Source: Erysipelotrichaceae bacterium | GTDB taxonomy: Bacteria; Bacillota_I; Bacilli_A; Erysipelotrichales; Erysipelotrichaceae | Length of the DNA stretch: 48,109 nucleotides | Assembly: GCA_031272515.1 (NCBI GenBank) | Contig: JAISTR010000015.1 | Location: 1 to 48,109 of the forward strand | Reading direction: 5' to 3' | Part shown: piece by piece, positions 1 through 48,109 of the stretch | How positions within the stretch are numbered: position 1 is the first letter of the stretch | Layout: the number at the start of each line of letters is the position of its first letter | Notes under the pieces: generated by a model | Told to the model about the DNA's origin: nothing | The model's input: the letters and a program-made list of their open reading frames with translations, nothing else | The model's database searches: none | Position numbers and translations under genes: made by a program

Positions 1-1137
1 GTGTTCCACCAAATTCAGTCCCGCCTGTTTGTAGTTCATCTCTTCCACCCACACCCGCAGTTCGGAAATGGTCGAACCGGTGAAGGTCTTGAAGTCCACC
101 CTGCCCAGGGAAACCTGCAGTTCCACAATGGTCTTGGCATCCACGATTGAACCGCTGCCTGCGGATTGCTTCACCACCGTATGCGGCAGTGCCGTGTTGT
201 GGTAGACCTCCTGAACCTGACAATTGACACCATTGGCACTGCACCAGGCTTGGGCCTGGGTATCGGATTTGCCCACCAGGTTGGTCATGGTCGCAGCCTT
301 GCCCTTGGAGACGACGACGGTAATTTCCGTCCCCGCATCCACCGTACCGCTTTTGATGCTTTGCGAGATAATCAGGCCTTCCTGGACGGTATCGCTATAG
401 GACTCGCTCGAGCTGTACTTGAGTCCTTTGCCGGATGCCCAGGTTTCAAATTCCATCAGGGTCTTGCCTTCGTAGTTGACCACCTCGACCTGTCCTACCG
501 GCTGCGGTCCGCGGGAGATATTGATGGTTAAACTGGTGCCTCTGGTGAAATCGCCTTCCGGCACATTGCGCAGGTCATAGGAGATGACATTGCCCTCCTC
601 CACAGTGCTGGAGTAGACCTGCTTAATCGAAACATTCAACAGCTTGTTGGAGTCCCGCCAGGCAGTAATTTCACTGTAGTTCATATTCGCCAGATCGGGA
701 AAGGTAATCTTCTCATCCGGGTCCGGACCCAGAGAGACGACAATGGTGATTTTTTTCGTGCCTTTGCGAAAGGCAGTATTGGGTGCCAGGGACTGTTCAA
801 TGACGACATCCTTGGCGGTATTGAAATCATAGCGCTCACTGATGATGATATCAGTGGAGGCAATGGAGTTCTGCCTTACCCAGATCTGTACTTCGCTGAC
901 ATTCTTGCCTACGAAGTCGCCCATCTTCACATTGGGGGCAAAAAACAGAAACCAGGAGGCAACCGCGACAATGACGGCGGCACCACCGAGAATGGCCAGT
1001 AAAGTCTTGTCCAGTTTGAAGGGACGTTTCTCAATGCGCGTCACTTCCTCCTGGGCAAAACTCTCCGGCTTGGTATCGGAAACCAGCGAGGACAGAAAGT
1101 CTTTCTTGTCCGGATTTTCGTTTGGTTTGTTGCTCAT
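1..1137 (-). CDS. PASTA-domain membrane protein without kinase domain (C-terminus cut by window edge)
   Basis: An open frame reads from ATG at 1137 to the window edge without a stop (379 codons, partial). Residues 1-43 are a charged cytoplasmic tail and residues 44-67 a hydrophobic membrane segment. Then follow four PASTA-like repeats at about 69-137, 144-209, 213-279 and 282-346, and the start of a fifth. Each has the family pattern of a 'V/L-G-K-x3-EA-xx-W' helix, a central 'V-xx-Q-S' turn and an alternating-valine end before a G-P or G-K linker. PASTA domains bind muropeptides or beta-lactams, usually on Ser/Thr kinases or penicillin-binding proteins. This protein has no kinase lobe, so it would be a wall-binding sensor or scaffold. 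The start is supported by AAGGAGT just upstream and a good promoter at 1181-1209. Confidence 0.85.
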   Translation of the reverse strand, partial: MSNKPNENPDKKDFLSSLVSDTKPESFAQEEVTRIEKRPFKLDKTLLAILGGAAVIVAVASWFLFFAPNVKMGDFVGKNVSEVQIWVRQNSIASTDIIISERYDFNTAKDVVIEQSLAPNTAFRKGTKKITIVVSLGPDPDEKITFPDLANMNYSEITAWRDSNKLLNVSIKQVYSSTVEEGNVISYDLRNVPEGDFTRGTSLTINISRGPQPVGQVEVVNYEGKTLMEFETWASGKGLKYSSSESYSDTVQEGLIISQSIKSGTVDAGTEITVVVSKGKAATMTNLVGKSDTQAQAWCSANGVNCQVQEVYHNTALPHTVVKQSAGSGSIVDAKTIVELQVSLGRVDFKTFTGSTISELRVWVEEMNYKQAGLNLVEH

Positions 1138-1149
1138 AGTACTCCTTTC

Positions 1150-1173
1150 GAAGTAATCCATCTGTATTACTTC
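1150..1173 (-). promoter_or_regulatory. 5'-UTR hairpin of the PASTA gene
   Basis: GAAGTAAT and ATTACTTC form a perfect 8-bp inverted repeat with an 8-nt loop. It lies between the predicted transcript start (about 1174) and the ribosome-binding site. It would form at the extreme 5' end of the mRNA, where it could stabilise the transcript or act as a protein-binding site. Function is inferred. Confidence 0.45.
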
Positions 1174-1180
1174 AACTAAT

Positions 1181-1209
1181 ACAATAAACGAAGTCGCGCC
1201 ATCCGTCAA
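1181..1209 (-). promoter_or_regulatory. Sigma-A type promoter for the PASTA gene
   Basis: On the minus strand TTGACG (1209-1204) and TATTGT (1186-1181) are separated by exactly 17 nt. The start codon lies about 45 nt downstream of the -10 box. Confidence 0.65.
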
Positions 1210-1443
1210 GCGGGATGTTCACAAGGGCGAATTTCACCAACATTGTAACACTCCAAAATTTTAAAATTCATAATTGTTTTCAAGATTTTCCTTAATATTT
1301 TTGAGCCAGGAAGAGAATTTTAAGGTAATTATGTGAATTTATACTTTTTTCCAAGATTTACACCAATTTAAAACCGGGCTTCCCTTTTTCCTGCGGTTGG
1401 CTGTCCTGTGTTTTCGCAGTCTGTATCACTCACAGCTGCGCAA
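1210..1443. other. AT-rich intergenic stretch
   Basis: This is part of the 350-nt gap between the PASTA gene and the unknown gene at 1488. Apart from the promoter and hairpin at its left end and the terminator at its right end I see only AT-rich sequence, with no supportable gene, repeat or RNA. Confidence 0.5.
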
Positions 1444-1470
1444 ACAAAAAGGAGCGCAATTTGCGCTCCC
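1444..1470 (-). terminator. Intrinsic terminator of the unknown gene at 1488-2138
   Basis: GGAGCGCAA and TTGCGCTCC form a continuous palindrome (1451-1469). On the minus strand it is followed by TTTTTGTTTG. It lies 18 nt past the stop codon. Confidence 0.8.
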
Positions 1471-1487
1471 TGCTCTTTCTGATTTCC

Positions 1488-2138
1488 CTATTTCTTCCCC
1501 TTCAATCCCCGCAGGTACAGCTTCAATTCCTTGAAGGCACTGCGCGGATCAATCTCATCAATCGTCTCCAACAAAGCATAGCCTTCCTCGACACTGATGG
1601 AATCCTTCTTGTCTGCCAAAAGCGCTGCCCGGCTGCGCAGGATGTGGACGATGATCTCATCTTCGTTTGCATTCTCACTCACCATTTCAGAGACGACCTT
1701 GCTGCGGGCCGCAAACTTGATGAAGTCGCGGTTGAGCAGCGTGTAATTCAGCTTGCCGCTCACATCACTGTAGCGCTCCAGGATCGCATTATACTCATCG
1801 CTGCCAACCATATCAGCCGCCTTGGCGCTTTCCACCACATCGATTTCCTCTTCTTTGGGTGTTTCAAATACGGAGACCTTGATTTTACCGCGGGCAGAAA
1901 ACGGCAGGCCTGTCAATAGAGTCAAGGCTTCATTGACAGCTTCATCCGGAAACAGCGAATCCTCCAAAGGCTTGTAGGCGATGGCATCGCCTGTACGGCG
2001 GTCAATCGTAAAGACACCGACCGCGTCCTGGTCCAAACGCAGGATGCGTAAGCCGGATCCGCCGGCTGAAAGCTTTTGCTTGTAGGCAATGGCGGGAATG
2101 GAAGTCAGTTCCACCGCCGCAGTTCTGATGATGTTCAT
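1488..2138 (-). CDS. Conserved-looking protein of unknown function (216 aa)
   Basis: I do not recognise the family. The protein is soluble-looking, without signal peptide or membrane helix. Residues 1-75 are beta-rich (positions with 'IPAIAYKQKLS' and 'AVGVFTIDRRTGDAIAY'), followed by a charged helical part with many Glu, Asp and Lys residues and a basic C-terminal tail 'YLRGLKGKK'. The start at 2138 was chosen because AAGGAGG lies 12 nt upstream of this ATG. An upstream in-frame start 30 nt earlier has no such site. The gene stands alone with its own terminator. It has no neighbour that suggests a role. Confidence 0.7.
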   Translation of the reverse strand: MNIIRTAAVELTSIPAIAYKQKLSAGGSGLRILRLDQDAVGVFTIDRRTGDAIAYKPLEDSLFPDEAVNEALTLLTGLPFSARGKIKVSVFETPKEEEIDVVESAKAADMVGSDEYNAILERYSDVSGKLNYTLLNRDFIKFAARSKVVSEMVSENANEDEIIVHILRSRAALLADKKDSISVEEGYALLETIDEIDPRSAFKELKLYLRGLKGKK

Positions 2139-2319
2139 GAAAAAAGTTTTCCTCCTTACAACATTCATTAATGATACTTAGTGCTGTTTTATTATAACAA
2201 TAATGGGGTAAAATTCAAAGGCCACCGGCCACTTCACACAATGCAGACCCGGTCACAAAAACCGGCATACACCTAAATCTGATGTACACTGTATCTATCA
2301 AACACAAGGGGGAATTGCT

Positions 2320-2715
2320 ATGATCCATGGCTACCATCACGTCGGTTTATATGTAAAGAATATCAAAGACAGCCTGGCTTTTTATGTCGACGGGCTTAAA
2401 GGAAAGGTGGTTTCCAGCTTCCCTATGGGACAAAGCGACCAGAGCATCTACCTGGTCGATTTGGGCGAGAACGCCGTGGTGGAACTGATTCCCCGGGGCA
2501 CTGACAAAGAGCAGGCCAATCCCCGCTTCGCCCACATCGCCCTGGCCAGTGACGAAGTCGATAAAGACTACGAGCTGGCGCTGAAAGCCGGGGCCCGCAG
2601 TCAAAGTGCCCCCAGAGAGATGAACCTGGGGGATATGCAGGTTGTCAGCGCCTTTGTACAGGGACCTGATCATGAAGTGATTGAATTTTTTCAAGTGAAA
2701 GGACAAACCCAATGA
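2320..2715 (+). CDS. VOC-superfamily (glyoxalase/bleomycin-resistance fold) protein
   Basis: The 131-aa product has the vicinal-oxygen-chelate fold pattern of two beta-alpha-beta-beta-beta halves. The N-terminal 'HHVGLYV' (His7 as likely metal ligand), 'AVVELIPRG', the second-half 'RFAHIALAS' and the C-terminal 'DHEVIEFFQ' match the positions of the four metal-binding residues of the family. Substrates vary across the family (methylglyoxal-glutathione hemithioacetal, extradiol rings, isomerase substrates), so none is assigned. AAGGGGG precedes the ATG. The stop overlaps the start of the aldo-keto reductase by 4 nt, so the two are translationally coupled and probably act on related carbonyl compounds. 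Confidence 0.85.
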   Translation: MIHGYHHVGLYVKNIKDSLAFYVDGLKGKVVSSFPMGQSDQSIYLVDLGENAVVELIPRGTDKEQANPRFAHIALASDEVDKDYELALKAGARSQSAPREMNLGDMQVVSAFVQGPDHEVIEFFQVKGQTQ

Positions 2716-3632
2716 AAACCATCCAACTGGGAACTTCCGGACTAAAAGTCCCAACCATTGCCATCGGCTGCATGCGCCTGAATGGCTTAAGTGAAAGCGA
2801 AGCTGAAGTTTTTCTTCGCACCGCGATTGATCTGGGTGCCAACTTCTTTGATCATGCGGATATCTATGGCAAAGGCGAATGCGAGAAACTCTTTGCCAAA
2901 GCGATTGGGATGAATTCTGCTGTGCGTGAAAAAATCATCCTGCAAAGCAAGTGCGGTATCCGCTCCGGGATCGGCTATGACTTTTCAAAAGAATATATTC
3001 TGGAAAGCGTGGATGGCATCCTTGACCGCCTGAATACCGATTATCTGGATGTGCTGCTTCTGCACCGGCCGGATGCCCTGATGGAACCACAAGAGGTCGC
3101 TGAGGCTTTTGCAGCACTGCATCAATCCGGCAAGGTCCGCCACTTCGGCGTCTCCAACCATAGTCCGCTGCAGATTCAGCTGTTACAAAAGGCCGTCAAG
3201 CAGCCGCTAATTGTCAATCAGCTGCAGTTAAGCATCGCCCACGCCTCCATGATTACCCAGGGCCTGCATGTCAATGTCGATGATGAAGGCGCGCTGAGTC
3301 GCGATGGCGGGGTGCTGGACTTCTGCCGTCTAAATGACATCACCATCCAGCCCTGGTCCCCCTTCCAATACGGTTTCTTTCAAGGGACCTTTCTGGGAAG
3401 TGACAAGTATCCAAAGCTCAATGAAGTCCTCGATACCATCGCCGCCAAATACCAGAGCACCAATACCGCCATTGCCCTGGCCTGGCTCTTGCGCCATCCG
3501 GCGAAATTCCAGCCGGTCATTGGCACCACAAACCGCCAGCGCTTAAAGGAATGCGTCAGTGCCGCTGACCTTTATCTGACCCGCGAGGAGTGGTACCGGA
3601 TTTACAAGGCCGCCGGCAATACCCTTCCCTGA
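2712..3632 (+). CDS. Aldo/keto reductase, YdhF-like
   Basis: This 306-aa protein has the length and motifs of an NAD(P)H-dependent (alpha/beta)8-barrel aldo-keto reductase. The catalytic tetrad can be placed at Asp47 and Tyr52 ('DHADIYG'), Lys80 ('LQSKCG') and His118 ('LLLHRPD'). The cofactor-binding end is the 'VIGTTNRQRL' segment near residue 275. The sequence most resembles the E. coli YdhF group, whose physiological substrate is not settled. It starts inside the stop codon of the VOC gene, so coexpression is nearly certain. A bidirectional terminator follows within 5 nt of the stop. Confidence 0.9.
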   Translation: MKTIQLGTSGLKVPTIAIGCMRLNGLSESEAEVFLRTAIDLGANFFDHADIYGKGECEKLFAKAIGMNSAVREKIILQSKCGIRSGIGYDFSKEYILESVDGILDRLNTDYLDVLLLHRPDALMEPQEVAEAFAALHQSGKVRHFGVSNHSPLQIQLLQKAVKQPLIVNQLQLSIAHASMITQGLHVNVDDEGALSRDGGVLDFCRLNDITIQPWSPFQYGFFQGTFLGSDKYPKLNEVLDTIAAKYQSTNTAIALAWLLRHPAKFQPVIGTTNRQRLKECVSAADLYLTREEWYRIYKAAGNTLP

Positions 3633-3635
3633 AAC

Positions 3636-3662
3636 AAAAAGCCCGGAAACACCGGGCTTTTT
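3636..3662. terminator. Bidirectional intrinsic terminator
   Basis: AAAAAGCCCGG, a 5-nt loop and CCGGGCTTTTT form a stem with A and T tracts on either side. It therefore terminates both the reductase (plus) and the convergent operon ending at 3676 (minus). Confidence 0.9.
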
Positions 3663-3675
3663 ATTTGTCTTTGCC

Positions 3676-4554
3676 TCATTCACTCATATCCAGATAATAG
3701 CTGATGGCATGCACCTCAAAGCGGTAGATCTTATCTGCTTCAAGTACAATCCAGCTTTCGCCCTGGTCCATCAAGCTGATGGTACAATCCGGTACGCCAA
3801 ACTCATCCTCTTGTCCAAACCAGAGTTTATGACCCATTACCGCATACAGGGAGTAGGTTTCCTCTGGCAAGTGAATCACCACTTTATCGCCTTTGCCTAT
3901 ATAGGCTTTCACGATCACCTGGCCGCTTTGATCACGAATCGTCAGCACCAGGTATTCATCCTGATGAAGACCGGTATCACTGCTGTCGGCCAGAGTGATT
4001 TCCACTTCCCGCTCTAAAGCCAGAAACTCCTCCTGTGCAATCCTGTTTGCCTCTGGCAGATACACCACTGTGCCAGAAGGAAAAGGCTTGAGGCAGTAGC
4101 TAAGCCAAATCTCTGCGTCCTGGTAATCCCCCAAATCCCGCAAGAGCAGATAGGCTTTGTAGGTTTCCTTGTCCTTTATCATATTTAAGGCCAAGCGGTA
4201 GTCACACTCATTTACCAATTGCCTGGCATCCTTAAAGTAATGCGAAGCCAAATCCATAAACAGCACCTTGGCTTTTTCAATCTCCCCGCCATTTAAACTT
4301 GCCCAGGCTTGCTGGTACTGCAAGCTGTAGATTGCCTGCTGGGACTGGTTTTTGGCATCGCGGTAAAAGCTGATGGAGGAATAGATGATGGCCGCACTTT
4401 CATAGTCTTTCGCAGCCATCGCCTTTTGTCCCTGGCGGTAGCGGTATTCCTGATAGCCCAGAATCACCACAAGACAAAAGGCGGTCAGAAACAACAAAAA
4501 CAGCGTCGTCAGCCAGAAGGCTTTGTGTCTGTTAAAGAAAAAGTGTCTGTTCAT
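3676..4554 (-). CDS. Membrane-anchored TPR-like protein of unknown function
   Basis: The 292-aa product has a short basic N-terminus, one membrane helix (about residues 13-35) and then an extracytoplasmic part. Residues 45-150 are helical with TPR-like pairs ('AMAAKDYESAAIIYSSI', 'ISFYRDAKNQSQQA', 'LLLRDLGDYQDAEIW'). The 'Y-x-DA-x3' turns resemble those of Sel1/TPR repeats in surface proteins of this phylum. Residues 160-292 look beta-rich with no recognised domain. It is the last gene of the minus-strand operon, 46 nt after uvrB, with AAGGAGAGCTT before ATG. Its substrate or partner is unknown. Confidence 0.75.
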   Translation of the reverse strand: MNRHFFFNRHKAFWLTTLFLLFLTAFCLVVILGYQEYRYRQGQKAMAAKDYESAAIIYSSISFYRDAKNQSQQAIYSLQYQQAWASLNGGEIEKAKVLFMDLASHYFKDARQLVNECDYRLALNMIKDKETYKAYLLLRDLGDYQDAEIWLSYCLKPFPSGTVVYLPEANRIAQEEFLALEREVEITLADSSDTGLHQDEYLVLTIRDQSGQVIVKAYIGKGDKVVIHLPEETYSLYAVMGHKLWFGQEDEFGVPDCTISLMDQGESWIVLEADKIYRFEVHAISYYLDMSE

Positions 4555-4600
4555 AAGCTCTCCTTAAAAAACTTCCAAACAAAAACACTTCTTGAAAAAT

Positions 4601-6577
4601 TCAGTCTTTGGTTTCCAGTTCGGCGATGATATCGCGCAGTTCGGCAGCCCGCTCAAAATCCAAAACCCGGGCAGCCTCCTTCATTTCCTTGCGCAGGTTT
4701 TCAATCAGTACCAATGTCTCCTTCTTGGAGCCTTTGGAGCGTTTGGTCAACAGCTTGGCAGCCATCTCCTTGGTCTCCTTGCCATGGATGGTATCACGGA
4801 TCTCCTTGACGATGGTCTTGGGGGTAATCCCGTGCTCTTTGTTATAAGCCTCCTGTATGGAGCGGCGGCGGTTGGTTTCCTCAATGGCCTTGCTCATCGA
4901 CTGGGTCATGGTGTCCCCGTACAGGATCACTTCGCCATTGGCGTTGCGGGCCGCCCTGCCGATGGTCTGAATCAGCGAGCGCTCCGAGCGCAGAAAGCCT
5001 TCCTTGTCGGCATCCAAAATCGCCACTAGTGACACCTCTGGCAAGTCCAATCCCTCCCGCAGCAGGTTGATGCCAACCAGGACGTCATATTTGCCTTTGC
5101 GCAGATCGCGCAAAATCTCGATGCGCTCCAGGGTCTGGGTTTCATGGTGCAGGTAGACAACCTTCAAATCCAGGCCTTTGAGATAGGCTGTCAAATCCTC
5201 CGCCATCCGCACCGTCAGCGTCGTTATCAAAACCCGCTCATTTCTTTCCATCCGGACCCTGATCTGTTCAATCAAATCATCAATCTGACCCTTGGTGGGC
5301 TTGACACTCACCTTCGGATCCAAGAGTCCGGTCGGCCGGATCAATTGCTGGGCTACATCTTCAGACGGTACCAGCTTGAGCTCATAGTCGCCTGGCGTCG
5401 CTGACATAAAGACCACCTGGTTGACGACCCCCTCCCACTCATCAAAGCGCATCGGCCGGTTGTCCAGGGCACTGGGCAGCCTGAATCCATACTGCACCAG
5501 CACCTCCTTGCGCGAGCGGTCGCCATTGTACATGCCGCGAATCTGCGGCACGCTCACATGCGATTCGTCGATGACCAAAAGGAAGTCCTCGGGGAAGTAG
5601 TCGTAGAGGTTGAAGGGCCTTTGGCCGGGCTGACGTCCGTCCATGTACAGGGAATAGTTTTCAATCCCCGTGCAATAGCCGAATTCCCGCAGCGCTTCCA
5701 GGTCATAGGTGGTGCGCTGCTTCAAGCGCTCCTCCTCCAACAGCTTGCCGTTTTCATGAAACCAGGCCAGCCGTTCTTTCAGCTCTTCTTCAATCCCGTC
5801 ACAGGCAGTCAGGATCTTGTCCTTTTCCCGTACATACTCATTGGCAGGAAAGATATTATAGACCGCAAAAGCCTGCAGGAATTCCCCGGTCAGGGGATTG
5901 ATCTCGCAGATGCGCTCAATTTCATCATCAAACAGCTCAATCCGCACCACCACATCATCCCGATAGCCCAGAACCAGTTCAATGACATCCCCGCGCACCC
6001 GGAAGGTGCCGCGGTCCTGGCTCAAATCGTTGCGCCGGTACTGGCGCTCCACCAGCTTCTTTAAAAGCTGGTTGCGGATGACCTTGTCCCCGACCTTGAT
6101 GGTAAAGGACATGTCGCGGTAGAGTTCGGGGTCGCTGGAGGCGTAGATCGACGCCACCGAAGCGACCACGATGGTATCACGCCGGCCCAAAACCGCATTC
6201 AGGGCAGCCAGCCTTAACATGTCCAGCTCCTGGTTGATCATGGCGGTCTTTTCGATATAGGTGTCGCTTTTGGGCAGGTAGGCTTCGGGCTGATAGTAGT
6301 CGAAGTTGGAGACAAAGTACTCCACCCGGTTATAGGGAAACAGTTCCTTGAACTCAGAGTAAAGCTGTCCGGCCAGGGTCTTGTTGTGCACAAAGACCAA
6401 AGTTGGACGGTTGACTTGCTCGATGACATTGCCGATGGTATAGGTCTTTCCGGTCCCGGTTGCCCCCAACAGGATTTGGAATTTCTTGTTTGCGTTAAGT
6501 CCCGCTACCAGCTGGCGGATGGCCTGCGGCTGATCCCCGGTCGGCTGATAGGGTGAGACCAGCTGGAATTGATTCAT
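4601..6577 (-). CDS. uvrB: Excinuclease ABC subunit B
   Basis: UvrB is the damage-verifying helicase of nucleotide excision repair. It is loaded by UvrA and recruits UvrC for incision. Visible features are Walker A 'GATGTGKT' at residues 38-45, the beta-hairpin region '[18 protein letters not shown]' near 93-110, 'IDESHVS' and 'FMSATPG' helicase motifs, the '[19 protein letters not shown]' motif V and 'QTIGRAARN' motif VI, and a C-terminal UVR domain ending in '[15 protein letters not shown]'. Length (658 aa) is normal. The start overlaps the stop of the S41 peptidase gene (ATGA). There is no uvrA beside it in the window; uvrA is often the neighbour in Bacillota. Confidence 0.98.
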
Positions 6578-8115
6578 TTTGCCAGCTCGATGGCTTTGTC
6601 AAGCTGGGTATCATAGAGGTCGCGCTTCAAGCTCCAGTTGGCCAGGGTTTTGGTATAGACCGCACTGAGGACGTCCTTGGTTAAAACCCCGGTGCTCTCC
6701 ATGCCCAAATCGCTTTGAAACTGCTTGAGCGAGGTCAGGGTGCTTTGGTCAAAGTAGCCGTCCGAGCGGCTGACCGGATAGCCCAGGAAGTCCAGGCTGA
6801 GTTGTAATAAACGGATCGGTTCGCCAACGCTGTCATAGCTGTAGGTTTCTTCTTCCGCCATCTCTGGCCAGGCTTCATAGAACACGGCATGCAGCTTTAC
6901 CTCCACATCCGGGGCAATGCCTTCGCCATGGATCTTCTTGCCCTCTGGCGTAAGCCATTGGGCGACGGTATATTTGAGGGCCGAACCGTCCGCAAAGCTG
7001 CGGGTCTCCTGCACGGTGCCTTTGCCATAGGTGTTGGTGCCAACCAGGGTGGCATCGATGAGTTCACTCAAAGCCGCGGCGAGCACTTCCGCCGCGCTGG
7101 CGGTATTTTCATTGGTTAAAACAATAATCTTGTCAAAGGAATACTGGGTTGCCCCGGTGGTGCGGGTCTGGTCGACACTGCCGTCGATATACTCCTGCTG
7201 CAATACCACCGAACCCTTGGGTAAAAAGAACCCGGCGATGTTTTGCACGGAGATCAGATAGCCGCCGCCATTGTCACGCAGATCGATAATCAGGGAAGTC
7301 ACCCCCTGGGCTTTCAAATCCTCCAGGGCACTGTTGACTTCGGTTCCGGTCTCCATCCCGAAGGTGGTGATTTCCAAATAACCGATGTTGCCGTCCAGCA
7401 CTTCCCAATAGGCTCCGGTATTCACCGGTGCCCGCACGATATCCAAAGTCAGGTGGTCATCCTGACGCAAAAACTCAATTACAACCGTGGAACCCTGTTC
7501 CCCCCGGACCATGGACACAATCTCATCCGAGGTCTTCTCGCCCACATCAACGCCATCCACCGTTAAAATAATATCCCCGACCTGCACCCCTGCCGCTTCC
7601 GCGGGGGAGTTGCGGAAGACCTTTTGGATCAGGGGATAGCCTTCCATCATGACATACTGCACGCCGATGCCGACAAAATTGCCGTCAATGGAGGTGGTGA
7701 ACTGCTCCGACTCGGTTGGCGTCATGTAGACCGTATGCGGGTCCACATCGCTGTTGACCATGCCGGCTATCGCCTTATCAATCAGCTCCTGATTGAGGTT
7801 CTCCACATCCTTGCCCCAGTACCACTGGGTTACCAGGATGTTGTAGATGGACTCCAGCCGGGCAAACTTGTCGCTGGTACTGATGGTGGTCTGACCATTA
7901 TTGTCGATGACCTGCGGCTGGCTGGGTTTGATTGCCCAGCCGGTGACGATGCCCGCCGCAAAGGTACAGAGAACCAGGATTAAAATCAGCGCTGTGCGCC
8001 AGGCATTCTTGCGCTGCTGTGCCTTCCTGGTCGCAATTTCATCCGGCCATTCGTGCTTGGTCAATTGAATCTGCACCGTCTTGGGTGCTTCGTCATTGTT
8101 GTTGTTTTGTGTCAT
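6574..8115 (-). CDS. S41 C-terminal processing peptidase with PDZ and peptidoglycan-binding domains
   Basis: The 513-aa protein has a cytoplasmic tail of about 38 residues, one membrane helix (about 39-60), an external PDZ domain (about 140-220, '[20 protein letters not shown]'), and an S41 protease core. Catalytic Ser340 ('[10 protein letters not shown]') and Lys365 ('TYGKGTVQ') are present, as is the '[10 protein letters not shown]' strand. Residues about 430-490 match a PG_binding_1 domain ('[17 protein letters not shown]' followed by 'LKQFQSDLG'). This is the architecture of Bacillus CtpA/CtpB-type proteases, which cleave membrane or secreted regulators and wall hydrolases. It lies between an AI-2E permease (23-nt gap) and uvrB (4-nt overlap). 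Confidence 0.95.
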
Positions 8116-8138
8116 ATCTTTCGCCCTCTTGTTTCTAT

Positions 8139-9248
8139 CTATTGTTGAACCATGGTCTTCTCGGATTCGAAGCTGATTTGTTTTTTACTGAGTGGTTTGT
8201 ACAGTTTGATGATGCCCTCTTCCTGCAAGCGGATTAAAATCACCAGGCAAATCGGAACCCCGAACAGCCCGGCAATCCCAAAGCTCATGGAACCCGCATA
8301 CATCGCCACCAGCGTAACCAGCGGATACAGCCCGATCTGGTCGCCCACGACCTTGGGTTCCAGGAAATTGCGGATCACCGTAATGATACCATAGACAATC
8401 ACCAGACCGACCCCCAGGACAAAGTGGCCCATAAACAGTTCAATCAAGGCCCAAGGCAGGACCACAAAGCCGGTGCCAAATACCGGCAGGATGTCCACCA
8501 TCGCAATTAACAGCGCCGTCCAGATGAAGTTGTCCACACGCAGGATTCCCAAGCCGATGCAAAGTTCCAGGAAGGTCACGGACATGATGATGAAGTAGGC
8601 CTTGAGGTAGGAGCCCAGGGTGGAAAACAGGATGCGCTTGCAGCGCTGGACGATATCCCGGACGGCCGGCGACATTTGATGATAGATGAAGCGGGTGATC
8701 AGGGAATAGTCGAGCGCAAAGAAGAAGGAGGAGATGATGGTAAAGATAAAGCTCACCAGCATGAAGGGCACGCTGGAAGCCATGTTGGTCAAGAAACTGA
8801 CTGAGGTGCTCGAGAGGTTGTTTACCAGTGAGGTCAAAGTCTGGGAGAGCTGGTTGTCGCCTTCCAGATGGATGTCCCAATTGGCCAAGAGCTGGCGCAG
8901 GTTGTCTGCCAGAAAGTCGATGACCGGCAAAACATTGGTACTAAAGAATGTCGGCAGGCTGGAAAAAAGGGCCTGCAGGATATCCACCATCCGCAAAGTC
9001 AATAAGGTAATCGCCAAGCCGACCGTGCCATAAAACAGCACCACCACCAGGATTGCGGAATAGCGGTGCTTGAGCTTGAACTTGTTGGTAATAAAGCGAA
9101 CTGCCGGACGCAGGGCCATGGCAATCAGAAAGCCTACGATAAAAGGCATCAACACCGGTATCACATAGCGGATGACGCCAAATACCAGCAGGGCGATTAC
9201 TGCGACAAAGGCTACATTAATCAGAAATCGTTTCTTGAAATCCAACAT
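8139..9248 (-). CDS. AI-2E family transporter (putative permease)
   Basis: The 369-aa polytopic protein has the AI-2E/YtvI family layout: two N-terminal membrane helix pairs, a soluble insert near residues 100-150, and C-terminal helices. The family signatures 'FGTGFVVLPWAL' and 'NFLEPKVVGDQIGLYPLVTL' are clear. Members act as sodium/proton antiporters or putative exporters, so an autoinducer role should not be assumed. The ATG at 9248 was chosen because AAGGAG lies 7 nt upstream; an in-frame GTG 6 nt earlier touches the ribosome-binding site. It is the first gene of a four-gene operon. Confidence 0.92.
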   Translation of the reverse strand: MLDFKKRFLINVAFVAVIALLVFGVIRYVIPVLMPFIVGFLIAMALRPAVRFITNKFKLKHRYSAILVVVLFYGTVGLAITLLTLRMVDILQALFSSLPTFFSTNVLPVIDFLADNLRQLLANWDIHLEGDNQLSQTLTSLVNNLSSTSVSFLTNMASSVPFMLVSFIFTIISSFFFALDYSLITRFIYHQMSPAVRDIVQRCKRILFSTLGSYLKAYFIIMSVTFLELCIGLGILRVDNFIWTALLIAMVDILPVFGTGFVVLPWALIELFMGHFVLGVGLVIVYGIITVIRNFLEPKVVGDQIGLYPLVTLVAMYAGSMSFGIAGLFGVPICLVILIRLQEEGIIKLYKPLSKKQISFESEKTMVQQ

Positions 9249-9278
9249 CAGCACACTCCTTCACGTATTCACTCAACC

Positions 9279-9284
9279 ATTATA
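9279..9284 (-). promoter_or_regulatory. -10 box for the AI-2E/S41/uvrB operon
   Basis: A perfect TATAAT on the minus strand (within CGTATTATAATGG) lies about 31 nt before the AI-2E start codon. No good -35 box is visible at 16-18 nt, so the promoter may be weak or use an activator. Confidence 0.5.
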
Positions 9285-9372
9285 ATACGAATTGTGGGAT
9301 GGATGCACCACCAGGACCTTGATTTAAACCGGAAAAAGACCAAATTGCGTCGCTTTTCAGGTATTTATCACA

Positions 9373-9401
9373 TTGAAGTCCCGGTTTTTTTCGTGTATGA
9401 T
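9373..9401 (+). promoter_or_regulatory. Sigma-A type promoter for the lipoprotein gene
   Basis: TTGAAG (9373-9378) and TATGAT (9396-9401) are separated by 17 nt. GGGAGGAATCT precedes the start codon 17 nt after the -10 box, so the 5' UTR is very short. Confidence 0.6.
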
Positions 9402-9418
9402 GATTCCGGGAGGAATCT

Positions 9419-10504
9419 ATGAAAAAAGCACTTCTGTTCATCTTCTGCCTGATACTGTTTCTGAGCGGATGCAATAAAACCAAAACCTCCAGCGGTTCCA
9501 GCGGCGAAGTCGATCTGCCGCCGATCGTACGTACCGATGACCCGGAAATGTTATTGTATGGAAATACCTTAGCCAACATCAACAGTCACGGGGAAATTGT
9601 GGAGAACAAGGACAAGATCTATTATGTGTTTCAAAATCAGACGATTCTGGAGATGGACCGGGCGGATGTGACCAAGGTAAGGGAGCTGATTTCCGAGTCC
9701 AGCAACATCTCCAATCTGCTGTTGCATGACAACTATCTCTATTACATTATCAACAACAACGCCATCGCGGCCGCCAGCATCAAGCGCATCGACCTCAATA
9801 CCGGTGTGGCGGAGGTTTTGACGGATGACGTTTCCGTCACCCGCAACATCCTGGTGATCCTGGAGGACAAGCTGTACTTCCTGGATGCCAATGCCTATTA
9901 TGCCAGGTCGGATCTGGATGGCTCCAATGCCAAGCTGTTTGGCTACACCATCGTGCAATACCCCAGCTTTGACGGTACCTACTTCTATGGCATCGGCTAT
10001 GACATGATGGCCCAGTATCAGTTCTTGCGGGTCTACCAAACCGATCCGGCAACCGACAAGTCCAAGATCTTCTTTGAAACCAAGGAGGCCTTCAACTTCA
10101 TTCCCAATCCCAACGGCTATCTGGTATTGGCATATCAGGACAGCAGCCATGTCGAACCCTATGAAGTCTTTGTTTTGGACAAGGAAGGCAAGCAGGTGGA
10201 AGTCCTGGACGTCCCCTTCTACCGTCCCCTGAGCCAAATCAAGGACGGGGTTTATTACAATCCGCTGTATGGCGATACCGGAATCTTCCAGGACCGTTTC
10301 TTCAAGTTTGATACCGCAACCAATGAAATCGAAATCATCGATAACACCGATGCCCAGAAGTACGCCACCTGGATGGTGCTGGCCTATGGGCTGGACAGTG
10401 CGGAATACCACTTCTTCTTGAGTGATGAAATCCTCTATGCGATGGATAAGCGCAGCGAGGCCATCACCCAGGTCTGGCCGATTCCCCAGGTCGATCCCCA
10501 ATAG
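9419..10504 (+). CDS. Lipoprotein with predicted beta-propeller (DUF5050-like)
   Basis: The 361-aa product has a lipoprotein signal: 'MKK', a hydrophobic core, and lipobox LSGC with the acylated Cys at residue 18. A low-complexity Ser/Gly linker follows. The rest is a run of short beta motifs of the type 'xLYYI-x-RIDLNTG' and 'KLYFLDANAYYARSDLDGSNAKL', spaced about 40-45 residues apart. This is typical of DUF5050/YWTD-like propellers in Gram-positive lipoproteins. The ligand is unknown. It is a single-gene unit with its own promoter and terminator, so context gives no hint. Confidence 0.8.
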   Translation: MKKALLFIFCLILFLSGCNKTKTSSGSSGEVDLPPIVRTDDPEMLLYGNTLANINSHGEIVENKDKIYYVFQNQTILEMDRADVTKVRELISESSNISNLLLHDNYLYYIINNNAIAAASIKRIDLNTGVAEVLTDDVSVTRNILVILEDKLYFLDANAYYARSDLDGSNAKLFGYTIVQYPSFDGTYFYGIGYDMMAQYQFLRVYQTDPATDKSKIFFETKEAFNFIPNPNGYLVLAYQDSSHVEPYEVFVLDKEGKQVEVLDVPFYRPLSQIKDGVYYNPLYGDTGIFQDRFFKFDTATNEIEIIDNTDAQKYATWMVLAYGLDSAEYHFFLSDEILYAMDKRSEAITQVWPIPQVDPQ

Positions 10505-10510
10505 GATTTA

Positions 10511-10536
10511 AAAAAGAGCGAAAACGCTCTTTTTTG
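10511..10536 (+). terminator. Intrinsic terminator (bidirectional) of the lipoprotein gene
   Basis: AAAAAGAGCG, AAAA loop and CGCTCTTTTTT form a short GC-bounded stem with T and A tracts. It also serves the convergent small gene at 10555. Confidence 0.88.
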
Positions 10537-10554
10537 ATGCAAGTGATGGCATGC

Positions 10555-10869
10555 TTATATCACATGGTACTCATGCAGAAACTTCAGGAAATGGCGCATC
10601 GCCTTATCCTTTAAGCGATAATAAGTCGAGCGGGAATAGGACAGATGATAATTGTCCCGGTTCAAAGAGCGGTGCATGAACTCCTGTTCAAACACCAGTT
10701 TTTCGGATACCTCCAGGCTGTTGGCAGCAGCCCTTACAAACCAGCGCAAATCGGAAAAGTCAGGTCGGGGATGAACCGGATCCATCTCTGTCACAATCAA
10801 CAAAGTGGGGTCTGCCTTCTTCAGCAGAAACTGAATCAGTTGTTCACATTCACGATGACTTCTTTCCAT
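10555..10869 (-). CDS. Small protein of unknown function, possible helix-turn-helix
   Basis: The product is about 104 aa, highly charged and mostly helical. The C-terminal segment 'LSYSRSTYYRLKDKAMRHFLKFLHEY' reads like the second and third helices of a small helix-turn-helix protein: a Ser/Arg/Thr/Tyr-rich recognition helix followed by a basic amphipathic helix. A regulatory role is plausible but not shown. I take ATG at 10869, which has AAGGAG 3 nt upstream. A TTG 12 nt earlier (10881) preceded by GGAAGAG is an alternative. It is transcribed divergently from the alkyltransferase gene. Confidence 0.65.
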   Translation of the reverse strand: MERSHRECEQLIQFLLKKADPTLLIVTEMDPVHPRPDFSDLRWFVRAAANSLEVSEKLVFEQEFMHRSLNRDNYHLSYSRSTYYRLKDKAMRHFLKFLHEYHVI

Positions 10870-11023
10870 AATCTCCTTCAACCTTTCTCTTCCTATACGT
10901 TTATTGTAAGCAAATCTATAATGAAATAAAGATGTGCTTAATCGATTTATGATATCTTTTGGATTCTCTTAATGATTCTGAAAGAACTCCCAAAAAAGTT
11001 TAGCGAATTCTTAAGGAAAGGCA

Positions 11024-11029
11024 TACAAT
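11024..11029 (+). promoter_or_regulatory. -10 box for the alkyltransferase gene
   Basis: TACAAT lies 17 nt before the start codon. The -35 region is poor (TTAGCG at 18 nt), so this is a tentative call. Confidence 0.4.
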
Positions 11030-11046
11030 GAGACCAGGAGGAAACC

Positions 11047-11514
11047 ATGAAAAAGATTCACACACCTTTGGGTGAGATGGTGCTGTTTGCTTTTCAAGGC
11101 AAAATTACCGGCATTGAATTTGCGGATACCTGCGGGGATAAAACCTATCCGGATGATGAAGGATCCGGACCACTGCTAAGTGAGGTAGCCAAAGCGCTTC
11201 AGGAGTACTTCGACAAAGCCCGCACCAGCTTCGACTTTGGCTATTGCTTAAACGGAACCCCTTTTCAAAACAAGGTCTGGGAACTATTGAGTGAGATTCC
11301 CTATGGAACCTTTTTGACCTATGGCGACCTCGCCAAAAGCTTCAAGCGGCCGATGTCCGCCCAGGCGATTGGCCAGGCGGTCGGCAGCAACCCCATCAGT
11401 ATCCTGATCCCCTGCCACCGGGTCCTTGGTGCCAACACCAAACTCACCGGCTATGGTGGCGGTTTGTGGCGCAAGAAAGCGCTTTTGGATTTGGAGGGCA
11501 TCCCTTATCGCTAA
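11047..11514 (+). CDS. ogt: Methylated-DNA--protein-cysteine S-methyltransferase
   Basis: This suicide enzyme transfers the alkyl group of O6-alkylguanine (or O4-alkylthymine) in DNA to its own cysteine. The active-site motif 'IPCHRV' gives Cys123. The helix-turn-helix 'FLTYGDLAKSF' with 'QAIGQAVGSNPI' and the distal 'LTGYGGGLWRKKALLDLE' segment are complete, and the length of 155 aa is typical of the Ogt type. AGGAGG lies 5 nt upstream of the ATG. NagA follows 59 nt later with its own -10 box, so the two may be separate units. Confidence 0.95.
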   Translation: MKKIHTPLGEMVLFAFQGKITGIEFADTCGDKTYPDDEGSGPLLSEVAKALQEYFDKARTSFDFGYCLNGTPFQNKVWELLSEIPYGTFLTYGDLAKSFKRPMSAQAIGQAVGSNPISILIPCHRVLGANTKLTGYGGGLWRKKALLDLEGIPYR

Positions 11515-11546
11515 GCTTGGCTCTGGAAGTTTGTCCCGCAAGTTTC

Positions 11547-11552
11547 TATAAT
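11547..11552 (+). promoter_or_regulatory. -10 box for nagA
   Basis: A perfect TATAAT lies between the ogt stop and the nagA ribosome-binding site. The -35 match at 17 nt is weak (TGGAAG). Confidence 0.4.
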
Positions 11553-11573
11553 GAATACAGGAGGAAATGATCC

Positions 11574-12707
11574 ATGATACTACAAGGAAAACGCGTTTGG
11601 CTCAACTCTCAGTTTGTGAGTGCAGCCCTCAAACTGAAGGATGGCAAGATAGAGCAGGTCCTGGACTATGACAGTGAAAAAGCCGACATCGACTATGGCG
11701 ATGCCATGGTTTTGCCCGGCTTCATCGATGTGCACTGCCATGGCGCCTATGGCTTTGATACCAATGATGCCACCATCGAGGGCATCGAGCACTGGGCCAA
11801 AGGCATCGCCAAGGAAGGCCTCACCGGCTTTCTGCCCACAACGGTCACCCACAGCCCTGAGGTTCTTACTAGTGCCCTCAAAAATGTCGCCCGCTACGCA
11901 TCCCAAAAGCATGACGGGGCAGCGGTATTGGGAGTCCACTTTGAAGGACCCTACCTCAATATGAAAAACAAGGGTGCCCAGCCCCCGGAATACATTCTCG
12001 CCCCTTCCGTCGAGCAATTCAAAAAATTCCAGGAAGATGCCAACGGCTTGATCAAGTACATCACCCTGGCGGTAGAGGAAGACCCCGACTTTGCCCTGAC
12101 CCGCTATGCGAGCCAAAACGGGGTGGTGGTCTCCATCGGCCACTCCGGGGCTACCTACCAGCAGGCGATGCTGGGCTACGCCAATGGTGCGACTTCCACC
12201 ACCCATACCTTCAACGGCATGAACCCGCTCAACCACCGCCAGCCCAACCTGGTCGGGGCGGTGATGCGAAACCACGACGTCTATGGCGAGATCATCGCCG
12301 ATGGCAACCATGTGGTCTGGCCGGTCATCAACATCCTGGCCAACCAAAAAGGCAAGGACCACCTGATCATGGTGACCGATTCGCTGTCGGTCAAGGGCTC
12401 CAAGCCCGGTATCTACCTGCTGGGCGGCCATGAAGTGGAGATGCGCACCAACGGCTCCGCCTACCTGGTCGGCACCGACACCCTGGCCGGGAGTACCCTG
12501 AAGTTCAACGAAGGCTTAAGAAACCTGGTGGAATATGCCGAGTTGCCCTTTGAATGGGCCATCAACGCCCTGTCAGCCAACCCGGCAAGATGCCTGGGCT
12601 TAAAGACCAAAGGCCGGATTGTCGCCGGCTATGATGCGGACCTGGCGATTCTGAAAGACGATTATGCAGTCATCCAAACCTATGTGAACGGAAAAGCACA
12701 GCTGTAA
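11574..12707 (+). CDS. nagA: N-acetylglucosamine-6-phosphate deacetylase
   Basis: NagA hydrolyses GlcNAc-6-phosphate to glucosamine-6-phosphate and acetate, feeding amino sugars from wall or host glycans into glycolysis or wall synthesis. The 377-aa amidohydrolase has the 'DVHCHG' motif (His54, His56), Glu124 in 'HFEGPYLN', His190 in 'IGHSGAT', His211 in 'THTFNGM' and the catalytic Asp269 in 'MVTDSLS'. AGGAGG stands 9 nt before the ATG. No nagB is adjacent, but the SIS-domain operon at 28.6-30.8 kb is another sugar-phosphate unit in the window. Confidence 0.95.
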   Translation: MILQGKRVWLNSQFVSAALKLKDGKIEQVLDYDSEKADIDYGDAMVLPGFIDVHCHGAYGFDTNDATIEGIEHWAKGIAKEGLTGFLPTTVTHSPEVLTSALKNVARYASQKHDGAAVLGVHFEGPYLNMKNKGAQPPEYILAPSVEQFKKFQEDANGLIKYITLAVEEDPDFALTRYASQNGVVVSIGHSGATYQQAMLGYANGATSTTHTFNGMNPLNHRQPNLVGAVMRNHDVYGEIIADGNHVVWPVINILANQKGKDHLIMVTDSLSVKGSKPGIYLLGGHEVEMRTNGSAYLVGTDTLAGSTLKFNEGLRNLVEYAELPFEWAINALSANPARCLGLKTKGRIVAGYDADLAILKDDYAVIQTYVNGKAQL

Positions 12708-12710
12708 AAA

Positions 12711-12733
12711 AGAGGACAAGCGTCCTCTTTTTT
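12711..12733 (+). terminator. Intrinsic terminator of nagA
   Basis: AGAGGAC, AAGC loop and GTCCTCT are followed by a run of T. It insulates the surface-protein cluster that begins just downstream. Confidence 0.9.
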
Positions 12734-12755
12734 TATGGTTCACTTAGGCAATATC

Positions 12756-12847
12756 TTGCGTTTTAAATCTCCTTTGTTTACAATAAAACCAGGAATTCTA
12801 GGAGACACGGGATGCGTTCTGTGTTTTTTCTTTTTTAAAACATAGAA
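12756..12847 (+). promoter_or_regulatory. Promoter and attenuator-like leader of surface paralog 1
   Basis: TTGCGT (12756-12761), 17 nt, TACAAT (12779-12784). The predicted transcript start is near 12791. The leader then has the box AGGAATTCTAGGAGA (12791-12805). A terminator hairpin follows, ACACGGGA (12805-12812), TGCG loop, TTCTGTGT (12817-12824), with T6-C-T6 behind it. TTCTGTGTTTT (12817-12827) can instead pair with AAAACATAGAA (12837-12847). The start codon is 40 nt further on. The same arrangement precedes the four other paralogs, completely or in part. Confidence 0.75.
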
Positions 12848-12886
12848 GCACGGGAAGAGATATCGATAGACTTGAAAGGAGCGAAC

Positions 12887-15800
12887 GTGAATCACCCATT
12901 TCGCCGTTTAGTGATTGCCCTTTTTGTCATGCTTGCCACCACCCTGAGCAGTTTTATCCCCATCAAGGCTGCCGGCGGCACCCTGACCATCGGTACCACT
13001 ACCACTAACCTGGACACAGATGCCAGCGGCAGCGGCTGGACCTATCAGTCCTCCTCCTGCAAACTGACCATCACCGGCAACATCAATAATGAAATCAACT
13101 TCCAGCCCCAAAGCGGCCTGGGCTGTCCGATGATCCAGGTCGCCTTTAGCACCAATGCCAGCATTGCCGGCCTGCGCCTTTTAAACAGCACCAGGGAAAT
13201 GAGCATTACCGGAAATGGCAAAACCGCAAACAAGCTGACCACCGGTTTTATCAGCTCCAGCGGCCGCATCATCATCCAAAACGCCAATATTGAGGTCCAG
13301 GAAGACATCAGTGCGCAAATGGCAGAGTTCTACAGCAGCACTGTAACGATCGGCACAGTGACCCCCAAGGCCGGCATTAGTGCTGATCAGGACATCGTCA
13401 TCGACGGCTCTGATATCACCGTCAAAGGCAGTACCGGCGGCATCACCTCCAATAACTATATCGCCATGCAAAACTCGCCCAGGGTGTCGGTTGAGAGCAG
13501 CAGCGCCCACGCGATTGTCAATACCGCCACCGACCATGTCGGCGTCACCGCCATCCTAATCAACCTGGATAGTGGCGGCTATGTCTATGCCGTTGGCACC
13601 GGGGGTGCCGTCGGCGCCTACAGCGGTCATATCGTATTGGGTACAAGCGGCCATACCAAAATCCTCAACCCCACTGATGGCTATATGCAAGAGTGGCATG
13701 GCCAGGATGGCGAAATCATCTGTACTTACGGGGATTTGGCCAATACCGTCGTCATCGCCAATGACGGCTTGCAAGTCACATCCGTCACCGTGACACCTGC
13801 GATTGCCGCTGTCCCGGCGGGTTCCAGCCAGCAGTTTTCCGCTTCCCTCAATACCACCGGCCAACTGCCAACAAATGCGGTTACCTGGTCAGTGGAAGGA
13901 GCACATTCCGGCAGCACCAAAATTAACAGCAGCGGCCTGTTGAGTGTCGGCAGTAATGAAACTGCGGCAACCCTGACCATCAAAGCCACAACCATCTATG
14001 ACCCAAGCAAAAGCGGCAGCGGCCAGGCGGTGCTAAGTGCCTCCGCCAACAACTTCACCATCGGCACAAACACCTACTCCCTGCTCTTGGATTCCAGCGG
14101 GACCGGCTGGAGCTATAGCGCCAGCCAGTGCACGCTGAGCATTACGGACAGCCTGAATCAGGATATCGGCTTTCACCCGCAAAGCTCCCTGCCCTGTAAT
14201 ACCATCAAACTCTCCTACAGTAATGACATCACCATCAACAAACTGACCCTGGATACTTCCAACAAAACTCTAGAGCTTACCGGTACCGGCAAAACCGGTG
14301 GCAAGCTGACTTTAAAGAGTATCAACGCCCTGGGAAGCTTGATTATCAATAATGCCAATCTGGATGTAAGCGAAGATATCAACAGCGCGCAGCTTCAAAT
14401 CACCAGTAGTTCCGCAAATATCGGTATCACCACCCCCAAGGCTGGCATTACTTCCAGTGCCTCCATTACCTTTGATAATGCTGATGTCACCATCAAAGGC
14501 AGTACTGCCGGCATTCTTGCCAGCGGCAACATCAGCTTTCAAAACACCCCCCGCATCACGGTTGAAACCGCCAGCGGTTATGGAATCCTTTCCACTTCCT
14601 CCAATAACTCCTCAACCTTGACCATGTTAATCAATCTGGACAATGGCGGCTATGTATACAGCAGCGGCCCATCCGGTGCCATCGCCACCTATGGCGGCAT
14701 GATTACGCTGGGCTATAACGGTTCCACCAAAATCAAAATCCCCTCTGACGGCTATATTGACGGCTACCATGGCGACGGTCAGGGTCTTTTCGGCTATGGC
14801 TACTTTGCCAAGACCGGCTTAATTGCCAGTGATAGCATCAGTGTCACTTCCGTCACCGTTTCCCCTAGCAGTGCGAATGTCGTACCCGGCTTTACCAGTC
14901 AGTTTGTTGCCAGTGTAAACGGCAATAATACGCCCCCCAATAAGGTGACCTGGAGTGTGATTGGTGCCACCAGTACCAATACCAAAATCGATGAAAACGG
15001 GCTTTTGACCCTGGGCAGCGACGAAGCCTCCAGTGCCCTGAGCGTCAAAGCCACCTCCGTCTTTGACACTTCCAAAAGCGGCAGTGCGGCGGTCAATGTC
15101 ATATCCCTTTCCACCAACTACTTCACCATCGGTAGCGAGGTCTATTCGCTTTTTGCCAACTACAGTGGCAACGGCTGGAGTTATTCACCAGGCAGCTGCC
15201 GCTTACTGGTCACAGCCGACCTCAACAAGGATGTCGGTTTTTATCCCAGTGACAATAGTGCCTGCACCACCATTACCTTCAAGTACTCCACCAATATCAC
15301 CATCGGCAAGCTTGTCCTGGAGGGCGCACCGCTGCACCTCTATATCAACGGCACCAGCAAAAAAAGCGGGTTCTTGAATGTCGACAGCATTCAGGCTGAT
15401 GGCAACGTCACGATTTCCTTGACCCAGATGAAGGTCAAGGAAGATATCACTGTGGCGATTCTGGACTTTTACACCGCCTCAGCTGAGGTTGGCCTTGTAA
15501 GCCCGAAAGCGGGGATTGTCACAACCCTGGGCGGCGTTAAAATTGAGGATTCCGACCTGACACTCAAAGGCCTTAGTGGCGGCATCAACTCCCAGCAGGC
15601 GCTGCGGGTTGTGGGTGACTCTCATGTACTGGTCGAGAGCGCCAGCGACTATGGCATTCTGATTGAAAGCAACAACTTTGCCGGCAGCGGCATCGTGACG
15701 CTTGATTTGAATCCGGGCGGCTATCTTGTCACCAGTGGCACCACCACCGGACTTGCGGCCAACAGCGGCAATATCAGCCTTGGCACCTATGGCAAAATCG

Positions 15801-18800
15801 GCTATCCGCAAGATGGCAGCCTTGGGGTCTATGACGTAGATGGCTTTAGCATTTACAGCAATAATACCATCGCCAAAAAAGTGGTGATCACCACCGATGG
15901 CACCATCAATTCCCTCAGCCTTTCCCCAAGCAGCGTAGCCCTGATTAAGGGCGGCACAAAGCAGTTTACCGCCACCATCAGCAGCACTGTCAATCCCCCG
16001 CAGCTGGTGCTTTACAGCATCGAAGGTGCACCCACCAGCAGCAATACCAAAATCGATGAAAACGGCTTATTGACAATCGGCAGCGATGAGACAGCGACCA
16101 GCTTTGTCGTCAAAGCGATGTCAGCCTTTGATCATAGCAAGAGTGCCACTGCTGCCGTATCCATCGTGACAAATGATATCAACAACTTCGAAATCGGCTC
16201 TGACGCCTACTCCCTGTTAGTGGATGTGAGCGGGGATGGCTGGAGCTACACTGCCAACAGCTGCCGCCTGGTGATTAATGAAGACCTCAACAAGGACATC
16301 GCCTTCCATCCCGCCAACCAGAGCGACTGCGCCACCATTACCGTTAAATTCACTGATGATGCAATCATCGGCAAACTGTCTTTGGACACCTCTGAGGTAA
16401 GGATGGACATCTATGGAAACGGCAAGACCAAAGCCCTGCTGCAGGTGGAAAGTGTTTCCTCTGTTGGCAGAGTCTCATTCAACAACGCCAATGTAGAGGT
16501 CAAAGAGGACATCAGCGCCCTCACCGTACAGTTTGACAAGGCGACGGCTGCGGTTGGTACCCTTGAGCCGAAAGCCGGCCTCTTCGCCCATACCGGCTAT
16601 GTGAAGATCTCTGACTCAGACCTCAATGTCAAAGGCCTGACCAGCGGCATCCAGGCACTTTTGGGCGTGAATATCAGTTACCTTTCCCATGTCACTGTGG
16701 AAAGTGAGAGCGACTATGGCATTTATGTGACTGCGGACAACCGCAGCGGCATCGGAGTCCTGGATTTGGAAGTGGATGAAGGCGGTTATATCATTGCGAC
16801 TGGCAAGGTTGGTGCCGTAGCAACCAATAGCGGCAACATCGACCTGGGTAGTACCGCCAAGATCTGCTATCCCTCTGACGGGGTATTGGGTGTCTTGGGA
16901 CAAAGCGGTTCCAGTATTTACTCTAACAGCACCCTGGCGCCAAAGGCGGTCATTGCCCACAAGAACAGCACCGTCGATTCCATCACGATCGCGCCTGTCG
17001 CCATTGACCTCTCTGCCGGCCAAAGCCAGCAGTTTTCCGTCAGTATCAGTGCCAGTGATGACCTGCCGGCTGCCGTCCTTTGGACTTTAAGCGGCAGTGC
17101 GACCAGCAGTGATACCAGGCTGGATGAAAACGGCTTACTGACCCTGGGTGCGGATGAAACCAATGTCAGCTTTACGGTCACGGCTACTTCGCTTTTTGAT
17201 GAGAGTAAAAGCGCCAGTGCCACTGTCACAAACAGCTCCTCTCCAGACTATGGACCCGGCAGTTTCACCGTCGGCAATACCACTTATTCCCTGGGCGAGG
17301 ATGCGGGCGGACCGGGCTGGAATTACTACGCCAGCACCGGCTATTTCTTCATCGGTTCAGCGTTGAATGAAGATGTCTCCTTTTCCCCAAACCCCTCCTT
17401 TGGCTTTGATGTAATCCGCATCGGTTATACCAACGGTACGGCGCAAAGCATCACCCACACCAAAACCATCAAACCTTTAGAGATTACCGGCAATGGCAAA
17501 GACTATGAAAAGCTCACCCTGACCGGAATCTATACACAATCCCCGCTCACCATCCATAATGCCAACATGGAACTCACCGACGGCATTGCAAGCCCGGAAG
17601 TCAGCATCGATTCCAGTAGAATCGTGATTGGCGAGGCCGGACTGGTCGCCTATGACGGGGATGTGGAAATCATCGATACCGATCTTTCAATAGCAGGCGT
17701 CAATAACGGCATCACCGCTTATCACAAGGTTTCAATCAGCGGGCTCTCTGAGGTAAACATCAGCACCGCCAGCGATTATGGCATCGTGACACTCTCTGAG
17801 GATAACAGCAGTACCGCCATTGAGATATCGCTTGCCAGTACCGGCTATGTCACTGCCAGCGGAGAGATTGCGGCGATACTGAGTGGCAGCGGTACGATAA
17901 ATCTGGATTCAAACTCTAAAATCGTCTATCCCAGCCCTGGCAGTGTAGAGAGCTATCAGGATGGCGAAGCGATCTTTGGCGGCGCAGCCCTGGCCCGCAA
18001 AGCCACCATCAGCTATTCCCCGGCAACCATTGACTCGGTCACGGTCTCACCAGCATCTGTGACCCTGTCGGCTGGCCAAAGCCAGCAGTTTACGGCAAGC
18101 GTCAGCGGCACAAATAACCCCAACACCACCGTCGTGTGGAGCCTGGAGGGCTCACCCACCAGCGCAGATACCACTTTGACTCAGGATGGCGTTTTGACCC
18201 TTGGTGCGGATGAGAAGACCGCTTATCTCAGCGTGCGGGCTACCGCCTTATTTGACGGTTTAAAAAGCGGGGTAGCAGCCGTAAACAACAGCTCCTCCCC
18301 GGACTATGGAGTCGGTTCGCTTTATATCGGCGAAACTGCCTATCCCCTGGACAGTAATGCCAGCGGCGTCAACTGGAATTATGATGCCAGTACTGCCACC
18401 CTGACTCTTAGCGGGGATGTGGATGAAGACATTCTCTTCTGGCCCAACCCGGATTTCAGCAAGCCCGAGCTGCATGTGGTATACAGCAGCGATATCACGG
18501 TAAAAAGCATCGCGCATGCCAAACTGATCAAACCGCTGACAATAACCGGAAACGGCAAGGACAATGCGACTTTGACCCTGGAAACCATCGACTGTAAAGC
18601 AGCCCTCAGCTTTGTGGATGCCAATGTGCTTAGCACCGGCGGAATTAGCGGCTCCAGTATCACCAGCAAGGATTCACACCTCGATATCGGCGAGGGTGGA
18701 CTAACGGCTGTGGCTGGTAATCTTACCATTGAGGACTCTGCCATCATCATCATCAGCTCTGATGCAGGCATGACTGCCTACAATCAAATCAATATAAGTG

Positions 18801-20839
18801 GTGCGGTCACGGTCAGTGTGGTCAGTGGCGGCGATTATGGCATCCGGACCCTGTCTGACAGTAATTACGGCAGTGCAATCATCATTGATGTAGACAATAC
18901 CTCCTATGTATTTGCCTATGCAAATACAGCTGCCATTTCCACCAACAGCGGCAGCATTGACCTGAATTCAGGTGAGATCCTCTACCCGCAAGCCGCCAGC
19001 ATTGAGCCAAAGGAAAATGGCGAAGCCGTGGTCGCACAGGGCAAGGCAGCCCCGGTTGCCGTACTGGGATCACCAGTTGTGATCGATGCGATCGAAATCA
19101 CACCGAACTTTGCGAGCCTGGATGCCGGTGAGAGCCAGCAATTCAGTGCAACTGTCATTGGCGAAAGCGATCCGCCGCAGCTTGTCATTTGGTCTTTGGC
19201 AGGTAACCCAACCAGCGATAAAACCAAAATCGACCAAAACGGCAACCTGAGTATCGGCAGCAATGAAAAAGCCACGACCTTATATGTCATCGCTGTCTCT
19301 GCCTATGACCAGTCCAAGAGTGCACAGGCAACAATAAATGTCCATCCCAAGGCTGATAGCGGCTATGGCACTCTGGTCATCGATGGTCAGACCTATGATT
19401 TGGGCTATGATGATGGCGCCAGCAATTGGCACTATGATGCGGCTTCAGGTACTTTGACAATCAACGGCGATATCGATAGCGATGTCATCTTCAGCCCGAC
19501 TGAAACCTTCCCGCTTGATCAGGTTACTGTAAGCTATGGAACGGATGTAATTATCAAGGGCTTGCAGAACACGTCTGACGATAAACCGTTGTTGATTAGC
19601 GGCAACGGTGCTGACCAGGCACAGCTTTCATTGGAAAACATCAACAGTGCCGGTGAAATCGAATTCGCGGATGCCAGGGTAAATGTACAGCATGGCATCA
19701 ACGGCAGCGATGTCAAAGTCAACAGCAGCAACCTTTCAGTCGGCGACAAAGGCATCACAGCAACAGAATCCGGTATCACCATCACCGACAGCGATTTGAC
19801 TGTTAATGGCGTCACCAACGGCTTGAGCGCCTATCAAAATATCTCTGTTGTTGGCAGTTCGCATGTCGATGTCACCACAAACAGTGATGTAGCAATCACC
19901 ACCCTGGCATCCAATCAAGCCGATGCGGATGCGATCGTGATTGATTTGAGTAATGGCGGTTCAATCAGTGCCCAGGGATCGACAGCGGCGATGGCAACCC
20001 GCAGCGGCAAGATCACCCTCTCTGACAATGATGACAACAGTTTCATTGAACCCGAAGATGCAAGTATTGAGTCCTATAACGGCGATGGCGAAGCGGTCTA
20101 TAGTGATGAGAGCCCAGCCGCAAAACTGGTCATTGGCTATCAACAAACCAGCGTCAGTGAAGTGAATGTCGAGCCGGACATCGCCAACCTGTATACCGGT
20201 GACGCGAAACAGTTCACCGCTGTCATTAACGGGGTCAACCACCCTTCGCAAGAGGTAGTCTGGCAGCTACTGGGCTCTCCCACCGACAGCAGAACCCAGC
20301 TGAGTGAAAACGGGCTGCTGGTGATTGGCAAAGATGAAACCGCCACCGCCCTAGAGGTCAAAGCCACCTCGGTCTTTGATCCCAGCAAAAGCGGCAAAGC
20401 CATCGTCAGTATCAGTCCAGCCCCGCCGGTGGACTTTGTGATTGAACCCACGTCCGCCAGCCTGAGGCCGGGGGAATCGCTTGCCTTTAGTGTCAAAGCA
20501 ATCAACCGCACTTTGGACAATGAGGATGTCACCTGGAGCCTGGTGGGAAGCCCCACCAGCAGCAGTACTTCCATCGATCAAAATGGTGTGTTGCATATCG
20601 GCAGTGATGAGAAAGCCGGCAGTTTGAAAGTATTTGCATTCAGTAAAAAGTATCCGGAAAAAACCGCCGAAGTGACTGTAATGATTGTCCATGGCGGCAA
20701 TACCCCAAGTAATCCCACTGCCCCCGACAGTGTCCCGCCGACTTCTGCTTATCAGCGGCTCAGTTTTTATCAAAGCTGCTGGTTGATGGCAGGAATCTGG
20801 CTCTTGATAAAGGTTTTATACAAGGAGGAAAAATTATAG
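12887..20839 (+). CDS. Giant modular surface protein, seven tandem modules (paralog 1)
   Basis: The 2650-aa secreted protein starts at GTG 12887, 5 nt after AAAGGAG; an in-frame TTG at 12872 lies inside the ribosome-binding region. A signal peptide ends near 'PIKA-AG'. Seven tandem modules of about 355 aa follow. Each has a head motif ('FTIG-x-YSL' then 'GWSY'), a repetitive beta-helix-like stretch rich in I/V, N, S, T and G ('ITGNGK', 'GGI', 'YGI' turns), and an Ig-like domain. The Ig-like part carries 'VTVSP', 'QQFTA', 'VTWSLEGSPTS', 'IDENGLLTIGSDE'. An eighth Ig-like domain and a Pro-rich stalk precede 'VPPTSA', a C-terminal membrane helix and 'KEEKL'. Modules 1-4 contain a Cys pair in the head; modules 5-7 have none. 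Adhesin or glycan-binding roles are inference. Confidence 0.88.
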   Translation: MNHPFRRLVIALFVMLATTLSSFIPIKAAGGTLTIGTTTTNLDTDASGSGWTYQSSSCKLTITGNINNEINFQPQSGLGCPMIQVAFSTNASIAGLRLLNSTREMSITGNGKTANKLTTGFISSSGRIIIQNANIEVQEDISAQMAEFYSSTVTIGTVTPKAGISADQDIVIDGSDITVKGSTGGITSNNYIAMQNSPRVSVESSSAHAIVNTATDHVGVTAILINLDSGGYVYAVGTGGAVGAYSGHIVLGTSGHTKILNPTDGYMQEWHGQDGEIICTYGDLANTVVIANDGLQVTSVTVTPAIAAVPAGSSQQFSASLNTTGQLPTNAVTWSVEGAHSGSTKINSSGLLSVGSNETAATLTIKATTIYDPSKSGSGQAVLSASANNFTIGTNTYSLLLDSSGTGWSYSASQCTLSITDSLNQDIGFHPQSSLPCNTIKLSYSNDITINKLTLDTSNKTLELTGTGKTGGKLTLKSINALGSLIINNANLDVSEDINSAQLQITSSSANIGITTPKAGITSSASITFDNADVTIKGSTAGILASGNISFQNTPRITVETASGYGILSTSSNNSSTLTMLINLDNGGYVYSSGPSGAIATYGGMITLGYNGSTKIKIPSDGYIDGYHGDGQGLFGYGYFAKTGLIASDSISVTSVTVSPSSANVVPGFTSQFVASVNGNNTPPNKVTWSVIGATSTNTKIDENGLLTLGSDEASSALSVKATSVFDTSKSGSAAVNVISLSTNYFTIGSEVYSLFANYSGNGWSYSPGSCRLLVTADLNKDVGFYPSDNSACTTITFKYSTNITIGKLVLEGAPLHLYINGTSKKSGFLNVDSIQADGNVTISLTQMKVKEDITVAILDFYTASAEVGLVSPKAGIVTTLGGVKIEDSDLTLKGLSGGINSQQALRVVGDSHVLVESASDYGILIESNNFAGSGIVTLDLNPGGYLVTSGTTTGLAANSGNISLGTYGKIGYPQDGSLGVYDVDGFSIYSNNTIAKKVVITTDGTINSLSLSPSSVALIKGGTKQFTATISSTVNPPQLVLYSIEGAPTSSNTKIDENGLLTIGSDETATSFVVKAMSAFDHSKSATAAVSIVTNDINNFEIGSDAYSLLVDVSGDGWSYTANSCRLVINEDLNKDIAFHPANQSDCATITVKFTDDAIIGKLSLDTSEVRMDIYGNGKTKALLQVESVSSVGRVSFNNANVEVKEDISALTVQFDKATAAVGTLEPKAGLFAHTGYVKISDSDLNVKGLTSGIQALLGVNISYLSHVTVESESDYGIYVTADNRSGIGVLDLEVDEGGYIIATGKVGAVATNSGNIDLGSTAKICYPSDGVLGVLGQSGSSIYSNSTLAPKAVIAHKNSTVDSITIAPVAIDLSAGQSQQFSVSISASDDLPAAVLWTLSGSATSSDTRLDENGLLTLGADETNVSFTVTATSLFDESKSASATVTNSSSPDYGPGSFTVGNTTYSLGEDAGGPGWNYYASTGYFFIGSALNEDVSFSPNPSFGFDVIRIGYTNGTAQSITHTKTIKPLEITGNGKDYEKLTLTGIYTQSPLTIHNANMELTDGIASPEVSIDSSRIVIGEAGLVAYDGDVEIIDTDLSIAGVNNGITAYHKVSISGLSEVNISTASDYGIVTLSEDNSSTAIEISLASTGYVTASGEIAAILSGSGTINLDSNSKIVYPSPGSVESYQDGEAIFGGAALARKATISYSPATIDSVTVSPASVTLSAGQSQQFTASVSGTNNPNTTVVWSLEGSPTSADTTLTQDGVLTLGADEKTAYLSVRATALFDGLKSGVAAVNNSSSPDYGVGSLYIGETAYPLDSNASGVNWNYDASTATLTLSGDVDEDILFWPNPDFSKPELHVVYSSDITVKSIAHAKLIKPLTITGNGKDNATLTLETIDCKAALSFVDANVLSTGGISGSSITSKDSHLDIGEGGLTAVAGNLTIEDSAIIIISSDAGMTAYNQINISGAVTVSVVSGGDYGIRTLSDSNYGSAIIIDVDNTSYVFAYANTAAISTNSGSIDLNSGEILYPQAASIEPKENGEAVVAQGKAAPVAVLGSPVVIDAIEITPNFASLDAGESQQFSATVIGESDPPQLVIWSLAGNPTSDKTKIDQNGNLSIGSNEKATTLYVIAVSAYDQSKSAQATINVHPKADSGYGTLVIDGQTYDLGYDDGASNWHYDAASGTLTINGDIDSDVIFSPTETFPLDQVTVSYGTDVIIKGLQNTSDDKPLLISGNGADQAQLSLENINSAGEIEFADARVNVQHGINGSDVKVNSSNLSVGDKGITATESGITITDSDLTVNGVTNGLSAYQNISVVGSSHVDVTTNSDVAITTLASNQADADAIVIDLSNGGSISAQGSTAAMATRSGKITLSDNDDNSFIEPEDASIESYNGDGEAVYSDESPAAKLVIGYQQTSVSEVNVEPDIANLYTGDAKQFTAVINGVNHPSQEVVWQLLGSPTDSRTQLSENGLLVIGKDETATALEVKATSVFDPSKSGKAIVSISPAPPVDFVIEPTSASLRPGESLAFSVKAINRTLDNEDVTWSLVGSPTSSSTSIDQNGVLHIGSDEKAGSLKVFAFSKKYPEKTAEVTVMIVHGGNTPSNPTAPDSVPPTSAYQRLSFYQSCWLMAGIWLLIKVLYKEEKL
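12977..20427 (+). repeat. Seven tandem ~1.06-kb coding modules
   Basis: Module starts, judged from the head motif 'x-I-G-x3-Y-x-L', fall near 12977, 14046, 15115, 16186, 17260, 18313 and 19366, so the period is 1053-1074 nt. The Ig-like halves share 'GSPTS-x2-T-x-ID-x-NG-x-L-x-IGSDE'. The copies are diverged at the nucleotide level, so this is an old amplification rather than a recent slippage repeat. Confidence 0.85.
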
Positions 20840-20903
20840 GGTATTAATATAGCAGTGGATAGAGAAGACAATGATTGAGATTAGAAAAGCATAATATTAC
20901 AAC

Positions 20904-20946
20904 AAAGCACAGGCGAAGCAGTTCCATCTGCTTCGCCTGTTGCTTT
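20904..20946. terminator. Bidirectional terminator between paralog 1 and the unknown minus-strand gene
   Basis: CAGGCGAAGCAG (20910-20921), a 6-nt loop and CTGCTTCGCCTG (20928-20939) form a perfect 12-bp stem with AACAAAGCA and TTGCTTTATTT flanks. The right flank reaches the stop codon of the minus-strand gene. Confidence 0.88.
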
Positions 20947-21580
20947 ATTTTGGATAAACCAGAACTTTTCCCTTTTTTGCGGTCACCTCATAAATCGAGA
21001 CATCTTTCTCACTTTCCGGGTACACTTCCAGCACCCGGTCCGGATAAGGCCCATCCGGCCAGCTGACTGTAATTCCTGTCAGGACATCCCCTCGGTAGGT
21101 ATATTTCGTTGAGGTGAACCGTTCCGGAAATGTCTCATAGTTATTGCCAAGAGTTGTCTTCGACAGCACCCTGGCTCCCTCAAATTCAAAGCAAGAGACC
21201 GCCTTGAGTTTTGGGTTCTTTTCAGAAATGCTGGTAAACCCATATTGCACCGCGCAATTTCCCTCGTATTTAATAATGTGGTCATCATGAAGAAAGCCTT
21301 GGCCGTTTTTTAGCGGCTGCATGTATTTGATTACATAAATCAAACGATCCTGGATGTCGTACACATATTGGATCCGGTTACTGTCCGGCTTACTTACCCC
21401 CTTCAATAACTTTCCCCGCTTTATCCCGATGATTTCAGAGAAATACGGCTCCAAGGAAACCGCATCCACAAATCCCCTTGACCACTTTGCATATTTCTCT
21501 TCTTCGTGAACATAAGCAAGCAGCTCTTGGTAGGAGTCTGCGGATTGAAACAATTCAATCATGCGGCTTTTCTCTATCAT
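20945..21580 (-). CDS. Unknown protein (211 aa) inserted between surface paralogs
   Basis: I do not recognise the family. The protein has no signal peptide or membrane helix. Residues 1-40 are helical and acidic ('MIELFQSADSYQELLAYVHEEEKY'). The rest is beta-rich, with strands such as 'YVYDIQDRLIYVIKY', 'YTYRGDVLTGITVSWPDG' and 'VSIYEVTAKKGKVLVYP'. The repeated Tyr-x-Tyr-Asp type strands recall small cytoplasmic beta-sheet proteins, including some immunity proteins, but this is only a resemblance. AAGGAGAGCTT precedes the ATG. It is the only gene in the 16-kb cluster on the minus strand and shares its terminator with paralog 1. Confidence 0.7.
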   Translation of the reverse strand: MIEKSRMIELFQSADSYQELLAYVHEEEKYAKWSRGFVDAVSLEPYFSEIIGIKRGKLLKGVSKPDSNRIQYVYDIQDRLIYVIKYMQPLKNGQGFLHDDHIIKYEGNCAVQYGFTSISEKNPKLKAVSCFEFEGARVLSKTTLGNNYETFPERFTSTKYTYRGDVLTGITVSWPDGPYPDRVLEVYPESEKDVSIYEVTAKKGKVLVYPK

Positions 21581-21706
21581 AAGCTCTCCTTTTTAAGACC
21601 AGGATGGTATCCGATCTCTTTGTGACTGTCTTCATTCTACCTGCCCAGGCCCTCCTGTGCAAGAATTTACACCCTCTTTTTGACCTGTTTTTCATTTTTG
21701 GGCCTC

Positions 21707-21793
21707 TTGCATTTTGTCTTTTCCCTGCTACAATAAAACCAGGAATGTTAGGAGACACGGGACAACCTGTGTTTTTTCTTTTGGTAAGCACAG
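21707..21793 (+). promoter_or_regulatory. Promoter and attenuator-like leader of surface paralog 2
   Basis: TTGCAT (21707-21712), 16 nt, TACAAT (21729-21734). The box AGGAATGTTAGGAGA (21741-21755) follows. The hairpin is ACACGGG (21755-21761), ACAA loop, CCTGTGT (21766-21772), then T6-C-T4. CTGTGTTT (21767-21774) can alternatively pair with AAGCACAG (21786-21793), keeping the pairing although the downstream arm differs in sequence from that of paralogs 1 and 3. The GTG start is at 21836. Confidence 0.78.
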
Positions 21794-21835
21794 ATTCAAA
21801 GAAGAGTAGCGGGAAGAACTTTGAAAGGAGCGAAT

Positions 21836-23296
21836 GTGACAAACAGGATTCGCAAGTATCTCATTTCCTTTTTAGTGGTGTTTTTAACCGTGGTACCCGC
21901 CACGGTACGCATTCGGGCTGTTGATTACGGCTTCTGCAACATTGGTACGACAGGTGTTGGTTTTGATCTGGGAGCAGACAATAGCGGTGCCGGCTGGAGC
22001 TATGAAGCCGCCAGCGGTACGGTGACCCTGACCGCAAATCAAGACAACATCAGCTGCACGCGCGGCGCTGACTTCCCAAATCCGCTAATCACCTTGAAAT
22101 ATGAGGGCAACCTCACCATTAACAGCACATTGGAGGGGGATTATATAGAAATTGTCGGTAACGGCAAAAACGGGGATTTGCTCACGGTAACCGGAGCAAT
22201 CAACAGCACCGGCAAGATTTCCCTCACAAATGCCAACATCGAAGCACCGCAGTTTTCGGGAGCAGTGGTGGTTTTGGACAACAGTACCCTGCACAGCCCG
22301 AACGGCTTCAGTGCGGCAGCAGGTGGCTACCAGGGCAATTTGAACACCAAGAACAGTACCATCATCGTCGACGGCCAAAATAACGCCGGCATGACCCTCA
22401 ACTACGCATTGTTTGATACCGGCAGCCTGACTGAGGTTTCCAATAGTGCCAACATCGCCATTGATGCAGACGGATCCACTGTTACGGTGCAAGGCGATGC
22501 CATAATTCAAATCAGTGATGCGGCCAATATCGGCTTGAAAGCCACTAGCCTGTTAATCGGCGGCACGGCACAGCTGCATGTAAGCGGCGCGCCGGCTGTA
22601 GCAGGAATTGATGCCGGAGCATCCATCACGATGGTCCAGCAAGCAAAAATTATCATGGATGCCCCGATGATTGTGACAACCGACCTGATTATTGAACTTT
22701 TGCCCGGAGCATTGCTTGATATCGAAGTTCCGGACGGGACGGCTGCAGTACAGGTCAAGGATACAAACGGCTATCTGGGAATTCGAAAAGGTGACATACT
22801 CGAACCGGAGGGCGCCAGGGTCGCAGTTGAGGATGGTATCCTGACCATCGTCACGGATGATGGTGTCGTCAGCAACCTGTCCATCGTCATGCATGTGCTC
22901 GACAGCATTACCATCACACCGCAAAACCCGGTGGCAGTCAAAGGTTCAAGCCTAACCTTCAAAGCTACCTTGCATGGCACCCACATCGTGGATACCGTAG
23001 TGACCTGGAGCCTGGAGGGAACCCCCACCAGCATTCACACCCTCATCAATGAGAGCGGGCTGCTGATTATCGGCGCCGATGAAACCGCGACTGACTTGCG
23101 GGTGAAGGCCACCTCCCATTCCGACCCGGATATCTACGCGCTCTCCGGTGTCATCACCTATCGCACCCCCGGCGGCGGATCATCTGTAAACCCGCCTACC
23201 GGCGTGTTTACACAAAGCAGTGTTTGGTTCTATCGCTTAATCATCTCAGCATTGGTACTGAGCGTCTTGAAAGCAAAAAACAAAAAGTTTCAGTAA
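21836..23296 (+). CDS. Single-module surface protein (paralog 2)
   Basis: The 486-aa protein starts at GTG 21836 behind AAAGGAG. Signal peptide: basic 'TNRIRKY', a hydrophobic core, cleavage near 'RIRA-VD'. One module follows: head 'DYGFCNIG' and 'GWSYEAASGTVTL' with a Cys pair, a beta-helix-like region with 'IVGNGKNGD', and an Ig-like domain beginning 'DSITITPQNPVAVKG' with 'TWSLEGTPTS' and 'IIGADETATDL'. The C-terminus is a Gly/Ser linker, 'NPPTGV', a hydrophobic helix and basic 'KAKNKKFQ', the shape of a cell-wall sorting signal with a non-canonical motif. It is closest to paralog 3 in leader, head and C-terminus. Confidence 0.85.
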   Translation: MTNRIRKYLISFLVVFLTVVPATVRIRAVDYGFCNIGTTGVGFDLGADNSGAGWSYEAASGTVTLTANQDNISCTRGADFPNPLITLKYEGNLTINSTLEGDYIEIVGNGKNGDLLTVTGAINSTGKISLTNANIEAPQFSGAVVVLDNSTLHSPNGFSAAAGGYQGNLNTKNSTIIVDGQNNAGMTLNYALFDTGSLTEVSNSANIAIDADGSTVTVQGDAIIQISDAANIGLKATSLLIGGTAQLHVSGAPAVAGIDAGASITMVQQAKIIMDAPMIVTTDLIIELLPGALLDIEVPDGTAAVQVKDTNGYLGIRKGDILEPEGARVAVEDGILTIVTDDGVVSNLSIVMHVLDSITITPQNPVAVKGSSLTFKATLHGTHIVDTVVTWSLEGTPTSIHTLINESGLLIIGADETATDLRVKATSHSDPDIYALSGVITYRTPGGGSSVNPPTGVFTQSSVWFYRLIISALVLSVLKAKNKKFQ

Positions 23297-23315
23297 AAGA
23301 CACAAAGCTTCTTAC

Positions 23316-23350
23316 AAAACACGGATGTGCATGCATCCGTGTTTTGTTTT
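23316..23350 (+). terminator. Intrinsic terminator of paralog 2
   Basis: AAAACACGGATG (23316-23327), a 6-nt loop and CATCCGTGTTTT (23334-23345) form a perfect 12-bp stem followed by GTTTT. The outer arm is nearly the same as the ACACGGG arm of the leader hairpins. Confidence 0.92.
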
Positions 23351-23386
23351 GAGGCAGTTTGAAACAAATTGTGCTTAAGCAACCCC

Positions 23387-23473
23387 TTGCATTTTGTTAT
23401 TTCCCTGCTACAATAAAACCAGGAATGTTAGGAGACACGGGACAGCCTGTGTTTTTTCTTTTTTAAAACACAG
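23387..23473 (+). promoter_or_regulatory. Promoter and attenuator-like leader of surface paralog 3
   Basis: TTGCAT (23387-23392), 16 nt, TACAAT (23409-23414), box AGGAATGTTAGGAGA (23421-23435), hairpin ACACGGG (23435-23441), ACAG loop, CCTGTGT (23446-23452) and T6-C-T6. CTGTGTTTT (23447-23455) pairs perfectly with AAAACACAG (23465-23473). From the -35 box to the T tract the sequence is almost identical to the paralog 2 leader. Confidence 0.8.
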
Positions 23474-23515
23474 ATTCATTAAAGAGCAGTGGGAAGAACT
23501 TGGAAAGGAACGATG

Positions 23516-25069
23516 ATGAAATATAAGATTCGCAGGGTTTTCCTTACCCTTTTTGTGGTTTTTTTTACTGTTGTGCCAACCACCGCTACGGTTCAGGCAG
23601 CGGATTATGGAAGCTGTGCCATCAACGCTATTGGACTTAACCTGGAGAATAACAGCAGTGGTGTTGGCTGGAGCTATGAACGAAATAACCTGGTTGGAAC
23701 CCTAACCTTGACTGCTGATCAAAACTTCGGTATTACCTGCAACAAAGGTGCGGACTATGTGCTGCTGAAAATCCAGTATGAAGGAGATGTTACGATTTCC
23801 GGAAATCTGACCCTCAATATCGAAGCTTCCATCTATGGTAACGGCAAAGAAGGTGATAAGCTGACCATTACCGATACCCTCAGCAACAACGAAACCCTGT
23901 TGATTGCCCAGGCCAATGTTGAGGCAGAGACTTTTTCTGGAAATGCCACCAATGTGCAGGAAAGCAATTTGGTGGTTCAGAATTTTTCAACCGATTCTGT
24001 CTCTATATATTATGGCAGTACTGTTCACAGCAGCAATACTTTCCACGTCACCAAATCTTTGACTGTTAATGAGGGCACTGTGATTCTGGATGGCCAAGAC
24101 AACACCGGGCTCCAATTCGATACCGGGACATTTTCCTTAACCGCCCGCATTGAAGTTTCCCACGGTATCAATAAGGGAATTTATTGTAACAGTTTAATCA
24201 TTCAAAACGATGCTGTCGTAATCATTGATGATGTAGCACATGTTGGTATCTGGACCACAAACGGTTTGTTTATTAACAATAACGCCAAGGTGCACATCAC
24301 CGGCGGCTATGCCGAGGGAGCAATCGCCACTCAAAACACCGGTATTTCGATTAGCGGTAAAGTGGATGTATACACCGAAGCCCCCATCGTTGTAGCGAGT
24401 GGCAACCTCAATGTGATCCTTACTGCCGGCGGCCGCGTTGAAATCAATGCAGACCCCTCCAAAGCAGCAATCCAGGTTTTGGGTGAGGCAGCACTTTTCG
24501 ATATTGGCAGTTCGGAGATTCAGCTGCCAACGGACGGCAGTAAAGGCAACTATGATGATACGCCAACGATTCTTAACGGAGACGGAGTTCCCGCAAATCA
24601 TGTTATTCTGGCAATTCATCAATTGGACAGTGTCACAGTCAGCCCGGAAAACCCAATCGCATACAAGGGCTCATTCGTGCAATTTACGGCAGCGCTCAGC
24701 GGTTTGAATATCGTGGATGAGGAAGTGGCCTGGAGCCTGGAAGGAACCCCCACCAGCAACCTCACCAGCATTGATGAAAATGGCAAGCTGACCGTCGGGG
24801 CGGATGAAACGGCTTCTGACTTGCGGGTACGTGCTACCTCGCACTCTGATCCGGGTATCTCCGGTCTCAGTGAAGTCATCACCCTTCAAAATGCAGCGGC
24901 ACCTGTTAATCCCTCCAATCCTGGAAGCGGGTCGGGCAGTGGTGCCGCAGGTGGTTCTTCTACCCCATTAACAGGCGTGTATAACCAAAGCGTTTTATGG
25001 TACTGGGGTCTGTTGATTTCAGCACTGAGTCTGGTGTTAATCAAGAGAAAACAGAATCAGTTTGATTGA
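23516..25069 (+). CDS. Single-module surface protein (paralog 3)
   Basis: The 517-aa protein starts at ATG 23516. Aligned with the other leaders this second ATG keeps the spacing to AAAGGA; the ATG at 23513 is an alternative. The signal peptide ends near 'TVQA-AD'. The module has a Cys-containing head ('DYGSCAINAIGLNL', 'GVGWSYERNN'), a beta-helix-like part with 'IYGNGKEGDKLTI', and an Ig-like domain ('DSVTVSPENPIAYKG', 'WSLEGTPTSN', 'TVGADETASDL'). A Gly/Ser-rich stalk leads to 'TPLTGV', a membrane helix and 'KRKQNQFD'. Anchoring by a sortase is likely but no sortase gene is in the window. Confidence 0.85.
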   Translation: MKYKIRRVFLTLFVVFFTVVPTTATVQAADYGSCAINAIGLNLENNSSGVGWSYERNNLVGTLTLTADQNFGITCNKGADYVLLKIQYEGDVTISGNLTLNIEASIYGNGKEGDKLTITDTLSNNETLLIAQANVEAETFSGNATNVQESNLVVQNFSTDSVSIYYGSTVHSSNTFHVTKSLTVNEGTVILDGQDNTGLQFDTGTFSLTARIEVSHGINKGIYCNSLIIQNDAVVIIDDVAHVGIWTTNGLFINNNAKVHITGGYAEGAIATQNTGISISGKVDVYTEAPIVVASGNLNVILTAGGRVEINADPSKAAIQVLGEAALFDIGSSEIQLPTDGSKGNYDDTPTILNGDGVPANHVILAIHQLDSVTVSPENPIAYKGSFVQFTAALSGLNIVDEEVAWSLEGTPTSNLTSIDENGKLTVGADETASDLRVRATSHSDPGISGLSEVITLQNAAAPVNPSNPGSGSGSGAAGGSSTPLTGVYNQSVLWYWGLLISALSLVLIKRKQNQFD

Positions 25070-25087
25070 CAGTATAGACTGACAAAC

Positions 25088-25122
25088 AAAACACGGGTGT
25101 GAAAACATCCGTGTTTTTGTTT
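25088..25122 (+). terminator. Intrinsic terminator of paralog 3
   Basis: AAAACACGGGTG (25088-25099), TGAAAA loop and CATCCGTGTTTT (25106-25117), with one G-T pair, followed by TGTTTT. It is a near copy of the terminator after paralog 2. Confidence 0.92.
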
Positions 25123-25247
25123 TGCGCTATGTTTGAAGTTAATCTTATCTGCTGTCATTTCTTTTTTCATTTCTATCCGCAAATTTTTCCGTTTTTTAAC
25201 AATTCCCGCATTTCTCTTAAACGTTTCTTAAAGAGCTGGTGAATTTA

Positions 25248-25323
25248 TTGTTTTTTATTCTTTGCATCCTATAATTTACTTTGTATTCAATAATTACACG
25301 GGGGAATTCCTGTGTTTTTATTT
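25248..25323 (+). promoter_or_regulatory. Promoter and attenuator-like leader of surface paralog 4
   Basis: TTGTTT (25248-25253), 16 nt, TATAAT (25270-25275). The terminator hairpin is ACACGGG (25296-25302), GGAATT loop, CCTGTGT (25309-25315), followed by TTTTTATTT. The upstream AGGAAT box and the downstream complementary arm seen in the other leaders are missing; a GGAATTC word sits in the loop instead. The rest of the 300-nt gap after paralog 3 is AT-rich with no other feature. Confidence 0.68.
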
Positions 25324-25369
25324 GGATTTACGGTTATTATTTGGTTTTTTCGTAAGAGAGGAGAATAAC

Positions 25370-26755
25370 ATGAAAAATCGGATTTTGAAGTTTAGTCTTT
25401 TTTTGACTGCCCTGCTGATCAGCGTCTTTATGCAAAACACCAGTGTGCAGGCAGAGGATGACGATTGGGGTGACATGTACATCACCAGCGGGTATTATCA
25501 TTTGAACCAGGATGCCAAAAGCGATGTGAACGGGCAGTGGGACTATGATGCCGATACCGGTACCTTAACGATAAATGGGAATATTAATGGAGGTGTTGAT
25601 ATCACCGTCAAAGAACAGTTTCCCCATGACACTTTCAAGGTCGTCTTCACCAAAGATATAGAATGCGACAGTTCCTGGACCTTTTGGCAAGGCAATGTTG
25701 AAATCATCGGTCAAGGAAAAGATAACCCGAGAATCTATATGTCTTCGGCTTTAAATGCGGAACAGGACTCTTTGTCAATTTCCAACATCGCTATGCATGT
25801 TGCCGGTCTCGATACCCATGATGTCACAATTTCCAACAGTGATTTGGATATCACTGGAAATTTTGACGAAAAAGGGGCGCTTTACATTAATAACAGCAAA
25901 GTTCTCATTACTGGTTATCTTCATGTGGGAAAGGATCTGGTAAGAAACGGCAAAGCTTCTCTCACAATCAACGATAGTGTTGTAACTGTTGACAGCAGTT
26001 CAACCAGCTATAATGAGGTTCGTGCTGATGAAATTTATATCAATGGTGTTTCTGATGTGCGGGTGATGGATGGAACCGTTTATGCCCGTAATTATTTGCA
26101 TTTGAATCTTGGTTTAGGCGGAGCATTTGAAGTGCAGGCACCTGAGGCAGAGCAAGCGATTAAAACTGACAGTGTTGATAGCAGCATCATCATCAACCGC
26201 ACCAACCAAATGATGCTGCCGAAAAATGGGAGTGTTCAAATTTACGACGATGCTCAAACCATTATGGACAATGAGCAGCCAGCCAGCCATGTATTGATTG
26301 CCAATCCCAAGGTTTCCGGTGTCAGCATCTTCCCCAATGAGGCAGCTGTAAAGCCAGGAGAAAGCATGCAATTCACCGCTCTCACAGCTGCCAGCGAAAA
26401 TGTCGATGACCTTGTGCTTTTCGCACTCTATGGTAATCCAACCAGTCCAGATACCTTTCTGGATCAGGATGGGTTACTTACCATCGGCAGTGATGAAACC
26501 GCGAAGGTTCTCAGCGTTGTTGCCCTTTCTGATGCGGATCACTCCAAGTTTGATGTCGCACCGGTACTGGTTCAACAGGAAACAGTAGTGGTGAACAACG
26601 CCCAAAACAGCAGCCAAAGAACAGCCAGCCCGGTAAATGACAGCACCATCCCTTTGACCGGAGTTGCTCCCACTACGCTTTTATGGCCCTTGGCAATGAC
26701 CACCACCGGCTTGACCATCGCCTATCTCAAAAGCAAAAAGAAAAACTGCGACTGA
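25370..26755 (+). CDS. Single-module surface protein (paralog 4)
   Basis: The 461-aa protein starts at ATG 25370, 6 nt after AGAGGAG; the reading frame extends upstream through the leader but without a ribosome-binding site. The signal peptide ends near 'SVQA-ED'. The head is Cys-free ('DDDWGDMYITSG', 'WDYDADTGTLTINGNING') and resembles modules 5-7 of paralog 1. The beta-helix-like region is short and more Asp/Asn-rich. The Ig-like part has 'VSGVSIFPNEAAVKPG', 'LYGNPTS' and 'LTIGSDETAKVL'. It ends with 'IPLTGV', a helix and 'KSKKKNCD'. Codon use looks more AT-rich than in paralog 1. Confidence 0.83.
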   Translation: MKNRILKFSLFLTALLISVFMQNTSVQAEDDDWGDMYITSGYYHLNQDAKSDVNGQWDYDADTGTLTINGNINGGVDITVKEQFPHDTFKVVFTKDIECDSSWTFWQGNVEIIGQGKDNPRIYMSSALNAEQDSLSISNIAMHVAGLDTHDVTISNSDLDITGNFDEKGALYINNSKVLITGYLHVGKDLVRNGKASLTINDSVVTVDSSSTSYNEVRADEIYINGVSDVRVMDGTVYARNYLHLNLGLGGAFEVQAPEAEQAIKTDSVDSSIIINRTNQMMLPKNGSVQIYDDAQTIMDNEQPASHVLIANPKVSGVSIFPNEAAVKPGESMQFTALTAASENVDDLVLFALYGNPTSPDTFLDQDGLLTIGSDETAKVLSVVALSDADHSKFDVAPVLVQQETVVVNNAQNSSQRTASPVNDSTIPLTGVAPTTLLWPLAMTTTGLTIAYLKSKKKNCD

Positions 26756-27021
26756 ATCATTGGCAACTACTTGCGTTTATTGCGACCGTGGCTCGGCAGG
26801 CAGAATACCGAAGCAGTCAGCGTCTGTTACTGATTTTGCGAAGGAAATTTGAAACTATAACCATCTGTCAATTACCCCGCGAATGACTTTCAATGTCATT
26901 TCCGTCGTAAATATATCATATCCCGATATATTTACGACGGTTTTGACAGTAGATTCCATTATCACTGTATCATCTGCCCTGTTTTCAAATATGTGAAATG
27001 AACAATAGAAAAAAGGAAATC
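26756..27021. other. Intergenic stretch between paralogs 4 and 5
   Basis: The gap from the paralog 4 stop to the paralog 5 start is 376 nt. It contains a small inverted repeat AATGAC-N7-GTCATT (about 26882-26900), the long palindrome at 26902-26944 described separately and then the paralog 5 promoter and leader. I see no supportable gene in it. Confidence 0.5.
26902..26944 (+). terminator. Long AT-rich palindrome, likely terminator of paralog 4
   Basis: CCGTCGTAAATATATC (26902-26917), a 7-nt loop and GATATATTTACGACGG (26925-26940) form a perfect 16-bp stem followed by TTTT. It is longer and more AT-rich than the other terminators here and lies 146 nt past the stop codon, so a second role as a protein-binding site or a remnant of a small element is possible. 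Confidence 0.6.
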
Positions 27022-27112
27022 TTGTTTTTTAATATCACCGGTCTATAATGAAGTCAGGAATTCTAGGAGAACACGGGACAATCATACCAGTGTTTTCTTT
27101 TTTTAGAAAACA
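27022..27112 (+). promoter_or_regulatory. Promoter and attenuator-like leader of surface paralog 5
   Basis: TTGTTT (27022-27027), 16 nt, TATAAT (27044-27049). AGGAATTCTAGGAGA (27056-27070) is identical to the box of paralog 1. The hairpin is AACACGGG with CCAGTGTT (27070-27094, one mismatch, 9-nt loop), followed by TTCTTTTTTT. TGTTTTCT (27091-27098) can pair with AGAAAACA (27105-27112). The ATG is at 27132. Confidence 0.7.
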
Positions 27113-27131
27113 TCACAATGCAGGAGGATTT

Positions 27132-28445
27132 ATGAAAACCAGGATGATTCGCCTTGCTTATGTTTACATTATTGTTTTATTTTTCATATGCATTTTTCCC
27201 CTGTCCGTTAAGGCAGATGACTGGGGAACATTAGAAATTGAAAGTGTCACCTATGGCTTAAAGACGGATGCATCCGGGACCAACTGGTCCTATGATGCAG
27301 ATACCGGCGTCTTGACTTTGCATGGCGATATATCATCTGCCATAACTGCTGTCCCCAATGGCCAGTTCCCCTATTCATCCATGACTTTGATTTACAGCAC
27401 TGATGTCACAGTCGCGGGAAATCTGGTTTTGAGCAATAGCATCATTAACGGCAGTGGCAAAGACACCAGTAATCCTACCCTGACAATCAACGGTAACATT
27501 CAAGTCGACGGAGATTTATCCATCTCTGATGCCAGACTCAGCACGCAGAATATTCAAGCCGGAGAGCTTTCAATCAGTAACAGCAATGTCACCGCCAATA
27601 ACTTGTTAGGCTTGAAGTCTCTCTCCATCGATCAAAGCGTCATCACCGTCAATATAGGAATCTCCTCCAAGGGGTCACCGATCACCATTTCCGATTCCAA
27701 AATAACGGTGAGCGGAAATAACGGTTATATCAGCTGTTCCCAAACAATTATTTCCGGTTTAATCGATATTAAAATTCATAATGGCATGTTGGTAGCGGAG
27801 TCGGAGGGCTTAATCATTGACATCACGGAAGGCAGTATCATTGACGTGAATAATGATATCAGCAGCTTAGCGATTGCGGCAGGAGATCCTGGCGGACTGC
27901 AATTGGCAGACCAGGTAAAAGTCCGTCTTCCTTATGAAGGATATGTAGGAATGTCTCAGGGGGAGAAACCTGTTCAAACCATTCTCAACCATGACGGACA
28001 AACCGCAGCCCATGTGATTTTAGCCGTACCGGTCCCCTTCTATATCCAGCCGCAAAATCCTTCCCTGGCACCCGGGGAAACTTTGGCCTTATCACTGGTG
28101 GATAAAGAAGATAAGCTCAGTGCAGTTGCGGTCAGTTGGCAAATCCTCTCCAATAAAACCAGCAGCAGTACTTATATTGACGCAAACGGCGTTTTGCATA
28201 TCGGAGCCGATGAGCAGGCAGCCAGCCTGAGCATTCAGGCGATGTCAGCAGATGATGATACCAATACCGCTGAGGTTACTGTATCAATCGCAACAAAAAC
28301 ACCGCCAAAAGCCTCTGTGCACTCAGTGCAAAGCACAGCTGCTGTTGCACCGCCTACTGCGGCTTTATTAAATCCCGGGCTCTGGCTGACAACCTTGCTG
28401 TTGGCATTGTTTGCGGTGGCGTTGGTTGCAGGAAGGGAGAATTGA
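27132..28445 (+). CDS. Single-module surface protein (paralog 5)
   Basis: The 437-aa protein starts at ATG 27132 behind AGGAGGATTT. The signal peptide ends near 'SVKA-DD'. The head 'DDWGTLEIESVTYGL' and 'NWSYDADTGVLTLHGDI' is Cys-free and close to paralog 4 and module 7 of paralog 1. The Ig-like domain has 'FYIQPQNPSLAPGETLAL', 'SNKTSSSTYIDANGVLHIG' and 'ADEQAASL'. The C-terminal segment is 'VAPPTAA', a hydrophobic helix and a very short tail 'AGREN' with little positive charge. The sorting-like motif has lost the Gly after Thr, so this paralog may be membrane-retained or released instead of wall-linked. Confidence 0.83.
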   Translation: MKTRMIRLAYVYIIVLFFICIFPLSVKADDWGTLEIESVTYGLKTDASGTNWSYDADTGVLTLHGDISSAITAVPNGQFPYSSMTLIYSTDVTVAGNLVLSNSIINGSGKDTSNPTLTINGNIQVDGDLSISDARLSTQNIQAGELSISNSNVTANNLLGLKSLSIDQSVITVNIGISSKGSPITISDSKITVSGNNGYISCSQTIISGLIDIKIHNGMLVAESEGLIIDITEGSIIDVNNDISSLAIAAGDPGGLQLADQVKVRLPYEGYVGMSQGEKPVQTILNHDGQTAAHVILAVPVPFYIQPQNPSLAPGETLALSLVDKEDKLSAVAVSWQILSNKTSSSTYIDANGVLHIGADEQAASLSIQAMSADDDTNTAEVTVSIATKTPPKASVHSVQSTAAVAPPTAALLNPGLWLTTLLLALFAVALVAGREN

Positions 28446-28539
28446 GTTTAAGAAAGTTCAGATGTCTCACTACTCTTGGGTGCTTGTAAAAAAGACAACC
28501 GCATAATTGCTGTAGAATGTGTTTTGGAAAAGATAAACC

Positions 28540-28575
28540 AACCAGGGGAACCTTCCGGTTCCCCTGGTTTCTCTA
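28540..28575. terminator. Bidirectional terminator between paralog 5 and the SIS operon
   Basis: AACCAGGGGAACC, TTCC loop and GGTTCCCCTGGTT form a perfect 13-bp stem. TTTCTCT follows on the plus strand and GGTTTATCTTTT on the minus strand. Confidence 0.88.
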
Positions 28576-28578
28576 TTG

Positions 28579-29301
28579 TCACAGATACTTGATCCGTCCC
28601 TCATATTTTTTCATCAGGGCTTCATTATCATTGCCATCCACGTTTTGTGAAGCCAGTACCGGTAAGGGCAAGCCCTTCTCATTGACGATCTTCAAGGCTT
28701 CATAAACGATGGTATTGACCAGCAGGCAGGAAGACAAAGTCGACCCCGGTCCGGTGGAAATATTGCCGACGGTCATCATTGCATCCCCGGCATCCACACA
28801 GTTGTCCAAAACCACATCCACGACCTCAAACAAGCGCTTACCGGATGAATGGCGGCTTTGGGAAGCCTGGGACTGCTTCAGGTTGGTAATGGCAATGGTA
28901 TAGACCCCTTCCTTTTTAGCCCGCATCGCCATCTCAATCGGACAGGCATTGCGGCCGGAGTTGGAAATCAGCACCATGATATCGCCCTTCTCAATCTTGT
29001 ATTGGTCATAGATGATATCCGCCAGCCCTTCCAGTCTCTCCAGAGCACCGGAGCGCCGCTCGCCATTGGAAGTCAATACATCCGGGTCCAGCATCGCATT
29101 GACATTGGCCAAGCCTCCGGCTCTGCCAAACATCTCAATGCCGGTGATATGGGAGTGGCCGGTTCCAAAGGTATGGATCATATGGTCGCTCTCGATATTT
29201 TCCGCAAACTTTTTGGCCAGTGCCTTAATGGTCTCACGGTTGGTATCAATCACCTCTTTGAACAGCTGTTCTACACGGTTGACATACGCAAATTCACTCA
29301 T
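28579..29301 (-). CDS. SIS-domain sugar-phosphate-binding protein 1 (UPF0309-like)
   Basis: The 240-aa protein is a single SIS domain with an N-terminal helix. Phosphosugar contacts are visible: 'FGTGHSHI' (loop 1), 'LISNSGRNACP' (loop 2) and 'SRHSSGKRLFE'. The conserved 'GRAGGL' follows loop 1. It resembles the UPF0309 group, uncharacterised SIS proteins related to MurQ/GmhA-type isomerases and etherases. GGGAGG precedes the ATG. It starts 2 nt after the stop of the second SIS gene and is the last gene of the three-gene operon. The exact substrate is unknown; an amino-sugar phosphate is a fair guess. Confidence 0.88.
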   Translation of the reverse strand: MSEFAYVNRVEQLFKEVIDTNRETIKALAKKFAENIESDHMIHTFGTGHSHITGIEMFGRAGGLANVNAMLDPDVLTSNGERRSGALERLEGLADIIYDQYKIEKGDIMVLISNSGRNACPIEMAMRAKKEGVYTIAITNLKQSQASQSRHSSGKRLFEVVDVVLDNCVDAGDAMMTVGNISTGPGSTLSSCLLVNTIVYEALKIVNEKGLPLPVLASQNVDGNDNEALMKKYEGRIKYL

Positions 29302-29303
29302 CT

Positions 29304-30056
29304 TCAGATCCTCCCTTTATATTTTTTATAGAGTGCTTGATTGTGTTCTTGATAACCCTTGACCTCGCTGCTGTAAAGCAGCGGGGCTTCTACGCCCTTT
29401 TCGTCCAGGATTCTTGTAATCTCAATGGTCAGCGATTGGGCGATATAGATGCCGGTGATGGATGACAGGGAGCAGATCTTCTCCGGTCCATCCCCGGTCT
29501 CCAATAGCGCGTCCCCGCGTGGCCCGCAGTTATCAATCACCACATCCGCCAGCTCATAGAGCTTCTTGCCAGAGGGATGGCGGCTGGGCTCTGCCAGGGT
29601 GTGCTCCATCGAGGTGATGACAATCACCTTGTGCCCTTTTGCCTTGGCGGTCAAGGCCAGGTCAATAACCAGGCCGTTGATGCCGGAATTGGAGATCACG
29701 ATAAAGGCATCCTGGGGTTTGATGTCATGCAAATCATAGAGCTTGTCCGCAATCCCGGGCCTTCTTTCAAAGATGTTGGTTTGGTCCTTGAAGTCCGCCA
29801 GTGTCGTCATGCCCTTGACCACAAAGTCACTGGATTCAATCATATGAAACGGCAACAGGCTCCCGGCCCTGCCTGTGCACTCTGCCGCAAAGCCGACGGA
29901 GTGTCCGGAGCCAAAGATCTGCACGACGCCATCCTGGGCAATGCTGTTCGCAAAGATTTCTGAGGCTTTTCTGATATTCTCGCTTTGGGTATCTCTGACC
30001 TTGTCAATCAAAGCCATGGCATGGTCATAGAAGTAGTCCATATTGATATGTGTCAT
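29304..30056 (-). CDS. SIS-domain sugar-phosphate-binding protein 2 (UPF0309-like)
   Basis: The 250-aa paralog of the downstream gene keeps all SIS signatures: 'FGSGHSVGF', 'GRAGSL', 'VISNSGINGLV' and 'SRHPSGKKLYE'. I chose ATG 30056, 10 nt after the stop of the upstream gene and preceded by GTGAGGG. The reading frame extends upstream into the preceding gene, but those residues look like out-of-frame sequence. It would form a homodimer, or a heterodimer with one of its neighbours, since SIS proteins build the active site across subunits. Confidence 0.87.
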   Translation of the reverse strand: MTHINMDYFYDHAMALIDKVRDTQSENIRKASEIFANSIAQDGVVQIFGSGHSVGFAAECTGRAGSLLPFHMIESSDFVVKGMTTLADFKDQTNIFERRPGIADKLYDLHDIKPQDAFIVISNSGINGLVIDLALTAKAKGHKVIVITSMEHTLAEPSRHPSGKKLYELADVVIDNCGPRGDALLETGDGPEKICSLSSITGIYIAQSLTIEITRILDEKGVEAPLLYSSEVKGYQEHNQALYKKYKGRI

Positions 30057-30066
30057 AGCGGGTCCC

Positions 30067-30807
30067 TCACGAATTCCAGCGTCCCAGATACTTGTCCGAG
30101 ATCGCTTTGTTATGCACATCAGCACCGGTGACATTGGCACTCAGCAGCACCGGCACTTCACTGCCCTTCTCTTTGAGATAGCGGTAGATTTCCGCCGTCA
30201 GCATCTGCACCACCATGTTGGCTGCCACATTGGCTGCCTGGGTGATTTTAATGCCATCCTTATAAGGCAGGATGGTGTCCGGATAAGGAATGCCGAGATC
30301 CAAAAACTCATCCGCCAACGCCTTGATTTGTTTTCCGATCTCTGCACTCTCGCTTTTCTCTAATGCTTCACTACTAGACATAAAGAAAATCTTAAAGCCC
30401 TTGGCTTTCGCGAGCTTCGCGAAATCCAGGGTAACCGGATAGAAACTGGAGATGGCTCCGATAAAGATGGCATCCTCCTTTTGGATGTTGTAGGTTGCCC
30501 AGAGCTTCTCTGCCAAATCCCCTCTTTCATAAAAATCCGGCGCAAACGTTTCTTCCTCTTTCACGATGCCCCGCAATAATAAATCCCTGACATAGATACG
30601 ATGATAGGGCATCAAGCCGCCTGCCCGGTAGCCCAGCTCCATGGAAAAGGCCATGTCATGCTCAATTCCAAACAGCTGGATGATGCCGTTGTTTTCCATG
30701 ATGTCGCCAAAGCATTTGGCCCAATGAATGATGTTGTCTTTCTGAGCGGCTTTGGTGTCATCCAGGATTTTTTTCACTGCTGCATAATAATCCTTTACTT
30801 CCAGCAT
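30067..30807 (-). CDS. SIS-like protein 3 with degenerate ligand motifs
   Basis: The 246-aa protein aligns along its length with the two following genes ('GIIQLFG', 'YRAGGLMPYHRI', 'TLDFAKLAKAKGF', C-terminal 'SANVTGADVHNKAI'). The key ligand residues are changed: 'FGTGHS' is 'FGIEHD', 'ISNSGRN' is 'ISSFYPV' and 'SRHxSGK' is 'SESAEIGK'. It is probably not catalytic by itself and may be a partner or regulator. The start at 30807 was chosen because AAAGGAGG has a 7-nt spacing to it; an ATG 6 nt earlier is too close. It is the first gene of the operon. Confidence 0.82.
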   Translation of the reverse strand: MLEVKDYYAAVKKILDDTKAAQKDNIIHWAKCFGDIMENNGIIQLFGIEHDMAFSMELGYRAGGLMPYHRIYVRDLLLRGIVKEEETFAPDFYERGDLAEKLWATYNIQKEDAIFIGAISSFYPVTLDFAKLAKAKGFKIFFMSSSEALEKSESAEIGKQIKALADEFLDLGIPYPDTILPYKDGIKITQAANVAANMVVQMLTAEIYRYLKEKGSEVPVLLSANVTGADVHNKAISDKYLGRWNS

Positions 30808-30830
30808 TGCCATTCCTCCTTTACCCTTTT

Positions 30831-30836
30831 ATTGTA
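30831..30836 (-). promoter_or_regulatory. -10 box for the SIS operon
   Basis: TACAAT on the minus strand lies 23 nt before the first SIS start codon. No good -35 box is visible; that region is A/T-rich and abuts the palindrome at 30858-30882. Confidence 0.45.
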
Positions 30837-30857
30837 CTTTAAAGAGCAGGCAAATAA

Positions 30858-30882
30858 AAGGATTCGGCAATACCGAATCCTT
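30858..30882. promoter_or_regulatory. Perfect palindrome in the divergent promoter region
   Basis: AAGGATTCGG, CAATA and CCGAATCCTT form 10-bp arms in the 97-nt gap between the SIS operon and the divergent membrane-protein gene, just upstream of the likely -35 region of the SIS operon. It suits an operator for a sugar-responsive regulator. A TTTTATTT tract on the minus-strand side means a terminator is also possible. Confidence 0.45.
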
Positions 30883-30904
30883 AAATTGCCTTGAAAGAAG
30901 GCCA

Positions 30905-32662
30905 TTGAATAATTCACCGATTCAGGGTATTCTGAAACTGATGGAAAAACTCCCTATCTTTCAAAAAAAACATCCGTTGATATCCCAGGGACTTTTGCCC
31001 CTGTTTTTTGTCATTTGTACTACCGCTTTGTTCAGTATTGTGTCCATGTTCTGGTTTTATAAGTCCGGCAGTATCTTCAGCGGCTACGACTGGAACTTCC
31101 ATATCGGCCGCTTAATCGGCCTGTCCTATTCCCTGTCCGCCCATACCTTCCCCTTCTACGTCAATCCCTTCTTCTACTATGGCATGGGCTATGCCTGTAA
31201 CTTGTTCTATGGGGAGGTTTTGCTTTTATTTCCTGCCCTGCTTTTGTATTTCCATATGGACCTGGTACTGGTCTTGAAGCTTTTCTTTGTGCTCTTGGCA
31301 ATTGCGACAGCGGTGACTTCCTACTTTTCCCTGTTGTTATTATTTGAAAAAAAGAACATTGCCATTTGCGGCAGTCTCTTCTATACCTTCAGTGTCTATC
31401 GGGCTGCTGATCTGTATATGCGCTTTGCCTTGGGCGAGGTTGTGGCCTTTGTCTTTTTGCCCTTGATTATTACCGGCTGTGCCATTCTTTTTACTAAGCC
31501 AAAAGCGGCCAAATGGTGTTTGATCATCGGCTTTAGCGGTTTACTGTACAGCCATCTGATCAGCTTTACCTTGGCGATACTCTATCTTTTGTTCTATCTG
31601 GTGTTTCACTATAAGAAAATCATCAAGGACTCTAAAACGCTTTATCCAGTCCTGAGTGCCGGTGTGATTGCGGTTGGTCTATGCGCTTATCAGCTGTTTC
31701 CGATGCTGGAGCAGCTGGTTTCGCAAAGCTTCCGCTTTCAAACAAGTCCCCTGACCGTTCCCTATGAGAACACCTACACGCTTTCTGACCTTATTAAAAG
31801 TATCACCAACCTGCCGTTTCACGACAGTTCCTATGTCATCGGCATCGGGTTTTTCATCCTGTTTGTACTCATCCTCCGTCTTTTATTGAAAAAACAGAAA
31901 GACAGTGCCAAAGTCAAAACCGCGGACCGCTTTTTGCTTGGGGCAATACTTTTGTTGGCATGTACTTCAGACTGGTTTCCATGGAAGCTTCTCACCCCCC
32001 TCAACTTCCTGCAATTCCCCTGGCGCTTATGCCTGTTTATCACCCTGTTTCTTTCCATCAGCGCGGCGGTATACCTGGATTACTTTGATGAAAACAAAAA
32101 GCGATGCCTGCTTTATGCCTGCAGTTTTCTGGTGCTGTTTTCAAACCTCTATATTCTGGGTTTTAAATACCGCAATACCTACGAGCATACCAGCCGTTCC
32201 ATAGAAAGCGGACAGGCACTATCAAGAGCTGTGGATCCCACCGCCGTCAGCGGTGGGGAATACCTGCCGGCAGTCAGCCCGCCGGGCGAAATCAATTACC
32301 TGAGTCAGCTGGGAGTTTACTTCCCGGTCGACTACCAGCATGTCACTATTGATCAGGTAGAGCGGACCTTATCCGCTTTGACCTTTCACTACACCAGTGA
32401 CACCCAAACCACACAGATCACGGTTCCCTATCTCTACTACAAAGGCTACAGCATTACCGTAAACAGCCAAAGCGTTGAAACAAAAAAATCCGACATCGGT
32501 TTATTGCAGTTTGAAACCAGTGAGCAGGAGGGCATTGTGGAAATCCGCTACCGCGGCACCATGATCCAAAAGGTGTCCTTTCTGATCTCCATTTTAACTT
32601 TCCTATTTGCCGGGATTTACGGGATGCGGGAGTTCTGGATGTGGCTTAAAGCGAAGTCATAA
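30905..32662 (+). CDS. Polytopic membrane protein (6-pyruvoyl-tetrahydropterin synthase-related / GT-C-like)
   Basis: The product is about 585 aa with 10 or more membrane helices in residues 25-420. An extracytoplasmic beta-rich region (about 430-545) follows, then a final helix with basic tail 'WLKAKS'. The early 'GYDWNFHIGRLIGL' loop and the overall plan match the PTPS-related membrane family and YfhO-like proteins, which have a GT-C fold and are thought to transfer sugars from lipid carriers outside the cell. The start is uncertain: TTG 30905 has AGAAGG 3 nt upstream; ATG 30941 is weaker. It is separate from the polysaccharide operon and convergent with it, with only 8 nt between the stops and no terminator seen. 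Confidence 0.75.
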   Translation: MNNSPIQGILKLMEKLPIFQKKHPLISQGLLPLFFVICTTALFSIVSMFWFYKSGSIFSGYDWNFHIGRLIGLSYSLSAHTFPFYVNPFFYYGMGYACNLFYGEVLLLFPALLLYFHMDLVLVLKLFFVLLAIATAVTSYFSLLLLFEKKNIAICGSLFYTFSVYRAADLYMRFALGEVVAFVFLPLIITGCAILFTKPKAAKWCLIIGFSGLLYSHLISFTLAILYLLFYLVFHYKKIIKDSKTLYPVLSAGVIAVGLCAYQLFPMLEQLVSQSFRFQTSPLTVPYENTYTLSDLIKSITNLPFHDSSYVIGIGFFILFVLILRLLLKKQKDSAKVKTADRFLLGAILLLACTSDWFPWKLLTPLNFLQFPWRLCLFITLFLSISAAVYLDYFDENKKRCLLYACSFLVLFSNLYILGFKYRNTYEHTSRSIESGQALSRAVDPTAVSGGEYLPAVSPPGEINYLSQLGVYFPVDYQHVTIDQVERTLSALTFHYTSDTQTTQITVPYLYYKGYSITVNSQSVETKKSDIGLLQFETSEQEGIVEIRYRGTMIQKVSFLISILTFLFAGIYGMREFWMWLKAKS

Positions 32663-32670
32663 GGGCATTA

Positions 32671-33516
32671 CTAGCTGTCTTTTAATTCATAACCCAAATA
32701 TTTTATCTCAGCTTCCTTGCGGGCGCGGATGGCGTCCTCTTCCTTTTCATAACTTCCTAAACTGTAACTTTTCCCGTGGACAGAGATTTCCGCTTTCCAT
32801 TTTTGATAGCGGCTGGTCCAGCAGACCCCTATGCAGGAAGAAACGTGTTCCAGCTTGTCTTTATTCTGTTCTAAAACCGGCTTGAAATAAACCTCTTCTG
32901 CCTTTTTTCTGGCAGCGATCGCCTCGTTGATGTCGCTGAAATACCCTAAAAAATGTTGTTTCCCCGCAAAAGTGATGTAGGCAGACCACTTCTTGGCATT
33001 TTTATTGAAGCCGACCCCGGTAAAACCGGATGAATTACGGGCGGTCAGCCCTTTTGATTTGGCAAGCCGGGTCACTATGGTGCCTTCCACAAAAAACGGA
33101 CTGTTGTTGGCGGCTATGATTCGCCGCTCATTATGCAAACAACCGCAGCTTTGGGTATTCCCGCGAATCAGGCTTCTGTAAGTTGTTATTTTCTCTTTTC
33201 CGCACTCGCACTCACAGCGACAGAAGAGTCTTTTTGGCTGCTTGTTTACATTGGTCTTCTCCCGCCAGGCTTCCACAATGGTCAGCCTTCCGTATTTCTG
33301 TCCAATCACATCCTCTGCTTTATAACCGCGTTTTAAGCGGCATTGGTCATGTTTTTTGACTCCATTATGATACGCTCTTTCTCCTTGCCACCCGCAAACA
33401 CAGCGGCAAAGGACCCTGATTTTGTTGCCCGGGTTGGTTCGATAAGCATCCAGGATTGTGTAGTCCCCAAACGTTTGTCCAATCAATGTCTTTTCATCAA
33501 ATTTGTTAGTTGACAT
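32671..33516 (-). CDS. AP2-domain DNA-binding protein with Cys-rich N-terminal repeats
   Basis: The 281-aa protein has two 'IGQ-x-(F/Y)G-x-(Y/L)TI' units (about 11-60 and 70-118), each followed by a Cys cluster ('LCRCVCGWQGE' and 'FCRCECECGKE', the latter with 'GNTQSCGCL'). This is the putative zinc-binding motif seen in phage AP2/HNH proteins. Two AP2-like domains follow (about 153-202, 'SGFTGVGFNKNAKKWSAYI', and 217-274, 'SSCIGVCWTSRYQKWKAEI'). No HNH or GIY-YIG nuclease domain is visible. It is the last gene of the polysaccharide operon, 14 nt after a GT2 gene, with GGAAGGGGA before ATG 33516. It looks like cargo from a phage or homing element, or a recruited regulator. Confidence 0.82.
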   Translation of the reverse strand: MSTNKFDEKTLIGQTFGDYTILDAYRTNPGNKIRVLCRCVCGWQGERAYHNGVKKHDQCRLKRGYKAEDVIGQKYGRLTIVEAWREKTNVNKQPKRLFCRCECECGKEKITTYRSLIRGNTQSCGCLHNERRIIAANNSPFFVEGTIVTRLAKSKGLTARNSSGFTGVGFNKNAKKWSAYITFAGKQHFLGYFSDINEAIAARKKAEEVYFKPVLEQNKDKLEHVSSCIGVCWTSRYQKWKAEISVHGKSYSLGSYEKEEDAIRARKEAEIKYLGYELKDS

Positions 33517-33530
33517 TGCTCCCCTTCCTC

Positions 33531-34499
33531 TCAATGCCGGTTTAGATACAGCCGGTATATCCCCAACGTCAATTCGTGGTTGGTCCTTAAGAAAATCCGC
33601 TCTTTCAAAGTCAGTGATTTGAGATATTTGTTGTGCTTCCAGTCAGGAAAATAGGAGTCCACCAGGGCAAAGCCATGAGAGCATAGGCTCTTATAGTCCG
33701 GGCTTCTTAAAAAGCGGTACTGCCCGTATAAGCGCAGATGCTCCACAAACAGGTATTCCAGTTCATCATGGAAGGCTTCCAGGTTGCCGGTGTCCTTGAA
33801 GATATCATAAACCGATTTCATGACTTCAAAGATTTCGATGATTCTGGGTGAGGCGTTGGAGGCCATGATGGAGGAGGCATGCTGGCGATAGTAGAACTTG
33901 GCCTCTGGCACAAAGGAGATCTTGTCCGTGGCCAGAAAGGCCCGGGTAATGACCGGCAAATCCTCATACCAGGTCTTCAGGGGAAACTGAAAATTCTGGG
34001 CTTTATAAAAGGAAGTGCGAAAGAGCTTGTTCCAGGAAAATAACGGGGATAATAATGCGTCCTTCTGCACCGGGCTTGCCCGGTGCGCCAAGCCTGCCAT
34101 CTCATAGGTCTTGCCATCGGTAAAGAAGTAGATCAGATTGCCCAAAACGATATCGCTGTCCTCTTCTTTCGCCTTGTCATAAAGCAATTGATAGGTATCC
34201 GGCAGTACATAGTCATCGCTGTCCAGAAAGCAGAGGTACTCGCCTTTGGCATGGGGTACCCCGAAATTGCGGGCATCGCTGACCCCGCCGTTGGGCTTAT
34301 CGTAGTAGGTGAAAAGCTTGGGGTAGCGCTTGGCGTAGTCCTGCAGGATGTCCGGGGTCTTGTCGGTTGCCCCGTCATTGACCAAAAGCACCTCAATGCC
34401 CTTTAAGGTCTGGGCCAAAAGCGAATCCAGGCACTCTGGCAGATAGGGGGCGACATTATAGGCAGGAACGATAATGCTTAACTTAATCTTCTCTTTCAT
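33531..34499 (-). CDS. Family 2 glycosyltransferase (A)
   Basis: The 322-aa GT-A fold transferase starts with 'KLSIIVPAYNVAPYLPECLDSLL', has the nucleotide-binding 'LLVNDGATDKT' and the metal-binding 'FLDSDDYV', and the acceptor-side 'WYEDLPV' motif near residue 180 typical of capsule GT2 enzymes. It would add one sugar from a nucleotide donor to the lipid-linked repeat on the inner membrane face. Its ATG overlaps the stop of the upstream GT2 gene by 4 nt. Donor and linkage cannot be read from sequence. Confidence 0.92.
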   Translation of the reverse strand: MKEKIKLSIIVPAYNVAPYLPECLDSLLAQTLKGIEVLLVNDGATDKTPDILQDYAKRYPKLFTYYDKPNGGVSDARNFGVPHAKGEYLCFLDSDDYVLPDTYQLLYDKAKEEDSDIVLGNLIYFFTDGKTYEMAGLAHRASPVQKDALLSPLFSWNKLFRTSFYKAQNFQFPLKTWYEDLPVITRAFLATDKISFVPEAKFYYRQHASSIMASNASPRIIEIFEVMKSVYDIFKDTGNLEAFHDELEYLFVEHLRLYGQYRFLRSPDYKSLCSHGFALVDSYFPDWKHNKYLKSLTLKERIFLRTNHELTLGIYRLYLNRH

Positions 34500-35530
34500 A
34501 TACTGCTTTCTACCGTGCGCCTTTGGCGCAGGATCCGGTTGACATTACGCCGGTAAATCAGTTTATAGAAACCCTTGGACAATAACAGCTTGTCCTGGGC
34601 CTGCTCACGCTTTCCGGCTTTCGAGTAGTCTGGGTAGTACTTCAAAATCTCATTTCGATGCGGTAATAATAAGCTCAGGTAATGCTCCAATTTCGTAGCT
34701 GGATCCAATAACTCATCCCGGCTGCCCTTGACTTTTCGAAACAGCTCCAACAAATACTTGTAGGTATCAAACATCCGGTACCAGAAGAAATCCACCGGAT
34801 CTTTGACCTGCTCAACCAGTTTGGTAAAGACCGTGATGTTTTGGTTTAAAGCCTTTATGGAGAGGTCGGTCATGGTGTTGCCCGGGCGGTCCACCAGGTA
34901 ATAGGCAAAGGAACGTGAGGTATAGATGACCCTTCTGGCCTTGTTTAAACAGCCATAGAACAGGATATTGTCGGTGTAACTCATCTTGTGGGGAAAGATC
35001 AGGTCCAAGGCCAATTCGCGCTTGTAGAGCTTGCTGTGGGGCGAAGCGTCGCAGAAAAACAGATCGTGGAAGTCCGCATCCTGTCTTTGATAGACCTGGT
35101 TTTCCTTCAGGGTCACAAAAGCGTCGTTGTAGGCTTTGTGATACTCAGGTGGAGTGTCATCCGCAAACACATAGGTCTTCGCACCGATGGCGATGTCCGC
35201 ATCCCCTTTTTGAATCAGCGCATACAAGCTCGACAGGGCCTTGGGTGCCAGGGTATCATCGGGGTCGCAGACCAGGATGTAGGGGGCACTGCTTTGTCTT
35301 AAGCCAAATTCCAAAACCGAGCCATAGCCGCCGTTCTCCTTCTCAAACCATTTAATCCGTTTGTCTTTCTTTACATACTTTTCGACAATCGGCTTTTCGT
35401 TGGCGGGTGAGCCATCGCTGATCGCAAAGACCTCAAAGTCCTTGAAGTCCTGCGCCAAAAGCGACTTCAGGCAGGCTTCGATGTATGCTTCCACATTGTA
35501 TATGGGGACAAGTACTGTAATGAGTGCCAT
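34496..35530 (-). CDS. Family 2 glycosyltransferase (B)
   Basis: The 344-aa protein begins 'ITVLVPIYNVEAYIEACLKSLL', with 'VFAISDGSPANEKP' and the DXD-like 'LVCDPDDTLAP'. The C-terminal third is helical and basic, suggesting membrane association. It starts 6 nt after the end of the first flippase gene and overlaps the next GT2. It is clearly diverged from glycosyltransferase A, so it probably makes a different linkage. Confidence 0.92.
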   Translation of the reverse strand: MALITVLVPIYNVEAYIEACLKSLLAQDFKDFEVFAISDGSPANEKPIVEKYVKKDKRIKWFEKENGGYGSVLEFGLRQSSAPYILVCDPDDTLAPKALSSLYALIQKGDADIAIGAKTYVFADDTPPEYHKAYNDAFVTLKENQVYQRQDADFHDLFFCDASPHSKLYKRELALDLIFPHKMSYTDNILFYGCLNKARRVIYTSRSFAYYLVDRPGNTMTDLSIKALNQNITVFTKLVEQVKDPVDFFWYRMFDTYKYLLELFRKVKGSRDELLDPATKLEHYLSLLLPHRNEILKYYPDYSKAGKREQAQDKLLLSKGFYKLIYRRNVNRILRQRRTVESSI

Positions 35531-35536
35531 AGTTTG

Positions 35537-36985
35537 TTACACCGTGTTCTTTCTTTTCAAGCGGTCGATTACCAGTTTCAAAAAACTGGAACGTAATAAT
35601 ATCATGGAAGTCAGGTAGATGCCAACCCCAAGCAGTGCCTGGGCCCCGTTTTGAAGCAGTAATCGGGCACTGGAGCCCTGCCAGGACAAAAGCTGGCTGA
35701 AGCCATACACCGCCACAATCATGATCGCGGCAGAAAGGCTGATCCTGCCGATTTCCATAAAGTCCAGCTTCAGCTTCAGCTTGTCTTTCAGCAGATACAT
35801 CTGCACAATCAGAACCACCGCCTCCCCGCAGACATTGGCGATCGTCGAGCCCAGCGATTGATAGCTGGGTAGCAGTAACAAATCGAGTCCGAGGTTGACG
35901 ATAATGCCGCAGATGATGGAGAAGACATACTGCTTCATCAAGCCGGCCGGGATCATATACTGCACGCCATAGACGTTGGTCATCGAAAGAAACAGGATCA
36001 TCGGTGAAGCCACAATGATTAGTCCGGTCACCGGCTGAAAGTCCGCGGGCAAAAACCAGGGGATGAAATTGGGTACCACCACACAAAGCCCGCCGATCAT
36101 CGGGATTGCCGCAAAGAAGGCAAACAGCATCACCACTTCCAAGAGCTCCCTGGTCTTGGCCTCCTCTTTTTTGGCATAGATGTTGGCGACCCGCGCCAAT
36201 ACCACCTGGCCGATGGAGGTAATCAAAAGCAGAAACATCCGGATGAAGTTTTGGGCCTGCTTATAGAGCTGGACCTCCTGCGGGGAGTACTTCTCCAAAA
36301 GCGAGACATTGATCAAGGAAAACACCGAGCTGGCCAGCTGCGGGAAAAACAACAGCACATTGGGCCAGAAGTGCTTCATGACCCCGGATAATGTAACCTT
36401 CACAAAGCGGATGTACTTGCGCAGCTGCGTCAACATAATCAGCTGGGCGAAGAGGCTGGTGCCCAGGTTGATGAAGATGAAAATCCCCAAATCAGCCGGG
36501 GACTTCACCAAAAGGTACATTAAGACAACCCCCAGAATCCGTACAAAAATGTTTCTTAAGGAGGCAATCTTGTAGTCCTCGATGCCATAGAAAAACCAGG
36601 CGATATCCAAGGCCGCGGTGACCAGGGCCAATAATTGCATATAGGAATACAGCAGATAAGTCGTTTGAAACTGCAGGGAAAGCAAAAACAAAACCGAGAC
36701 GAGTAGAACCATCACCACCTGCAGCACAAACAGCTCAAAGAAGGTCTTTGACAAAGTCTCTTTGTCATCCCTGGCCTTGGCAATCTCACGGATGCCATAC
36801 AGCTGCATGCCCAGCACGCCAAAGAGCGCAAACCACTGCACCCGGGCACTGACGATTTCGCTGATGCCCAGGCTTTCGATGCCCAGCGTCCTTGAGAGAT
36901 AGGCAGTCGTAAAAAAAGGCAGGGCGAGGACGACAACCTGGTACAGGACGTTATAGAAGTAATTTCTCAAAATTCTCTTATCCAC
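35537..36985 (-). CDS. Wzx-like polysaccharide flippase 1
   Basis: This 482-aa MATE-like/MOP-superfamily exporter has about 14 membrane helices. It begins 'MDKRILRNYFYNVLYQ' with a GTG start (36985), preceded by AGGCAGG. Such proteins flip undecaprenyl-diphosphate-linked repeat units to the outer face. It is a close paralog of the protein at 37953-39407: they share the N-terminus, 'FYGIEDYK' / 'FYGVEDFK', 'QLRKYIRFVKVT' / 'QLKEYISLSKIS' and 'WFLPADFQPVTGLI'. Two flippases in one operon are unusual. Confidence 0.92.
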   Translation of the reverse strand: MDKRILRNYFYNVLYQVVVLALPFFTTAYLSRTLGIESLGISEIVSARVQWFALFGVLGMQLYGIREIAKARDDKETLSKTFFELFVLQVVMVLLVSVLFLLSLQFQTTYLLYSYMQLLALVTAALDIAWFFYGIEDYKIASLRNIFVRILGVVLMYLLVKSPADLGIFIFINLGTSLFAQLIMLTQLRKYIRFVKVTLSGVMKHFWPNVLLFFPQLASSVFSLINVSLLEKYSPQEVQLYKQAQNFIRMFLLLITSIGQVVLARVANIYAKKEEAKTRELLEVVMLFAFFAAIPMIGGLCVVVPNFIPWFLPADFQPVTGLIIVASPMILFLSMTNVYGVQYMIPAGLMKQYVFSIICGIIVNLGLDLLLLPSYQSLGSTIANVCGEAVVLIVQMYLLKDKLKLKLDFMEIGRISLSAAIMIVAVYGFSQLLSWQGSSARLLLQNGAQALLGVGIYLTSMILLRSSFLKLVIDRLKRKNTV

Positions 36986-36999
36986 AAAGAACCTGCCTC

Positions 37000-37956
37000 T
37001 CAGACAACGTATTTATAGTATAACCCACAGAAGCGCTGATTCAAATAAAGCCAGTCGTATTTCTGCTGTTTCAGGGGATATTTGCACTGGTTATAGTCGG
37101 GAAAGGTTTTCTTTAAATAGCCAAAGAAGCTCTCCTGCACTTCCTTGCGAAGGCTCTTATCGCTGGTAAAGCGCAGCTTGCGCAGGCCATCAGAGAGGTT
37201 TCGCACACAGAGGTACTTGAGCTCCTCCCGGTATTCTTCAAAAGCTCTTTGGCTTTTGTAGTACTCCACCATCTCCTTCGCCATGTCCTTTAGTTGCAGC
37301 AAGCGCCGATCCACCGTCGTGGTGATGTTGCCGCCGCGGTCGGCGAGGTAGTTGTAGAGCGGCTGGTTGATAAAACAGATGCGCTTGGCTTTGAGAAACA
37401 GCTTGTAGGTTGTGCCCAAATCCTCATAGAGATAGCCCTTGGGATAGCGGATATCCTTGAATAAGGAAGTCCTGTAGACCTTGTTCCAGGCCGCATTTTT
37501 GACCTTGGTCAAAATGCTGGGCTGTAAGCTCAGCTGGTAGACCTTGTCCTGACGGCAGCCGATTTGTATGACCTCTTTGGTGTCGGTTTTTGAAAAGTAT
37601 TGGTAGTAGTCAAAGACGATGAGGTCGGGATGATGGGTATTGATGCACTTTTTAACTTCTGATATCAGGTTTTCACTGGCGAAGTCGTCGCTGTCAAAAA
37701 ACAGCACATAATCGCTTTTGACAATCTCCAACCCGGCGTTTCGGGCATCACTGAGCCCGCCGTTTTGTTTGTGGATGACCTCGATCAGTTTCGGGTGTTT
37801 CTTTTGGTACTCATCCAGGATCGTTCCGGATTCATCCAGGCTGCCATCATCCACACAGATCAGCTTCACCTCTTTGTCGCACTGGACTATCAAAGAGTCC
37901 AGGCACTTTTGAAGATAATCGGCAACATTATAGACCGGGATGACAATGCTGATCAT
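37000..37956 (-). CDS. Family 2 glycosyltransferase (C)
   Basis: The 318-aa protein begins 'ISIVIPVYNVADYLQKCLDSL', followed by 'CVDDGSLDESG' and 'LFFDSDDFASE', with 'YLYEDLGTTYKLF' as the probable acceptor/catalytic region. It sits between the two flippase genes. Its ATG overlaps the stop of flippase 2 by 4 nt and its stop is 14 nt before flippase 1. It resembles glycosyltransferase A in plan. Confidence 0.92.
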   Translation of the reverse strand: MISIVIPVYNVADYLQKCLDSLIVQCDKEVKLICVDDGSLDESGTILDEYQKKHPKLIEVIHKQNGGLSDARNAGLEIVKSDYVLFFDSDDFASENLISEVKKCINTHHPDLIVFDYYQYFSKTDTKEVIQIGCRQDKVYQLSLQPSILTKVKNAAWNKVYRTSLFKDIRYPKGYLYEDLGTTYKLFLKAKRICFINQPLYNYLADRGGNITTTVDRRLLQLKDMAKEMVEYYKSQRAFEEYREELKYLCVRNLSDGLRKLRFTSDKSLRKEVQESFFGYLKKTFPDYNQCKYPLKQQKYDWLYLNQRFCGLYYKYVV

Positions 37957-39407
37957 ACGCCCTCACCCCTTCTTTTCAACTTCGCAATCACCTGAAGCAG
38001 CAGCTGCGATTTCAAAAGCCATAATAACAAACCGTAAACAGCTACACCACCCAAAGCCTGAACCGCGTTTTTAAACAGGTTGACCCACTTGGTGCCATCG
38101 GCCTTCAAAAGTACCCCCAGACCGTAAACCACCGCTGCCATCACAATGCTGCTGAAGACGTACTTGGCAATCTCTGCTATAGGCGGCTGCAGCTTGATCT
38201 GCTTATGCACCGTCAGCCACTGACAAAGGATCACCGCAAACTCCGCAGCCACGGTGGCAATCACCGCCCCCAAAGCCTGGTGGGACGAAAGCAGAAACAG
38301 GTTGAGGACAAAGTTCACCACTGCGCCCATGACCACAGACAGCGTATACTGCTTCATCTTGCCCAAGGGCACCAGGTACTGGATGCCATAGACATTGGAA
38401 AGCGAGATAAACAGAATAATCGGTGAAGACAAGAGAATTAAGCCGGTGACCGGCTGAAAGTCCGCGGGCAAAAACCAGGGAATAAAAAACGGCACCAGGG
38501 CACAGATCCCCGCCATCATCGGAATCGCCAGAAACAAGGCCAGCTCCATCACCGTTCTCAGTAAAGGTTGTAAAGCCTTCTCATCCTCTTTAACGGAAAG
38601 ATTGGCAACCCGGGCCAGGACCACCGAACCGATGGAGGTGATTAAAAACAAAAACATCTTGACGAAGTTTTGGGATTGCTGATAAAGGGCGACCTGTTCG
38701 GGAATGCTGAAGTGCTCCAGCATCTTGACATTGAGCAGCTGGTAGACATTGATGGCCAGCTGCGGGGCAAAGAGAATCAGGTTGGGCTTGAGGTGTTTCA
38801 GCACTGCCGAAAAGCTGATTTTACTAAGGCTGATATACTCTTTCAGCTGCAGCCACATGATCAGCTGCCCCAAAAGATTGACGGCAATGTTGATTAGGAT
38901 AAATAAGGCCAAATCACTGGGGTTCTTTACAAACAAGAACATCAGGCTCACGCCCAAAATCTTGATGAAGATGTTTCTCAATGAGGCCTTCTTGAAGTCC
39001 TCCACCCCATAGAAAAACCAGGTGATATCCAGGGCCGCCCCCACCATCGCAATCAACTGATACGATGACAAAAGCACATAGCTGGATTCAAACTGCAGGG
39101 AAATGGCATAGGCAATCGCCGCCAAAGCCATTGTCATGGCCTGCATCGCAAAGATTTCAAAGAAGGTGCGCGAGAGCACCTTTTTGTCATCCCTTACCTT
39201 CGCAATTTCCCGGTTGCCATACATGTTGACACCCAGGATGCCAAAGATCGTGAACCACTGCACGCGGTTGGTCACGATGCTGTTGATGCCGATGGCCTGA
39301 AGGCCCAGGGCACGGGAAAGGTAGGCGGTTGTGAAAAAAGGCAAAGCAATCAAAACCACCTGATAGAGCACATTATAGAAATAGTTTTTGAGAATCTTTT
39401 TATCCAT
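37953..39407 (-). CDS. Wzx-like polysaccharide flippase 2
   Basis: The 484-aa polytopic MOP-superfamily protein begins 'MDKKILKNYFYNVLYQ', matching flippase 1. I chose ATG 39407, which overlaps the Glf stop codon and keeps the N-terminus aligned with its paralog; ATG 39413 ('MPMDKK') is an alternative. The reading frame continues upstream inside glf, but that part is out-of-frame glf sequence. It likely moves the completed lipid-linked oligosaccharide across the membrane. Confidence 0.92.
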   Translation of the reverse strand: MDKKILKNYFYNVLYQVVLIALPFFTTAYLSRALGLQAIGINSIVTNRVQWFTIFGILGVNMYGNREIAKVRDDKKVLSRTFFEIFAMQAMTMALAAIAYAISLQFESSYVLLSSYQLIAMVGAALDITWFFYGVEDFKKASLRNIFIKILGVSLMFLFVKNPSDLALFILINIAVNLLGQLIMWLQLKEYISLSKISFSAVLKHLKPNLILFAPQLAINVYQLLNVKMLEHFSIPEQVALYQQSQNFVKMFLFLITSIGSVVLARVANLSVKEDEKALQPLLRTVMELALFLAIPMMAGICALVPFFIPWFLPADFQPVTGLILLSSPIILFISLSNVYGIQYLVPLGKMKQYTLSVVMGAVVNFVLNLFLLSSHQALGAVIATVAAEFAVILCQWLTVHKQIKLQPPIAEIAKYVFSSIVMAAVVYGLGVLLKADGTKWVNLFKNAVQALGGVAVYGLLLWLLKSQLLLQVIAKLKRRGEGV

Positions 39408-40569
39408 TGGCATCCTGCAGTTCTTCAAAGACTTCGAGCGCCCGCAGGATAATCGCATCCATGTTGTAGTAGCGGTATTCCGCCAGCCTGCCCACCAGGG
39501 TCAATTGTGGAATCTTTTTGGCCAGTTCTTTGTAGGACTCATATTGGTTCTGCGACTCTTTGGTAAAGATCGGGTAATAGGGAATATTCCCCTTTTGCCC
39601 GTCACGGTCATAGGCCATCGGATACTCGATGGCAATCGTCGTATTTTCCGGCTTGCTTAGCATCATGTGCTTGTACTCGGTGATGCGGGTGTAGGCATGC
39701 TCAATGACCGGGGTCGGATAGTTGACGGTGGTCACCGGCTGATAGGTCCCCTCTTTATACTGGACATCAAAGTCCAAAGAGCGGTAGCTCAGCTTGCCCA
39801 GGGCATACTGGAAGAGGCGGTCAATGCAGCCGGTATAGATTAAGGTTCCCGCAAAGTCGCTGCCATTGTAGGCAATGGTGCCCTTATCAGGGTCCAGCTG
39901 AATCCTTTCGCAGGCATCGACATTGAGTTCAACCTTGATGGAAGGATGCATCAAGAGCTTCTTGAAGATGGCGGTATAGCCCTGCAAGGGCATCATCTGG
40001 AAGCTGTCATTGAAATAGCGGTCGTCATAGGAGACATTGACCGGCACGCGGTCGGTGACCGCCTGGTCAATCTCATCGGGGCTCTGTCCCCATTGCTTCA
40101 TGGTATAGTGCAGAAAGACCTTCTCATAGATGAAATCCGCGAGCTTGGATAACAGCGGGTCCTTGTTTTTGCGCAACTCCAAAATCGGAACCTTTGAGCC
40201 CATGCCGTACTTCGATACCAGCAGGCCCTTGATGGCATTGGCCTCATGGGCCGGGAAGCAGGCTTCAATCCCGGTCAGATTAAACGGAATTGGCAGTAAC
40301 TTGCCGTCAATCAAGCCCAGCACCTTGTGCTGGTAGGGCATCCACTTCGTGTAGTTGGAGAGGTACTCGCTGACCTGGGTGCTGTTGGTATGAAAGATGT
40401 GGGGACCGTACAGGTGCTGACGCACTGACTGTTCGTCCATAAAATCATAGCAGTTTCCGCCGATGTGGCTGCGCTGCTCCAAGACGGTCACGCGGTGTCC
40501 GCTGCTCGCAAATTTCTGGGCGAGCACACTGCCCGCAAAGCCGGCTCCGACAATTAAGATCTCCCTCAC
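39400..40569 (-). CDS. glf: UDP-galactopyranose mutase
   Basis: Glf converts UDP-galactopyranose to UDP-galactofuranose using reduced FAD. The 389-aa protein has the dinucleotide motif 'VGAGFAGSVLA' (residues 6-16), 'EQRSHIGGNCYD', 'YGPHIFHTN', 'PVNVSYDDRYF' and the C-terminal 'GRLAEYRYYNMDAII', all typical for the family. It starts 8 nt after the sulfatase-fold gene. Its presence predicts galactofuranose in the polysaccharide, so at least one neighbouring GT2 may be a galactofuranosyltransferase. Confidence 0.97.
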   Translation of the reverse strand: MREILIVGAGFAGSVLAQKFASSGHRVTVLEQRSHIGGNCYDFMDEQSVRQHLYGPHIFHTNSTQVSEYLSNYTKWMPYQHKVLGLIDGKLLPIPFNLTGIEACFPAHEANAIKGLLVSKYGMGSKVPILELRKNKDPLLSKLADFIYEKVFLHYTMKQWGQSPDEIDQAVTDRVPVNVSYDDRYFNDSFQMMPLQGYTAIFKKLLMHPSIKVELNVDACERIQLDPDKGTIAYNGSDFAGTLIYTGCIDRLFQYALGKLSYRSLDFDVQYKEGTYQPVTTVNYPTPVIEHAYTRITEYKHMMLSKPENTTIAIEYPMAYDRDGQKGNIPYYPIFTKESQNQYESYKELAKKIPQLTLVGRLAEYRYYNMDAIILRALEVFEELQDANG

Positions 40570-40577
40570 AAGTTCAC

Positions 40578-42422
40578 CTACTTTCCATATTCCGGATGAC
40601 GGGCAAAGAAGTCGGTCTCCACGATGGTCCGGGCGACGTTTAACATCATCACATGCTGGTTGGCATCGGCCTTGGCCTCTTCCTCACTCATGTTCGACTT
40701 CAAAACCACATATCCCTCATTCATATTATAATCGTAATCCGGGGTAATGAAATCACCCCAGTTGTCAAAAAAGAATCCGCGGTAGGAATCATCCAACAAA
40801 TCACCGCCAAATACCGTGCGGTGGTCATATTCCAGACCAAAGAGGTTGGCGATGGTGGGAAGCAGGTCGACGGTGGTGCCAAACTTGTCCACCTCCAGAT
40901 GCTCCACCCCGTTATACCAGATCATCAGGGGTGTCTTTAAGCCGTTGTACTCACCAAAGGCCCCGATATCAGAAGAGATGCTTTTCGCAAAGTGGTCGCC
41001 GAAGACGATGATGACCGCATCCTGATTGTAGGCTTGCATCTGCTTCATGTAGGCACCCACTGCCCTGTCCACATAGATGTTTTTGGCAACATAGCAGGCG
41101 GTGGAATCATCGATGCCGGGATAGACTTCGCGTACCTTGTCAATCAAGGTATCATCATCCAGCTCACACTCGGCAATGCTGTAGGGCTGGTGGGCGGTGT
41201 AGGTGATGAAGTAGCCGTAGACCGGATCATCGCCATAGACAATCCACTTCAGCTTCTCCATCATCTCATCATCATGTGCCAGAAAGGACACATTCAAGCG
41301 GGTCCAGGGATAAAAGTCAAAGCCCAATTGCGGCATCATCTTGTCGCGGTCATAGTAGTCCGCAAAGTTGCTGTGGTAGGCCTGGCTGCTGTAGCCGGCT
41401 GCAGAGAACATCTTGGGCAGAGTGGTCGGGAAGGTATTCTGGTTGGCGGCGGTAAAGGTGATATCCCCGGTCGCCAGGGCAATCAGCCCGGTGTTGGTCT
41501 GAAACTCGGTATCGCTGGTGGAGCCGTTCATCAATGGCGCATTCCAGTTGGGAAAGATAATCCCCTCCTGCTGCATCTTGTAGAGGTTGGGGGTCAGCTC
41601 TTCACTGATCGCCCCGTTCATCAGCGACTCCGCCTGAATCACCATCAAGTGCTTGCCTGCCAATATGCCGGTGTACTCATTTTCGTGCTCGGGATAAAGC
41701 TGTGCGACCTCATCGAGGACCTCGATGATGGTCGCATCATCCAGGGCAAACTGGGCACCGGTGTAATAAAGCTTGGCGAATGTGTCTCTGTACAATAGCC
41801 CAAACATCCCGAAACGCGAGACAATGCCGTTGGTATTGGGCATATAGCGGTAGAAATACAGGTCGGTGGTGTAGGTGTCCAGCGCATCCGCACTCTCTGC
41901 CTTGGCTTCGATATCACGCTGCAGCATTAAAATCAAAAACACGGCACAGAAGGAGCTCAGGGCTACAGCAATACAGCGCAGCGGCATGGTCTTGTGACGC
42001 AGCTTCTTGCGCTTGGCTGGTCTTAATAAAGACAGGATAATCGGGTTTAAAAGCCAGATTAGCATCACGATGATGTGCTTGGCTTTGATCAGCTCAAAGA
42101 CGCTGGAGGCAACCCCGGCAACCTCATCCCCCGCCGAAAAGGCGGTCTTTATTAAGAAGTAGGACTGGAAGGCGGAATTGTAGATCTCCTGGGCGATTCC
42201 ATAGAGGTACAGCACAAACAAGGCGATGCACAATAACACCTTGGCCAGGTTTGTGGGCAAAAAGAAGTGGATCAGGGTCAGGACACAGAAAAAGAACAGG
42301 ATAAAGACCCATTCATAGCTTGCGTGCGCTGAGAAGCGCAGCCATAAAAACAGGATGTTGAGGTAGAGCAGAAACTCCACCAGAATCATATAGGCAACAG
42401 GCTGAATCCGCTTCAACTTCAT
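40578..42422 (-). CDS. LtaS-like phosphoglycerol transferase / sulfatase-fold membrane enzyme
   Basis: The 614-aa protein has five membrane helices (residues about 8-170) and an extracytoplasmic alkaline-phosphatase-fold domain. Metal and catalytic residues match lipoteichoic acid synthase: Glu265 ('IQAESLMNG'), Thr302 ('NGSTSDTEF', the nucleophile), His411 ('YTAHQPY'), and Asp476-His477 ('VFGDHFAK'). LtaS enzymes polymerise glycerol phosphate from phosphatidylglycerol. Located inside a polysaccharide operon, this one more likely adds phosphoglycerol or another phospho-group to the glycan. Its start overlaps the rmlB stop (ATGA). Confidence 0.9.
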   Translation of the reverse strand: MKLKRIQPVAYMILVEFLLYLNILFLWLRFSAHASYEWVFILFFFCVLTLIHFFLPTNLAKVLLCIALFVLYLYGIAQEIYNSAFQSYFLIKTAFSAGDEVAGVASSVFELIKAKHIIVMLIWLLNPIILSLLRPAKRKKLRHKTMPLRCIAVALSSFCAVFLILMLQRDIEAKAESADALDTYTTDLYFYRYMPNTNGIVSRFGMFGLLYRDTFAKLYYTGAQFALDDATIIEVLDEVAQLYPEHENEYTGILAGKHLMVIQAESLMNGAISEELTPNLYKMQQEGIIFPNWNAPLMNGSTSDTEFQTNTGLIALATGDITFTAANQNTFPTTLPKMFSAAGYSSQAYHSNFADYYDRDKMMPQLGFDFYPWTRLNVSFLAHDDEMMEKLKWIVYGDDPVYGYFITYTAHQPYSIAECELDDDTLIDKVREVYPGIDDSTACYVAKNIYVDRAVGAYMKQMQAYNQDAVIIVFGDHFAKSISSDIGAFGEYNGLKTPLMIWYNGVEHLEVDKFGTTVDLLPTIANLFGLEYDHRTVFGGDLLDDSYRGFFFDNWGDFITPDYDYNMNEGYVVLKSNMSEEEAKADANQHVMMLNVARTIVETDFFARHPEYGK

Positions 42423-43444
42423 CGACTGCCCTCGCCTTTGATCTTTTCATTGAGCTCTTTGTACTCGCCGTTCAGGATGGATTGCCACCAGTCATAATTT
42501 TCTACATACCAGTCGATGGTCGCTTTCAATCCGGCATCAAAATGGTGTTTGGGTTTATACCCAAGTTCACTTTCAATCTTGGACGCATCAATCGCATAGC
42601 GCAGATCATGCCCCGGCCGGTCTGTCACAAAGGAAATCAGGGACTCCGGCTTATCCAAGTGTTTCAAAAGTTTCTTGACTAAATCAATATTGGCAATTTC
42701 ATTGTGTCCGCCAATGTTGTAGACCTCACCAATCCTGCCCTTCTCTAAAACCAAATCAATGCCCAGGCAGTGGTCATCCACATGGATCCAGTCCCTGACA
42801 TTGAGGCCCTGTCCATAGACCGGAAGCGGCTCATTGCCAAGCGCCTTGTTGATCATCACCGGAATCAGTTTCTCGGGAAACTGGTAGGGACCGTAGTTGT
42901 TGGAGCAGCGGGAGATGGTAATTGGAACCTGGAAGGTCCGATGATAAGCCAAAACCAGCAGGTCCGCTGAGGCCTTGGAGGCAGAGTACGGGCTGGAGGT
43001 ATGAATCGGGGTATCTTCCCGAAAGGCCAGATCCGGACGGTCCAAAGGCAAATCGCCATACACCTCATCGGTGGAGACCTGGTGGAAGCGCGGTATTTTG
43101 AATTCCCTTACCCCGTCCAACAGCATCTGGGTACCAATTACATTGGTGGTCACAAAGATCTGGGGTCCGGTGATCGAATTGTCCACATGGCTTTCCGCCG
43201 CGAAGTTGATAATCGCATCAAATTTCTCACCCGCCAGCAGATCAAAGACCAGCTTCTTGTCGGTGATATCGCCATAGACAAAGCGGAAATGGGTGTCGTC
43301 TTCCAGCGGCACCAAAGTCCGGTAGTTTCCGGCATAGGTCAAAGCATCCAGGCAGACGATATCGTCCTTTGGATGGTGTTTTCGCCAATAGTAGATGAAG
43401 TTGCTGCCGATAAAGCCGGCACCGCCCGTAACCAACAGTTTCAT
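42419..43444 (-). CDS. rmlB: dTDP-glucose 4,6-dehydratase
   Basis: The extended SDR enzyme converts dTDP-glucose to dTDP-4-keto-6-deoxyglucose. It has 'GGAGFIGSN' at 7-15 for NAD, the catalytic 'STDEVYG' (124-130) and Tyr153/Lys157 in 'PYSASKAS', and 'RCSNNYGPYQFPEKLIP' for dTDP-sugar recognition. The length of 341 aa is usual. It overlaps both neighbours by 4 nt. It follows rmlA and an SDR reductase, but rmlC and rmlD are absent from the window, so the end product need not be dTDP-rhamnose. Confidence 0.96.
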   Translation of the reverse strand: MKLLVTGGAGFIGSNFIYYWRKHHPKDDIVCLDALTYAGNYRTLVPLEDDTHFRFVYGDITDKKLVFDLLAGEKFDAIINFAAESHVDNSITGPQIFVTTNVIGTQMLLDGVREFKIPRFHQVSTDEVYGDLPLDRPDLAFREDTPIHTSSPYSASKASADLLVLAYHRTFQVPITISRCSNNYGPYQFPEKLIPVMINKALGNEPLPVYGQGLNVRDWIHVDDHCLGIDLVLEKGRIGEVYNIGGHNEIANIDLVKKLLKHLDKPESLISFVTDRPGHDLRYAIDASKIESELGYKPKHHFDAGLKATIDWYVENYDWWQSILNGEYKELNEKIKGEGSR

Positions 43445-44340
43445 AGTGTATTTTCTCCCTGCCTATTATAAAGGGTTTTGATGCCTTCTTCCACTGGAAT
43501 AAATTGGTGGAAATCAAGAAGTTCTTTCAGTTTGGTGTTGTTTAATTGATTGTGAAGCACTTCCTCAATCACATAGCCGGGGTTGTGCACCGTCAGCTTC
43601 TTACCGGCAATTTTCTCGCTGATGGCGATAATCTTCTCCAATGAAGTAGAGGTGCCGGTGGCGATGTTGATAATCTGTGAGAGGGTCTTGTGGTTTCCCG
43701 CAACCCTGGTGATGATTTCACTCACATCATCGATGTAAATGTAGTCCCGGGTACTGGCGGGATCGCCATAAAGCTCCAGGGGAGAATTGCTTTGTAACTT
43801 GGCTTTGATGACCCCGATTAACCCCTGGGTCCTGCCCGGCTCGCTCTCTCCGCCATAGGGATTGGCCAGTCTTAAGATTGTATAGGGCAGGCCGCTGGCA
43901 ATCAGCTGCTCCTCCAAAACATACTTCATGTGCCCATAGAAGGTCGTGGGTTTGGGTGTATCGCTTTCCTTTGCGGGAAATTCGCACTCGCCATACACCG
44001 TGCCCCCGGAGGACAGATAGATGTATTGATGGATGTTCTGATAGAGCAGATACTCAAAGAGCAGCTCATATTTCTGGGTCAGCTCCAGTTCCAGATGCAC
44101 CTCATCGGTTTCTTTGATGTTGGGCGCAAACAGATTGAGGCAGTCAATGATGACGCTGTGGCCAAAGTCGATCTTAGAGAGATTCTCCTCTCCAAACAGG
44201 TCCAAGGCCAAAAAGCGGTCTTTGATCTTCTCACTGTAAAAGGAGGGCAGACCGATGACCTGCACGCTTTCCCCCTTGTCAATTAAGGCTTTACCAAAGT
44301 GGTAGCCCAGATAGCCGCAGCCCAGGATGATGGTTTTCAT
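43441..44340 (-). CDS. NAD-dependent epimerase/reductase (SDR), likely nucleotide-sugar modifying
   Basis: The 299-aa extended SDR has '[11 protein letters not shown]' at 6-16 for the cofactor, '[11 protein letters not shown]' (Ser/Thr active site) and Tyr135/Lys139 in 'TFYGHMKYV', plus 'RLANPYGG' and '[12 protein letters not shown]' of the GalE/Fcf1 type. Between rmlA and rmlB it probably acts on dTDP-4-keto-6-deoxyglucose or its epimer, giving for example dTDP-fucose or a 6-deoxytalose. It could also be a UDP-sugar epimerase. It is not a standard RmlD. Confidence 0.85.
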
Positions 44341-45233
44341 GACTTCGCTCCAAAGGTGGTCAAGACCTGGCCCTGGGCAACCTTGCGCAAGTGTTCGCCA
44401 TAGGGCGACTTGCCATAGCTGTCAGCAGCTGTTTTCAACTGCTCTAAATCAATCCACTGATTGTAGTAGGCAATCTCCTCCGGCACGGCAATCTTGATGC
44501 CCTGGATTTCCTCTATGGTCTTAATAAAGTTGGAGGCGGAAAACAGGGACTCCATGGTACCGGTATCCAGCCAAGCGAAGCCGCGGCCAAAGACGATGCA
44601 GTCCAAATCCCCTTTCTGTAGATAAATTTTATTCAAATCGGTGATTTCCAACTCCCCCCGACCGGAAGGCTTGAGGTTTTTGGCGTATTCGACAACCCGG
44701 TTATCGTAGAAGTAAAGGCCCACTACCGCGTAGTTGGACTTGGGCTCTTTGGGCTTTTCTTCCAGCGATATGACCCTGCCCTTCTCATCAAACTCAGCCA
44801 CCCCATAGCGCTCGGGGTCACTGACAAAGTGCCCGAAGATGGTGGCCTTGTTTTGATTGGCTCTGGCCTTCTTTAAGATCGAGCTGAACTGGTTGCCATA
44901 GAAGATGTTGTCCCCCAAAACCAGGGCGACATCATCGTCCTTGATAAAGTCTTCGCCGATGATAAAAGCCTGGGCCAAGCCATCCGGTGAGGGCTGCTCT
45001 TTATAGGAAAGATGAATCCCGAACTGACTGCCATCCCCCAAAAGGCGCTCAAAGTTGGGCAGGTCCTGGGGGGTGGAGATGATTAAGATATCGCGGATAT
45101 CCGCCATCATCAGGGTGGTCAGGGGATAGTAGATCATCGGTTTGTCATAAACCGGCAGCAACTGCTTGGAAGTGACTTTGGTAAGCGGATAGAGCCGGGT
45201 ACCGCTGCCCCCGGCCAGGATAATGCCCTTCAT
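44337..45233 (-). CDS. rmlA: Glucose-1-phosphate thymidylyltransferase
   Basis: RmlA joins glucose-1-phosphate and dTTP to dTDP-glucose. The 298-aa protein has '[11 protein letters not shown]' (8-18), '[11 protein letters not shown]', 'LGDNIFYG', '[20 protein letters not shown]' and '[14 protein letters not shown]'. AGGAGG with a 7-nt gap defines ATG 45233; a TTG two codons earlier is less likely. It starts 2 nt after the gtrA-like stop and overlaps the epimerase gene by 4 nt. Confidence 0.97.
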
Positions 45234-45235
45234 AA

Positions 45236-45658
45236 TCAAGCCTCCTTCTTTTTATAGACCCAAAACTTGCTGAGAAAGAAATTCACCGGTACGGTGACCA
45301 CAAGTGTCATTAAGGGCAGGATGTTAACGGTTTTACCAAGAACCGGAATCAGAAAATTGAGGTCAAGCTTCAATATGTCCTCATAGAAATAAGATAGTGC
45401 CATCATCAGGCAGTAGGAGAAGATATAGGTGCAGTAGTAGCGGACAATCATGCTATTGTCTTTGTCCTTGTTTTCAAAGACAAAGAACTTGTTTAATAGA
45501 AAACCGCCCACCGACGAGACAAAAAAGCCGATGGTCTGGGCAATGCCATAGCCGGTATAAGGCAAAGCGATATTATAGAGCACGGTATGCACGGTGGTAT
45601 TGATGACGCCAACCACCCCGAATTGAATAAATTGTAAGAACGGATTCTTCTTTTCCAT
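45236..45658 (-). CDS. GtrA-family membrane protein
   Basis: The 140-aa protein has four membrane helices and the GtrA family motifs '[15 protein letters not shown]' and '[16 protein letters not shown]' with a C-terminal '[12 protein letters not shown]'. GtrA proteins are thought to help move undecaprenyl-phosphate-linked sugars for side-chain glycosylation, typically together with a GT-C transferase. Here the flanking YfhO-like proteins are candidates for that partner. Confidence 0.92.
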
Positions 45659-45666
45659 GTTTCTCC

Positions 45667-47928
45667 TTAACTTCCCTGTTTCAGTTTACCATGTTTCATT
45701 TTAGCTGTCACTGAAGGAATTATGACAAAGAAGGCCAGAAACAACAAGCCTCCCAAAGCACTCAACAAAGCCCCCGCTTTGAGGTATTGGGGAACGTAAT
45801 TCATCTCGATGGTATGGTTGCCTGGTGCTAGTACAATCCCGATAAAACCGCCCTGGACTTTGTGGTATACAACCGGTTCGCCATTATCCAAAATCCGCCA
45901 GCCTTGGTTATAGGGGATGGAGAGAAAGAGGACCGTGTCAGAATCGACGGTGATGGTGCCGATCAGCTGGTTCACCCCTCTTTGGATGATGGTCAGCGCT
46001 TGCTTATCACTTTTGGAAAAACCGCTGACAATTTGATACAGGTCATCCTGTACCAAAAGCACCTGGTTCCAGTTTTGAAAGGTTGAGGTTTGGCTGCTTT
46101 GTTGAAAGCTGCTGTAGGTAAAGCCGATTTTCTGATAGTCACGCAATTGGTACAGGGAAAACTGACCATAGGTCTCTATAAAGTCAAATTCATAGTTTTC
46201 CGGCAAATCCGTTTCCGCTAAAACCATCCAGTACTTCACCCCCAGCATCCGCAGGATCTCCGAATCATTTATTTCCATGATGTGCGGGGTCTGTTTGGCC
46301 AAAGCCAGAAAATCCAGCAAGCCGGTCTCATAGAGGCTGTCATAGGTGCTGGTTCCCAGGTAGCCAAGCTTCATAGGTTGGTTGAGGTTGGTGTCCACAC
46401 TCGGATAGAAATAGATGTGGTCGATAAAAATCCGAAACATCCGGTCTTCATCTGAATTCTGCAAAAGCTGCAGGTAGTTGGCAGAGATGACATCCGGCAT
46501 ATTTTTGACGCTGCGGGTCATGACCTGGGTGGTCAGTACAAAGGCAAATAAGGCTTCAACTGTTGTCAATAGCAGCACCAAAGCGGTCCTGCCCTTCTCT
46601 AGTAAAAATACATAGCCCCAGCCTGTTAACAAAAAGCCATAGGTCACTGCTAAATGGAACTGGTGGGCTGGCCAGCTGATAAAGCCCAGGATTAAACCCA
46701 GAATCGTGCAAACAAAAATCAGAGCGGTAAAGATGAGATAACCCTTTTTTAGGCTTGGTGGTTTTTGTTTCTGCCATTCTTCAAGGGTAATCGCCACCAC
46801 CAGCAAGATAAAGAATAACAGCAGAAAGGACCAGCGCAGCGAGGGTTCAGAGAACCCGTGAATGATAGAGTTAAGCGGCAGTATTAAAAGAAAGGCCAAA
46901 AAGACAACCAGAGACCCGATGACCAGTTTTCGTTTTTTCCCGTAAGCGATTTGCCAGCTCAGGGCGATTACGCATAGCGCTGAAGAAAAAAGCGAGTAGA
47001 ACCAGGCATGGCCATTGGTGCCCACCGCAAAGATAAAAGGCACAGTCGTGCCGATATTGAACGCCGGGGTAATCAGGGAAAACAAGACCCCGATGTTGGT
47101 AATCAAACTCCAGAAAAACCCGGTGCTTTCCACAGCCCCGAAGCGGGGATGTGCCAAGAGTTCCAGCAAAGCCGGAAGAATCAATATGCCACTCATCAAC
47201 ACCCCAATCAGATAGGCACCCATCAAAGGGAGTGCTTTACTTAGAATCGCCTTCAGGTTTTTTGATAGCCCCTTAAAAAAGTAGGAGAAAAGACAGTAGA
47301 GAACCAGAAACCAGGTGGTCGGTACCATGAAGTAGTAGGACTGCCATAATTCAACCGTGACCAAAAGCGCAAAAAGGCCAGCCTTGCCTTTGGTGAAATA
47401 GCGCTCCACACCATAGAAGAGCCAGGGCAGAATACCGAAGAAGCGAAAGAACATCGGATTGGCAGAGTAAAGGCAGGACACACTGCTGAAAGCATATAAC
47501 AGGGCAACTGCTGTGCGGATTCTTTGATCCTGTATGCCAAACTGCTTCAAGAAGACGCTCATCCCCAGCGCTGCAATAAAAAGTACGATGACATCCTCCA
47601 GTATCAATATGACCCAAACCGGCAGCGGCAGCCACATCAAAATCAGAATAAAGGGGTCGCCGCTGAGGTAGTAGACCTTGTTAATCAGATAGTCCGAGCC
47701 CAGAAAGGTATTCCAGGAGTAATAGGGAAACTGCCGGCTGAAAAAGAACTCTTTCAATAAACGAATCCACTCGCTGTAGAAGATATCGTATTGCGTGGAT
47801 TTATCAATCATCAGTGAGTAAGGCTTGTTGCTGATGATAAAACTGCCAAAAACAAGTACAGCACCCAGGGCTGTCAAAAGCAGCAGTATTCGATTTCCCC
47901 GCAGAAACTTCTTCAGTTTACCAATCAT
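45667..47928 (-). CDS. YfhO-family membrane protein
   Basis: The 753-aa protein has about 12-14 membrane helices in residues 12-470 and one near the C-terminus. A large extracytoplasmic domain lies near 480-720 and carries the YfhO-type 'LFLSIPYNQGWRILDNGEP' and 'VLAPGNHTIEMNYVPQYLKAG' motifs. YfhO of Bacillus and its listerial and lactobacillal relatives are GT-C glycosyltransferases that add sugars to lipoteichoic acid or wall polymers from lipid-linked donors. It starts 22 nt after the end of a second YfhO-like gene. Confidence 0.92.
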   Translation of the reverse strand: MIGKLKKFLRGNRILLLLTALGAVLVFGSFIISNKPYSLMIDKSTQYDIFYSEWIRLLKEFFFSRQFPYYSWNTFLGSDYLINKVYYLSGDPFILILMWLPLPVWVILILEDVIVLFIAALGMSVFLKQFGIQDQRIRTAVALLYAFSSVSCLYSANPMFFRFFGILPWLFYGVERYFTKGKAGLFALLVTVELWQSYYFMVPTTWFLVLYCLFSYFFKGLSKNLKAILSKALPLMGAYLIGVLMSGILILPALLELLAHPRFGAVESTGFFWSLITNIGVLFSLITPAFNIGTTVPFIFAVGTNGHAWFYSLFSSALCVIALSWQIAYGKKRKLVIGSLVVFLAFLLILPLNSIIHGFSEPSLRWSFLLLFFILLVVAITLEEWQKQKPPSLKKGYLIFTALIFVCTILGLILGFISWPAHQFHLAVTYGFLLTGWGYVFLLEKGRTALVLLLTTVEALFAFVLTTQVMTRSVKNMPDVISANYLQLLQNSDEDRMFRIFIDHIYFYPSVDTNLNQPMKLGYLGTSTYDSLYETGLLDFLALAKQTPHIMEINDSEILRMLGVKYWMVLAETDLPENYEFDFIETYGQFSLYQLRDYQKIGFTYSSFQQSSQTSTFQNWNQVLLVQDDLYQIVSGFSKSDKQALTIIQRGVNQLIGTITVDSDTVLFLSIPYNQGWRILDNGEPVVYHKVQGGFIGIVLAPGNHTIEMNYVPQYLKAGALLSALGGLLFLAFFVIIPSVTAKMKHGKLKQGS

Positions 47929-47950
47929 TCTTTTGACCTTGTGTGTAAGA

Positions 47951-48109
47951 CTATTCCATTATAGCGCAATCAGACTGACCTGCTGGTTGTGATTTTATCC
48001 GTTTTCGAATCAGCACCACACCTATCCATAAGACCGCTGCCAATCCGCTTATAAAAGCTCCGGTATACAAATACTCTGGTATATATTGCATGGTGATGGT
48101 ATGGTTGCC
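47951..48109 (-). CDS. C-terminal end of a second YfhO-family protein (partial)
   Basis: The last 52 codons of a gene enter from the right edge. 'GNHTITMQYIPEYLYTGAF' aligns with 'GNHTIEMNYVPQYLKAGAL' near the end of the neighbouring YfhO-like protein and is followed by one membrane helix and the basic 'IRKRIKS'. It is therefore a tandem paralog in the same operon. The 5' part of gene and operon lies outside the window. Confidence 0.8.
   Translation of the reverse strand, partial: GNHTITMQYIPEYLYTGAFISGLAAVLWIGVVLIRKRIKSQPAGQSDCAIME

Follow-up and report, generated by a model that had tools for sequence, protein, structure and literature searches.

What allows a gene to be expressed when its transcript carries a terminator close to its 5′ end? 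The question is raised by five paralogous surface-protein genes in the window, the whole 48,109-nt stretch of DNA analysed here. A preliminary description, made from the window alone, had placed a promoter, a hairpin, and a T tract well ahead of the ribosome-binding site in all five genes, and a conserved 5′ box in four of them. All of these parts are present at the positions given, with the box in paralogs 1, 2, 3, and 5 and absent from paralog 4:

12756..12784, + strand: paralog 1 promoter, TTGCGT, 17 nt, TACAAT (sequence; the −10-to-box distance is 6–7 nt, fixed in all copies)
12791..12804, + strand: paralog 1 5′ box AGGAATTCTAGGAG; predicted +1 is the first A; proposed sRNA target; predicted duplex with the sRNA loop −17.4 kcal/mol
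12805..12836, + strand: paralog 1 early terminator hairpin ACACGGGATGCGTTCTGTGT plus T tract TTTTTCTTTTTT (sequence, folding)
12819..12845, + strand: paralog 1 alternative hairpin 2 (CTGTGTTTT..AAAACATAG); mutually exclusive with the terminator, favoured in folding when the box is blocked
12887..20839, + strand: paralog 1, very large surface protein with Big_2-type repeats (ORF 12872-20839; likely start GTG 12887)
21707..21734, + strand: paralog 2 promoter, TTGCAT, 16 nt, TACAAT (sequence)
21741..21754, + strand: paralog 2 5′ box AGGAATGTTAGGAG; predicted sRNA-loop duplex −16.3 kcal/mol
21755..21782, + strand: paralog 2 early terminator hairpin plus T tract (sequence, pattern search, folding)
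21821..23296, + strand: paralog 2 surface protein ORF, 41% identity to paralog 3
23387..23414, + strand: paralog 3 promoter, TTGCAT, 16 nt, TACAAT (sequence)
23421..23434, + strand: paralog 3 5′ box AGGAATGTTAGGAG; predicted sRNA-loop duplex −16.3 kcal/mol
23435..23464, + strand: paralog 3 early terminator hairpin plus T tract (sequence, pattern search, folding)
23513..25069, + strand: paralog 3 surface protein with C-terminal TPLTGV sortase-like motif and membrane span (ORF)
25248..25275, + strand: paralog 4 promoter, TTGTTT, 16 nt, TATAAT (sequence)
25296..25319, + strand: paralog 4 early terminator hairpin plus T tract, without 5′ box (sequence, pattern search)
25370..26755, + strand: paralog 4 surface protein (ORF)
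27022..27049, + strand: paralog 5 promoter, TTGTTT, 16 nt, TATAAT (sequence)
27056..27069, + strand: paralog 5 5′ box AGGAATTCTAGGAG; predicted sRNA-loop duplex −18.3 kcal/mol
27071..27104, + strand: paralog 5 early terminator hairpin ACACGGG..CCAGTGT plus T tract (sequence, folding)
27132..28445, + strand: paralog 5 surface protein (ORF)

The order of parts in the window leaders is a sigma-70-type promoter, the box (paralogs 1, 2, 3, and 5), ACACGGG..CCTGTGT, and a T tract. The box has the form AGGAAT-NY-TAGGAG and begins 6–7 nt after the −10 hexamer, at the predicted +1; counted from the predicted start, the T tract ends at +42 to +49. The hairpin, earlier given as ACACGGG...CCTGTGT, is present but is not a perfect inverted repeat: a G.U pair lies within the stem of every copy except that of paralog 5, and the 3′ arm reads TCTGTGT (TTCTGTGT) in paralog 1 and CCAGTGT in paralog 5. 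The pattern ACACGGG-N2..12-CCTGTGT has three exact matches in the window versus none in 100 shuffles.

The five genes stand as a set, but they are only part of a larger one, with approximately 15–16 copies of the element in the 2.13-Mb genome, including the five in the window. The strict combination of box and ACACGGG gave eight genome matches versus none in a reversed control, and the hairpin with T tract gave 13 versus none. A covariance model (R1) built from 13 leader copies found 15 places at E<0.005 in the window genome, and the paralog 4 leader brings the count to ~16. The copies are on contigs C3, C4 (which is the window), C30 (five adjacent genes), C51, and C54 (four). A covariance-model count of how often the element precedes secreted proteins had been proposed with the preliminary description; within this genome, every copy is directly upstream of a signal-peptide gene, encoding a secreted or cell-wall-anchored protein. 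Where the 3′ end of a surface gene was read, the encoded protein usually has a PLTG-like motif and a membrane span at its C terminus. At least three kinds of ectodomain are found behind the leader: Big_2-type repeats in the window genes, GGGIY-type repeats with Flg_new (Listeria-Bacteroides) repeats in the C30 and C54 genes, and a third kind in the C3 and C51 genes. Because these ectodomains differ, sequence comparison identifies the leader as a common control unit rather than just a stretch carried along upstream when one gene was duplicated.

Among the 12 full copies, pairwise identity reaches 1.00 in ACACGGG, 0.97 in AGGAAT, and 0.91 over the 3′ arm and T tract, versus a background level of 0.29–0.37 in the flanking 20 nt upstream and downstream. 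Near-invariant box and hairpin sequences amid such diverged flanks argue that the conservation does not simply reflect recent duplication. All or half of the box is missing from three hairpin-bearing leaders: paralog 4 is boxless, and C30a and C54d retain AGGAATTG but have lost TAGGAG. The C30c copy is decayed. The fixed distance between box and −10 would also be expected if a transcription factor bound the DNA at an operator around +1, with the hairpin incidental. We consider this very improbable for two reasons. Spacing differs across copies, at 4–14 nt between the hairpin arms and 12–16 nt between box and arm, and such variation fits an RNA hairpin rather than a single operator dyad. The T tract, moreover, is conserved as well.

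As far as can be seen from sequence collections, the leader element appears to be lineage-specific. The strict leader pattern was found in 0 of 59 other genomes, and the exact pattern was absent from viral contigs and from 84,980 species, a collection that may not include genomes closely related to this one. The R1 model applied to 273 genomes of the family found no convincing copy outside the window genome, only weak matches at E 8e-4 and worse; those that were readable are ordinary terminators or chance matches, not promoter-proximal leaders. The paralog 3 homologues in other genomes share only the Big_2-like part, and therefore provide no cross-genus comparison of leaders.

How strong is the early terminator? 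All copies have the anatomy of an attenuator: a 7-bp core stem is followed by a T tract that ends, at +42 to +53 of the predicted transcript, ahead of the ribosome-binding site. Folding energies of the core hairpin are −3.9 to −9.9 kcal/mol, and a lower stem, formed by pairing of the box AGGAGA with the U tract, brings the total to −10.8 to −15.2 kcal/mol (−18.1 in variant C30a). Terminators at gene ends in the window have −17 to −25 kcal/mol, and the leader hairpins are 7–20 kcal/mol weaker. Partial read-through is therefore expected, and the earlier expectation that such a terminator should shut off expression was too strong; by their predicted energies the leader hairpins are moderate terminators that look like leaky attenuators.

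Low constant expression could then come from the leader by itself, acting as a fixed leaky terminator or 5′ stabilising hairpin with no trans-acting RNA and with AGGAGA as nothing but the purine side of the lower stem. Weak hairpins suit partial read-through, the lower stem is paired in 98% of alignment cells, and the hairpin occurs without a full box in paralog 4, C30a, and C54d. However, AGGAAT lies outside the stem and yet shows its 0.97 conservation, even in C30a and C54d where TAGGAG is lost, and a plain attenuator gives no reason for GGAGA to have replaced A-rich lower stems in most copies. We regard such a self-sufficient attenuator as unlikely.

Known regulators of leaders were also considered. 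Rfam covariance models for riboswitches, T-boxes, and ribosomal leaders gave no match above gathering score in the window, and no described element with the leader consensus was found, in agreement with the preliminary description on both points. Two of its candidate mechanisms fared less well. A LoaP-type antiterminator is not supported, as the genome, which is 97% complete, encodes a single NusG-type (PF02357) protein, adjoining a SecE-like ORF. Length variation of the T tract is not supported either: phase variation was defined by an uninterrupted tract of at least eight identical bases with variable length, and the leader T runs do not exceed seven and are broken at a fixed position in most copies. 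CsrA/Rsm control is not supported, because no CsrA is encoded in the genome, the control searches being positive. A leader peptide was rejected; GTG-TTT-TTT-CTT is present in many copies, but by eye its frames and stops are not conserved. One BglG/LicT-type CAT_RBD protein is encoded on contig C27, adjoining a PTS EIIA-like ORF. Antitermination of that type would require a RAT hairpin overlapping the terminator; on by-eye inspection, no RAT-like sequence was noticed in the leader, which seems unlike the RAT consensus.

Almost no compensatory change is found in the terminator stem, the arms being invariant. An invariant ACACGGG, a conserved G.U pair, and the lack of compensatory change look like sequence-specific recognition, as would be expected if some other protein antiterminator or repressor reads the box and hairpin RNA (AGGA-N-AGGAGA next to ACACGGG). 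The BglG/LicT-type protein provides one RNA-binding candidate, but the position of its gene beside a PTS component is the usual one for sugar control, and the genome encodes only a single NusG, without a LoaP-like paralog or a CsrA. A protein reader is, in our view, rather improbable.

A different candidate reader is encoded elsewhere in the genome, and for that reason was missed by window-only reading. It was found by searching the genome for near-complements of the box, and was thus selected by complementarity after the fact. With up to two mismatches, the box has 31 matches in the whole genome, nine of them in leaders, versus 26 in the reversed control; the remainder is at chance level. Two opposite-strand matches fall inside a repeated small RNA (sRNA) gene. 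Because two-mismatch matches are barely above the control, the link depends on the position of the matches and on the later tests described below. The genome search gave three copies of the sRNA:

C29:22101-22182: sRNA copy
C53:31271-31357: sRNA copy
C53:31490-31575: sRNA copy

The sRNA consists of a hairpin GUAAGC..GCUUAC, a second hairpin GUACGG..CCGUAC with an open loop of ~31 nt (CCUCUUCUCCUACAAUUCCC), a single-stranded linker UCUAUCCCCUUAAA, and a terminator. The three copies fold with z-scores of −6.2 to −8.5, with the loop open. A covariance model (R2) built from them detected the family in 36 of the 273 family genomes and 19 of 60 genera, with named carriers that include Holdemania filiformis, H. 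massiliensis, and Erysipelothrix MAGs; at E<=0.001 it was not found in the searched genomes of other families of the order. In an alignment of 33 sequences, both partners vary in 13 of the 15 pairs; 96% of alignment cells are paired versus 23–45% when the alignment is slid, a difference that is partly built in because the alignment was fitted to the structure. The family has no match in Rfam. Identity with RsaE/RoxS was rejected: the RF01820 score was 15.1 bits against a cut-off of 79, and the C29 copy had no match. This is a conserved, covarying sRNA family of about 20 genera that is new to Rfam, and it stands independently of the link to the leaders.

The C-rich loop and linker (CUCUUCUCCUAC, UCCCCUUA) resemble RoxS/RsaE-type seeds. 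The C53 copies are in tandem, ~130 nt apart, and their loops differ by one inserted base (CAACUUCCC versus CAAUUCCC). Most sRNA copies that were read have an upstream repeat of the form TCACANANTTTNACATAATT / TCACAtaTTTTTACATAATTT at approximately −60, possibly a response-regulator site driving the sRNA.

The sRNA loop is antisense to the box over 13–14 pairs with one mismatch, and with the majority box it forms the helices GGAAUU and UAGGAGA(A), with a single mismatch between them. By sequence, a structured gene with an open region complementary to a putative target has the anatomy of a trans-acting sRNA. For all of the 12 full boxes, pairing with the loop is predicted at −14.6 to −18.3 kcal/mol; compared with dinucleotide shuffles, p is <=0.05 for 11 of these boxes and 0.23 for one. 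The best loop site per leader averages −17.0 for the surface-protein leaders, whereas 28 leaders of other genes in the window average −11.1 (p 2e-7, the paralogs not being independent). The three sRNAs of the window genome pair best with its box, compared with the other 30 of the 33 sequences. G-rich sites elsewhere in the window pair with the loop more strongly than the box does, at lower energies. In some leaders (C30b, C30e, and C51) a downstream purine site (GGGAAGAGG) pairs with the loop equally to the box. A second contact, of the linker with UUUAAGGG after the T tract, is clear only in C54a-c. The loop sequence CUCUUCUCCUAC is conserved also in genera without the leader, and therefore the sRNA must have other targets. 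The invariant ACACGGG with its G.U pair is unaccounted for by the sRNA.

The box adjoins the 7-bp core stem without being part of it, and its pairing would accordingly weaken, but not abolish, the terminator. When the box is blocked in folding, the terminator loses ~4–5 kcal/mol (7.7 in paralog 5), and paralogs 1 and 5, C3, and C51 switch their minimum-energy fold to hairpin 2, with the U tract paired to downstream sequence. Hairpin 2 joins the 3′ arm and T tract to a downstream purine arm; it is significant singly only in C3, C51, and paralog 3, with a combined p of ~0.001, and we retain it as a possible part of the leader.

Our best explanation, to which we would give about an even chance, is that the leaders are a multi-gene attenuator and sRNA target, with the sRNA as the likely reader of the box. 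Transcription would start at the first A of AGGAAU, and the first ~45 nt would fold into a weak intrinsic terminator, the box AGGAGA pairing with the U tract as its lower stem. Some polymerases would terminate and free an RNA of 42–53 nt, and others would read through into the surface-protein gene. The open loop CCUCUUCUCCUACAAUUCCC would base-pair with the box (GGAAUU-N-UAGGAGA). The favoured outcome is activation, in which AGGAGA would be withdrawn from the lower stem and the terminator weakened by the predicted ~4–5 kcal/mol. The paired sRNA would also cover the 5′ end of the mRNA, and in several copies the freed U tract could form hairpin 2. Terminated leaders, which contain the whole pairing site and the terminator and so have the anatomy of a sponge, might titrate the same sRNA. 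The element, its copies, the sRNA family with its structure, and the complementarity are read directly from the DNA; from these we infer that the two RNAs meet, and more weakly what follows, as sequence alone gives no firm ranking of outcomes. If the pairing is real, we would roughly assign a little under half of the probability to an effect on termination, a little over a third to protection or decay of the 5′ end, and a fifth to a sponge role only.

The short leaders could instead be the main product, independent sRNAs made from gene promoters, with the 42–53-nt RNAs sponging a C/U-rich sRNA and the genes living on read-through. Each leader has the anatomy of a minimal sRNA, with a single-stranded 5′ seed and a terminator with U tail, in ~14 copies, and 5′-UTR sponges such as ChiZ and IspZ provide precedent. 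However, identical anatomy is predicted by the attenuator and sRNA-target explanation, of which this is one branch, and as a separate account we find it quite improbable.

Antisense RNAs are known to alter intrinsic termination in leaders, as in synthetic STARs and pT181-type attenuation, and STARs bind the 5′ arm of the terminator core. In the present proposal, by contrast, pairing is confined to the lower stem and the 5′ end, and involves a natural, trans-encoded sRNA. To our knowledge, few natural cases are documented in which a trans-encoded sRNA regulates intrinsic termination, although the principle is exploited in engineered STARs. LoaP/NusG-paralog antitermination is alike in combining a 5′-proximal RNA element with terminator read-through but differs in that the present genome lacks a second NusG. 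RoxS shields the 5′ end of the yflS mRNA in Bacillus subtilis (PMC5419742). As with RoxS/RsaE on yflS, a C-rich Bacillota sRNA would pair at the extreme 5′ end of an mRNA, and activation by 5′ shielding is possible, whereas the present sRNA differs in sequence and structure and its target is a multi-copy leader with an early terminator. In Escherichia coli, ChiZ and IspZ are sponges derived from 5′ UTRs (PMC7815308). A further sponge, RosA, acts on RoxS. As in the ChiX–chiP/ChiZ and IspZ cases, a prematurely ended target leader would give a short RNA able to titrate the regulating sRNA. Unlike ChiZ and IspZ, which involve Hfq (and Rho for ChiZ), the present leaders have an intrinsic hairpin and ~14 parallel surface-gene copies, and their sponge role is only proposed.

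From the sequence relationships, one sRNA may set expression of the whole surface-protein set. If so, most large adhesin-like surface proteins would be controlled through a common attenuator, a compact means to coordinate or diversify the cell surface of a gut-type bacterium. The complete proposal is more doubtful than the link itself, and we put it forward tentatively, as an unlikely possibility: intrinsic termination at ~14 surface leaders would be under the simultaneous control of one natural, trans-encoded sRNA family, which would compete for the lower stem at the 5′ end of the RNA, and the terminated leaders would form a feedback pool of sponges.

Several further features of the leaders and their genes were observed. 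A conserved purine motif GGGAAGAG(G) is found at ~+60 to +80, ahead of the ribosome-binding site, in paralog 1, C30b-e, C3, and C51, and it is also complementary to the sRNA loop (CCUCUUC). The C30b, C30e, C3, and C51 leaders have a possible third hairpin (GGTTTCTC..GAGGAACC and variants) 3′ of the T tract, which would sequester the Shine-Dalgarno region. The decayed leader copy at G000:C30:21166-21228 contains an 11-bp inverted repeat, TTGCGTCTTTT..AAAAGACGCAA, across the −35 region and former box. The gene-end terminators of paralogs 2 and 3 (23310-23350 and 25088-25117) share the ACACGG/CCGTGT theme of the leader hairpins but are much stronger.
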